Below, piece after piece: positions 1-41,803 of a stretch of 41,803 nt of DNA. The DNA comes from Allorhizocola rhizosphaerae (GTDB taxonomy: Bacteria; Actinomycetota; Actinomycetes; Mycobacteriales; Micromonosporaceae): the NCBI RefSeq assembly GCF_003426775.1, contig NZ_QJUG01000056.1, forward strand, positions 1 to 41,803, written 5' to 3'. A model generated the notes under the pieces. It searched no databases, was not told the DNA's origin, and was given only the letters and a program-made list of their open reading frames with translations. The translations under genes and the position numbers were made by a program. The number at the start of each line of letters is the position of its first letter. Within the stretch, counting starts at the first letter, position 1.

Positions 1-1806
1 ACGATCACCCAGCAGTACGCGCGGCAGGCGGCCAACGACCTTGAGGTGACCTACGCGCGCAAGGTGCGCGAGGCCATCATGGCCCGCAAGCTGGAGGACA
101 CCTACACCAAGGAGGAGATCCTCGGCTTCTACCTCAACACCGTATACTTCGGGCGAGGCGCGCACGGACTGGGCGCGGCCGCGGAAGCCTACTTCGGCAT
201 GCCCGCCGACGATGTGTACACGAAGATGACGGTGGCGCAGGCGGCCCTGCTCGGCGCGGTGCTCAAGCAACCCGAGGGCGCCAACGGCTTCGACCCCGCC
301 AAGAACCCCGAGAACGCCAAGAACCGCTGGAACTACGTGCTCAACAACATGGTGGACAATGGCTGGCTGAAGGCAGAGGAGAGGGCGACCCTCAAATACC
401 CGGAGCCCGCCGATCCGGCCAACCCGGTCAAGGGCGCGGAGTTGCAGCCGTTCGTGGAGAACGGCGGCGGGGCCTGGGGCTACACCGACCGCGGCACCGG
501 CCACGTGATCGACCGCGTCGAGGCCGAACTGGAGGAGAAGGGCGTCATCGCGTTCCTGCGCGACCAGCTTGGCATCCAAAGCTGGCGCGACGGCGGCCTG
601 CGCATCGTCACCACGATCGACCCGGTGATCCAGGGCGCGCTGGAGAAGCAGCTCAACCGCAACCTGGACGGCTCGACCATGAGCAAGCAGCGGGACAACA
701 TCGTCGGAGCCGGGGTGGTCATCGACCCGAAGACCGGGCGGGTGCTGGCCTACTACGGCGGCACCAACAACGGCACCGGCATCGACTATGCGGGCGAGGC
801 ACCACACCCGGCCGCCTCGTCCTTCAAGATCTACACGCTGGCGGCGGCGTTGGACGCCGGAATCTCGGTCAAGTCGCGCTGGGACCCGACCGAGCTGAAG
901 AAGTCCAAGGGCGATCCGATCGACCTGGGCAACTCCACCCGGGACAACCCCGACGACTGCGGGACCAACTGCTCGCTTGAGGAGATGACCGTCGCCTCAT
1001 ACAACGTGCCGTTCTACAAGATCTCCAGCGCGCCCAAGCTCGGGATTGGACACCAGAAGGTGGTGCAGATGGCCAGCGCCGCCGGTGTCAAGACCATGTG
1101 GGGCATCGACGGCAAGGCCTACGACACGAGCAAGGGCGGGCCGTTCGATCCCTATGTGGGCATCGGCAAGTTCCCCATCACCGTGCTCGACCACGCGGCG
1201 GGCACGGCGACGATCGCCAACGGCGGTGTCTACAACAAGCCCCACTTCGTCCTCAAGGTACAGCGTAAAAACAAAAAAACCGGTCAGTGGGACCAGATAC
1301 CGATCGGCGACGAGCGGCTGACGCCCCAACAGGTCATCCGGCGCGAGGTGGCCGACGAGGTGACCCACCTGCTCAAGAAGATCCCCACCGGGCAATACCA
1401 GCTCGCGGGCGGCCGCGAGTCCGCGGGCAAGACCGGCACGTGGGAAAACGGCCTGTACCCGAAGATGAACGCGCACGTGTGGTTCACCGGCTACACGGCA
1501 CAGCTGTCGACGACCATCTGGCTTGGCAGCAAGGACGAAAACAAGACGCCCATCAAGATGCCCGGCAGCTCGGATGTGATGAAGGGCGAAAACATGCAGT
1601 CCAACTATCCCAAGCTGCTCTGGAAAAACTTCATGAACGAGGCGCACTCGGCCAAGGGCTACAAAAACGAGAGGCTTGCGCCCAACCATCGCTACGGCCG
1701 CATCGGCGACGACAACCGCGGGGACGGCAAGCGCGCCGACCCGGAGCCGGGCGATTGCAATCCGATCTTCCCCTGGTTCTGCCCGCCCGGGCGCAGGGAT
1801 AGGTGA
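1..1806 (+). CDS. Class A penicillin-binding protein (GT51 + transpeptidase), 5' truncated
   Basis: Bifunctional peptidoglycan synthase: it polymerises lipid II and cross-links stem peptides outside the membrane. The window opens inside the glycosyltransferase (GT51) domain; codons 1-5 read TITQQ, matching the conserved GT51 motif, and the domain continues through the EEILGFYLNTVYFGRGAHG segment to about codon 110. The penicillin-binding domain has all three active-site motifs: SSFK (817-828, serine nucleophile), SYN (997-1005) and KTGT (1429-1440). The C-terminus is a short polar tail with two cysteines, without the PASTA repeats found in some actinobacterial homologues. The N-terminal cytoplasmic and membrane anchor lies upstream of the window; GTG 46 is in frame but internal to GT51, so it is not the start. 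A short A-rich, rare-codon patch (about 1258-1285) stands out from the GC-rich surroundings. Confidence 0.95.
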   Translation, partial: TITQQYARQAANDLEVTYARKVREAIMARKLEDTYTKEEILGFYLNTVYFGRGAHGLGAAAEAYFGMPADDVYTKMTVAQAALLGAVLKQPEGANGFDPAKNPENAKNRWNYVLNNMVDNGWLKAEERATLKYPEPADPANPVKGAELQPFVENGGGAWGYTDRGTGHVIDRVEAELEEKGVIAFLRDQLGIQSWRDGGLRIVTTIDPVIQGALEKQLNRNLDGSTMSKQRDNIVGAGVVIDPKTGRVLAYYGGTNNGTGIDYAGEAPHPAASSFKIYTLAAALDAGISVKSRWDPTELKKSKGDPIDLGNSTRDNPDDCGTNCSLEEMTVASYNVPFYKISSAPKLGIGHQKVVQMASAAGVKTMWGIDGKAYDTSKGGPFDPYVGIGKFPITVLDHAAGTATIANGGVYNKPHFVLKVQRKNKKTGQWDQIPIGDERLTPQQVIRREVADEVTHLLKKIPTGQYQLAGGRESAGKTGTWENGLYPKMNAHVWFTGYTAQLSTTIWLGSKDENKTPIKMPGSSDVMKGENMQSNYPKLLWKNFMNEAHSAKGYKNERLAPNHRYGRIGDDNRGDGKRADPEPGDCNPIFPWFCPPGRRDR

Positions 1807-1837
1807 CGCCGGGAGTAACCATGGATACCATGCACGC
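1803..1837 (+). promoter_or_regulatory. Predicted leaderless promoter of the hydrolase/caspase operon
   Basis: A -35-like GTGACG (1803-1808, four of six matches to TTGACA), a 17-bp spacer and a -10 TACCAT (1826-1831) are followed after six bases by GTG 1838. That places the transcription start at or next to the start codon. The -35 overlaps the stop codon of the upstream penicillin-binding protein gene, so the operon appears to have its own promoter. Confidence 0.6.
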
Positions 1838-2602
1838 GTGACCCGGGTGCTCGGTGTCCATGGTGTGGGCAACTTCCTTGCGGACCTTCCCGCGACCGAC
1901 TCTGCGGCGGTGCGCGCCAAGGAGTGGGGCACGGCGCTCGGCCTGCCCGGCATCGATATGCGCGTGGCCTATTACGCCGACCTGCTCAACGCTGAGATCG
2001 CGCAAGGGTCGGGGCTGGGCCTGCTGCCCGAGCCGGCGCGGGAGATGCTCGCCTCGTGGGCGCTGGCACTGGGCGCGCCCGACGAGGTGACACAGGGCCC
2101 GGCCACGGCCATCCCCCGGCAGATCGTCAGCTGGGTGTGCCGACGGTTCAACCTGGAAAATCGGGCCGTCGAATGGTTCATCGCCGAGTTCTTCCCGGAG
2201 GTCGTTGGCTATCTTCGGGATCCGGACCCGGTCCGGGCTCGCGTCGCCGCAGCGCTGCGCGAGCACCGGCCCCAGGTCGTCATCGCACACTCCCTCGGCT
2301 CGGTCGTCACGTTCGAGACCCTGTGCGCCCATGAAGACTTGAGCGTCGACCTGCTCATCACGCTGGGCTCTCCACTCGCCCTCCCCTACATCCACAACAG
2401 GCTGGCATTCACTGTCAAACGCCCGCCGCGCGCGGGCCGCTGGCTCAACCTCGCCGACATCGGCGACCTCGTGGCCGTGCCCCGCAAGCTGGGCGGACTG
2501 TTCGAAGTGGACAGCCACCACGAGCTCACCATCGCCCTGTTCGCCTTCCACGCCGTCGAGCGCTACCTCGCCCACACCGCTGTCCGCTCGATCGTTCAAT
2601 GA
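1838..2602 (+). CDS. Lipase-fold alpha/beta hydrolase, first gene of caspase/STAND operon
   Basis: A 254-residue predicted serine hydrolase. It begins with a strand and the HGVG oxyanion-type loop (residues 8-11). The nucleophile elbow is AHSLGS with Ser152. A TLGSPL segment (175-180) follows, as in PGAP1/lipase-like proteins, then WLNLADIGD (202-210; probable acidic residue Asp210) and SHHEL (226-230; probable catalytic His). No signal peptide or membrane segment is visible, so it should be cytoplasmic. Start chosen at GTG 1838 because the conserved fold begins there and a -10 hexamer lies six bases upstream; the frame stays open further 5' but that region overlaps the penicillin-binding protein. 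Its stop overlaps the next start (ATGA, 2599-2602), so the two are translationally coupled. Substrate unknown; inferred effector or accessory hydrolase of the caspase/STAND protein. Confidence 0.85.
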   Translation: MTRVLGVHGVGNFLADLPATDSAAVRAKEWGTALGLPGIDMRVAYYADLLNAEIAQGSGLGLLPEPAREMLASWALALGAPDEVTQGPATAIPRQIVSWVCRRFNLENRAVEWFIAEFFPEVVGYLRDPDPVRARVAAALREHRPQVVIAHSLGSVVTFETLCAHEDLSVDLLITLGSPLALPYIHNRLAFTVKRPPRAGRWLNLADIGDLVAVPRKLGGLFEVDSHHELTIALFAFHAVERYLAHTAVRSIVQ

Positions 2603-5346
2603 CCGACAACCGGCTTGCCCTGTGCATCGGGCTCTGCTCCTTCGACGGATGGCGCGCGCTGCCCTTCGCACACGACCGCAGCGACGAGCTGGCGGCGCAG
2701 CTGACGCAGCTGGGTTACCGTTGCTCGGTCCTCAGCCCGGAGTTCCCGCTTTCCGCCGATGTGCTGGGCGAGATGGTCAGAGCCACGATCGCCGAGGTCG
2801 GCCCGGACGGCATTCTGATCGTGCAGGTGCTCAGCCATGGCCACATCACACCCAGCGGCACGCTGCACGTCATCGGTGGCGACGGCGAATACCATGAGTT
2901 CACCGACGTCGAGCGCTGGCTCAAGAACGTCGTGGACGCGCCGGGCAGGGCGCCGCTCACGCTCTTTCTCCTGGACATCTGCAGCGCGGGCAACGCGGCA
3001 CGGCTGAGCTGGCAGAGTCATATCGACGACGAGGCCAACCGGGCGTGGGTCATCGCCGCCTGCGCACCGGATGAGGCCGCCTACAGCGGACGGATGACCC
3101 AGGCGGCGGCCAACGTCCTACGGGATCTCGCCGATGGCCGGCTCGACATCGACCGGTCCCTGCGGCACGTTCCACTCACAACGGTCGCGCAGAAGATTCG
3201 CCGCGAGGTGGGCCGGCTTGCCGCCGTGGCGCAGGCGATCCCTCAGGAGGTGACGGCAAGCCGGATCGACATCAGCTCCGAGCCGCTCGACCTGCCGTTT
3301 TTTCCGAATCCTTGGTACATGGAAAACCCGCGCCGGCTCGTACGGCCACAAGTCGACGCGGGTGTGACGCCGTTCCTCGACGATCTCGATGAAGCCCTTG
3401 ACCCACAACACTTCTTGCATCGCGCACTTGGGCGGCAGGGCTCGACGGGCGACATGAGCGGGTGCTTCAGCGGCCGCAGCCGCGAGCTGAAGATCCTCGC
3501 ACCGTGGCTCAACCTGCAGGATGAGGTCGGGTTGCGGGTCGTGACCGGCAGTCCGGGCGTGGGCAAGTCCGCGTTGATCGGGGTCCTCGTCTGCGCGGCG
3601 CATCCGTTGCTGCGCAAGCCGACGGCGACCGTCTGGGAGCACATCGAGCAGGCTCCATACGTCAACCACCGGATGGCCGCCGTGCACGCCCGTGGCCGGA
3701 CCGTCGCCGAAATCTCGTCATCCATCGCCCGTCAGCTGGGCCTCGAAGGCTCCCTGCCCGAGGCCATCGCGGGCCTACCCGCCCCACCGGTCATCGTCGT
3801 CGACGCGCTCGACGAAGCTACGAATCCCGTCGCCACCATGAACGAACTGCTGATCCCGTTGGTGCGCATCCGTTACGGCGACGAGCCGCTGCGCCTTCTC
3901 GTCGGCATGCGCCCGTGGGACGAATTCGCTCCACTACGCGACCTCGCCAGCGACGGCGTGCTCGACCTCGACCGGGTACCACCGGACCGGCTCCGGCGCG
4001 ACGTTGAGCAATACGTGTCGCGGCTGCTCACCTCCGACCATCGCTGGGACAGCCTCGACACGATCGGTGCGGCGCACACTCTGGCCCGCGCGGTCGCGCA
4101 GGAGCTCACATCTTCGCCGTCCGAGTGGGGTGCGTTCCTTGTGGCGGGCCTCTACACGCATCACATCTTGAACGTCTATCCTGAGCCAATCCACGACCAG
4201 GCCGAGGCGGCCCGGCTCGGAAGGCGGGTGCCACAAACGCTTCCGGAGGTCCTGGAGCTTGACCTGAGCACGCGCGGCGACAAGCCTTGGCTGCGCCTGG
4301 TGCTCACCGCGCTCGCCTATGCCCGTGGCGAAGGCATGCCTGCCTCGCTCATCCGGCACGCGGCAGAGGTGCCGTCCGTCGAAAGCATTCTGTCCGCTTT
4401 GGACGATGTGCGGTTCTACTTACGCCACAGCACCGAGTCCGATGGCACGACCCTCTACCGCCTGTTCCACCAGGGCCTCACCGACCATCTGCGCCAGCAG
4501 GCCAGCAGCGAGCAGGTCTACGACCGCCTGCTCAACTCACTGCGCCCCAAGCCCGGCGATCCCCTGCACTGGCACCTGGCCGAGCCGTATCTGCTGCGCC
4601 ACGCCCTCGACCACGCACCCGACCCCGACGGGCTACTTGCCGACCCGGGTTTCCTCATAGAGGCCGACCCCTCGCTGTTGCGGTCAAGGCTCGGTCCTTT
4701 GCTGCTGGCCGCATACGACGCGGGCGACCCATCGAATCGGCGGCAGGGACTCGCAGTAGCTGCGAGCCTGCACGGACTGCAAGGACTAGCGGATGCGCTG
4801 GCAGACCTCCCTGGGCAGCCACCGCTGCCCACGATTCCACTGTGGACAGGGCAGCCGTTCACGGCCATCAACACATATACCGCTGACGGCACATCATGGG
4901 TTGTCCTGAGCGGGCAGTCGGGCGAGGTTTATTTCCGGCAACTCCGGCCAGCAACCGAGGCCCAAGTCTTGTACACGGGCGACGCCTCGCCGGTGACGGC
5001 CGTGGCGGCAAACCAGGACTGGCTTGCGGTCGCCAGGGAAAACGGCGTGTTCGTCATAGATCGGCACGGCGCGGTGGGACGGCGCGAACGCCGGATTGTC
5101 GCGGCGCCGGTCAAGAAGCTCGAGATCGGCGAATTGGGCGGGCGGGCGGTGCTGATGGTCGACAACCATAGGATTTTCGACTTCGCCACCGACTCCTGGC
5201 TCACCTTCAGCAGGCAGCTCAAACCAATCAGACCGGAGCCGCCCGTACCGTTTCCGGCCGCGATCGACCAGATCTGCACGACCCCGTTCGGTGAGACCGT
5301 GATTCGCAGCGGCAGCACGGTCATCGCGCTGGTGACGTCAGGCTGA
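2599..5346 (+). CDS. Caspase-like protease fused to STAND/NACHT NTPase
   Basis: A 915-residue multidomain protein. Residues about 1-200 form a caspase/peptidase C14 domain: His80 lies in SHGH after a hydrophobic strand, and Cys128 lies in LLDICSAG, a 48-residue spacing usual for the caspase dyad. A linker is followed by a P-loop NTPase with Walker A GSPGVGKS (317-324) and Walker B IVVDALDE (399-406), then a winged-helix/helical region typical of STAND ATPases (about 480-700). The last 200 residues are strand-rich, with spaced WVVLSG, WLAVA and AVLMV strands suggesting a degenerate beta-propeller sensor. Known: STAND proteins couple ligand sensing to effector activation in conflict and cell-death systems. 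Inferred: sensing by the C-terminus, ATP-driven assembly, protease activation. Translationally coupled to the hydrolase; its 3' end overlaps ku by 9 bp on the opposite strand. No signal peptide. Confidence 0.88.
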   Translation: MTDNRLALCIGLCSFDGWRALPFAHDRSDELAAQLTQLGYRCSVLSPEFPLSADVLGEMVRATIAEVGPDGILIVQVLSHGHITPSGTLHVIGGDGEYHEFTDVERWLKNVVDAPGRAPLTLFLLDICSAGNAARLSWQSHIDDEANRAWVIAACAPDEAAYSGRMTQAAANVLRDLADGRLDIDRSLRHVPLTTVAQKIRREVGRLAAVAQAIPQEVTASRIDISSEPLDLPFFPNPWYMENPRRLVRPQVDAGVTPFLDDLDEALDPQHFLHRALGRQGSTGDMSGCFSGRSRELKILAPWLNLQDEVGLRVVTGSPGVGKSALIGVLVCAAHPLLRKPTATVWEHIEQAPYVNHRMAAVHARGRTVAEISSSIARQLGLEGSLPEAIAGLPAPPVIVVDALDEATNPVATMNELLIPLVRIRYGDEPLRLLVGMRPWDEFAPLRDLASDGVLDLDRVPPDRLRRDVEQYVSRLLTSDHRWDSLDTIGAAHTLARAVAQELTSSPSEWGAFLVAGLYTHHILNVYPEPIHDQAEAARLGRRVPQTLPEVLELDLSTRGDKPWLRLVLTALAYARGEGMPASLIRHAAEVPSVESILSALDDVRFYLRHSTESDGTTLYRLFHQGLTDHLRQQASSEQVYDRLLNSLRPKPGDPLHWHLAEPYLLRHALDHAPDPDGLLADPGFLIEADPSLLRSRLGPLLLAAYDAGDPSNRRQGLAVAASLHGLQGLADALADLPGQPPLPTIPLWTGQPFTAINTYTADGTSWVVLSGQSGEVYFRQLRPATEAQVLYTGDASPVTAVAANQDWLAVARENGVFVIDRHGAVGRRERRIVAAPVKKLEIGELGGRAVLMVDNHRIFDFATDSWLTFSRQLKPIRPEPPVPFPAAIDQICTTPFGETVIRSGSTVIALVTSG

Positions 5347-6177
5347 CTTGAGTTTGCGGGTGCGAGTCGCGGGCTTGGCTGCCTCGCCGCGGTTGTCGCG
5401 GGCGGCGCGGGCCTTGGCGACCGACTTGCGCAGGGCCTCCATCAGGTCGATGGTCTCGGCGATGGGCTCCTCGACCTCCGGCTTTTCCACGATCTCCTCG
5501 CGCCCGATCTTGGCGTCGATGACCGTCTGCAGCGCCTCGCGATAGGAGTCGGTGAACTCGTTCGGGTCGAACTCGGTGGTCAGGGAGTCGACCAGCGAGG
5601 TGGCCATCTTGACCTCCTGCGGCCGCAGGGTCACCTCGTCGCCCAGGAAGTCGAACTCGGGCTGGCGCACCTCGTCGGGCCACAGCATCGTGTTGAGCAC
5701 GAGCAGGTCACCGCGCACCCGCACGACGGCGAGGGTCTCCCGCTGGCGCAGCGCCACCTTGACGATCGCCACCCGCTCGGAGCGTGACAGCGCCTCACGC
5801 AGCAGCAGATAGGGCTTGAGCCCGATCACCCCGTCGGGCTCCAGGAAGTATGCCTTGTGGTACAGGATCGGGTCGATCTCGTCCTCCTGCACGCACTCCA
5901 GCACCTCGATCGCCTTCGAGCTGGTCAGCGGCAGGTCGGCGAAGTCCTCATCGGTGAGCACGACCATCTCGCCGCCGCCCATGTCGTAGCCCTTGGCGAT
6001 CTCGTCGTAGCTGACCTCTTCGCCGCACTTGCTACACATCCGCTGGTATCGGATGCGGCCACCGTCTTCCTTGTGCACCTGGTGGAAGCGGATGTCCTTC
6101 TCCTGGGTGGCCGAGTACAGCTTGACCGCGATCGACACCAGGCCGAACGATACGGCGCCTTTCCACATTGGTCGCAT
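5338..6177 (-). CDS. ku: Ku DNA end-binding protein (non-homologous end joining)
   Basis: Bacterial Ku, 279 residues, which as a homodimer rings broken DNA ends and recruits ligase LigD. The N-terminus MRPMWKGAVSFGLVSIAVKL is the family hallmark, which fixes the start at ATG 6177; the frame is open 51 codons further upstream but that part has no Ku homology. The Ku core beta-barrel occupies roughly residues 1-230 and ends in a Lys/Arg/Ala-rich tail (about 255-279), as in actinobacterial Ku proteins where such tails bind DNA. No ligD lies in the window. The gene converges with the caspase/STAND gene and their stop regions overlap by 9 bp, leaving no room for a separate terminator. The 5' neighbour, the DUF234 ATPase, ends at 6248 on the same strand. 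Confidence 0.96.
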   Translation of the reverse strand: MRPMWKGAVSFGLVSIAVKLYSATQEKDIRFHQVHKEDGGRIRYQRMCSKCGEEVSYDEIAKGYDMGGGEMVVLTDEDFADLPLTSSKAIEVLECVQEDEIDPILYHKAYFLEPDGVIGLKPYLLLREALSRSERVAIVKVALRQRETLAVVRVRGDLLVLNTMLWPDEVRQPEFDFLGDEVTLRPQEVKMATSLVDSLTTEFDPNEFTDSYREALQTVIDAKIGREEIVEKPEVEEPIAETIDLMEALRKSVAKARAARDNRGEAAKPATRTRKLKSA

Positions 6178-6247
6178 ACCACAGTGTTGCCTAGGCTCCT
6201 CGGATTTGGAAACAGCCCGCCTCGCCTTGCCGCCTGCGGTCGCACGT

Positions 6248-7708
6248 TCATGGCCGTGATGTTGACCACGCCGAGAGCACATCCTCCGCGCGCCAGACGA
6301 GCCCGATCTGTTTCGTGTCAACGCGAGCATTCACGCCGGACAGCGAAACCACCACATGTCCTGTCCGGCCCGGCGTATAACCGGGAACCTTCGAGCCGCT
6401 CGTCAACAGGTCTGCGAGGTCATGATCGTCGAACGCCGCCCCCAGCCATTTGATGGAGCCGACAAAGGCAATCTGTTGGGCGATCGGCTTCCGGTCGCCC
6501 CCGACCAGGTCAACCTCGGGATTGAACTGCCGGTTCCACCAGCCACCGACCTTTTCGGCATCCGGCCAGGGGAACGCGTCGTCTCCGGCGGCCAGTTCCA
6601 GGCTCTCCCTGATCAGGGGCTCCACGGCCCGGCCGCGCCACGAGGTCCACCGGCGTCGCACCAGACGGAAAGCGACATCGGGACGTCCCCGCCGTCCTTC
6701 CTCCTGCGCTTCCTGCAGCACGCCCAGATAGAGCCGCAGGTTGCTGTCGGCGACTCGATAGAGCGCCGGCTTGCCGGCCTGGGTCGAGAGCGGCTCATCC
6801 ATTGCCAGTACCCGCTTCTCGTTCACCAGCCGGCGCAGCATCGGCGAGAGGGATCCGGATGGGAGCGGCCCATGCCGGCTGCCCGCGGCGGCCGCGATGT
6901 TGGCATGCGTGCGATCGCCTCCGCCCACGGTTTCGAGAACCCGCCGAGCCTGATCAGGCATCGGGAATTCGGCCTGCAGCGCGGACTCCGGCACGCTGAA
7001 CAGTGGGGCCGCCGGATCGGCACATTCGGCTTCGATGAAGGTGAGTGCCGGAGTGCCGTGCGGCCAGCTTCGGAGGATGCCGGGAAGGCCACCCGACACA
7101 AGGCAGGCGTCGATGGCATCGGCACCTGTCAAGCCGGTGGCTTGGGCGGTCTCCGCCGGCATTAGCGGTCCAAGCGCAAAGTTGTCCGCACGCCCAAAGA
7201 ACGGCCGGTCGTAGGCGGTCAAGCGCTCCATCATGTGCACGTCGCTGCCCAGCAACAACAGCAAGACCGGGTGCCGCGAAAGCTGCCGGTCCCAGGCGGT
7301 CTGCAGTGCGCCTTCGAAGATGTCGTCCTGCTCGGCCAGCCAGGGCATCTCATCAAGCACGACGATCGTCGGCTCGTCGGATAGCGCCGAGGCGAGCAAC
7401 CTGAACGCATCGAGCCAACTCCCGGCCGCCACGTCCGGCACGAGTTCCCGGTCGCGGGACAGGCTCGAGTCCTTGAGCGCGTTTACAAATCGGCTCACGG
7501 CCTCGACTGGGGACGCGCCCTTCGTCGCGGTGAAGTAGACATATGGCTGCTTGGCGCGATCGCAGAACTCCTGGACCAGGCGCGATTTGCCTACCTGGCG
7601 CCGGCCGCGGATGGCCACCGCCACGCCTTCCTCGGATGCGGCGACCCGCTCCAGCCGCTTCTCCAGCAGCTGCAGCTCCCATTTCCGGCCAATGAACCTC
7701 CGCACCAT
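6248..7708 (-). CDS. DUF234-type AAA ATPase with degenerate PD-(D/E)XK-like C-terminus
   Basis: A 486-residue member of the archaeal-type ATPase/DUF234 family. FIGR at residues 5-8 is the usual family opening. Walker A is GRRQVGKS (35-42) and Walker B is TIVVLDEMPWL (114-124). A winged-helix region follows (about 260-330), then the DUF234 region, which in relatives has a PD-(D/E)XK nuclease-like fold (about 370-440). The sequence EVDLVGGDRK is present, but the later acidic-x-lysine element usually read as ECKW is here GSIKW, so nuclease activity is doubtful. Family members are often linked to toxin-like or selfish modules, but no partner is encoded beside it. The upstream region carries three 15-bp repeats and a -10 overlapping the last one; there is no Shine-Dalgarno site, so the mRNA is probably leaderless. 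Confidence 0.85.
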   Translation of the reverse strand: MVRRFIGRKWELQLLEKRLERVAASEEGVAVAIRGRRQVGKSRLVQEFCDRAKQPYVYFTATKGASPVEAVSRFVNALKDSSLSRDRELVPDVAAGSWLDAFRLLASALSDEPTIVVLDEMPWLAEQDDIFEGALQTAWDRQLSRHPVLLLLLGSDVHMMERLTAYDRPFFGRADNFALGPLMPAETAQATGLTGADAIDACLVSGGLPGILRSWPHGTPALTFIEAECADPAAPLFSVPESALQAEFPMPDQARRVLETVGGGDRTHANIAAAAGSRHGPLPSGSLSPMLRRLVNEKRVLAMDEPLSTQAGKPALYRVADSNLRLYLGVLQEAQEEGRRGRPDVAFRLVRRRWTSWRGRAVEPLIRESLELAAGDDAFPWPDAEKVGGWWNRQFNPEVDLVGGDRKPIAQQIAFVGSIKWLGAAFDDHDLADLLTSGSKVPGYTPGRTGHVVVSLSGVNARVDTKQIGLVWRAEDVLSAWSTSRP

Positions 7709-7757
7709 AGGTAGATCGTATCTACGTAAGCGCCATCTATATAGACGCCATCTACCT
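7709..7757 (-). promoter_or_regulatory. Three 15-bp repeats with dyads forming promoter/operator of the ATPase gene
   Basis: Read on the minus strand, three head-to-tail 15-bp units lie at 7754-7740, 7739-7725 and 7724-7710, each starting TAGAT. The first contains the dyad TAGA-N5-TCTA and the third the dyad GTAGAT-N3-ATCTAC. The -10 hexamer TACGAT (7720-7715) sits inside the third unit, six bases before ATG 7708. Repeats over the -10 and start codon suggest a repressor operator, possibly autoregulation by the ATPase's own winged helix (inference). Confidence 0.6.
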
Positions 7758-7774
7758 GGACAGCGGTTCGATCG

Positions 7775-9247
7775 TCAGGCGGCCTGATGTCCGGTGAGGA
7801 CCTGGCGGCGCACCGGCCGGGACGTGGATCGACGCCGGGCGATGACCCATTCGGCGACGGCGATGTTGATTGCCCAGGCCAGGGTCATCAGCGTGGTCCT
7901 GGTTACGGCGTCGGACGCGCCTAGTATCAGCGCCGGAGCCAGCGTGAACACCTGTGTGCCGGCACCCATGCCGAGGGCGTAGGCACGGGTCATCCACGCG
8001 CTGTGGCCTCTGATGTCGCGGCGACGGATCGCCACGAACCCGAGCACGATGAACGCGACCATCGCCGAGCCGACCGCGAGCCTGATGGCGTTGAGCGCCG
8101 GGATCTGTGTCGAGGGGATGTCGTAGAACAGCGTCATCCACATGCCGGTGAGCGCGACGACGATTCCGCTCGGGACAAGGATCCTTCCCGCGATGCGATG
8201 CCAGCGCCGCCCGCGACGGCGCAATCCCGGGGCGAACTGCAGGGCGCCCAGGATGGCGTATGTGCTGACGCTGATGATGTGCAGCACCACGGGCACGGGC
8301 GACGCGAAGTACTGCGCGTTGTCCGGGGTCACCGCCCCGCCAGTGCTCAACTCGGTCACACGGACAGCGCCGGCCACGACCGGTACCAGACTGAGAAAAA
8401 TCAAGCCGGCGGGGATCAGCCATTCGCGACGGTTGCGGGAGGAAGTCATGGCCTCGATGGTGGCGGCCGGTGCGGCGCGGTTCATCGGAACGCGGGCCGG
8501 AGCTGAACCGGCCGATAGTGCGGCCGGGGCGTCATACTTTAGCCCGGGCTGGACGCCGCCGGGCTGGACGCCGCCGGGCTGGACCCGGCCCGGCTGGACC
8601 CGGCCGGTCTCGTAGGCCCACATGGCGATCTCGACCCGGTTGCGCGCGCCGAGCTTGGTCATCAGGCTGGCGATGTGGGTCTTGACAGTGCTCAGGCTGA
8701 TGTAGAGCTCGTCGGCGATCTCGCTGTTGGTCCGCCCGCGCGCCACCGTGGCGAGGACCTGCTCCTCCCGGTCGGTGAGCGTTTCGATCGGCTGCTTTGG
8801 CACGGCTTTCGGCCCCGCATCGGCGAAGGCCGAGAGCAGCCGCGTGGTGACGTTCGGGGCGATGAGCGCGTCTCCCTTGGCGGCGGCGTGCACAGCCTGC
8901 GCCAGCAGCACCGGCCCCGCGTCTTTGAGCAGGAAACCCTTGGCACCGGCCCGAAGCGCGCCATAGACGTACTCGTCCAAATCAAACGTGGTGATGACGA
9001 TGACGGCGAGCGGGTCGTCGACCCCCGGCCCGGCCAATGCTCGTGTCGCTTCGATGCCATCCATGCCGGGCATCCGGATGTCGAACAGGCACACGTCGGG
9101 GCGCAACCGCCGCGCGAGCTCGACGGCCGCACGCCCATCCGCAGCCTCCCCGACGACCTCGATGCCCGGCTGGGCGTTGAGAATCATCGCGAGTCCGGTC
9201 CGGACGATCTCCTGGTCGTCGGCGACGATGACACGAACGCTGCTCAC
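7775..9247 (-). CDS. NarL-type response regulator fused to DUF2306 membrane protein
   Basis: A 490-residue continuous frame. Residues 1-125 are a receiver domain with acidic pocket D10/D11, phospho-acceptor D56 and Lys108. Residues 153-215 are a LuxR-type helix-turn-helix (LTDREEQVL...NSEIADELYIS). A normal NarL regulator ends near residue 215; here the frame runs through four copies of a five-residue RVQPG/GVQPG repeat (216-235) and a short linker into a DUF2306 integral membrane domain (268-490, about six hydrophobic helices). This would tether a DNA-binding regulator to the membrane. Alternatively the membrane protein is made separately from internal ATGs at 8485 or 8449. The start overlaps the upstream kinase stop by 4 bp. 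The fusion depends on correct reading of the repeat at 8543-8602. Confidence 0.85.
   Translation of the reverse strand: MSSVRVIVADDQEIVRTGLAMILNAQPGIEVVGEAADGRAAVELARRLRPDVCLFDIRMPGMDGIEATRALAGPGVDDPLAVIVITTFDLDEYVYGALRAGAKGFLLKDAGPVLLAQAVHAAAKGDALIAPNVTTRLLSAFADAGPKAVPKQPIETLTDREEQVLATVARGRTNSEIADELYISLSTVKTHIASLMTKLGARNRVEIAMWAYETGRVQPGRVQPGGVQPGGVQPGLKYDAPAALSAGSAPARVPMNRAAPAATIEAMTSSRNRREWLIPAGLIFLSLVPVVAGAVRVTELSTGGAVTPDNAQYFASPVPVVLHIISVSTYAILGALQFAPGLRRRGRRWHRIAGRILVPSGIVVALTGMWMTLFYDIPSTQIPALNAIRLAVGSAMVAFIVLGFVAIRRRDIRGHSAWMTRAYALGMGAGTQVFTLAPALILGASDAVTRTTLMTLAWAINIAVAEWVIARRRSTSRPVRRQVLTGHQAA
8543..8602 (-). repeat. Four 15-bp tandem repeats joining the two halves of the regulator fusion
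   Basis: Four imperfect 15-bp units encode RVQPG, RVQPG, GVQPG, GVQPG at residues 216-235 of the response regulator/DUF2306 protein. Being a multiple of three they keep the frame open. The position, exactly where a NarL regulator should stop, suggests that repeat expansion or slippage created the fusion. Confidence 0.85.
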
Positions 9248-10386
9248 GCGGGCGACACCGTCCTGGGCAGCACTGCGCTCACGGTCCAGCCGCGATCCGG
9301 GTTGGGCCCGGCCTGGCAGGCCCCGCCGAGCAGACCGGCACGCTCCATCATGCCGATGAGCCCGTATCCCGGTGGTGCGGGCGCCCGTGCGGAGCCGAGC
9401 TCGCCGTCGTCGCTCACCCGCAGGTGCACCGACTTGTCGTCGGCGCTGACATCGACCTGGATGCGGGTCGCGTGGCGGGCGTGCCGCCGGGCGTTGGTGA
9501 CCGACTCCTGCGCGAGCCGATAGATGGCCGTGCCCACCGACGGGTGCAGGCCGTCGACATCACCCGAGATGGTCACGCCGACCTCCGGACCGGTGCGGGA
9601 TCGGCCCGCCAGACCTTCGAGATCGCGGATGCGCGGGCTGGGCGCCAGCTCGGCCGGTTGGTTGTTGCCTCGCAGAATGCGGACCATGGCCCGCATTTCG
9701 GCCAGGGCACCGGTCGCCTCGGCCTCGATCAGGCGCAGCGCCTCGACGGCCGCGTCCGGACGAGACTGCGCGGTCGCCAGCCCGGCCTGGGCACGGATCG
9801 CTATCGCCGAGACGTGATGGGCCACGGTGTCGTGCAGGTCGCGGGCGAGCCGCTCCCGCTCAAGCAGCTTGACCTGATCGAGCGTGCGCGTCCGCGCCCC
9901 CACCCGGTATCGGACTGCCACGCCCAGCATGCAGGCCGCGGACAGCACACCCATCCCGCCGAGCGTGTCGGTGAGATTCACCTGGCCCAGCGCCGGCGCG
10001 AGGCCCAAGTTGCCGGCCACGACCGCCGAGCCGAGCACGATCTGGCGCCCGGAACCCCAGCGGTACAACGAATATGGCAAGAACAGGAAGAACACCAGCG
10101 CACCGAGCTCCAGCGGCCGACCCTCGGTGAACAGCGGCGCGAGTGCCGAGGCGACAAACGCGATCGTCAGCATCAGCAGCGGCTTCGTCCGCCGCCACAG
10201 CAGCGTGGGGACCAGTGCGACAGCGACGCCCACCGACACGGCACGCCACGGCAGATCCGTCCGCAGCAGCACTTCGAGCAGCACGGTCAGGGCGAAAACG
10301 CCGACCAGCAACCAGTCGCGCCACACCCGCCGGGGCGGATGTGGCGCACCTGGGTCGTCCCAGACCGAACGAACAAGCTCGTGCAT
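9244..10386 (-). CDS. Sensor histidine kinase, NarL/DesK-like (HisKA_3)
   Basis: A 380-residue membrane kinase that partners the response regulator overlapping its stop by 4 bp. Hydrophobic helices between about residues 25 and 158 form the sensor, with no large extracellular domain, so it probably senses a membrane-associated or cell-envelope signal. The dimerisation and phospho-acceptor helix has ERERLARDLHDTVAHH with His185. The GHKL ATPase domain follows: N-box around QESVTNARRHAR, then DDGELG and a G-box GYGLIGMMER. Start at ATG 10386: a TAGGTT -10 hexamer lies six bases upstream, so this pair seems to have its own leaderless promoter even though it lies only 12 bp after the DUF6351 gene. 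Confidence 0.93.
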   Translation of the reverse strand: MHELVRSVWDDPGAPHPPRRVWRDWLLVGVFALTVLLEVLLRTDLPWRAVSVGVAVALVPTLLWRRTKPLLMLTIAFVASALAPLFTEGRPLELGALVFFLFLPYSLYRWGSGRQIVLGSAVVAGNLGLAPALGQVNLTDTLGGMGVLSAACMLGVAVRYRVGARTRTLDQVKLLERERLARDLHDTVAHHVSAIAIRAQAGLATAQSRPDAAVEALRLIEAEATGALAEMRAMVRILRGNNQPAELAPSPRIRDLEGLAGRSRTGPEVGVTISGDVDGLHPSVGTAIYRLAQESVTNARRHARHATRIQVDVSADDKSVHLRVSDDGELGSARAPAPPGYGLIGMMERAGLLGGACQAGPNPDRGWTVSAVLPRTVSPA

Positions 10387-10406
10387 CGGTCCAACCTACT
10401 AGTAGG
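10387..10406 (-). promoter_or_regulatory. Predicted leaderless promoter of kinase/regulator pair, with 12-bp palindrome
   Basis: On the minus strand TAGGTT (10398-10393) precedes ATG 10386 by six bases. The perfect palindrome CCTACTAGTAGG (10395-10406) overlaps the -10 and the stop codon of the upstream DUF6351 gene and could be an operator. No clear -35 is visible. Confidence 0.5.
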
Positions 10407-12555
10407 AACAGACCCCGGTCGGGAAGATCTCCTCCAGCCGCCGGCGTTCGGCGGCTGTCGGCACCCACGGGTCGTACAGGCCGCGAGCGATGGCCGTGGC
10501 GACGGGCTGCAGTTTGCAGGCGAACACGCCGCCCTCGATCGGGCCGCCCGCGACGGTGCGCGAAGTGCCGTAGAGCGGGAACCGCTGGGTGCACACGCCC
10601 GCCGGGCGCCGGTCAAGAATGCCGTCCCACACGCCCGGCCCGCTCGCGATCAGTGCTCCCGCCGTGGTGAAGCAGGAGTCGGACGGACGCACGCCCCGCG
10701 TGAGCCAGGCCTCGATGGCCGCGAGCGCCTGCGGGGTCTGGTCGAACGCCTGCACCGGCCGGGCATCCGTGAACCAGATGACCTGGTTGGACGCGTTGCC
10801 GTCGTGGTTGAGCATGCGCTGCCGGCTGGCGAAGGACTGGTGCGAGTTGTGCATGTCCAGCTGGTCCTCAAGGTAGTGCCGCCAGTCGATGATCGGGATA
10901 TCGATCTTGCCGGTGAACACGTGCCCCGACTCGTATGCACCGCGAATCGCCTTGCGCGACCCGACGGCCCGCCCGTCCTGCCGATTGCGTGCGCTCCACG
11001 GATCGAACTGGGCCGGGTCCGAGCACGACGCGGGCACGTACGGACAACCCTCCTGCACCATCTGGCTCGACGGCTTCCACGAGCCAACGCGAGCGTTCAC
11101 GTCCAGGAACTCGGCCGGGGTAATCAGCCCGCTGTTGAGCGATCTGAGCCCGTATTGCACGCCGACGTTGTCCCATGTCCGCAGCGTATAGCCATCGTCG
11201 CCCACGCCATAGACGGTGCGAAGATCCTCCGCGTGCGTCCAATGCACCGTGGACGTGATGCCGGGCGGATCCATGTTGGCCCACAACGGATCCAGCGGCG
11301 CCCACAGCGGGTTGAGCGTGAGCGGTGTCAGACCGCGCCAAGACTTGGTGCACTCGTCGGCTTGTAATGATGCGGACCCATTCAGCCCGATCAGCGCCGT
11401 GCGGTTCTCCCAATCGCGCCACTTGGGGTTGGCCGCGTCGAGCACGTCCATGTAGTATTCCAGCAGCTCGCAGTCTCCAATGTGGATGGTCTGGGTGACC
11501 ATGTCCGGGTAGGAGTACTGCGGGATGGCCGCGTCGATGATCCGGGTGCCGAAGTTCTGCCCGTAGACGTATTGTTGCAGGCCACCGCCTGATCCGCCGA
11601 CGCCGACGGTGTACCGCGCAACGCCATGCTCTTCAATGAAGTGCTCCTTGAGCATCAGCGCCGTCTCGGCCCCGAGCACCAGGTTGTAATGCGTGGCGGT
11701 CCGCGTGCCGGTGGAGTACAGGATCGCATAGCCCAGCGACAGGCCCTCGTGATAAAGCGCACCACCGGGCAACCGGCCCTGGTCGCGACCGATCGCCACG
11801 CCACCGTCGAATCGATAGATGACGCGCTTGTTCCACGCCGTTTCGTCGTCGAGCATCGCGATCGAATAGATGAACCGGTTGATCGTGCCGCGCTCCCGCT
11901 TGATGACGTAATCCAGCGTGCGACCGTCCAATGTGGTCGTCCGGGTCATGTCGGCCGGGCGTGTGCCGTCCGCGGGCATCGGCTTGAACTGCCCGTCTGT
12001 CGCGCGGTAAAGCCTGTCGTGCACCGGCGCGGCCAGGTTGCAGTCCCGGCTCCAGCCGATCACCGTGCCTGCGGCGTCGCGCACCTTCCAGCCTTGGCCG
12101 GCCTGGTTGTCGATGACCGGCTGGCCGAGCCCCGTCTGCTCGGTCCGGCACAGGAAGGGATATTGCCTGGGCCCCGAGAAGATCGGCCCGCTGAGGGGGT
12201 GGTTTTTTATGAGCTTTATTCCGGTACCAGAAAAGCGTCCACGAGCCAGGAGGAGGTTCCACCCGTCGTGGAGGCCGTCGACCACACCGGTCAGGGTGCG
12301 CTTGGCCGGGTCGGCGGTGAGCTTGCCCGTCACGTCCGTGCCGTTGCGCGTCACCTTCACCCCGGTGATGTCGGTGCGCGGGCCGGCCTTGACCTGAATG
12401 AGCGCGTCTCCCCCGCTGACCTGGTCGGCCCGGCTGGAGAGCACGTCGATGTCGAGCCGTTGGCCACCGATGTTCGCGGTGGCAGGCGTTGCTGACGCCA
12501 ATACGAGAGCGATGCTTGCGGCGACTGCCCCAAGCCGAATGGCGGCGGAATCCAT
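10399..12555 (-). CDS. Secreted DUF6351-family protein, putative alpha/beta hydrolase
   Basis: A 718-residue exported protein. Residues 1-28 form a Sec signal peptide with a hydrophobic core and an ATPATA-type cleavage region. A beta-rich, Ig-like N-terminal segment (about 30-110) precedes the main body. The body resembles tannase/feruloyl-esterase-like hydrolases in having a GVGGSGGG turn, a plausible nucleophile elbow; later acidic and His residues (for example MLNHDG and the SDSCF region) could complete a site, but the triad cannot be assigned with certainty. Several cysteines fit an extracytoplasmic protein. A patch with rare codons (about 12199-12240, residues 106-118) contrasts with the rest. 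It lies upstream of a kinase/regulator pair on the same strand and diverges from the NB-ARC regulator. Substrate unknown. Confidence 0.85.
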   Translation of the reverse strand: MDSAAIRLGAVAASIALVLASATPATANIGGQRLDIDVLSSRADQVSGGDALIQVKAGPRTDITGVKVTRNGTDVTGKLTADPAKRTLTGVVDGLHDGWNLLLARGRFSGTGIKLIKNHPLSGPIFSGPRQYPFLCRTEQTGLGQPVIDNQAGQGWKVRDAAGTVIGWSRDCNLAAPVHDRLYRATDGQFKPMPADGTRPADMTRTTTLDGRTLDYVIKRERGTINRFIYSIAMLDDETAWNKRVIYRFDGGVAIGRDQGRLPGGALYHEGLSLGYAILYSTGTRTATHYNLVLGAETALMLKEHFIEEHGVARYTVGVGGSGGGLQQYVYGQNFGTRIIDAAIPQYSYPDMVTQTIHIGDCELLEYYMDVLDAANPKWRDWENRTALIGLNGSASLQADECTKSWRGLTPLTLNPLWAPLDPLWANMDPPGITSTVHWTHAEDLRTVYGVGDDGYTLRTWDNVGVQYGLRSLNSGLITPAEFLDVNARVGSWKPSSQMVQEGCPYVPASCSDPAQFDPWSARNRQDGRAVGSRKAIRGAYESGHVFTGKIDIPIIDWRHYLEDQLDMHNSHQSFASRQRMLNHDGNASNQVIWFTDARPVQAFDQTPQALAAIEAWLTRGVRPSDSCFTTAGALIASGPGVWDGILDRRPAGVCTQRFPLYGTSRTVAGGPIEGGVFACKLQPVATAIARGLYDPWVPTAAERRRLEEIFPTGVCSY

Positions 12556-12661
12556 GACGTTCAGTCTCGCTGCTTTTGCCGGGCTGTCCAGTGCCCTAAC
12601 CCGGCCTTAACCTTGAGCTGCTTAATATCCAGCTGGGCCTGAGACGGGGAGGCGCAGGACG

Positions 12662-14983
12662 ATGTCATCGCAGGCGGGGCTGGACCGGCCCGATCCCAGT
12701 GCGGTCAACGACGCCGGAGCGCTGCTCCAGGCCTTGCGCGAGCTGCGCATAGCCGCCGGCAACCCGTCGCTGGCGGTGCTCAGCCGGCGCACCGGCATCC
12801 CACGCACGACCCTGCACGACGCGCTCAGCCTCAAGCGGATCACCCTGCCCGCGTGGGAGCTCGTGCAGAAGATCACGCGCGCCTGCGATTGCGCGCATGA
12901 CGAGGTCGCGCAGTGGGGAGAGGCGTGGCGGCGGGCTGCTTCCCCGCCCGCCCCACCACGCCTCGACCGGGTCGCGCCGCCGCAACAGCTGCCCGCAGCG
13001 CCGCGCCTGTTCACCGGCCGCGACAGCCCTCTGGCCGAGCTCGACAGCGCGCTGCACGCGCAGGCCGACGGGGGCACGGTCGTGGTCACCGCGATCGGCG
13101 GGCTCGGCGGCGTCGGCAAGACGTGGCTCGCGGTCCGGTGGGCGCACGACAATCTCGACCGCTTCCCCGACGGCCAGCTCTACGTGGACCTGCGCGGCTT
13201 CGACCCGCTTGACGAGCCAATGCCGCCGGCCGTCGCCATCCGGTCCTTTTTGGACGCTCTCGGGGTCGAGCACGCCGCGATCCCGGCCGACCCGCAGGCG
13301 CAGATCGGGCTCTACCGCACGATGGTCGCGGGCCGGCGCCTGCTCCTGCTGCTGGACAACGCTCGCGACACGGCCCAGGTGACCCCGCTGCTGCCCGGCA
13401 CGCCGACCGCCACGGTCCTGGTCACCAGCCGCAACCAGCTGACCGGCCTGGTGACCCGGCACGGCGCGCTTTCGGTCGCGCTCGATGTGCTGCCCGAGGC
13501 CGAGTCCCGTGCGCTGCTCAAGCGATACGTCGGGCCCGACCGGCTGGAAACCGGTGCCACCGACCGGATTCTGCGTTTGTGTGGCGGGCTTCCGCTGGCG
13601 CTGTCCATCGTGGGCGCGCGGGCCGCCGCGCATCCCGGCTTCCCGCTGTCGGCCATCGCCGACGAGCTGGAGTCGGCCCGGCTCGACGCGCTCGGCACGG
13701 GCGATCTGGCCGCGGACGTGCGGGCGGTCTTCGCCACGTCGGTCGCCGCGCTCGACGAGGCCCCGGCCCGGCTGTTCCGGATGCTCGGGCTCACGCCCGG
13801 CCAGGAGGTCGGCGCGGGCGCCGTCGCCGCGTTGATGGACCTGCCCGCCGAGCGCGTGCTCGCCACGCTGCGCGTGCTGACCGGCGCGCATCTGCTCACC
13901 GAGCATCAGCCCGGCCGGTTCCGGATGCACGATCTGGTCCGGTTGTACGCGACCGAGACCGCCGAGCCGTCTTCGCCGTCCGATGAGCCCGCACTGCGCC
14001 GGTTGGTCGACTTCTACCTGCAGACCGCACACCACGGCGAGTCCGCATTGGACGTCCACAAGCGACCAGGCAGCCTACCCCTGTCCGAGCCCGTTGCCGG
14101 GCATCGCGCCCTGCGGCTGGACTCCTCGGCGCAGGCCATGGCATGGTTCGGCGCCGAGCGGGAGGCGCTCAGCGCGGTCCTGCTGCTGGCCGTGGAGCGC
14201 GGCTGGCACGTCAAGGCGATGGAGCTTGCCCGGACGCTGCACGGCTTCTACGCCCGCTCGGGGGAGCACGTCGGCAGCGTGATGGTCGACCGCACCGGTC
14301 TGCAAGCCGCGCTCGCGGTCGGCGACGAGCACGGCTGCGCCATCGCCGAGCGCAACCTCGGCCGGACCCTGGCCCAGCTGCAACGGCACGACGAGGCGAT
14401 GTGCCATCTGGGCCGGGCGCTGATGAAGTTCATGGAGCTCGGCGACATCCGCGCGCAGGCCTCCACTCACCACATGATCGGCTATGCGCTCGGCAGGCGC
14501 GGCGAGCACCGGCAGGCGCTCATCCACGCGACCCGGTCGCTGGAGATGTTCCAGCAGCTGGGCGACACGCGGTGGACCGCCGCCATGCTCAACGCCATCG
14601 GCTGGTCGCACGCCAACCTGGGCGAGCTGGATCTGGCGTGGGAGACGTGCGGGCGGGCGCTGGCCCTGTGCCGCGAGCACGAGTTCCTCGCGGAGGAGCC
14701 GTTCGTCCTGCACAGCATCGGCTACATCCACCTGCGCGCGGGGCGTTACGCCAAGGCTCTGTTCTATCTGGAAGACGCGCTTGCCCGGGGGCGGGCGCGA
14801 GCCGTGACCGTGGTCGAGGCGACGTGCCTTTCGAGCATCGGCGACGCGCATCTGGCGATGGGCGACCGGGCGGCCGCCAAGGCGGCGTGGTGCGAGGCGC
14901 TCAACCTGCTGCGCCCGCAGCACCGCAGCGAGGAGATCCGGCAGGTCGAGCAGAAGTTGAAGCGGGTACTCCAGCGGGAGTAG
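12662..14983 (+). CDS. XRE-HTH / NB-ARC / TPR regulator (STAND, AfsR-like)
   Basis: A 773-residue signal-transduction ATPase of the STAND class. Residues about 20-85 are an XRE-like helix-turn-helix (LSRRTGIPRTTLHDAL). The NB-ARC core shows Walker A GGLGGVGKT (146-154), Walker B LLLLLDNAR (227-235), the GLPL motif (309-312) and an MHD motif in RMHDLVRLYA (422-424), the full set known from AfsR-like regulators and plant NLRs. The C-terminal 250 residues are tetratricopeptide repeats, probably the ligand-sensing region. The protein is expected to be a soluble transcription regulator switched by nucleotide state. Start ATG 12662 has a GGGGAGG Shine-Dalgarno site. It diverges from the DUF6351 gene, with 106 bp between them, and precedes a kinase/regulator pair that it may act with (inference). 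Confidence 0.92.
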   Translation: MSSQAGLDRPDPSAVNDAGALLQALRELRIAAGNPSLAVLSRRTGIPRTTLHDALSLKRITLPAWELVQKITRACDCAHDEVAQWGEAWRRAASPPAPPRLDRVAPPQQLPAAPRLFTGRDSPLAELDSALHAQADGGTVVVTAIGGLGGVGKTWLAVRWAHDNLDRFPDGQLYVDLRGFDPLDEPMPPAVAIRSFLDALGVEHAAIPADPQAQIGLYRTMVAGRRLLLLLDNARDTAQVTPLLPGTPTATVLVTSRNQLTGLVTRHGALSVALDVLPEAESRALLKRYVGPDRLETGATDRILRLCGGLPLALSIVGARAAAHPGFPLSAIADELESARLDALGTGDLAADVRAVFATSVAALDEAPARLFRMLGLTPGQEVGAGAVAALMDLPAERVLATLRVLTGAHLLTEHQPGRFRMHDLVRLYATETAEPSSPSDEPALRRLVDFYLQTAHHGESALDVHKRPGSLPLSEPVAGHRALRLDSSAQAMAWFGAEREALSAVLLLAVERGWHVKAMELARTLHGFYARSGEHVGSVMVDRTGLQAALAVGDEHGCAIAERNLGRTLAQLQRHDEAMCHLGRALMKFMELGDIRAQASTHHMIGYALGRRGEHRQALIHATRSLEMFQQLGDTRWTAAMLNAIGWSHANLGELDLAWETCGRALALCREHEFLAEEPFVLHSIGYIHLRAGRYAKALFYLEDALARGRARAVTVVEATCLSSIGDAHLAMGDRAAAKAAWCEALNLLRPQHRSEEIRQVEQKLKRVLQRE

Positions 14984-15040
14984 GACCGGCACCCGCGTGG
15001 GACGGATGCGGCGCGGCCCGGCATAGGCGATCATGCGAGG

Positions 15041-16153
15041 GTGCGCCGTCGACATGACCGTCCCTGGCCCATCCCGCTCGGGGTGCTCCAGGTGGTCCTC
15101 GGTGCCCTGGCCCATGTGCCTTGGTATGGCTTCGCGCTCCTGCTCGCCGGGCCGACGGTGCTGCTGATCGCGCGCAAGCGGTCGCCCGCGTGGGCTGTGG
15201 CTGGTGTTTGTGCTGTGGCGCTTGGGTTTGTGGCTTTGGACAACCCGCTGGGCCCGGTGGTTCCGGGCATCGTGGCGGCGGTCATCCTCGCGGTCGTGAA
15301 CGGGGCTCGGGTTGCGGCATGGCTCGCGTTGGCGGGGTTGTGGCTGGGGTGGATCGGGCTGGGGTGGATCGGGCTGGGGCTGTTGCGCGTGCGCCTTTTT
15401 GACAGCGCGCTGGAGGAGCTCAAGTGGCTGGGCATGGCCGTGCTGCTGGCCGGGATCGCCGAGATCGTGGACAACCGGCGGCAGCGGGCCATCGTGTACC
15501 GCAGGCTGTGGGAGGAGGAGCGGCGCAGGCGCGAGGAGGAGGCCCAGCGGCGCGCGGGCGAGCAGCGGCTGCAGATCGCGCGGGAGCTGCACGACGTGCT
15601 GGCGCACAGCCTCTCGCTGATCACCGTGCGGGCGTCGATCGCGCTGGAGCTGCTCGACTCGGATCCGGGTGAGGTGAGGGAGGCACTGTTGGCCATCAAG
15701 CAGGCGAGCAAGGGCGGGCTGGACGAGGTGCGTTCGGTGCTGCACGGCTTCAGGAGCGAACAGGCGCCCCGCTCCCCCGCGCCGGATCTGTCCATGTTGG
15801 ACGATCTGGTCGCGCAGTCGGAGGCGGCGGGGCTCACGGTGCGGCTGGTGCGGACCGGGATCGGCGGGGACGTCCCGGCGGGCGCGGGGCTTGCCGCGTA
15901 CCGGATAATCCAAGAGGGTTTGACGAACGTGATCAGGCACAGCACGGCGCGCAGTGCGGTCGTGTCCGTCCACCACGCGGGCTGGGCGCTGCTGATCGGC
16001 GTCTCCGACGACGGACCCGCGCGAATGTCCGAATCGGACTCGGGTAGCGGGGTGATCGGCGTCCGGGAGCGGGCGGCGGCGCTCGGCGGGTGGGCCGAGA
16101 TCGGACCAAATGCCAAGGGCGGCTTCGAGATCCGGGTAGCGCTGCCGCTATGA
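15041..16153 (+). CDS. Sensor histidine kinase, NarL/DesK-like
   Basis: A 370-residue membrane kinase. Five or so hydrophobic helices occupy residues 10-145, including a tandem GLGWIGLGWIGLG stretch encoded by a short DNA repeat (about 15350-15385). A highly charged Glu/Arg helix (155-175) leads into the HisKA_3 helix with RELHDVLAHSL and phospho-acceptor His184. The GHKL domain follows (QEGLTNVIRHS as N-box, DDGPARM, then GVIGVRERAAALGG as G-box). It overlaps its response regulator by 4 bp (ATGA, 16150-16153). GTG 15041 is the best start; a weak GATCAT -10-like hexamer lies six bases upstream. The first residues MRRRHDRP are basic, consistent with a cytoplasmic N-terminus. Confidence 0.93.
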   Translation: MRRRHDRPWPIPLGVLQVVLGALAHVPWYGFALLLAGPTVLLIARKRSPAWAVAGVCAVALGFVALDNPLGPVVPGIVAAVILAVVNGARVAAWLALAGLWLGWIGLGWIGLGLLRVRLFDSALEELKWLGMAVLLAGIAEIVDNRRQRAIVYRRLWEEERRRREEEAQRRAGEQRLQIARELHDVLAHSLSLITVRASIALELLDSDPGEVREALLAIKQASKGGLDEVRSVLHGFRSEQAPRSPAPDLSMLDDLVAQSEAAGLTVRLVRTGIGGDVPAGAGLAAYRIIQEGLTNVIRHSTARSAVVSVHHAGWALLIGVSDDGPARMSESDSGSGVIGVRERAAALGGWAEIGPNAKGGFEIRVALPL

Positions 16154-16806
16154 TCCGGGTCCTGCTGGTTGACGATCAAGCTTTGGTACGGGCCGGATTC
16201 CGCGCGCTGCTGGCCGCCCAGCCGGATGTCGAGGTCGTCGGCGAGGCCGGTGACGGGCGGGCCGCCGTGGAGCTGGCCCGGCGGGAGCGGCCCGACGTGG
16301 TGCTCATGGACATCCGCATGCCCGTCATGGACGGGCTTGAGGCCAATCGGCTCATCAAGCGGGAGCTGCCCGAGACGCGGGTGATCGTGCTGACCACGTT
16401 CGAGCTGGACGAGTACGTTTTCACGGCCATCCGGGACGGGGCGTCGGGTTTCTTGGTGAAAGACACCGAGCCGGCCGATCTGATCCGCGCGGTGCGGGTG
16501 GTGGCGTCCGGTGACGCACTGCTGTCGCCGGGAGTCACGCGCCGGCTCATCTCCGAGTACGCGCAGAAATCGAGGGCGCCCTCGCATTCGGTTGCGCTGG
16601 AGGCGTTGACCGAACGTGAGCGGGAGGTCTTGGCGCTGGTCGGGCTTGGACTGTCCAATGAGGAGATCGCGGGGCGGTTGGTGGTCAGCCCGCTCACGGC
16701 CAAGACGCACGTCAGCCGTGCGATGATCAAGCTCGGTGCGCGGGACCGGGCCCAGCTGGTCGTCTTCGCGTACGAGTCGGGTCTGGTGCGGCCCGGATGG
16801 GTTTAG
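16150..16806 (+). CDS. NarL/FixJ-type response regulator
   Basis: A 218-residue DNA-binding regulator cognate to the kinase it overlaps. Receiver domain: acidic pair D8/D9, phospho-acceptor D54 in VVLMDIRMP, conserved Lys in FLVKD. The LuxR-type helix-turn-helix lies at about 150-210 (LTEREREVLAL...NEEIAGRLVVS). Start ATG 16150 gives the canonical MIRVLLVDDQ opening; the frame is open 20 codons further upstream but that lies inside the kinase gene. A small hairpin (6-bp stem GGCTTC/GAAGCC, 16806-16824) follows the stop and may end the operon. Confidence 0.95.
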   Translation: MIRVLLVDDQALVRAGFRALLAAQPDVEVVGEAGDGRAAVELARRERPDVVLMDIRMPVMDGLEANRLIKRELPETRVIVLTTFELDEYVFTAIRDGASGFLVKDTEPADLIRAVRVVASGDALLSPGVTRRLISEYAQKSRAPSHSVALEALTEREREVLALVGLGLSNEEIAGRLVVSPLTAKTHVSRAMIKLGARDRAQLVVFAYESGLVRPGWV

Positions 16807-16932
16807 GCTTCTTCAGGCGAAGCCGTGCTTTGCCCAGCCGCTTGCGGGTATTACAGATACCGTAGCGGGAGTAGAGCGGGTGTCGCTCCCCGTATGACGC
16901 CTTTTGCGGCCGAAGTGCGGATCGTGGAAGGC

Positions 16933-17181
16933 ATGACGACGTTACTGACCGATCATTGGCACCACGGCGGCGGGGCCTGGTGGTTCCTCGCGCCGATCTT
17001 CTGGATCAGCGTCTGGGTCCTCATCATCGTGGCGATCCGGGGCCTGTTCTGGCGCCGTCGCAGGCACTGGCATTGGCACAACGGGGGCGGCGCCTTCACC
17101 GTGCTGGCCGAGCGCTACGCGCGCGGCGAAATCGACGAGGCGGAGTACCGGCAACGGCTCGAAGTGCTCAAGAAGCAGTAA
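16933..17181 (+). CDS. Small SHOCT-domain membrane protein
   Basis: An 82-residue protein with one transmembrane helix (about 17-37, WWFLAPIFWISVWVLIIVAI) followed by a basic, His/Trp-rich stretch. The C-terminal SHOCT motif reads LAERYARGEIDEAEYRQRLEVL. SHOCT segments are short oligomerisation or interaction helices found at the ends of many small membrane proteins; a specific function cannot be named. Start ATG 16933 has a GGAAGG just upstream, close to the codon; ATG 16894 in the same frame is an alternative that would add 13 residues. It lies after the kinase/regulator pair on the same strand with a 126-bp gap. Confidence 0.8.
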   Translation: MTTLLTDHWHHGGGAWWFLAPIFWISVWVLIIVAIRGLFWRRRRHWHWHNGGGAFTVLAERYARGEIDEAEYRQRLEVLKKQ

Positions 17182-17302
17182 TCGCTTCCGCCCGGCGACG
17201 TCATCCACGCCGATCTTGACCACCTCGTGGATCAGAGATCGGCTCGGATGGCGTCGCCCTCAAGGGACGGGGCGCCTCGCGGCTTGCTTCAGCCGGAGCA
17301 AA

Positions 17303-17315
17303 TATCATTGTCTCC
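17303..17315 (+). promoter_or_regulatory. Possible -10 element for small membrane protein gene
   Basis: TATCAT (17303-17308) lies seven bases before GTG 17316, one base longer than the exact leaderless spacing seen elsewhere in the window. No Shine-Dalgarno site is present. Confidence 0.4.
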
Positions 17316-17576
17316 GTGCCCAAGGTGCTCAAGAACCCTTATGTGCTGGTGCTCATCGGCCTGCTGTCGCTGTTCCTCGCGTTTGGCGGGGCGCCCGATG
17401 AGGCCATGTGCCAGGGCACGCCGATGCAGCCCGGCGACACCTGCGGCACCCTGACCTATGAGCAGAAGGAGCGAGGCCGGCAGTACCTCATCTGGGGACT
17501 GACCGGCCTCGGTCTCGTGCTTGTCCTCGTCGGTGTGCGGTCGATTTCCAAGCGCCTCAAGAAAAAGAAGAAATAG
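17316..17576 (+). CDS. Small two-helix membrane protein with C-M-x-PGD-x-C motif
   Basis: An 86-residue protein not assignable to a characterised family. It has two hydrophobic helices (about 9-25 and 57-75). Between them lies an extracytoplasmic loop with MCQGTPMQPGDTC, two cysteines that could form a disulfide. The protein ends in a run of lysines, expected on the cytoplasmic side. Similar short proteins with a Cys...Met-x-Pro-Gly-Asp-x-Cys loop are common in actinomycetes but their role is unknown to me. Start GTG 17316 has a TATCAT hexamer seven bases upstream and no ribosome-binding site. It converges with the glycerophosphodiesterase gene, 35 bp apart. Confidence 0.7.
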   Translation: MPKVLKNPYVLVLIGLLSLFLAFGGAPDEAMCQGTPMQPGDTCGTLTYEQKERGRQYLIWGLTGLGLVLVLVGVRSISKRLKKKKK

Positions 17577-17611
17577 CCTTCCCGCGGGTTGATGCTGTTC
17601 AGGCGAAGGCC

Positions 17612-19489
17612 TTAGCGCAGGCCGTGGCGGCGGGCGGCCTTGATGAGCAGCTCCGGGTCGTCGGTGATGATGCCGTCCACGCCGAGGGCGATCAGGCGGT
17701 GCATGACGGCCTCGTCGTTGACCGTGTATGGCACCACCTTCAGGCGATATCGCTCCTGCAGCCGGTCGACGGTGGGGCCGTGGAAGTAGGCGGGGTTCTC
17801 GCGCAGGTACCAGTCCGGTGAGCTGACCGTGCCCTGGTTGGGGTCGTGCACCTGCCAGTTGGACGAGACGGTGTCCGCTTTGGACTCGCGCATCAGCTTG
17901 CCCAGATCCCTGTGCTTCCACCAGTCGAGGTTGGCGGTCCACGGGCTCTTGACGCTGGGGTCGCCGTAAACGGCTTGCAGCGAGCACTCGTCGGCCGGCG
18001 AGGCGCATTCTGTCGGACCGTACTGCCACACTAGGGCCACGGTGTGGATACGGGGGTTGAGCTTCTTGGCCAGTGCGATGGTGCGCCAGTCGAAGGACTG
18101 GATGGTGACGCGGTCGGTCATGTGGGCGCGCTGGATCGCCTCGATCAGCTTGCGGGTGAAGGTGTCCGGCCCGGCTGTGTCGGGTGCCAGAGGAGAGATC
18201 TTTGTTTCTATGTTGAGCCGCTTATTGCTGGGCTTGACGAGATCGAGCACCTCGGCCAGGGTCGGCATGCGCTCGCCTTCGCCGCAGTCGAGGGTCTGGA
18301 TCTGGGCCAGGATCAGGTCCTTGATGGGTGTGCCGGCGAAGCCTCCTTGACACTTGGCCGGGTCGATCCGCCGCTCGTGCGAGACGACCAGGTGCCCGTC
18401 GCGGGTCAGGCCCGTGTCAAGCTCGATCGTGGAGATGTCCGGGTTGGACAGTGCTTTGCGGAAGGTCTTGAGCGTGTTCTCCGGCTTGCCGCCACCGCGA
18501 TGGGCCTGCACGTCAAACGGCGACTCGTAACCGCGCGGCGGGTTCTTCACGAGCGTGCGCAGGCGGTCGGGATAGTCGGTGATCAGGCCGTCGATGCCGT
18601 CGGCGATAAGCTTGCGCATGGTCGGGATGTCGTTGACCGTCCAGGGGATCACCTTGATGCCGTTGCGGTGTGCGTGCCGGACCATGTCGGCGGTCACGTA
18701 GGGGACGTAGCTCGGGTCGTTGACCGTGCCGTGCTGCGGGAAGCCGTGCACGGGCGAAAAGGCGGTGACACCAAAGGTTTTGACGGCCGCGATCGGGTCG
18801 CCGCCGAAGTCGTCGATGTCCAGCCCGCCCAGCCACGGCGACGCACCGGGTTGGCCGACCTGGAGGAACGTGTAGTTGGTGAGGGCGATGCGTTCTATTT
18901 GAGGCGCGACCTCGCGCCAGCGCATGAGCGCGCCCCAGTCGAACGACTGGATGGTGACCTGCCGCCCGATCCGGGCCCGCTCGATCTCGGCGTTGACGAC
19001 CTGCACGAACTGCTCACGCGGCGCGGTCTCGTGCGGCGCACCGGCCTCCACCTTGGTCTCGATGTTCAGCTTGACGTCGCGGGCGTGGTAGCGCTTGACG
19101 AGGTCGAAAACCTCGGACAGCAGGGGCATCGGCGCGCCCGGTACGAGCTGCTGGCCGGGCACGACGGTCTGCGAGCCGCAGTCCATCGTGCGCACCTGGG
19201 CCAGGGTCAGATCCTTGATGTATCGGCCCCCGTAGGCGCCCAGGCACTTGGCCGGATTGATCCGACGATCGTGGGTGACAACGGCGTGCCCGTCGAGCGT
19301 GATCTGCACGTCGAGTTCGAGCGTGTCGACGCCGAGGCGCAGGGCGTTGCCGAAGGCGGCGAGCGTGTTTTCGACCCGCAACCCGAGCCCGCCGCGATGG
19401 GCCTGGACGTCCAGGTCGCGTGGCTCGTGGTGCACGGGGGTCAGCGGGCTCGCCAGCATGGTGAGGGCGAGAAGTGCGGCATTCCACAT
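17612..19489 (-). CDS. Exported glycerophosphodiester phosphodiesterase with two GDPD domains
   Basis: A 625-residue protein built from two complete GDPD domains that hydrolyse glycerophosphodiesters to glycerol-3-phosphate and an alcohol. Domain 1 (about 27-300) has QAHRGG...ENT, ELDVQITLDGH and VVTHD. Domain 2 (about 315-620) has QAHRGGGKPENT, ELDTGLTRDGH and VVSHE. Both keep the catalytic His pair and metal-binding acids. A short hydrophobic N-terminus (residues 3-18) suggests export. Both domains share NPAKC/DPAKC and further paired cysteines, consistent with disulfides and internal duplication. ATG 19489 is used as start; TTG 19498 three codons upstream is nearly as good. An AT-richer, rare-codon patch lies in domain 2 near 18195-18230. 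The gene precedes no same-strand partner. Confidence 0.93.
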   Translation of the reverse strand: MWNAALLALTMLASPLTPVHHEPRDLDVQAHRGGLGLRVENTLAAFGNALRLGVDTLELDVQITLDGHAVVTHDRRINPAKCLGAYGGRYIKDLTLAQVRTMDCGSQTVVPGQQLVPGAPMPLLSEVFDLVKRYHARDVKLNIETKVEAGAPHETAPREQFVQVVNAEIERARIGRQVTIQSFDWGALMRWREVAPQIERIALTNYTFLQVGQPGASPWLGGLDIDDFGGDPIAAVKTFGVTAFSPVHGFPQHGTVNDPSYVPYVTADMVRHAHRNGIKVIPWTVNDIPTMRKLIADGIDGLITDYPDRLRTLVKNPPRGYESPFDVQAHRGGGKPENTLKTFRKALSNPDISTIELDTGLTRDGHLVVSHERRIDPAKCQGGFAGTPIKDLILAQIQTLDCGEGERMPTLAEVLDLVKPSNKRLNIETKISPLAPDTAGPDTFTRKLIEAIQRAHMTDRVTIQSFDWRTIALAKKLNPRIHTVALVWQYGPTECASPADECSLQAVYGDPSVKSPWTANLDWWKHRDLGKLMRESKADTVSSNWQVHDPNQGTVSSPDWYLRENPAYFHGPTVDRLQERYRLKVVPYTVNDEAVMHRLIALGVDGIITDDPELLIKAARRHGLR

Positions 19490-19519
19490 GTCTTCCAACG
19501 CTTCTCGCCCCAGGTTGCG

Positions 19520-19680
19520 TCAAGCCAAATGGCGCCCGAACCAGTCGATGACTTTTTGGTACGCCTGGGCGGCCGCCTCGGCGTGGAAGCGTTGCCCGGT
19601 GTCGTTGAAGAAGGCGTGGTTCGCGCCCGGGAAGGTGACGATCTCGTGGGTGAGCCCGGCCTTTTGCAGGGCCTGCCTTC
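19520..19680 (-). pseudogene. C-terminal remnant of a dienelactone hydrolase-family protein
   Basis: On the minus strand about 53 codons read QALQKAGLTHEIVTFPGANH, then AFFNDTGQRF and a final helix ending WFGRHLA before the TGA at 19522-19520. This is the C-terminal catalytic-His segment of a dienelactone hydrolase. An in-frame stop and loss of similarity occur just upstream, near 19680, so the rest of the gene (Asp and Cys/Ser nucleophile) has been deleted. No start codon or ribosome-binding site serves this fragment. Confidence 0.8.
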
Positions 19681-19787
19681 ACCCGCTTCCATCGATGGAC
19701 CCCAATCAGATAAAAAGGTACTCCTGATCGGCCGGCTCGGTGGCGATGGCCGGTTGCCACGTCGAGTCCTGGTCGGCGGCTTGCGAT

Positions 19788-19812
19788 GTTTGCCGCGGGC
19801 CCGGCGGGGTAT
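19788..19812 (+). promoter_or_regulatory. Sigma-B-type (general stress) promoter for MEDS-STAS gene
   Basis: GTTT (19788-19791), a 15-bp spacer and GGGTAT (19807-19812) match the general-stress sigma factor consensus, GTTT...GGGTAT in Bacillus and GNNT-N14-16-GGGTAC/T in Streptomyces. The start codon lies 52 bp after the -10, giving a short leader. This fits the gene's product, a partner-switching regulator of the type that controls such sigma factors. Confidence 0.6.
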
Positions 19813-19864
19813 AAAAACCGCTCACATGCTGTGATTTTTGAGCGTTAGGGATTGAGATAGCGGA

Positions 19865-20773
19865 ATGGCGTGGGTGAACCTGCCGGAACCTCGACCGGCA
19901 GGTTCCGCCGGTAGAACGGGCGGTGTGCGTGGCCTCGAGCCGGGCGATCATGTGAGTTTGGTGATTACCGACGACGAGAGCTGGCTGGTGGTGGCGGCTG
20001 ATTACGTTTCGGACGGCCTGCAGCTACGCCACAAGATCATTTTATGTACGGACATGCTGCGCCCGGAGGCTTTGATCGCGGGGCTGGAATACCTTGGGGT
20101 CGCGAATGTCTGGCAGGCGCAGGCCGACGGCCAGTTGGAGGTCATGACCGCCGAGCAGAGCTATCTGGCGGCGGGCCGGTTCGACCCGGAAGAGACGATC
20201 ACCGCATGGGCCGGGGAGATAGACATGGCCCGGCGCCAGGGTTATGCGGCGTTGCGGATGGTCGGGGACATGGGATGGGCGCTACGCCCGGCTGCCGGTG
20301 TCGAGCCGCTGGCGCGATATGAGGTCCAGATAAATCGCGTGTTCGCGCAGGGGCACGCGATGGCGGTATGCCTGTATGACCGGCGGCTGTTCACCACGTC
20401 CGAGCTTGCTGCGTTGGTGGCGGCACATCCGGCGACGGCCACCTGCCCGCCGCCGTCCGATTGGGAGCCGACCCTGCGGATGCGATACCTGGAGGGTCAG
20501 GTTGGCGCCCGCTTGTCCGGCGAGGTGGATGTGTCCAATCGGCAGGCGGTCGCCGCGATGCTCAGCCATCTCCTCGATCACTTGGCCGCCGCGGATGCCG
20601 AGGTCGTGCTGGATCTGTCGGAGCTGCGGCTGATCGACGGGGCGACCGCGGCACTACTGGTTCGCACCGTGCAGAAGCGGGCGAACCTGCGCCTGGTGGG
20701 CCGGTCTCAGCCGGTGGCGGCGCTGATGGATCTGGTCAGCGGCGCGACGCTGGCAGCGGTGATCGATACGTGA
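19865..20773 (+). CDS. MEDS-STAS signalling protein (anti-sigma-antagonist-like)
   Basis: A 302-residue cytoplasmic protein. Residues about 22-190 are a MEDS domain (GLEPGDHVSLVITDDESW opening, RLDP-type RFDPEETI, then RMVGDMGWAL), the sensory domain first defined in the methylotroph regulator DcmR. Residues 205-300 are a STAS domain (LSGEVDVSNR...VVLDLSELRLID). In typical antagonists the phosphorylated serine follows Asp in D-S-S-G; here the loop is D258-G-A-T261, so the usual serine is missing, although Thr261 is nearby. Inferred role: bind and release a GHKL anti-sigma partner in response to a ligand sensed by MEDS. It converges with the MEDS-GHKL/MEDS-STAS pair and is separated from them by a palindromic hairpin. 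Start ATG 19865 lies behind a sigma-B-type promoter. Confidence 0.88.
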   Translation: MAWVNLPEPRPAGSAGRTGGVRGLEPGDHVSLVITDDESWLVVAADYVSDGLQLRHKIILCTDMLRPEALIAGLEYLGVANVWQAQADGQLEVMTAEQSYLAAGRFDPEETITAWAGEIDMARRQGYAALRMVGDMGWALRPAAGVEPLARYEVQINRVFAQGHAMAVCLYDRRLFTTSELAALVAAHPATATCPPPSDWEPTLRMRYLEGQVGARLSGEVDVSNRQAVAAMLSHLLDHLAAADAEVVLDLSELRLIDGATAALLVRTVQKRANLRLVGRSQPVAALMDLVSGATLAAVIDT

Positions 20774-20790
20774 GTGGGCCGCGGCCCACT
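20773..20790. terminator. Perfect 18-bp palindrome between convergent signalling genes
   Basis: AGTGGGCCGCGGCCCACT begins on the last base of the MEDS-STAS stop codon. It can form a strong GC hairpin on either strand and lies between convergent genes ending at 20773 and 20918, so a bidirectional transcription terminator is likely. No U-tract follows, as usual in actinomycetes. Confidence 0.55.
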
Positions 20791-20917
20791 GCCGGGCCGG
20801 CCGATCCGATGGCCGGCTACCTTCGGCTCAGCTGTGTGGCCAGGTCACGGCCAAAACCAGCCGCGCACCGGGGTGCACCCCGACCACAAGCCGTCGCCAA
20901 ACAGGCCCAGGCCCGGA

Positions 20918-21880
20918 CTAGAGGTAGGCGTGCAGGCGGACCGTAGTGCCGCCGGGGCCGGTGCGCACCTGCACGAGGTCGCACAACTGGTTGGCGAGCC
21001 ACAGCCCGCGTCCGCCGGCCTGTTGCAGGGTGGGCTCCTGACGGCCGAGCAGCGGCGGCGCGTCGAGCTGTCCTTCGTCGGTGACGTCGCACAGCACGGT
21101 GTGGCCGTCGACCCACAGGTGCACGGTGGCGGTTTGCCCGCCGTGCGTCAGGGCGTTGGAGGCGATTTCGCTGACCGCCACGGTGAAGCTGTCGGCAGAG
21201 TCGGCGGGGAGCCCGGCCCGCACGGCGTGGGTGCGGGCGGCTTGCCTGATCGCTGCAAGGGTCTCCCAGCCCGGCCCGGCGGTGTAACGGCTCGCGCCGG
21301 GTGGAGGCGGAGGCAGCGGCTGGTCCCATCTCGCCGGGGCTGGATGTTCATGCAGGTATGCGCCGCTGGAACTGCGGCTGCCGTGGCGGACAAGGACCGG
21401 GTGGCTGCGCTGTGCCTCGGCGATGACATCGGCGGGCAGGGCCACCGTGTCATATGGGCACAGCAGCGTCCAGGCTGGACCATCGTCGAAGGCGACGTTG
21501 AGCAGCGTCTCGTGGCCTTGGCACTCGATCAGCTCCGCAGAGCTGCGCCCGGCCCAGATCGGCTCGCCGATGCCGCGCACAGGCGAGCCAGGGCGCAGAT
21601 TTTCGTCGGTGAACCTCTTCCAGGCTGGGATGATCCGTGCCGGGTTGCGGCCGACATTGGCCATGTCGGCGAACTGCACGCGGGCGGCGTCGTTGCCCAG
21701 TTCCGCTCGCAGGGCCTCAATCTTGGCAGCGTCGACGACAACCAGCGCCGGTTCACCCGCCTCGATGCCTTCACGGAGGAAACGCACGGTCCCGGCGAGA
21801 AATTGGGCCAGGTCTTCATAGAACATGGCTTCGTGCCGGAACACCTGCTTGGCTGCCGGCGAGCTGACCGTGCGACTCAT
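20918..21880 (-). CDS. MEDS-GHKL anti-sigma-factor-like kinase
   Basis: A 320-residue cytoplasmic protein. The N-terminal 185 residues are a MEDS domain (HEAMFYEDLAQFL opening, WAGRSSAELIECQGHETLLN and LLCPYD segments). After a proline-rich linker (about 195-213) comes a GHKL/HATPase_c_2 domain of the RsbW type: N-box SEIASNALTHGG, CDVTDEG and G-box GGRGLWLANQLCD. No His phospho-acceptor domain is present, so it is an anti-sigma-type kinase rather than a two-component kinase. Its start overlaps the stop of the MEDS-STAS gene by 4 bp (21877-21880), so a kinase and its likely antagonist are made in step. MEDS-HATPase fusions recur in actinomycetes; the ligand is unknown. Confidence 0.88.
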   Translation of the reverse strand: MSRTVSSPAAKQVFRHEAMFYEDLAQFLAGTVRFLREGIEAGEPALVVVDAAKIEALRAELGNDAARVQFADMANVGRNPARIIPAWKRFTDENLRPGSPVRGIGEPIWAGRSSAELIECQGHETLLNVAFDDGPAWTLLCPYDTVALPADVIAEAQRSHPVLVRHGSRSSSGAYLHEHPAPARWDQPLPPPPPGASRYTAGPGWETLAAIRQAARTHAVRAGLPADSADSFTVAVSEIASNALTHGGQTATVHLWVDGHTVLCDVTDEGQLDAPPLLGRQEPTLQQAGGRGLWLANQLCDLVQVRTGPGGTTVRLHAYL

Positions 21881-22764
21881 GCGGCATCACCGTGCCCAGC
21901 CGGCCGTGCGTCTCCGGCCGCGTGCCTCGATGTGGAGTCGCCGAACTTTACGTAGGGTTGAAGCTCATGCAGGCCAAGCACCTGCCAGCAGCGGCGCACG
22001 ATGCCCGAGGCGTCCTGGATGAGCATCGGATGCGGGGCCGGGGTGTCCGCCAGGCGCGAGAGCGCGGCGATCCCAGCCGCCGAGATGAACGCCAGCCCCG
22101 CGCAGCCGACCGTGCGGACCGGACCGGCGGCCGCGGCGGTCTGCAACGCCCGCTCGAAGGCAACGATGGCAGCGAGGTCGACCTGTCCGCTGATCTGCCA
22201 GGCGTCGTCATCGACATACCACATGCGGAACAACGGTGGAGGGTGGCCGGAGCCGGCATGCTGGGGGTGGACCGCTGCCGCCTCGGTCACACCGAGCCCG
22301 AACGAGCCGGGCCGGTAAGCGCACACCACCGTCACACCGAGTTCGGCGACGGCCTTGTCCAAGACCAGCTCGAACGCGGCCACTTGCTCAGGCGTCGGTG
22401 GATGAGCCAGCATCCAATCCATGTCTGCGACCAGCCGGATGCCGGTGTAACCCTCGCGGCGGGCAATGGAGGTCTGCTCGGCGAACATCGACAGCATCAC
22501 CTCGGGCACCAGCGGCCCATCGTTGAGGAAGTCCCGTGCCGGGTCGGCGAAGGTTATCGGCAACCCATTGCCGGCAGCGTGGCGGTCGGTGGCAGCGGCG
22601 GGCAAGAAGCGGAACAGCTTCTGCCCGGCGGCGAGTCCTTCGGCCAGGCACCGCTGTGCGGCGGCCTCGAACTCGTCTTCGGAACCGATGACATAGCACA
22701 CGTGGTCGCCAGGGGCGAGCCCGGTAAGACCCGCGAGCTCTTGTTGCTGACGGACGGCATGCAC
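21877..22764 (-). CDS. MEDS-STAS signalling protein, serine-less STAS
   Basis: A 295-residue protein with MEDS domain (GLAPGDHVCYVIGSEDEF at 15-32, ARREGYTGIRLVADMDW at 101-117) and C-terminal STAS domain (about 185-280). The STAS switch loop reads FISAAG (226-231): Ala229 sits where the phosphorylated serine would be and Ser228 replaces the preceding Asp. Phosphorylation by a GHKL partner in the usual way is therefore impossible, implying constitutive binding or ligand-controlled release. First gene of a two-gene operon with the MEDS-GHKL protein. Start GTG 22764: TAAAAT lies six bases upstream and the next in-frame ATG is much further in. The last 15 residues are low-complexity Ala/Gly/His/Pro. 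Confidence 0.87.
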   Translation of the reverse strand: MHAVRQQQELAGLTGLAPGDHVCYVIGSEDEFEAAAQRCLAEGLAAGQKLFRFLPAAATDRHAAGNGLPITFADPARDFLNDGPLVPEVMLSMFAEQTSIARREGYTGIRLVADMDWMLAHPPTPEQVAAFELVLDKAVAELGVTVVCAYRPGSFGLGVTEAAAVHPQHAGSGHPPPLFRMWYVDDDAWQISGQVDLAAIVAFERALQTAAAAGPVRTVGCAGLAFISAAGIAALSRLADTPAPHPMLIQDASGIVRRCWQVLGLHELQPYVKFGDSTSRHAAGDARPAGHGDAA

Positions 22765-22776
22765 AGCGGCATTTTA
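22765..22776 (-). promoter_or_regulatory. Predicted leaderless promoter of MEDS-STAS/MEDS-GHKL operon
   Basis: On the minus strand TAAAAT (22776-22771) stands six bases before GTG 22764. It is embedded in GGGGTAAAAT, so a sigma-B-like GGGTAA reading of the same site is also possible. No ribosome-binding site is present. Confidence 0.55.
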
Positions 22777-22869
22777 CCCCGGGGGCGGTCGGCGCACGCG
22801 TCTGGGCGGCCTCCGGCCCCGCACACCAGCAGCGGCCGGGTGATGCGGGCAGGCTTCGCAACGCCGGCC

Positions 22870-22894
22870 GCGTGAACCTGGGCCAGGCGGGTAC
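22870..22894 (+). promoter_or_regulatory. Possible sigma-B-type promoter upstream of GHKL gene
   Basis: GCGT (22870-22873), 15 bp, GGGTAC (22889-22894) fits the loose Streptomyces sigma-B consensus GNNT-N14-16-GGGTAC. The -35 part has little information, so support rests mainly on GGGTAC and the product downstream at 23022. Confidence 0.3.
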
Positions 22895-23021
22895 AGGTAG
22901 AGGTATACGAGGAAGATGTGCGCAGGCGTCCCCGGTGCCGTTAACTGGAGACTACTGCCACGCTTCCCCCTGGGCTGTGCCGTCACACCCCGCCGCCACA
23001 GCATGATCGGAACTTGAGGTT

Positions 23022-23468
23022 ATGGATAGTGAGCCGCTTACTGAACCACCGCCCGACGCGCACTGCGTAGAGTATGCCGTTCCTAACGATCTGGCCGTGC
23101 TCCGCGACATCGTGGGGCGGCACGCACAGGCTGCCGGGCTGTCCGAAGACAAGACCGCCGCCCTGATGTTGGCGGTCAATGAGTTGGCCAGCAACACGAT
23201 CGAACACACCGATGACGGCGGGTCGCTGCGCATCTGGATCCACGGCGGCGCCCTCGTGTGCCAAATCGAGGACCGAGGACGGCTGGAGGCCGCCATCGGA
23301 CGCTCGATGCCATCAGAGCCTGGCAGCCGCGGCTACGGCCTGCCGCTGGTCACCCGCCTGACCGACCACGCCGTCTGCCTCAGCGGCCCGGCAGGTACCC
23401 GCTGGCAGTTGCGCATGCGGCTCAAGGGCTTTCGGCCGGGCCGGCTCGACGGCGCGCAACACCACTGA
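23022..23468 (+). CDS. Stand-alone GHKL anti-sigma regulatory factor (RsbW-like)
   Basis: A 148-residue HATPase_c_2 protein. The N-box is AVNELASNTIEHTDDGG (about 56-72), followed by CQIEDRG and a G-box SRGYGLPLVTRLTDH. There is no membrane or sensor domain. Proteins of this class bind a sigma factor or a STAS antagonist and phosphorylate the latter. It diverges from the MEDS-STAS/MEDS-GHKL operon with 257 bp between them, and so completes a set of two STAS and two GHKL proteins in under 4 kb. Start ATG 23022 has a GAGG Shine-Dalgarno site at normal distance. No sigma factor gene is nearby, so its target lies elsewhere. Confidence 0.88.
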   Translation: MDSEPLTEPPPDAHCVEYAVPNDLAVLRDIVGRHAQAAGLSEDKTAALMLAVNELASNTIEHTDDGGSLRIWIHGGALVCQIEDRGRLEAAIGRSMPSEPGSRGYGLPLVTRLTDHAVCLSGPAGTRWQLRMRLKGFRPGRLDGAQHH

Positions 23469-23549
23469 ACTCAACCGACGGCTCCGTAGGCTTGCCGTGG
23501 CGCAGGTGCTACTGCTGCGTCGCCCCCATCGTTTGCCGGTCGGTTGCGG

Positions 23550-24143
23550 TCATCGGCTGCCGGAAGTGGCCTGTCCGCAAGGGATCCGGCGCGCGATGCC
23601 CGGATAGTCGAGCACCAGGCCCACATCGTCGTAGACGAGCCGGCACGAAAAATCGAAGGCGAGCGAATGGTAGTCGTACTCGAGACTGTCCACACGCGAG
23701 TATTCCTGCTCCAGGCGCATCACGGTCAGGTCGGGCACGCGCACATACACCGCCGGGGCGGAGGACTGCTGCCCGAGCGCCAGCCCGAGCCTGCGCACCG
23801 GGAACGTGTTGGTCATGGCCGACGCCTCCAGATCGACGTCGAAACACCCGTCCAGATCAGGCCGGTGAACGCCGTCGATCAGCCAGCCGTGCTCCCAGGA
23901 CAGCGCGATGTATTTCCGCCCCGCCGCCGACATGCACGACACGAGCGCCGCGCGGGTGGTCCAGGAGGGATCCAGATCGATGCGGTACTCGACCGACCAC
24001 GCGACGCCGGCCTCGACCGCGCTGGTGCTGCCCTCGATCCGCCAGCCCCCGCCGCCGGCGCGCCGGAAATACGTGACCTCGCATCCGATGCGCGCTTCGC
24101 GATGTTCCCAAGCTGCCTGTCGGGGTGGTTCCGCGAACTGCAT
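23550..24143 (-). CDS. Putative glycolipid-binding protein (PF06475-like)
   Basis: A 197-residue protein that follows the Glycolipid_bind family pattern along its whole length. Visible are GCEVTYFRR near the N-terminus, WSVEYRIDLDPSWTTR, WLIDGVHRPDLDGCFDVDLEASAMTN (family: DGC.DVDL..T..TNTLPIRR), FPVRRLGLALG, VRVPDLTV, and the terminal YDDVGLVLDYPGIARR. No signal peptide, so cytoplasmic. The family name derives from a Pseudomonas protein; the biochemical role in actinomycetes is not established. Start ATG 24143 has TAAATT exactly six bases upstream, indicating a leaderless mRNA. It diverges from mscL. Confidence 0.85.
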   Translation of the reverse strand: MQFAEPPRQAAWEHREARIGCEVTYFRRAGGGGWRIEGSTSAVEAGVAWSVEYRIDLDPSWTTRAALVSCMSAAGRKYIALSWEHGWLIDGVHRPDLDGCFDVDLEASAMTNTFPVRRLGLALGQQSSAPAVYVRVPDLTVMRLEQEYSRVDSLEYDYHSLAFDFSCRLVYDDVGLVLDYPGIARRIPCGQATSGSR

Positions 24144-24155
24144 ACGATCAATTTA
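24144..24155 (-). promoter_or_regulatory. Predicted leaderless promoter of glycolipid-binding-like gene
   Basis: On the minus strand TAAATT (24155-24150) precedes ATG 24143 by six bases. Confidence 0.5.
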
Positions 24156-24286
24156 CCGCCGCTGACGGCCCCGTTTTTCATCGCGAAGCGGTGAAAACAC
24201 CTACTGAGCGTCCGAACCGCCTGACCTGACGTTTTTCGCGCGGGTTTGGGTCGGACGGCTGCGCCGCCGGCCCAACCCGCTGCCGA

Positions 24287-24298
24287 TAAAGTAACGGG
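24287..24298 (+). promoter_or_regulatory. Predicted leaderless promoter of mscL
   Basis: TAAAGT (24287-24292) precedes GTG 24299 by six bases. Just upstream, 24240-24279 can fold into an imperfect hairpin around CGGGTT...AACCCG in the divergent intergenic region; its role is unclear. Confidence 0.5.
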
Positions 24299-24742
24299 GT
24301 GCTAAAGGGGTTCAAGGATTTCATCATGCGGGGCAATGTCGTCGATCTCGCGGTCGGCGTGACGATTGGTGCCGCTTTCACCGCGGTCGTGACTCAGTTC
24401 AGCAAGTCGTTCCTGGAGCCGTTGATCAAGGCGATCGGCGCGAACAGCACGACGCTTGCGGGCACGATTACCTTGCCAGGCAAGGATAATTACATCACCT
24501 GGGGCGAATTCGTCGGGACGCTGATCGGCTTCCTGATGACCGCCGCCGTGGTCTACTTCCTCGTGGTCCTGCCGATGAACAAGCTTGCCGAGCGCCGCAA
24601 GAAGGGCATGGAGCCGGAGTCGGCCGCACCCAACGAGGAGATCCTGCTGCTGCGCGAGATCCGGGACGCGCTGCTCGCCGAGCGGGCCGCCGCCGATAAG
24701 GCGCCTGCGCAGCGCGTGGCCGGGCAGACTGAGTCGAGGTAG
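24299..24742 (+). CDS. mscL: Large-conductance mechanosensitive channel MscL
   Basis: A 147-residue MscL that opens as a homopentamer on membrane tension to release solutes during hypo-osmotic shock. The N-terminus MLKGFKDFIMRGNVVDLAVG is the conserved S1 helix and start of TM1; TM1 continues VTIGAAFTAVVTQF. The periplasmic loop includes a GTITLPGKDNYITWG segment. TM2 is FVGTLIGFLMTAAVVYFLVV. The cytoplasmic C-terminal helix EEILLLREIRDALL is the usual bundle. Length is normal for the family, with a short Ala-rich tail. Start is GTG 24299, supported both by homology and by a -10 hexamer six bases upstream. Confidence 0.97.
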   Translation: MLKGFKDFIMRGNVVDLAVGVTIGAAFTAVVTQFSKSFLEPLIKAIGANSTTLAGTITLPGKDNYITWGEFVGTLIGFLMTAAVVYFLVVLPMNKLAERRKKGMEPESAAPNEEILLLREIRDALLAERAAADKAPAQRVAGQTESR

Positions 24743-24800
24743 TGCTAGCCATAGTGCCAGCTGTATGTCCTGCTGGATGGTTGTGGCACATACGCGCGCC

Positions 24801-24812
24801 TAGCGTTGAGCC
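24801..24812 (+). promoter_or_regulatory. Predicted leaderless promoter of kinase/regulator pair
   Basis: TAGCGT (24801-24806) precedes GTG 24813 by six bases. The short region after mscL also contains GTGCCA...TGGCAC half-sites (24753 and about 24784), a possible operator. Confidence 0.5.
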
Positions 24813-26063
24813 GTGACCAAACGAAGCTTCCTGCGCGGTCTGGGCCGCGACAGCGCCTATGTGCTGACCGGCCTGCCCCTGGCGATCGCCTCCTTTGCCG
24901 TGCTCGTGCCCGGCCTGGCGCTCGCCGTCGGCACGGCCGTGGCCGGCATCGGCGTGTGGGTCGGCGCCGGTGCGCTGCTGGCCGCCCGCGTGTTCGCCGA
25001 TCTGGAGCGGATCCGCCTGCCGCACGTGCTCGACCGGCCGCTGGTGCGCCCGGTCTACCGTCGATCCGAGCACCAGGGCAAGTGGCGGCGCGCGCTGACC
25101 GTGCTGGGTGACCTGCAGTCGTGGCTCGACCTCGTGCACGGTCTGCTCACCCTGATCGTGTCGGGCATCACGTTCGCGTTGGTGCTCGTGTGGTGGGCCA
25201 TGACCCTCGGCGGGCTGCTGAACTTCGCCTATGACTGGGCGCTGCCGCACGGCGCCAAGGACGGCGGCCTGCACGTGCTGATGGGCATGGCCGACACGAG
25301 GTCCAATCGCGTGCTGGTCATCACCGGCATCGGCGTCATCGCCGCGCTGACGCTTCCGCTCATCGTGCGTGGCTGCGCGCTGCTGCGGGCGTCGTTCGCC
25401 CGTTCGCTGCTCACCGGCGTGGCCGAGGTGCGCAACCGCATCGACACCCTCAAGGTGCAGAAGGCGGCCGCAGTCTCGGCCGAGGCGACCGCGCTGCGCC
25501 GGTTGGAGCGCGACATCCACGACGGCCCGCAGCAGCGGCTCGTCCGGCTGGCGATGGACATCAGCCGGGCCAAGCAGCAGGTCTCCCGCGACCCGCAGCT
25601 CGCGGTGTCCACATTGGACGAGGCGCTGACCCAGACCCGCGAGACGCTCGACGAGCTGCGCTCGCTCTCGCGGGGCATCGCCCCGCCCGTGCTCGCCGAC
25701 CGCGGGCTGCCCAGTGCGCTCGCCGCGCTGGCCGGGCGCAGCACCGTGCCGGTGGATCTCGCCATCGAGGAGACGCTGCCGCGCCTGGACCCGGCCGTCG
25801 AAAACGCGGCGTACTTCATCGTGGCCGAGGCTCTGGCCAACGTGGCCAAGCACAGCCGGGCGACCGTGGCGGAGGTGACCGTGGTGCGCGCGGCGGGCGT
25901 GCTCGGTGTGCTGATCCGCGACGACGGCGTGGGCGGCGCCCACGTCTCCAAGGGCCATGGCCTGGCCGGGCTGGCCGACCGGGTCCGCGCCACAGGCGGC
26001 GATCTGACGATCAACAGCCCCGACGGTGGGGGCACCGAAATAAGAGCGGAGCTCCCGACATGA
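24813..26063 (+). CDS. Sensor histidine kinase with N-terminal membrane sensor
   Basis: A 416-residue kinase. Residues 15-60 and 105-190 contain four long hydrophobic helices resembling the Sensor (PF13796-like) membrane domain common in actinobacterial kinases. The phospho-acceptor helix contains LERDIHDGPQQRL with His236. The GHKL domain follows: N-box AEALANVAKHS, RDDGVGGA, and G-box GHGLAGLADRV. Start GTG 24813 is supported by a TAGCGT hexamer six bases upstream. It is followed after 61 bp by its response regulator on the same strand; unlike the other two pairs here there is no coupling overlap, and the gap holds a REP-like GC-rich sequence. Confidence 0.93.
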   Translation: MTKRSFLRGLGRDSAYVLTGLPLAIASFAVLVPGLALAVGTAVAGIGVWVGAGALLAARVFADLERIRLPHVLDRPLVRPVYRRSEHQGKWRRALTVLGDLQSWLDLVHGLLTLIVSGITFALVLVWWAMTLGGLLNFAYDWALPHGAKDGGLHVLMGMADTRSNRVLVITGIGVIAALTLPLIVRGCALLRASFARSLLTGVAEVRNRIDTLKVQKAAAVSAEATALRRLERDIHDGPQQRLVRLAMDISRAKQQVSRDPQLAVSTLDEALTQTRETLDELRSLSRGIAPPVLADRGLPSALAALAGRSTVPVDLAIEETLPRLDPAVENAAYFIVAEALANVAKHSRATVAEVTVVRAAGVLGVLIRDDGVGGAHVSKGHGLAGLADRVRATGGDLTINSPDGGGTEIRAELPT

Positions 26064-26115
26064 GCGGGGGCTTGCCCGAGCGAATCGAGCGGCATGCGCC
26101 GCGGAGCGCAGCGGA
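26064..26115 (+). repeat. REP-like GC-rich intergenic element
   Basis: The kinase-regulator gap contains several short repeats and inverted matches built on GAGCG/GCGC (CGAGCGAATCGAGCG and GCCGCGGAGCGCAGCGGAGG). Such sequences recur between actinomycete genes. It ends in GGAGGG, which also serves as the Shine-Dalgarno site of the next gene. Copy number elsewhere cannot be judged from this window. Confidence 0.35.
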
Positions 26116-26124
26116 GGGACGCCA

Positions 26125-26787
26125 ATGAGTAACACGAATGGTGACATGCGAGTCGTGGTCGCGGACGATGCCGTGCTGCTGCGCGAGGGGCTGGTCCGCC
26201 TGCTGGGCGAGAACGGGTTCGAGGTCGTGGCCGCCGTGGGCGACGGTCCGTCGTTTGTGGACGCCGTGCTCGCCAACCGACCCGACGTGTCCATTGTGGA
26301 CGTGCGGATGCCGCCGAGCCACACCGACGAGGGCCTGCGGGCCGCGGTCGAGGCGCGGCGGCTGGTCAGCGGGACGCCCATCCTCGTGCTCTCGCAATAC
26401 GTGGAGGTGTCCTACGCCGACGATCTGCTGGCCGACCGGCGCGGCGGGGTGGGCTATCTGCTCAAGGACCGGGTGGCCGAGATCGGCGAGTTCGTCGACG
26501 CGGTGCGGCGGGTGGCGGCGGGCGGCACGGCGCTCGATCCCGAGGTGGTCGCGCAGCTGATGATCCGGCGCAGGCGCGACCCGCTGGCCACGCTCACCCC
26601 TCGCGAGCTGCAGGTTCTTCAGAGCATGGCCACGGGCATGTCCAACGCGGCGATCGCCCGCACCCTGGTAGTGACGGATGGGGCCGTCGAGAAGCACGTG
26701 AAGAACATCTTCACCAAGCTCGGCCTGCCACCGGACGACGACCAGCATCGTCGGGTCATGGCCGTATTGACCTATCTTTCCCGTTAG
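26125..26787 (+). CDS. LuxR-family response regulator
   Basis: A 220-residue regulator paired with the upstream kinase. Receiver: acidic pair D14/D15, phospho-acceptor D59 in VSIVDVRMPP, conserved Lys in YLLKDR. The extended PPSHTDEG loop and LVLSQYVE strand are typical of the subgroup paired with DGPQQRL kinases. Helix-turn-helix at about 150-205 (LTPRELQVLQ...NAAIARTLVVTDGAVEKHVKNIF). Start ATG 26125 has a strong GGAGGG Shine-Dalgarno site, unlike the leaderless genes around it. The downstream gene's -10 overlaps its last codons. Confidence 0.95.
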   Translation: MSNTNGDMRVVVADDAVLLREGLVRLLGENGFEVVAAVGDGPSFVDAVLANRPDVSIVDVRMPPSHTDEGLRAAVEARRLVSGTPILVLSQYVEVSYADDLLADRRGGVGYLLKDRVAEIGEFVDAVRRVAAGGTALDPEVVAQLMIRRRRDPLATLTPRELQVLQSMATGMSNAAIARTLVVTDGAVEKHVKNIFTKLGLPPDDDQHRRVMAVLTYLSR

Positions 26788-26796
26788 TCTGTCCCT
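26785..26796 (+). promoter_or_regulatory. Predicted leaderless promoter of NTF2-like gene
   Basis: TAGTCT (26785-26790) overlaps the stop codon of the response regulator and lies six bases before GTG 26797. Confidence 0.5.
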
Positions 26797-27168
26797 GTGG
26801 ACGAAGAAATCGGCGCGTTCTTCCTGAGATATGGCGATGCGCTGGGCCGGAACGATCTTCCGGCCATCGCCGCCTGCTACGCGACCCCGTCCCTGGTCGT
26901 GCACGAATCGGCCAACATCGCGGTGCCCGACGGCAAGTCAGTCGAGGCCGCGTTCGCGGGCGCTGCCGAGGTCTATTCGGCGAAGGGACTGATCGGCGCA
27001 CGGGCGCTCATCAACCGGGTGGATCGGTTGACCGATCGGCTAGCTTTCGTTGACGTGACGTGGGAGTACAAAGACCTCCAAGGCGGTGTGCAGCCCGGCG
27101 AAAGCTACCGCTACCTGGTCCGGGTTGGCACCAAGCCGGGGATCTGCGCGGTGATCCCCGTGGCGTGA
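26797..27168 (+). CDS. NTF2/SnoaL-like small protein
   Basis: A 123-residue protein with the helix-helix-strand opening of the NTF2/SnoaL-like cone fold (FFLRYGDALGRNDLPAIAACYATPSLVVHE), followed by a strand-rich second half (RLTDRLAFVDVTWEYKD...YRYLVRVG...ICAVIPV). These proteins are small hydrolases, isomerases or ligand binders; catalytic residues cannot be assigned here. No signal peptide. Start GTG 26797 lies nine bases after the upstream stop, with its own predicted -10 and no Shine-Dalgarno site. Followed by the L,D-transpeptidase gene, 29 bp away. Confidence 0.7.
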   Translation: MDEEIGAFFLRYGDALGRNDLPAIAACYATPSLVVHESANIAVPDGKSVEAAFAGAAEVYSAKGLIGARALINRVDRLTDRLAFVDVTWEYKDLQGGVQPGESYRYLVRVGTKPGICAVIPVA

Positions 27169-27197
27169 GGGGACCAAAAATTTACGCGGCGTCGGGC

Positions 27198-28394
27198 ATG
27201 ATGGCCTCCGTGCGGACCCGTCCCCTCGTCGTACTCGTGGCTGCCCTCATGCTGGCTGCCTGCACCAAGACCCCGACGCTGCAGCAACCCAACCAGGTCG
27301 CGCAGACCTCGCCCGCCCCGCCTCCGGCCCCGCCCGCGACGGTCGCGCTGACCCCGGACAAGGGCGCCGCGGGCGTCCCCGCGAGCACGGAGATCGGGGT
27401 GAAGGTCACCGATGGCACGGTCGAGTCGGTCACGCTCACCGACGACGCGGGCAACGCATTGACGGGCTTCTTCCGAGAAGACAAGTCTCATTGGGTACCA
27501 GATCAGGCTCTCAAATATTCCACCCACTACACCGCGACGGTGACGGCGGCCTCGGCCGACGGGAAGAAGACGACGCAGACGACCGACTTCACCACCATGG
27601 CCAAGCCGGGCAAGCGCCTCGGCACGGGCCTGTACCTATTCGCCGACAAGACTTACGGCGTCGCCATGCCGGTCGTCGTGGAGTTCGAGAGCAGCGTGCC
27701 CGAGTCGGCCCGCGCCACCATCCAATCGCGACTGTTCGTCAAGACCACCCCGCATCAGCCGGGCGCGTGGAGCTGGACCGGTTCGAAGCAGGTGATGTAC
27801 CGCGCCAAGGAGTATTGGCAGCCGGGCACGAAGATCGAGGTGCGGGTGGCGCTGGAGGGGCACCCGATCGGCGACGGCCGCCACGGCGACATGGACCGCC
27901 GCGGCGTCGGCAACATCTCCAAGGACCGCATCGAGCTGATCGTCGAGAACGAGACCAAGCACATGACGGTGAAGAAGAACGGCGAGACCATCAAGTCGAT
28001 CCCGGTGAGCCTCGGCCGCGATTCCATGCCGTCCTCATCCGGGACGACCGTGATCATGGACAAGCTCGCGCATACCGTCTTTGACACGATGGACGATCCG
28101 AACCCCAACAACAGATATCGGGTCGACATCGACTACGCGCAGCGGCTGACCTGGGGTGGCGAGTTCATCCACGCGGCGCCGTGGTCGGTGAAGGATCAGG
28201 GGGTGCGCAACGTGTCGCACGGCTGCATAAACGTGTCGATGGAAAACGCCCGCTTTCTGTTCGAGCTGACGCGCATCGGCGATCCCGTGACGGTCCGTGG
28301 CACGGGCCGCCCGCTCGCCCCGGGCAACGGCTTCACCGCGTGGGACAAAGACTGGGATGACTGGGTGAAGGGTAGCGCGCTGCCCGTGGCATGA
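27198..28394 (+). CDS. Lipoprotein L,D-transpeptidase with Ig-like domains (LdtMt-type)
   Basis: A 398-residue exported enzyme that makes 3-3 cross-links in peptidoglycan. The N-terminus is a lipoprotein signal, with hydrophobic VVLVAALML and lipobox LAAC (Cys about residue 18). Two Ig-like domains (about 50-245) precede a YkuD catalytic domain (about 255-385) with the signature SHGCINVS; His341 and Cys343 (codon 28224-28226) are the active-site pair. This is the architecture of mycobacterial LdtMt2. Start is ambiguous among ATG 27198, ATG 27201 and GTG 27210; all give a working signal peptide, and GTG 27210 has a weak CATGAT hexamer seven bases upstream. A short rare-codon patch lies near 27490-27525. 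The partial penicillin-binding protein at the left end is the only other cell-wall synthase in the window. Confidence 0.94.
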   Translation: MMASVRTRPLVVLVAALMLAACTKTPTLQQPNQVAQTSPAPPPAPPATVALTPDKGAAGVPASTEIGVKVTDGTVESVTLTDDAGNALTGFFREDKSHWVPDQALKYSTHYTATVTAASADGKKTTQTTDFTTMAKPGKRLGTGLYLFADKTYGVAMPVVVEFESSVPESARATIQSRLFVKTTPHQPGAWSWTGSKQVMYRAKEYWQPGTKIEVRVALEGHPIGDGRHGDMDRRGVGNISKDRIELIVENETKHMTVKKNGETIKSIPVSLGRDSMPSSSGTTVIMDKLAHTVFDTMDDPNPNNRYRVDIDYAQRLTWGGEFIHAAPWSVKDQGVRNVSHGCINVSMENARFLFELTRIGDPVTVRGTGRPLAPGNGFTAWDKDWDDWVKGSALPVA

Positions 28395-28429
28395 CCCAGC
28401 CTAATCGTTAGGAAGGTTTCCTAATCGGT

Positions 28430-28916
28430 TTGGAGAGTCCATCCGCGGGGACGCCTGGGCGACTACCAGTGGCCCGTCCCGGGCCGAGCTGTCGGTCGAC
28501 GGTGTCGGCGACACCTGGTGCGAGCCGCTCAACGGCAACTTCGGGCGACGTGGAACTTCAGCTCGGACACGGTCGACCCGAACTCGGTGCTTCGGCTTCC
28601 ACTGTGGACGGTGAACTGCAAGCCCACGCTCAACGCGCAACACCTGGCGCCGAAGAACACCTCGTTCCGGATCCCGCTCACCGCCGCGGCGCAACGGGAT
28701 TCGCCGTCGAGTGGGCTGCGCGCGGTCACCGTCCACTGGTCCATTGACGACGGTGCGACCTGGACGCCGGCGACGGTGACCACGGTGGGCGGCAACCGCT
28801 TCGTGACGATCCCGCACCCGAACACCACCGGGTTCGTCTCGTTGCGCGCCTATGCGGACGACTGGGCCAACAACAGCGTCAACCAGACCATCATCCGGGC
28901 CTACCGCATCGGCTGA
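28430..28916 (+). pseudogene. Frameshifted C-terminal remnant of a secreted subtilisin-like protease
   Basis: Two overlapping frames together read like the C-terminal beta-sandwich of an actinomycete S8 peptidase. The first frame (about 28440-28550) gives GDAWATTSGPSRAELSVDG and on to NGNFG; the second (about 28545-28916) gives ATWNFSSDTVDPNSV, then VTVHWSIDDGATWTPA and VSLRAYADDWANNSVNQTII before the stop. A frameshift lies near 28545. No protease catalytic domain, signal peptide or start site remains upstream, where only 35 bp separate it from the L,D-transpeptidase gene. The family call is from pattern recall and is moderate. Confidence 0.6.
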
Positions 28917-28957
28917 TGACATCGCGGGGGTCTGCGGTCAGCAGGAGACCCCGCGGT

Positions 28958-29068
28958 GAGCGCCGAGCCGATGCGCTCAATCTCCACCATCGCCGGCACC
29001 GCCGCCAGCAGTTCGGCCGTGGCCGCCTCCGCCATGCCCGGCCATGCCGGGTCGTCATCCGCGATCAC
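28958..29068 (-). pseudogene. N-terminal fragment of a GrpB/UPF0157-family protein
   Basis: Starting at GTG 29068 on the minus strand the frame reads VIADDDPAWPGMAEAATAEL and continues to VEIERIGSAL. This matches the GrpB-family N-terminus, where a (Y/D)DPAWP motif is followed about 25-30 residues later by IEHIGSTSVPGL. Similarity stops after IGSAL and the frame ends at 28901 after 55 codons, inside the protease remnant. Most of the domain, including its conserved histidines, is missing, so this is a truncated relic abutting the 3' end of the AlkZ-like gene. Confidence 0.65.
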
Positions 29069-29072
29069 GGTT

Positions 29073-30158
29073 TCATTTCAGCGCGAGGGTTGGGCTGAGC
29101 CCGAGGAAGCGGGCGTAGCGCTCCACCGCAGCCGGAATCATCTCCCGCTCCTCCCGGCTCAGCGGGCGAATCGCTTGCACCTCAACGGAAATGCTGTCGC
29201 GCTTGAGCGTGCGCTTCCACAGCCCCGCCAGCCGGCCGTCGATGATGAGGTTGGAGGCGATACCGTGGCCCACCGCGGCGAGGGCATGGGAACCGATCAC
29301 TGCGCTGCGGTCGGCGTATGCCACCGTGTACTCGTCGAAGGGTGGCAGCAGGAAGACCGGTGGCGCCTTGCGCCCGCGGCCGCCGAGTCCCGGGCTCAGC
29401 CAGTATTCCGCACCGTCGTCGCCGGTCTCGCGGTCGAACTCGCCCTTCACCGCCTCGGCCGCGCGCCTGGCCTCGGTCAGCGTCACGCCGGTCCACCCCG
29501 CGAAGTCCTTGATGGTGGCCGGGCCGTGGCTGCGGAAGTAGCGCCGGGCCATCTCGGCCAGGGCCTCCTCGCCGGACAGGTCCACACCGCCGGGCATCCA
29601 CTCGTCCATGAGCGCGAAGGTCTGCTGCTTGCCCCGGCGCGGTGTCACGCAGATCAGGCCGTGCCGTGCCCAGTGCACCAGCAGGTGCATGCCGCGCTGC
29701 TGGCCGTTGTGCCCGTCGGTGGGGATGCCCTCGGCGTTGAGCGCCTCGTAGACCTCGGCCCGGGTGCACTGCCTGCCCGCGAGCGTCTCGGCCATGACGT
29801 CGCCCGCGCGCTTGATGGTCTCCGGCGACAGGCCTGCCACGCGATAGTTCCGCGCGGCCTTGGCGTCGATGCGCGGTGCGAGCAGGCGCACCATCCATCG
29901 CGCGTCCTCAGCGGGCATGAGGTGGATGGTGCCGCGCATCGGCCAGCTGCGGATGAGCGTCTTGTCGGCGATAGCCCGCTCGACGTCGGCCTCCGTGACG
30001 GTCTTGGCCATGCGCTGCCCCACCGCCCACAGCGACGCGGGCAGGTCCTGCGACTGGATCGCGCCGAACCAGCGCACCACATCGGCGGGCGTCTTGCCTT
30101 CCGGAGGCGAAAGGCGCTGGCTCCGCAGGCGCAGCCGCGTGATGTCCAATGCCGTCAT
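29073..30158 (-). CDS. AlkZ-like winged-helix DNA-binding protein (HTH_42)
   Basis: A 361-residue protein of the HTH_42/AlkZ superfamily, whose characterised members are DNA glycosylases acting on bulky or cross-linked adducts. Tandem winged helices make up the protein. The N-terminal signature AIQSQDLPASLWAVGQR contains the Gln-x-Gln/Asp-type motif that is catalytic in AlkZ and AlkX. Other landmarks are SWPMRGTIHLMPAEDARWM, LVHWARHGLICVTPRRG and the C-terminal LLPPFDEYTVAYADR and IIDGRLAGLWKR. Start ATG 30158 has TAGTCT exactly six bases upstream, so the mRNA is probably leaderless. Together with ku it is one of two DNA-repair-type genes in the window, but they are not linked. Substrate specificity cannot be deduced. 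Confidence 0.88.
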   Translation of the reverse strand: MTALDITRLRLRSQRLSPPEGKTPADVVRWFGAIQSQDLPASLWAVGQRMAKTVTEADVERAIADKTLIRSWPMRGTIHLMPAEDARWMVRLLAPRIDAKAARNYRVAGLSPETIKRAGDVMAETLAGRQCTRAEVYEALNAEGIPTDGHNGQQRGMHLLVHWARHGLICVTPRRGKQQTFALMDEWMPGGVDLSGEEALAEMARRYFRSHGPATIKDFAGWTGVTLTEARRAAEAVKGEFDRETGDDGAEYWLSPGLGGRGRKAPPVFLLPPFDEYTVAYADRSAVIGSHALAAVGHGIASNLIIDGRLAGLWKRTLKRDSISVEVQAIRPLSREEREMIPAAVERYARFLGLSPTLALK

Positions 30159-30170
30159 AGCCCAAGACTA
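30159..30170 (-). promoter_or_regulatory. Predicted leaderless promoter of AlkZ-like gene
   Basis: On the minus strand TAGTCT (30170-30165) precedes ATG 30158 by six bases. Confidence 0.5.
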
Positions 30171-30252
30171 AGGGGCTTGCGGCGTGGTCTCGTTCGGGGG
30201 AGCATCGGCGGCGGATCTACCCCGTTCGTCATTCACGCGTGAAGATATAGCA

Positions 30253-30882
30253 ATGCCTTATGCCGTCCAGATTGCCACGAGTGCCTCCGAAGACCGCCTG
30301 GAAAAGCTGATGGAGGAACGGCTCAAGCCCAACGCCGACAAGGCGGCGGTAGACGCCCGCATTTGGGACCTCTTCGGCGAGACCTGGGCGGTGATGTTCA
30401 CCGATCTATCCGGGTTTTCCCGTGGGGTGGCGGAGTTCGGGATCGTCCACTTTCTCCAGATGATCTATGAGTCACAGCGGCTGCTCGTTCCCCGGATCGA
30501 CCGCCACGATGGCATTCTGCTGAAGATGGAGGGCGACTCCATGATGGTCATTTTCCGCCGTCCGTCGCGCGCTATCGAGTGTGCGATCGACATGCAACGC
30601 ATCGCGCAGCGCTACAACGAGGGCAAGTCCGACACCGAGCAGATCCTGCTGTGCATCGGGCTCGGCTACGGGAAGATGCTTCGCATCGGGGACCGGGACG
30701 TGTTCGGGCCGGAGGTCAACGCCGCCAGCAAGTTGGGCGAGGACGCCGCCAAGGCCTGGGACATCCTGATCACCGACGCGGTACGGCAGGAGGTCGGCTC
30801 CATGCCGGGCGTGGAGTTCGAGTCGATCGACTTCGTCCCGCCCGGCGCCACGGGAGCCTCCCGGGTGTCATACGGCCTGTGA
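30253..30882 (+). CDS. Class III adenylate/guanylate cyclase domain protein
   Basis: A 209-residue soluble cyclase catalytic domain with a short N-terminal extension. Metal-binding aspartates are D51 in FTDLSGF and D95 in KMEGDSMMVIF; Lys91 is the usual substrate-specifying lysine position. The VNAASKLGED segment has Asn156 but Lys160 where most class III cyclases have the transition-state arginine (Asn-x3-Arg), so activity may be low or altered; this Lys form may be typical of a subfamily. No membrane, HAMP or sensor domain. Start chosen at ATG 30253, where homology begins; the frame is open 23 codons upstream. Its 3' end overlaps the convergent CASTOR-like channel gene by 15 bp, a link that invites a nucleotide-gated channel hypothesis. 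Confidence 0.87.
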   Translation: MPYAVQIATSASEDRLEKLMEERLKPNADKAAVDARIWDLFGETWAVMFTDLSGFSRGVAEFGIVHFLQMIYESQRLLVPRIDRHDGILLKMEGDSMMVIFRRPSRAIECAIDMQRIAQRYNEGKSDTEQILLCIGLGYGKMLRIGDRDVFGPEVNAASKLGEDAAKAWDILITDAVRQEVGSMPGVEFESIDFVPPGATGASRVSYGL

Positions 30883-32745
30883 CCGTCCCACGCGGTCGGC
30901 GGTCAGGATGACGACCTGATCGCCTTCGCCGAGCACGACCTCGGTCGCCAGTGGCGGGTTGAGGACCACACCGAAGCCCGCCACCGAGGACGTGCCCCGA
31001 GTGTGCCGATAACCGATGGCGATGTGGCCCTGCCGCCGTGCCGACTCCGCGATCGTGGCGAAATTGACGGTCGCGCCGGGCTGCACCAGATCGGCGGCGC
31101 GGCGCAGGCACACCCTGGCATTGTTGCTGCCGAGCAGTTGAGTGAACACGTCACTGATCGCCGACTGCTCTGACAGCTGAGCCATCAGCAGGCTGATGAG
31201 GTGATCGCTGACGATGAAGTCGTCGACCCGGGTGGCCTGGATGAGCTTGCGGTCCCGGTCGTCGCGCACCTCGCTGACCACCGTGCACTGCTGCCGCCGG
31301 GTGCCGAGCATGGCACGCAGATGCAGCAGCGTGCTGATGACCTGCGCATCGGCGGCGAGCGCCGGGCCGTCCGCCGCCAGGACGATGATTTGGTGATAGG
31401 AGTCCACACCAAGATCTGCCAGCGTGGACCTGTCGCTCGACCGTCCACTGTGGATGGTGACGTGCGCGTTGCCCATGAGCTGTGCACCGGGTTCGCCGCC
31501 AACGACGGTGATGGTCGAGCCGGGGGCGGCGTTCTCGGTGAGATCGGCCAGGATGCGAGGACCGCGCCGGTTCCAGCCGAGCACGAGGTGCCGGACCGGT
31601 TGCGCGGCAACCGCGTCGCCCGCGACGATCGCCGACGAGATGACCGGCACGCCGCCCGGCGGGACCAGTTTCAGCGGGCCATAGTCCTCGGCGAGGACGA
31701 CAAGCTGGTCATCCTCGGCCAGGGTGGTGTGGTGCTCCGGGTTGAGGACGGTGCCGCCCGCCCGGACCAGTCCTATGGGGACGGCTGCGGCGAACGCCGT
31801 CAATGCGGCGCCGAAGGTGCTTCCGGCCAGTGTGGGCTGCCGGGTGAGCCGCACCTCCGCGCCGGCGAAGTCGAACAGATCGGTCAGGATGGCGGAGACC
31901 CCGGGCTGCCGCGCCGCATGAGTGATCAACCGCGCGATGAGGTCGTCGGCGTCGAGGATCGTGGCCTGCCGACCGCCCGCCAGCCGCGCCACCTCCATGT
32001 TGCCGGTGCTGCTCATCGCGGCCACCACGGGCGTGGTGACGTCGGGCTGGGTGCTCAACGCGAGCAGGGTCTTGATGGTGGTGGTGTCCGGGTCGGTGTC
32101 GCCGGGGCTCTGCGGGTTGAGCAGAATGACCGACCGAGCCTGTGCCAGGTTCATCAACAGCAGATCATCTTCGTCCATGGGAATGCCGTGCCGGCAGACG
32201 ACCCTGACATGCTTGCGTTGCCTGACGCGCTGCTGGATCGCGGCGTTCATCATGGCGAGGTCTTCGTTGGCCAGCACGGCGACGACGAGCTTGCGGCGAC
32301 CGGCCTGCGCGGTGGCCAGTTCGTCGATGATGGTGAAGATCTGCTCAGACCAGCCGAGGATGACCACGTGACCGGACTCCATCACCCGGGAGCCAACGGC
32401 GCGCAACGCGATCAGCTTGCCGATCAACCCGGAGACCAGCACGGTGGTGACGGCCGCCCCGAAGAACACCGCCGCCGCGCCCAGGAGCAGTTGCAGCATC
32501 AGCTGCCACGGCTGGCTCGGATGCGGCAGGGCCAAGCGGAACTCTTTGCCCAACGTGTCCCAGAAGGTGGCCACGACATCTCTGCGCTCACCGTTGGCAT
32601 CCAGTGGTGTCAGCACCAGGATCATGGGGGTCAGCAGCGTCGCCACCACGAGCGCGATCAAGATGAGCAGCATGATGTTCGTCCACGTGCCGCGGGCGAG
32701 CGTGCTGTCGAACCAGTACCGGCACCGGAGCCATAAACGAGACAT
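30868..32745 (-). CDS. CASTOR/POLLUX-like ion channel with RCK-type domains
   Basis: A 625-residue membrane protein related to the CASTOR/POLLUX cation channels known from plant nuclear envelopes and to bacterial relatives. There are two N-terminal hydrophobic helices (about residues 25-48 and 82-110) with a loop between them that would contain the pore region. Two long Rossmann-type RCK halves follow: VVILGWSEQIFTIIDEL (about 128-145) and LVLGWNRRGPRILADL (about 385-400), each the nucleotide-binding strand-turn-helix. The last 150 residues are another RCK/TrkA_C-like portion. ATG 32745 is the start, with GGTGAT upstream; TTG 32757 would add four residues. Ion selectivity and ligand cannot be assigned. 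Its end overlaps the nucleotide cyclase gene. Confidence 0.88.
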   Translation of the reverse strand: MSRLWLRCRYWFDSTLARGTWTNIMLLILIALVVATLLTPMILVLTPLDANGERRDVVATFWDTLGKEFRLALPHPSQPWQLMLQLLLGAAAVFFGAAVTTVLVSGLIGKLIALRAVGSRVMESGHVVILGWSEQIFTIIDELATAQAGRRKLVVAVLANEDLAMMNAAIQQRVRQRKHVRVVCRHGIPMDEDDLLLMNLAQARSVILLNPQSPGDTDPDTTTIKTLLALSTQPDVTTPVVAAMSSTGNMEVARLAGGRQATILDADDLIARLITHAARQPGVSAILTDLFDFAGAEVRLTRQPTLAGSTFGAALTAFAAAVPIGLVRAGGTVLNPEHHTTLAEDDQLVVLAEDYGPLKLVPPGGVPVISSAIVAGDAVAAQPVRHLVLGWNRRGPRILADLTENAAPGSTITVVGGEPGAQLMGNAHVTIHSGRSSDRSTLADLGVDSYHQIIVLAADGPALAADAQVISTLLHLRAMLGTRRQQCTVVSEVRDDRDRKLIQATRVDDFIVSDHLISLLMAQLSEQSAISDVFTQLLGSNNARVCLRRAADLVQPGATVNFATIAESARRQGHIAIGYRHTRGTSSVAGFGVVLNPPLATEVVLGEGDQVVILTADRVGRSQAV

Positions 32746-32862
32746 CAGATCACCCAAATGTGTATCGGCCGCAAAGGGTGCTCAGTTTATCGGCAGATGC
32801 CTATTCGAGCCGCCTCAAGCGGCCCGGACAACCGGATCGGGTGATCGCCTGCCCCAAGCCGA

Positions 32863-33807
32863 CTAGGTCGGCAGGTCGTCGCGATCCGGCGGAGGCAGCC
32901 AGTCGGTGGCCGGGTCGAAGGCGAGCCAATCGCCCTGCGCGCTGGCCTTGGCCAGCAGTTCGACCAGGTGCGGCAGTCCCGGATGGCGGTTGTCGTCGCG
33001 CCACACGGCAGACCACGGCAGGAACGGGGCCGGCGAAAGTGGGATGACGGTGATGTCCGGCGGGAGTGTCCACTGCGCACCGACGGGAGTCACCCGATGC
33101 GGGTGGCGGCGCAGCTCGTCGAGTGTGTGTTCGACGCCGACGTTCAGCGGCGAGGCCTCAACCGGTACCCCCAAATGGTTTGCGAAGGCTTTTAGAAGCC
33201 CGACCAGCTCGCTCGGCTTGTCGGTGAACGGCAGCCACAGCCCGGTCTGGCGCAGCTCTGCGGAGGTCAGCACAGGACGGTCCGCGAGCGGGTGTCCATT
33301 CACGACAGCGGCCGCGACCGGTTCGAGGAAGAACAGTTGGCGGGAAACGCCCGCGGGCCAGGGGCGGCCGAGGTCGTGCGGGCGTCCAAACGCGACATCG
33401 AGCTCGCCGCGCTCGACCGCCGCGAGGGCGCTGTCCAGCCCGCGCCGCATGCTCAGCTCGAAGATGAGCTCCCCCAACGCCAGCTGGCGCATGATGCGCA
33501 GCGGCACGTGCACCGGCCCCCACACATCGACGCGCAGTGGCATGACCGGCGCCCGGGTGGCCGCGATCGCCGTGTCGGCGAGGCTCAGCAGCGCACGGGC
33601 GTGCGGCAGGAACCGCCGCCCGGCGTCGGTGAGCGCCACCGCCTGGTGGTCGCGCAGCAGCAGCGGCTCACCGAGCGTCGCCTCCAGCCGCTGGAGGCGC
33701 TTGGACACCGCCTGCTGGGTGAGGAACAGGCGGGCCGCCGCACGCCCGAAATGCAGCTCCTCGGCGGTGCAGACAAACGCCCGCACGTGCGCAAGATCCA
33801 GGTCCAT
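32863..33807 (-). CDS. LysR-family transcriptional regulator
   Basis: A 314-residue regulator with N-terminal winged helix (residues 1-62: LDLAHVRAFVCTAEELHFGRAAARLFLTQQ-type opening, then AVSKRLQRLEATLGEPLLLRD) and a C-terminal effector-binding domain (about 90-295). Start at ATG 33807, the normal opening of the family; the frame is open to GTG 33867 but the extra 20 residues are not LysR-like. It diverges from the alpha/beta hydrolase gene with about 77-90 bp between them, the classical arrangement in which the LysR protein controls the neighbour and itself. No T-N11-A operator could be chosen with confidence in the gap. Confidence 0.94.
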   Translation of the reverse strand: MDLDLAHVRAFVCTAEELHFGRAAARLFLTQQAVSKRLQRLEATLGEPLLLRDHQAVALTDAGRRFLPHARALLSLADTAIAATRAPVMPLRVDVWGPVHVPLRIMRQLALGELIFELSMRRGLDSALAAVERGELDVAFGRPHDLGRPWPAGVSRQLFFLEPVAAAVVNGHPLADRPVLTSAELRQTGLWLPFTDKPSELVGLLKAFANHLGVPVEASPLNVGVEHTLDELRRHPHRVTPVGAQWTLPPDITVIPLSPAPFLPWSAVWRDDNRHPGLPHLVELLAKASAQGDWLAFDPATDWLPPPDRDDLPT

Positions 33808-33884
33808 GCTCCCTACCTTGCCTGACAACCATCGGTTGGCCAATGGATCAACTCTGTTGTTCGACACTCACTTCGGGCGGGTGA

Positions 33885-34640
33885 ATGCTTGAGATCATGA
33901 ACACGCAAGGTATTGCCGCACATGTGCCGTTCCTCGCCCATCCACCCCGCAGCGGCGGCAGCGGCGAACTCGTGGTGGTGTGGCCCATGCTCGACCCGCC
34001 GCGCAACGAGCTCGCGATGGCCTCGGCCCTGCCCCTCGACGGCGTGGACGCCTGGCGGGTGTATCTCCAGCTGCCCTCGCACACCTTCCAAAACGACCCC
34101 GTGCTGGACGTGTTCGGCCCCGTTGTCGAGCAGACGGTGGACCGTTTCCCCGCCGTGCTCAAGGCCCTGCGCCGGGAGTTCCCGGTCGGCGACGGGCCGG
34201 TCAAACTGGTCGGCGCGTCGATCAGCAGCCTCGCCGTCCTCGAACTGGCCGGCGACCCGGACGTGGGCGCCGCCGCGCTGATCAGCCCGACGATCCAGCT
34301 CTCCGGGCTGGTCGCGGCGAACGAGGCCGCGTTCGGCATGGCCTACCCGTGGTCGGATGCCTCGCGCGCGCTCGCCGACCGCTACGACTTCTTGGCCCGC
34401 GCGGACGAGCTGGCCAAGCACAACGTGCCGATCCTGCTCGTCACGGGCGAGCACGATGACGCCAACCTGCGTGATCCGGCCGAACGGCTCTGGCAGCAGC
34501 TGCCCGGAATCAGCTCACTGGTCACGGTGCCCGGCATGGGTCACGCGCTGGCCGAGGAGCCCGGAGTCGAGCCCGCGCCGCAGACCGCCCACGCGGCCAA
34601 GGTCGATGCCATCGTCGCCGACTGGCTGTCCCGCCACTAG
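33885..34640 (+). CDS. Alpha/beta hydrolase divergent from LysR regulator
   Basis: A 251-residue cytoplasmic alpha/beta hydrolase. The nucleophile elbow reads VGASISS (G-x-S-x-S rather than G-x-S-x-G). The probable acid is in VTGEHDDANLRD and the catalytic His in VPGMGHALAEEP. The core runs from LVVVWPMLDPP to the C-terminal helix IVADWLSRH. The start may be ATG 33885 or ATG 33897 (MNTQG), four codons in; neither has a strong ribosome-binding site. Probably controlled by the divergent LysR regulator. Followed by a strong bidirectional terminator. Substrate unknown. Confidence 0.88.
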   Translation: MLEIMNTQGIAAHVPFLAHPPRSGGSGELVVVWPMLDPPRNELAMASALPLDGVDAWRVYLQLPSHTFQNDPVLDVFGPVVEQTVDRFPAVLKALRREFPVGDGPVKLVGASISSLAVLELAGDPDVGAAALISPTIQLSGLVAANEAAFGMAYPWSDASRALADRYDFLARADELAKHNVPILLVTGEHDDANLRDPAERLWQQLPGISSLVTVPGMGHALAEEPGVEPAPQTAHAAKVDAIVADWLSRH

Positions 34641-34646
34641 CCCATG

Positions 34647-34675
34647 GTGAGGCGGGCGCGATGCGCCCGCCTCAC
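34647..34675. terminator. Strong bidirectional intrinsic terminator hairpin
   Basis: GTGAGGCGGGCGC (34647-34659) pairs perfectly with GCGCCCGCCTCAC (34663-34675) across a three-base loop. It sits between convergent genes ending at 34640 and 34681. There is no U-tract, as is usual in actinomycetes. Confidence 0.8.
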
Positions 34676-34680
34676 GGAAT

Positions 34681-34893
34681 CTATTGCGACGGTTGGTTGC
34701 CCCGCTTGTCTCGCATGCCGGTCGCCTTGTCTCGGATCGACTCACCGGCCTGACGGCCCTTCTCGGCAGTCTTCTGGCCGGCCTTCTGACCGGTCTGCTG
34801 CACGTCGTCGCGCAACTGCTCGCCGCGTCGCCTGGCCTCCTCGGTCAGCTCTTCACGGCCGCCGCTGGGCATGTTGGGCGTGTTCTTACCCAT
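34681..34893 (-). CDS. Small hydrophilic, charged protein (hypothetical)
   Basis: A 70-residue protein, MGKNTPNMPSGGREELTEEA at the start, then mostly Arg, Lys, Glu and Gln with heptad-like QKAGQKTAEKGRQAGESIRDKA. No hydrophobic core, so probably a disordered or helical stress-type protein resembling CsbD/LEA-like small proteins in composition, though I cannot place it in a family. Start ATG 34893 has a strong GGGGGAAG ribosome-binding site; the frame is open further upstream but overlaps the DUF1992 gene. It lies 52 bp downstream of that gene on the same strand. Confidence 0.72.
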   Translation of the reverse strand: MGKNTPNMPSGGREELTEEARRRGEQLRDDVQQTGQKAGQKTAEKGRQAGESIRDKATGMRDKRGNQPSQ

Positions 34894-34945
34894 TTTTGCT
34901 TCCCCCCGTGTGTGGCCCGCTGTGCCGGGCCGCCTGGCCGGTCGT

Positions 34946-35329
34946 TTACCCCTCGCCCCGGCGGGCAAACCAGCGCCGGACGAACTCCTGCGGATCGAGC
35001 GTCTTGAGCACGACCGGTGGGCCGTCCAGGTAGCCGCGCTGGGATTTGACGATCCGCTCGTTGAGCGCGTCGACCAACCGGCGGACCTCCGATTCGGTGC
35101 GGCACCGGGCAATCGCGTCGTCGACGTCCTCAACGTCGCGGCGGAGCAACAACGTCGCGGGGACGGCCCCGGTGATCTGCTCGCGCTGGATCCACTGCTT
35201 GAGCCACCAGTCCTCGCGGTATCCCTCACCCGCGCCCGGCAGCGGCTTGCCGGCCCCGGGCAGGTTGTCGAACTCGCCGCGCTCCTGCGCCTCGCGGATC
35301 GCCTTATCCACTGGGGATTCTTGAGACAT
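34946..35329 (-). CDS. DUF1992 family protein
   Basis: A 127-residue DUF1992 protein, the conserved domain of the DnaJ homologue DNAJC28. Signature features are the N-terminal AIREAQERGEFDNLPGAGKPL and the WWLKQWIQRE segment followed by a helical, charged second half (LLLRRDVEDVDDAI...SEVRRLVDALNERI). The last residues are Arg-rich. No J-domain is present. Function unknown. Start ATG 35329 lies two bases after the Eis-like acetyltransferase stop, so the two are very probably translationally coupled. Confidence 0.9.
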   Translation of the reverse strand: MSQESPVDKAIREAQERGEFDNLPGAGKPLPGAGEGYREDWWLKQWIQREQITGAVPATLLLRRDVEDVDDAIARCRTESEVRRLVDALNERIVKSQRGYLDGPPVVLKTLDPQEFVRRWFARRGEG

Positions 35330-35331
35330 GC

Positions 35332-36510
35332 TCAAAAATAATCCAGGAGGGCGGGTTGCGGCCCCATCGCGGCGCTGTCCATTATCCGGTGGGTACCGGA
35401 TGAGCCCCCGCTCAGCAGGCCGGCCCGCTCGATGATCGCGGTCGAGGCGGCCCCCGCATACCACAGGGCCAGCCCGCGCGGGGTGAGCCGGAGCTCGCCC
35501 GTGCCGCCGGGCTCAAGCTTGCCCTGCCCGCCCGCGAGCACGAGCCGGGCAGGCCCCTCGTTCCACGGGCATTCGGGATCGCTCAGATAAAGGTCGATTT
35601 GCGTGTCCAGGTGTTCGGGCCAGCCGCGCGCCGCGACGGCGCCCGCCGCGTCGACGATGCGCAGCATCCACGTGTTGCGGGAGTCGACGCGTGCCCCGGC
35701 CTGGTTGATGGTCAGCCAGGCGGGGTCCGGAGTGGACAGCCGCAGCACGGTGGTCGGCGCGACGCTCGCCCACGTGGCGAACATGGCCAGCAGCGTGTCG
35801 GTGGCCTGGCGGGTCGCGCCGATCAGGTCATAGACGGTCACCTTGCCCGACTCGTCGTATCGCGGCCCGCGATTCCAGCTGGCGTAACCGACCGGCGTGC
35901 CATCGGCGTCGACGGCCATCGTCAGTCCGTCGAAGGCGCCCACGGGGTTTCCCGCGAACAGCGGCGGCTCGCGGTCCATCAACCCGGTGCTCGCCCGCGC
36001 GACATCCGTGTAGAGCCGCCTGATGGCCGGCTCGTCGGCGTCGGTCGCGGGGCGCAGCGTCACGGCCGGGCTCGCCTTGGCCGACGCGAGGTTCGCGGTC
36101 GGCAGCGCGAAGAAGGTGAGCGCGCCCACCTCCTCCCAGCCCAGGCTGCGGTACGGGAACGGGGTCGAGGGAAACAGGGTGCTGATCACGGCGCCGCGCT
36201 CCCGGGCGTGCCGCAGCAGCGGGGGCAGCAGCTGCCGCAGCAGCCCACGGCCGCGCAGCTCGGGTAGGACCACGACACCCGCGATCCCGGATGTGGGAAC
36301 GACCCGCCCGCCGAACCACTGGCCCTGCTCCCGGTCGACCGCCTTGGCCACGAGCGTGCCGTCCGCGTCGAACAGTCCGAGCGTGTGCCGGCCCGGGGTG
36401 TCGGACGTCCAGCCCTCTGGCATATCGCGGTCGTGGTATCCGAACGCCAGGCTCCCCATGCGCCAGGCCGCCGTCTGGTCGCCGGCCGTCAGCCACTTGA
36501 TCTCATACAC
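35332..36510 (-). CDS. Eis-like GNAT N-acetyltransferase with SCP2-like C-terminus
   Basis: A 392-residue member of the Eis (enhanced intracellular survival) family, which acetylates amines such as aminoglycosides or protein lysines with acetyl-CoA. Tandem GNAT domains: the first has the acetyl-CoA motif VVLPELRGRGLLRQLLPPLL (about 78-97). The second begins near RPATDADEPAIRRLY. A sterol-carrier-like C-terminal domain (about 285-392) ends in LLDYF; in characterised Eis the C-terminal carboxylate of the final Phe takes part in catalysis, so the exact ending supports the call. Start is GTG 36510, giving VYEIKWLTAGD; longer frames upstream overlap the VOC gene. Coupled to DUF1992. Substrate not known. 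Confidence 0.9.
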   Translation of the reverse strand: MYEIKWLTAGDQTAAWRMGSLAFGYHDRDMPEGWTSDTPGRHTLGLFDADGTLVAKAVDREQGQWFGGRVVPTSGIAGVVVLPELRGRGLLRQLLPPLLRHARERGAVISTLFPSTPFPYRSLGWEEVGALTFFALPTANLASAKASPAVTLRPATDADEPAIRRLYTDVARASTGLMDREPPLFAGNPVGAFDGLTMAVDADGTPVGYASWNRGPRYDESGKVTVYDLIGATRQATDTLLAMFATWASVAPTTVLRLSTPDPAWLTINQAGARVDSRNTWMLRIVDAAGAVAARGWPEHLDTQIDLYLSDPECPWNEGPARLVLAGGQGKLEPGGTGELRLTPRGLALWYAGAASTAIIERAGLLSGGSSGTHRIMDSAAMGPQPALLDYF

Positions 36511-36592
36511 CCCGCCAGTCTTCCACCGCCCTCCCCCATCGCCCCACCCACCTTCCCGTCGCCGGCGCGGAGGAACGCGGAGGAAGCGGTCA

Positions 36593-37315
36593 CTAGACGG
36601 ACCAGAGCAGGCAGAACGGCTTGCCGGCCGGGTCGGCGTAGACGCGCCAGTTTTCCCCCTCGCCGGGCAGGCGCCGGGCGCCGATCGCGAGCGCCGCCCG
36701 CTCCGCGGCCTCGATATCGTCGATCGTGACGTCGAGATGGAACTGCTGCGGGTGCGCCGGATCCGGCCACTGTGGCGCGTGGTAGACATCGACCTGCTGG
36801 AACAGGATCGGATGGGCGCCCTCCTCACCGATCATCGCCATGCCGTCGCCCTCGTAGGTGACCGCCTTGCCCAGCAACTCGCTGTAGAACACCGCGAGCT
36901 CCTTGGCGTCGGGACAGTCGAGCATGACGCCCATCAGCGTGGTCCTGGGATTGTCGGCGTAGCGGCACAGGTCGAACGGGTGACCGGCCGGGTCGGCGAG
37001 CGTGTGCCAGGTCTCGCTTTCCTGGAGCAGGGTCGCGCCAAGCGCCACCGCCCGCTCGGAGGCCGCGGCCAGCTCTGGCACGCGCAGATCGAGGTGCGCC
37101 TGTTGTGGGTATGCCGGGTCGGGCCAGCGCGGTGGCACGTGATCGGGCGCGTGCTGCAGTCCGATGCGCCAGCCGTCATCGGTGGTCATGGTGATCCAGT
37201 GGTCGTCGGCGTAGAGCTGTGTCCACCCGGCGAGCCCGGAATAGAAGGCCGACAGGCCGGCGATGTCGGCCGCGTCCATGACGACGGTCTTGAGTTCTCC
37301 GATCATGCCGCCCAT
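36593..37315 (-). CDS. Tandem VOC (glyoxalase-like) domain protein
   Basis: A 240-residue protein made of two vicinal-oxygen-chelate domains (about 4-115 and 120-240), each with the D...FY..L.G... opening, an H-x-D strand (QAHLDLRV and QFHLDVTI) and a DPAG(H/K)PF(D/C)L ending. The paired domains can form one metal or ligand site, as in fosfomycin-resistance, bleomycin-binding or extradiol dioxygenase relatives; none can be singled out. Cytoplasmic. Start is ATG 37315, behind GGAGGG at a somewhat long distance; ATG 37306 (MIGELKTVV) is equally plausible. Same strand as, and 82 bp upstream of, the Eis-like gene. Confidence 0.9.
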   Translation of the reverse strand: MGGMIGELKTVVMDAADIAGLSAFYSGLAGWTQLYADDHWITMTTDDGWRIGLQHAPDHVPPRWPDPAYPQQAHLDLRVPELAAASERAVALGATLLQESETWHTLADPAGHPFDLCRYADNPRTTLMGVMLDCPDAKELAVFYSELLGKAVTYEGDGMAMIGEEGAHPILFQQVDVYHAPQWPDPAHPQQFHLDVTIDDIEAAERAALAIGARRLPGEGENWRVYADPAGKPFCLLWSV

Positions 37316-37368
37316 CCTGCCGAAACCCTCCGACAATTCGCCACGCGACTCCTCGGGCGCCGAGCAAC

Positions 37369-37479
37369 GTGTCGGGGGTCAATGATGGGTCGCTGGAGGT
37401 CGGCATCGTCAGGAGCGCGCTCGTCGACCTGGACCACCCTGATGACGTCACTGTTTACCTATATGTGCTCGACGCTTAG
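37369..37479 (+). other. Possible small ORF or coding remnant
   Basis: From GTG 37369 a 36-codon frame ends SALVDLDHPDDVTVYLYVLD-Ala-stop. The amino-acid order looks protein-like, but there is no ribosome-binding site and no recognisable family. It could be a relic or chance. Confidence 0.2.
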
Positions 37480-37501
37480 TCGACCTGGTGCGCCCGCCCC
37501 G

Positions 37502-37514
37502 TAGCATGGGGGCG
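37502..37514 (+). promoter_or_regulatory. Predicted promoter of thymidylate-kinase-like gene
   Basis: TCGACC (37480-37485, four of six matches to TTGACA), a 16-bp spacer and TAGCAT (37502-37507) stand seven bases before ATG 37515. Confidence 0.45.
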
Positions 37515-38129
37515 ATGGCGAGACGGAGAGTTATCGCGCTGGTCGGGATCGATGGTGCAGGCAAGACGCTGCTCGCCAAGGACCTGGCGCGATGGCTGAC
37601 GGCGCAAGGGGTACCGGCAGAGTATTTTGAAAACCCCGGCGGGCGGGTGGCCATCGACCGCTTCGCCCGGCGGCTGGGCTGGCAGGGTGCGATCGACATG
37701 TTGGGGCGCAACGTGTTCGTCGCGGTCGAGTCGACCAACCGGTGGTTCCGGATCGCGCGCGGGCTGGCCGTCTCCCGGTTCAGGCGGCGCACGGCCGTGA
37801 TGGACCGGTATGCGTACTGCCAATACGCGATGATCCGAGCGCGCGGATATCGGGGCGAGCGGTTCGCCCGGTTGTGCTATTCGGTGTTCCCCAAGCCTGA
37901 TCTGGTGTGCTTCATCACGACGCCGCCCGAGGTGGCCAAGGCGCGCATCGATGCACGCGGATACGACACCGAGGATCTGCAGTATCTGTACGAATTGGAC
38001 AGTGGTTATCGGAGCCTGCCCGAGTTCAAGGAGTTCGAGGTGGTGGACGCCGACGCGACGCCGGAGGTGGCGGCGGCGCGGGTGCGGCTGGTGGTGACCG
38101 CGCGGGTGCCCACCGCAACCGCGGCGTAG
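37515..38129 (+). CDS. Thymidylate kinase-like P-loop protein
   Basis: A 204-residue nucleotide kinase-like protein. Walker A is GIDGAGKTLL (about 10-19), with the DR(Y/F/H) motif in VMDRYAYCQYA and a terminal region DLVCFITTPPEVAKARIDARG typical of the LID-side segment of thymidylate kinases. It is more divergent than a housekeeping tmk (the TREPGG loop is replaced by FENPGG), so the substrate may be another nucleoside monophosphate or a special metabolite. ATG 37515 is preferred; ATG 37506 in the same frame overlaps the predicted -10. The lipoprotein remnant follows 9 bp downstream. Confidence 0.82.
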   Translation: MARRRVIALVGIDGAGKTLLAKDLARWLTAQGVPAEYFENPGGRVAIDRFARRLGWQGAIDMLGRNVFVAVESTNRWFRIARGLAVSRFRRRTAVMDRYAYCQYAMIRARGYRGERFARLCYSVFPKPDLVCFITTPPEVAKARIDARGYDTEDLQYLYELDSGYRSLPEFKEFEVVDADATPEVAAARVRLVVTARVPTATAA

Positions 38130-38138
38130 CATCGGCGC
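38127..38138 (+). promoter_or_regulatory. Predicted leaderless promoter of (decayed) lipoprotein gene
   Basis: TAGCAT (38127-38132) precedes GTG 38139 by six bases; it overlaps the stop codon of the kinase gene. The promoter appears intact although the gene is broken. Confidence 0.5.
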
Positions 38139-38701
38139 GTGCGGATTCCGCTCATGCTGATGTGTCTCGTGCTGGGTGGGTGTGGTGCCTCGGCTCCAGT
38201 AATGGTGGCGCCGTCTGTGTCGCCGCCGTCGGTGGCGGTGACCTCGATCGTCGCGTCTCCGTCGCCTTCGCAAACGCCGTTTGTGATGGGCAATCCGCAG
38301 GGTGGCGCCAGTTCGTCCGCGGTGGACGGTTCAAGGTGGTCAACTCGCACTTCACCGGCAACCGCTGCGACCGGACCGGGCCCGATCTGGGTGGCGCGGC
38401 GCTGCGCGTGCTCAACCAGCATCGTGGACGGCCGGTCTACCTGGTCAACAGCACCTTCGAGCGCGGATCGTGCTCGAACGGGGGCGCAGTCAGCAGCATC
38501 GGCGTCTCCTGGGTCGTGCTCAACTGCATAATGAAAAACAATGAGGCGACAGGGTACGGGGCCAACCCCGCCAAGACCGGGACCCCGGGCGGCGGGAGCG
38601 GCGGCGCGATCTACACCGACGGGTTCCACACGCGCGGCCTGCCAGGCATCTTCTTCCTCGGGGCCCGCCCGCCCACGGTCACGGCGTCCGCACTGGGTTA
38701 G
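38139..38701 (+). pseudogene. Frameshifted, internally deleted beta-helix lipoprotein gene
   Basis: The first frame from GTG 38139 gives a lipoprotein signal (MRIPLMLMCLVLGGCG, lipobox LGGC) and a Ser/Pro/Val linker to about 38308. Beyond that, recognisable sequence switches to another frame: FVRGGRFKVVNSHFTGNRCD, then GGAALRVL, VYLVNSTFERG, CSNGGAVSSIGVSWVVLNC and GGGSGGAIYTDG. These are right-handed parallel beta-helix (polymorphic-repeat-like) coils. The 3' end FHTRGLPGIFFLGARPP joins directly to GGAIYTDG, whereas intact relatives I recall have further coils between these, suggesting an internal deletion as well as the frameshift. Likely a non-functional relic with promoter and signal peptide intact. 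Confidence 0.65.
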
Positions 38702-38730
38702 CGCGCGCCCAAGGCGGGTAAAGCGCAGGC

Positions 38731-38934
38731 ATGCAGGGGACAGCTTGGTCCCACGTGCAGGACGCGCTCGGCGATCTCGAGTTTCCCGCCACGAAACAGG
38801 AGATCGTGGCGCATGCTGTGGAGATGGGCGACAAGGAAGCGGCCCGGCTGCTGCGCAAGCTCCCGGTCGCGCGATATCAGGACATCGCGGACGTTCGTAG
38901 CGCGCTGCTCCTGGTGGGCGGGAGCTGGCATTGA
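38731..38934 (+). CDS. DUF2795 family small protein
   Basis: A 67-residue protein matching DUF2795: HVQDALGDLEFPATKQEIVAHA, a central DKEAARLLRKLP and the terminal ARYQDIADVRSALL. The family forms a compact helical domain of unknown function widespread in actinomycetes. No membrane segment. Its TGA stop overlaps the TTG start of the following acidic ORF (TTGA, 38931-38934), so they are probably cotranslated. Confidence 0.82.
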   Translation: MQGTAWSHVQDALGDLEFPATKQEIVAHAVEMGDKEAARLLRKLPVARYQDIADVRSALLLVGGSWH

Positions 38935-39131
38935 ACACCCCACATAGGCCCGTTTCGCCGGAGGAAATCCCCGAGCCGGAGCCCGAGCGGGAGCCCGATT
39001 TCGCAGAGGAGCACCAGGACCTGACGGTCGGTGACGGCGAGCGCGGCGGCCCGGAGCACAAGCCCGAGCGTGAGTCCCCCAAGGGCTACGGCGGCGCCGA
39101 CCTGCACCGCTCGCTGTTCAGCCAGTTCTGA
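38931..39131 (+). CDS. Small acidic hydrophilic protein (hypothetical)
   Basis: A 66-residue ORF starting at TTG 38931 and overlapping the DUF2795 stop by 4 bp, with GGGAG about seven bases upstream. The product is proline- and glutamate-rich (PEEIPEPEPEREPDFAEEHQ) and ends GYGGADLHRSLFSQF. It is probably disordered. No family recognised; the call rests on coupling, the ribosome-binding site and biased composition. Confidence 0.5.
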   Translation: MNTPHRPVSPEEIPEPEPEREPDFAEEHQDLTVGDGERGGPEHKPERESPKGYGGADLHRSLFSQF

Positions 39132-39192
39132 CTGCAGCCCCTTGAGCGGGCAATCCGACGCACCCGCCGCCTCCAGCCGCGAAGCTCGCGTC

Positions 39193-39594
39193 ATCCAAAG
39201 TGAGCATCGTGACCGCGGCCGTGTACGACTTCCCGGTCGCGCCGGTGAAACGTTTGCGCGAGGCGGGGGTGAATGTCGCTGTGGACACGACGGGATCCGC
39301 GATCGCTGGGGCCCGTACGGCAGCGGTGACATGCTCGAACGCGCGATGCATGTGGCCTATCGAAGCACGTTCCGGCGCGACGACGACATCGAGCTCGCGT
39401 TGGCGACGGCCACGTTCGGAGGCGCGCATCTGCTCAGACTTCCGACCTATGGGCTTGTGCCGGGCGGGCCGGCCGATCTCGTCGCCGTGCGGGTTTCGTC
39501 CGCGGCTGAGGCGGGGGTGACGCGGCCAGCCCGTGAGCTGGCGCTGAAGGCGGGCCGGGTCGTGCACGCCCGTTCAAATAGGTCGGATGATTGA
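39193..39594 (+). pseudogene. C-terminal, frameshifted remnant of an amidohydrolase (cytosine deaminase-like)
   Basis: The first frame gives SIVTAAVYDFPVAPVKRLREAGVNVAV-type sequence up to about 39283. A second frame then continues DGIRDRWGPYGSGDMLERAM, FRRDDDIELALATATFGGAH and PADLVAVRVSSAAEAGVTRP before the stop at 39594. In intact cytosine-deaminase-like enzymes these parts are contiguous, and the Asp of DGIRD is a metal ligand. The N-terminal two thirds of the barrel are missing. A single-base frameshift lies near 39283. Confidence 0.75.
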
Positions 39595-39632
39595 CGGCGA
39601 TCTCTGCGTAGGGTTGAATCGATTTAATAACT

Positions 39633-39651
39633 GGCAGGCAATCGGCCTGCC
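39633..39651 (+). terminator. Small hairpin after amidohydrolase remnant
   Basis: GGCAGGC (39633-39639) pairs with GCCTGCC (39645-39651) across AATCG. It lies between the remnant and the secreted dehydrogenase gene and may be a weak terminator. Confidence 0.35.
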
Positions 39652-39719
39652 TAACGGGTTCCGCACCTGGAGATTGGGGGCAGCCGGTCCCAGCGGTACC
39701 CACGCGAAGGAGCGACCCT

Positions 39720-41561
39720 ATGAGGAGAACCAGCAAGCGGCTGGCCGGACTGGGAGTGGTCGGCTTGATCACGGCCGTCGTGACCGCACCCGCCGTCGCC
39801 GCGCCGGTGGTGTACGAGGCGGAAAGCGCCACGATCACCAGCGGCGTCATCGAGAGCACCCGCTCCGGCTACACCGGCAGCGGCTACGTCAACAGCGACA
39901 ACGTCGTCGGCGCGTCGATCGAGTTCACGGTGACCAACTCCAGCGCGGGCAGCCGCACGCTCGCGTTCCGCTATGCCAACGGGGTGAACGTCAACCGCCC
40001 CGCGACCCTGACCATCAACGGCACCACCCACTCCACCCAATCATTCCCGGGCACCCGATCGTGGACCACCTGGGTCAACCAGACCGCCACGGCGACGCTT
40101 CCGGCCGGTACCAGCATCATCCGGATCACGTCGACCACGGCCAATGGGCTCGCCAACGTCGACTCGCTAACCGTCGACGATGGAACGGGCGGGGGCGGCG
40201 GCCCGATCGCCAACCCGATCCCGCAGGACCCGATCCAGTCGGGGCTCGGGCTGGTGCTCACCGAATGGGCCCAGTTCCCGCAATCGTCCCCCACCCCGAC
40301 ACCCACCGACTCGCGGCTGCAACGGCACGCCCGCATCAACTATCTCGGCGAGCTGCCGGATGGGCGCCGATTCGTCCCGGACCTCAACGGCAGGCTCTAC
40401 TTCCTGGGCGCCGCGGGCGGGACGCCGTCCGTGTATTTGGACGTCCGGGCGACAGTGGGCGGCAACTTCATGTCCGGGCGCGGTTTGGGCAGCGGATTCG
40501 GTTTCGTCGCGTTCCACCCCCAGTTCGCGACGAACGGCAAGTTCTACACGGTGCACAGCGAGACGCCGAACGGCACGCCGGATTGGACACAATCCAACCC
40601 CGCGGTGCAAAGCATCGTCACGGAGTGGACTGCGGCCAACCCGTCTTCAAACACCTTTTCTGGTACCAGAAGAGAGCTTTTGAGAATAGGGTTCGGCACG
40701 AACATCCATGCCATCCAGCAGATCGACTTCAATCCCAACGCCACACCGAGCAGTGCCGACTATGGGCTGCTCTACGTCGCGGTCGGCGACGGCGGGCGCG
40801 GCAGCGGCTCGGGCAACAACGAACCGCAGACCCTCAGCCTGCCGTTCGGCAAACTGCTGCGCATCAACCCGGCAGGCAACAACAGCGCCAACCGGAAGTA
40901 CGGGATCCCGCCCGGCAACCCGTTCGTTGGCCAAAGTGGACGGTTGGGCGAGATCTACGCCTACGGATACCGTGATCCGCACCGGTTCAGCTGGGACCGG
41001 GGCGGCAGCGGGAAGCTGTTCCTAGGCCACATCGGCGAACACGATGTCGAGGCCGTCTACGATGTGCGGGCCGGCGACAACATGGGCTGGCCGCAGCGGG
41101 AAGGCTCGTGGGTGTTCAACAAGTCCGACCGGTGCAATCTCTATCCCCTGCCGGCCAACGACGCCACACTGGGCTACGACTATCCGGTCGCCGCCTATGA
41201 CCACGACCCGCCGGCCGGCACCTCCTGCACGGCCGACGTCGGCCGCGCGGTAGTCGGAGGCTTCGTCTACCGCGGCACCGCGTTCCCGGCGCTGCAGGGC
41301 AAGTACATTTTCGGTGATCTGGTGCAAGGCTGGGTGTTCTACACCAACGAGAGCCAAATGGTGCGGGGCGCTAGCTATGCCCCGCTCTACCGGCTTAACA
41401 TTTACAATTCAAGCAACCAACTCACCACCCTCAAGACGCTCGCCGGCGACAACCGGGTCGACCTGCGCCTCGGCATCGATCGCGCGGGCGACCTGTACCT
41501 GATGGCGAAGGCCAACGGCAAGATCTGGAAGGTCACGGGCGTCCGAGGAACAGCTCCTTAA
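39720..41561 (+). CDS. Secreted CBM + PQQ-dependent sugar dehydrogenase-like protein
   Basis: A 613-residue exported protein. A signal peptide occupies residues 1-28 (RRTSKR then VVGLITAVVTAPAVAA). A CBM6/CBM35-type carbohydrate-binding domain (about 29-155) begins YEAESATITSG and ends GLANVDSLTVDD. After a Gly-rich linker comes a six-bladed glucose/sorbosone dehydrogenase (GSDH) domain (about 175-610) with landmarks FVAFHPQFATNGKFYTVHS, YVAVGDGG, EIYAYGYRDPHRFSWD and GRAVVGGFVYRG. Such enzymes oxidise sugars using PQQ, often extracellularly on plant or microbial glycans. Start ATG 39720 has GAAGGAG eight bases upstream. Two low-GC, rare-codon patches (about 40645-40690 and 41390-41420) are visible. 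A strong terminator hairpin follows. Confidence 0.92.
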   Translation: MRRTSKRLAGLGVVGLITAVVTAPAVAAPVVYEAESATITSGVIESTRSGYTGSGYVNSDNVVGASIEFTVTNSSAGSRTLAFRYANGVNVNRPATLTINGTTHSTQSFPGTRSWTTWVNQTATATLPAGTSIIRITSTTANGLANVDSLTVDDGTGGGGGPIANPIPQDPIQSGLGLVLTEWAQFPQSSPTPTPTDSRLQRHARINYLGELPDGRRFVPDLNGRLYFLGAAGGTPSVYLDVRATVGGNFMSGRGLGSGFGFVAFHPQFATNGKFYTVHSETPNGTPDWTQSNPAVQSIVTEWTAANPSSNTFSGTRRELLRIGFGTNIHAIQQIDFNPNATPSSADYGLLYVAVGDGGRGSGSGNNEPQTLSLPFGKLLRINPAGNNSANRKYGIPPGNPFVGQSGRLGEIYAYGYRDPHRFSWDRGGSGKLFLGHIGEHDVEAVYDVRAGDNMGWPQREGSWVFNKSDRCNLYPLPANDATLGYDYPVAAYDHDPPAGTSCTADVGRAVVGGFVYRGTAFPALQGKYIFGDLVQGWVFYTNESQMVRGASYAPLYRLNIYNSSNQLTTLKTLAGDNRVDLRLGIDRAGDLYLMAKANGKIWKVTGVRGTAP

Positions 41562-41585
41562 GAGCCGCACCTTAAGGGATAAAAC

Positions 41586-41618
41586 GGCTGCGGGCCGCGC
41601 TGGATCCGGCCCGCAGCC
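41586..41618 (+). terminator. Intrinsic terminator hairpin of dehydrogenase gene
   Basis: GGCTGCGGGCC (41586-41596) pairs perfectly with GGCCCGCAGCC (41608-41618) across an 11-base loop, 24 bp after the stop codon. Confidence 0.75.
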
Positions 41619-41622
41619 CGGG

Positions 41623-41803
41623 GCGGCGAGCCCTGCTCGCCGCCCCTCCGCGGCTTCGGCACAGCCCGCAATACCAACCCCGGGGGACGACCCCCGGGAA
41701 CCCCCGACAAAAGCGGCGAGCCCTGCTCGCCGCCCCTCCGCGGCTTCGGCACAGCCCGCAATACCAACCCCGGGGGACGACCCCCGGGAACCCCCGACAA
41801 AAG
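41623..41803. repeat. 90-bp tandem direct repeat, two full copies and start of a third
   Basis: Copy 1 spans 41623-41712 and copy 2 spans 41713-41802, identical as far as I can compare; base 41803 begins a third. Each unit holds two hairpins: GCGGCGAG...CTCGCCGC and CCCGGGGG-ACGA-CCCCCGGG. The period is a multiple of three, so a minus-strand frame stays open through it, but it has no start signal and is more likely an intergenic repeat array. The true copy number lies beyond the window. Confidence 0.9.

Follow-up and report, generated by a model that had tools for sequence, protein, structure and literature searches.

Four neighbouring genes of Allorhizocola rhizosphaerae, here called A to D, encode combinations of MEDS, STAS and GHKL domains, and were proposed in an earlier note to form a self-contained, ligand-gated partner-switching circuit. 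This locus raises the questions of (i) whether the four genes belong together; (ii) whether their products are likely to be switched by phosphorylation; and (iii) which sigma factor, if any, they might serve. The features considered within the window (the whole stretch of 41,803 nucleotides analysed) are as follows.

19788-19812, + strand: GTTT-N15-GGGTAT, a promoter motif of the SigB/SigF type; 52 nt separate its end from the A start codon
19865-20773, + strand: gene A, MEDS-STAS, 302 aa; an orphan that falls among the STAS partners of MEDS pairs (Pfam, tree)
20636-20647, + strand: codons of A for D258-G-A-T at the canonical D-S-S/T-G site (alignment)
20918-21880, - strand: gene B, MEDS-GHKL, 320 aa; RsbA_anti_sig family, N-box, G1 and G2 residues intact (Pfam, NCBIfam, alignment)
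21877-21880, - strand: ATGA (4 nt), shared by the stop codon of C and the start codon of B (sequence)
21877-22764, - strand: gene C, MEDS-STAS, 295 aa; leads the C-B operon (Pfam, own profile)
22072-22083, - strand: codons of C for S-A-A-G at the canonical D-S-S/T-G site, Asp and Ser both gone (alignment)
23022-23468, + strand: gene D, stand-alone GHKL, 148 aa; its group lies mostly beside single-domain STAS genes (Pfam, tree)

Pfam matches bear out the four architectures within 3.7 kb, as well as the sharing of a MEDS domain by three of the proteins: A (137.6 bits, E 4e-40), B (114.5 bits, E 6e-33) and C (77.4 bits, E 1e-21) all exceed the MEDS cut-off of 29.8 bits. The genome holds eight MEDS matches in 8.8 Mb (seven over the cut-off), and with three of them within 2.8 kb, their clustering in the window exceeds chance. 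STAS_2 is over its cut-off of 29.2 bits in A (30.6 bits) and below it in C (25.5 bits, E 1.5e-5); our own STAS profile also recovers C, although this gives no independent support, as A and C were among its seeds. HATPase_c_2 matches B (1.5e-19) and D (3e-15). Furthermore, B is a full-length member of the NCBIfam family RsbA_anti_sig (NF041045, 'anti-sigma factor RsbA family regulatory protein'; 347.7 bits, cut-off 210), a name that is no proof of tested function; A, C and D match half of this model, below the cut-off. A sigma-70 promoter and terminator scan of the island gave no signal above chance. A mobile-element origin was considered and rejected: the repeats found at positions 19500-24300 amount to one weak inverted repeat, with neither tandem nor direct copies.

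The C-B cassette and its neighbours

The ATGA overlap makes translational coupling of C and B likely, as the earlier note had proposed, and the pair is also conserved in other genomes. We gathered 31 distinct MEDS-STAS/MEDS-GHKL pairs, in which the distance from the STAS stop codon to the partner's first MEDS residue is 2-66 nt; this number is not a frequency, as the regions were mostly picked for their paired MEDS genes, and the search took a GHKL gene only downstream of the STAS gene. No GHKL gene just upstream of a MEDS-STAS gene was seen in the locus row lists. In unselected counts, the pair occurs at eight of 16 named loci identified from their sequence, and 40 relatives yield 74 MEDS matches, of which 22 sit in such pairs. 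The distances of paired partners correlate (r 0.78; none of 2000 shuffles was as high), which partly reflects common descent. The closest relative of C-B, among the best candidates (at most eight per genome), is in genome G109 (C: 54% identity), where a D-like gene upstream of the pair is absent. C-B thus represents a two-gene cassette that is widespread, and in the locus comparison it is the only recurring pair among A-D.

Three loci were dropped from these comparisons as copies: L082 (of L028), L086 (of L034) and L097 (of L032). L123, a copy of L083, was removed from the final distinct counts only and is still present in the pair, spacing and residue tables; the tree and residue table omit the L119 GHKL rows, L018, L023 and L025-L027. 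MEDS-STAS genes classed as orphans number 13, including that of L044, which lies at a contig end.

Genes A and D have other affinities. A falls among the STAS members of MEDS pairs, and a partner of that kind is absent beside it. The tree places D with 26 GHKL proteins that stand alone (support 98/92), a grouping favoured by their selection as best matches to D, and a single-domain STAS frame lies near 21 of these 26. This group is sister, with weaker support (91/83), to 13 MEDS-GHKL rows that include partners of A-like proteins. D is an RsbW-like protein of a lineage other than that of B. Two candidate histories were considered: (i) that A and D are a type-2 pair (a MEDS-STAS protein with a stand-alone GHKL protein) split by C-B was rejected, the type-2 STAS and type-2 GHKL proteins forming groups of their own without A or D; and (ii) that D arose from a MEDS-GHKL protein by loss of the MEDS domain and partners A was not supported, D falling with the stand-alone GHKL proteins at the support given above.

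When other genomes were searched for the same four-gene set, the nearest was differently arranged: G009 carries the four architectures within 8.1 kb (L029:5144-13256), as two separate pairs 4.8 kb apart on a single strand, and in the tree its stand-alone GHKL protein falls in another group than D. No further set was found among the matches listed from relatives or in the neighbourhoods examined. We consider it highly improbable that A-D work as a single unit assembled in this lineage, in which A would be the antagonist of D and C that of B. A and D do share a strand and flank C-B, the window contains no STAS-only gene for D, and the four architectures do recur together in G009; however, those of G009 belong to separate pairs, A and D differ in the type of cassette to which they are closest, and the SigB/F-type motif that precedes A is missing before D. 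The proposed self-contained four-gene circuit is not borne out; in our reading the island is an assembly of different lineages, which may serve one remote sigma factor, rather than a four-part machine.

Phosphoacceptor sites and the MEDS sensor

In the usual description of partner switching, it is phosphorylation of the STAS antagonist that throws the switch. C-B resembles RsbV/RsbW and SpoIIAA/SpoIIAB in pairing a putative STAS antagonist with a GHKL anti-sigma/kinase protein, and the best PDB matches of the predicted model of B are SpoIIAB and RsbW chains. Unlike in those systems, both partners here carry a MEDS sensor, and the STAS phosphoacceptor serine is missing in A, C and most of their relatives. 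Among 53 distinct MEDS-STAS proteins, the phosphoacceptor position holds Ser in four, Thr in six and neither in 43. Conversely, Ser is present in 23 of 24 STAS-only domains, 21 of which were taken beside D-like GHKL genes, and in seven of nine STAS-only domains of this genome.

The GHKL partners have kept their core. The N-box E and N, the G1 D and G and the two G2 glycines are present in all 31 paired MEDS-GHKL rows (30 distinct), and in the alignment B and D both keep N-box E/N, G1 D-x-G and G2 G-x-G. In the third ATP-site motif, Thr is kept in only 21 of the 31 paired rows, and the G1 residues are missing in one of seven unpaired MEDS-GHKL proteins.

The earlier note had assigned antagonist-like and kinase-like roles to these proteins. 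The STAS domain of A and the GHKL core of B fit this assignment, and the STAS_2 match of C falls short of its cut-off; because A and C lack the phosphoacceptor, the classic kinase/antagonist picture itself is doubtful. Judged from these residues, phospho-switching of the classic type is unlikely for most MEDS-STAS proteins, A and C included, although Ser or Thr does remain in ten of the 53 and other residues could serve as phosphosite. We likewise regard ordinary RsbV/RsbW-type switching as unlikely for the locus as a whole; here B and D would phosphorylate and release STAS proteins, one holding a sigma factor, and another phosphosite would replace the lost serine. The intact GHKL core residues, the match of the B model to SpoIIAB and RsbW complexes and the D/N-S-S/T-G motif of STAS-only frames near relatives of D speak for such switching; against it stand the 43 MEDS-STAS proteins with neither Ser nor Thr, and the loss in C of the Asp as well.

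The alternative input would be the MEDS domain. The earlier note suggested that the three MEDS proteins may respond to the same ligand; the invariant H, E, C and H of the domain are kept in A, B and C, but in the branching order of a quick tree the domains that belong to GHKL proteins stand apart from those of STAS proteins. The predicted model of A (pLDDT 88.7) aligns with FlaH (4yds; Z 15.5, rmsd 3.8, 178 aligned) and KaiC (7s65; Z 14.8, rmsd 2.9, 174 aligned); the Foldseek and VIA-align rows cover mainly residues 15-219 and barely the STAS part. The Walker A P-loop pattern was found in the first 190 residues of none of 48 MEDS-STAS and none of 34 MEDS-GHKL proteins. MEDS is thus predicted to have a KaiC/RecA-like fold without a P-loop. 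The literature predicts a simple hydrocarbon derivative as its ligand. The MEDS sensory domain is common to A, B, C and the regulators DcmR and EtnR2 (PMC8784404, PMC11507031), and PMC11507031 describes it joined to a DNA-binding domain. A text search of these two papers found no mention of STAS. PMC11507031 does cite a 2005 hypothesis (Anantharaman and Aravind) that MEDS is a negative regulator of SigB in actinobacteria. We found no literature linking MEDS, anti-sigma factor and Streptomyces.

The Bacillus RsbR/RsbS-RsbT stressosome is a large complex, with no counterpart indicated for A-D, and its sensor is not known to be of the MEDS type. As is proposed here, its sensor-STAS proteins hold a GHKL kinase, and its signalling partly persists without phosphosites, although the wild type, unlike A and C, has them (PMC3944199).

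A SigB/F-type promoter motif and the candidate sigma factor

Unlike in SigB/F partner-switching operons, no sigma gene was seen alongside A-D. This supports the absence of a local sigma factor, as the earlier note had it: none of the genome's 21 SigBFG-model matches is on the contig of the window (C446). Only one, on contig C484, is over the cut-off (234 bits); three weaker matches (141, 136 and 111 bits) could be further targets.

The gene run that contains the C484 sigma gene is preceded by the same SigB/F-type motif as A. The pattern GTTTN14-17GGGTA occurs twice in the window (0.14 expected), and the strict motif at 69 sites genome-wide, compared with 25 for the reversed pattern. It lies upstream of five of the 26 switch-type frames of this genome (drawn from 19 genome stretches), A included, versus 0.04 expected; the motif was picked after its sighting before A, and without A the count is four versus about 0.04. 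These four other genes are likewise unpaired. The motif is absent before the C-B operon, as before D. As a trait of the MEDS-STAS family it was rejected: it precedes two of four MEDS-STAS genes in this genome and none of 49 in other genomes (two of 53 upstream regions). The region delimited in the earlier note starts at 19788, the first base of the motif, which that note did not mention.

The predicted promoter motif suggests that A is a feedback element of the C484 SigB/F-type sigma factor. In Mycobacterium smegmatis, the RsbW homologue RsbW3 is under a SigF promoter, and positive feedback has been proposed (PMC7693655). Like RsbW3, A would be a switch component behind a GTTT-Nx-GGGTA promoter of the sigma factor served, the promoter of A being putative; RsbW3 is a GHKL protein, whereas A is a putative MEDS-STAS antagonist.

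It is improbable, in our view, that the MEDS-GHKL/MEDS-STAS pair has no sigma target and controls another output, such as an enzyme, a histidine kinase or a stressosome-like scaffold. This would agree with the presence of a single SigBFG-model match over the cut-off, which has its own upstream GHKL gene, and with the abundance of other candidates (39 HATPase_c_2 matches, 20 over the cut-off, histidine kinases included, and 11 STAS matches); it is at odds with the NCBI naming of B's family as anti-sigma factor and with the SigB/F-type motifs before several switch-type genes.

A possible ligand-gated switch

We consider the chances about even that these proteins are sensor-gated, largely phosphorylation-independent antagonists that serve a remote SigB/F-type sigma factor, with feedback onto A. 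B would be an RsbW/SpoIIAB-like ATP-binding protein with a sensory MEDS domain, and C its co-translated antagonist, bearing a second MEDS domain. Because C lacks a phosphoacceptor, binding between C and B would most likely depend on the state of their MEDS domains, and so on a ligand, rather than on phosphorylation of C. The ATPase domain of B, once freed, would then have its target in trans, either a sigma factor or a canonical STAS protein. A would be an antagonist built like C, without a neighbouring partner, and a feedback element of the C484 sigma factor.

More tentatively, and with some doubt, these genes may represent a large and little-studied class of partner switches. Both partners would carry MEDS as a KaiC-like sensor that lacks the P-loop, ligand binding alone would throw the switch and the STAS half would have given up phosphorylation; the unpaired members found here would have escaped operon linkage, and would be tied instead by SigB/F-type promoters of the sigma factor on which they feed back. 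A widespread family in which the kinase-like partners are intact and the phosphoacceptor is mostly gone would show that direct ligand sensing is able to drive the same binding architecture. The MEDS pair would offer a simple two-protein system for testing sigma-factor release, and the predicted promoter motif makes the C484 sigma factor a directly testable target.

Composition of the island and cassette types among relatives

The host is an actinomycete of the family Micromonosporaceae with an 8.8-Mb genome in 493 contigs, which alone represents its genus in the search set; the window is its contig C446. The features of its island are as follows (window positions; A to D are the four switch-type genes):

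19788-19812, ahead of A: GTTT-N15-GGGTAT, predicted SigB/F-type promoter motif (sequence pattern)
19865-20773, + strand: A, MEDS-STAS
20918-21880, - strand: B, MEDS-GHKL
21877-22764, - strand: C, MEDS-STAS
23022-23468, + strand: D, GHKL

The four protein architectures recorded in the earlier note were borne out. C and B share an ATGA overlap. The neighbouring genes that were scanned encode different types of protein, namely MscL, a two-component pair, a glycolipid-binding protein and a GDPD protein. At 17612-19498 a 628-aa protein shows repeated matches to GDPD (glycerophosphodiester phosphodiesterase), and the protein with NB-ARC and TPR at 12662-14983 is presumably a STAND-type signal-transducing NTPase.

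The window proteins were turned into profiles, and in the neighbourhoods of relatives these profiles picked out recurring MEDS cassettes of two types: (i) type 1, MEDS-STAS followed by MEDS-GHKL, with 31 distinct cases including C-B, which is not an unselected figure, most of the regions having been picked for being paired; and (ii) type 2, MEDS-STAS followed by a stand-alone GHKL gene, with eight cases. The unselected counts were 8 of 16 named loci and, across 40 relatives, 22 of 74 MEDS matches. The pair finder was limited to GHKL genes that follow the STAS gene on its own strand; the reverse order was not seen among the rows for the relatives' neighbourhoods. Since only 2-66 nt (median about 30) separate the STAS stop from the partner's first MEDS residue, type-1 genes abut or overlap. 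Partner distances are correlated over the 31 type-1 pairs (r 0.78; best shuffle 0.20), a correlation to which common descent contributes. Near a contig end in the window's own genome (L043:6015-6988, contig C16), the MEDS part and the GHKL part are encoded in separate frames that overlap, which would fit a frameshift in, or misassembly of, a MEDS-GHKL gene.

C-B is a type-1 pair. Its closest relative was found in genome G109, where C is 54% identical and the B relative begins 3 nt on; other, more distant C relatives are paired (G593, 33%), are followed on the same strand by a MEDS-GHKL gene about 1.4 kb on (G406, 34%), or showed no paired MEDS-GHKL in the search (G022, 36%). No GHKL frame was found in the 3.1 kb upstream of the G109 C relative, so D is unlinked there; the comparison spans those 3.1 kb, as the contig ends short of any A position. 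The best relatives of A share 45-48% identity with it, and those of G006, G062 and G082 have an adjoining MEDS-GHKL; A itself lacks such a neighbour. D groups, in a clade of 27 (98/92), with 26 proteins that are all stand-alone GHKLs, and 21 of their 26 loci have a single-domain STAS frame no more than about 1.5 kb away. By these affinities the island draws its members from more than one cassette type.

The arrangement closest to that of the window is in genome G009 (L029:5144-13256), where a type-2 and a type-1 pair lie on one strand within 8.1 kb; the MEDS part of the type-2 MEDS-STAS gene is interrupted by a stop codon, and an intact GHKL gene follows. The four architectures of the window recur there, yet as two separate pairs 4.8 kb apart, and the stand-alone GHKL protein groups with type-2 GHKLs, not with D. 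No further such set was seen among the matches listed or in the relatives' neighbourhoods examined. The self-contained, ligand-gated four-protein circuit proposed in the earlier note is therefore not supported: A, C-B and D belong to different cassette types, and the G009 parallel consists of two ordinary pairs.

The STAS phosphorylation site, the GHKL partner and the MEDS fold

The serine of D-S-S/T-G is the phosphorylation site of RsbV and SpoIIAA. In an alignment of 53 distinct MEDS-STAS proteins, the residue at this place is Ser in 4, Thr in 6, Ala in 15, Val in 15, His in 9 and Gly in 4, while STAS-only domains in the same alignment have Ser in 23 of 24, 21 of these controls coming from beside D-like GHKL genes (Fisher's test on rows, which are related and not independent, 2e-14). 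STAS-only proteins of the window's own genome have Ser in seven of nine. Broken down by cassette, Ser or Thr occupies the site in 3/32 type-1, 1/8 type-2 and 6/13 orphan proteins; C and its G109 relative have also lost the Asp.

The N-box Glu and Asn, the G1 Asp and Gly and the two G2 glycines are present in all 31 paired MEDS-GHKL rows, and this core is also kept in all eight type-2 GHKL proteins, in B and in D. The third-motif Thr is less conserved (21/31), and the G1 residues are missing from one of seven unpaired MEDS-GHKL proteins. Thus the kinase-like half is largely conserved, whereas its usual target residue is not. This combination suggests that MEDS-STAS proteins would be gated by their own MEDS domains, and that the GHKL partner, if it acts as a kinase, would have another STAS protein as its substrate. 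The S59A/T171A stressosome (PMC3944199) is an earlier example of signalling in which these phosphosites are missing.

The structures of A (pLDDT 88.7) and B (pLDDT 92.8) were modelled with AlphaFold2 and compared with the PDB. The predicted MEDS part of A matches FlaH (Z 15.5, rmsd 3.8, 178 aligned) and KaiC (Z 14.8, rmsd 2.9, 174 aligned), and the predicted GHKL part of B matches SpoIIAB and RsbW. As none of 48 MEDS-STAS and 34 MEDS-GHKL sequences shows the Walker A pattern in its first 190 residues, MEDS looks, in these models, like a RecA-type fold that has become a sensor. Invariant residues occur in the same order in both subfamilies: H29, E153, C169 and H188 in 48/48 MEDS-STAS (A numbering), and H16, E124, C141 and H160 in 34/34 MEDS-GHKL (B numbering). 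Judged from surrounding motifs rather than by alignment, we read them as equivalent.

SigB/F-type motifs and a candidate sigma factor

The motif ahead of A resembles the B. subtilis SigB consensus, GTTTAA-N12-14-GGG(A/T)A(A/T), and the GTTT motif of Streptomyces SigF/H/N (PMC8346170), and likewise the mycobacterial SigF consensus, GGWWT-N16-17-GGGTAY (PMC7693655), whose spacer is slightly longer. Strict sites number 69 genome-wide, versus 25 for the reversed pattern. Of 26 MEDS/STAS/GHKL frames in 19 own-genome stretches examined, five have a strict site no more than 400 nt ahead of the first domain, against 0.04 expected; as the motif was chosen after its sighting at A, excluding A leaves four frames (P about 1e-7). 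The five, by contig, are:

C446: A
C112: A-like orphan, nearly leaderless start implied
C56: unpaired MEDS-GHKL
C447: STAS-only gene
C342 (3.4 kb): GHKL gene, nearly leaderless start implied

The motif is absent upstream of the C-B operon and of D, and from all 49 MEDS-STAS upstream regions of other genomes. A second GTTT-N14-17-GGGTA motif in the window (34947-34970, - strand) falls outside the strict GGGTAY set.

A single protein of the genome, on contig C484, exceeds the cut-off of the SigBFG model, a profile for SigB/F/G-type sigma factors; three others match more weakly (141, 136 and 111 bits). The C484 sigma gene is part of a gene run (L193:3622-5733) in which it follows a GHKL gene; the frame of the latter is extended at its N-terminus by a stretch that, read by eye, may be a degenerate STAS domain, Pfam finding no STAS domain there. 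The first gene of this run appears YbjQ-like from its sequence and is preceded by a strict site, provided that its start is an internal Met. Together with the motif at A, this makes A a candidate for membership in the regulon controlled by a sigma factor that it may itself help to control. Similarly, M. smegmatis rsbW3 is reported to be in the regulon of SigF, the sigma factor concerned (PMC7693655). Against this reading of A stand the choice of the motif after its sighting there, its absence from the C-B operon and D, and its absence from the MEDS-STAS upstream regions of other genomes.

Known families and what the cassette adds

The component parts are known families: according to a 2005 hypothesis cited in PMC11507031, MEDS takes part in controlling SigB in actinobacteria, and the MEDS-GHKL family goes under the name 'RsbA' at NCBI. 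S. coelicolor rsbA has been described as an RsbW homologue (PMC8346170). Our literature search found no description of a two-gene cassette in which both partners carry MEDS, of phosphoacceptor loss across it, or of SigB/F-type motifs at unpaired members. We propose a widespread paired sensor switch in which STAS phosphorylation is probably not used, and that A may be an orphan antagonist wired into a SigB/F-type regulon.
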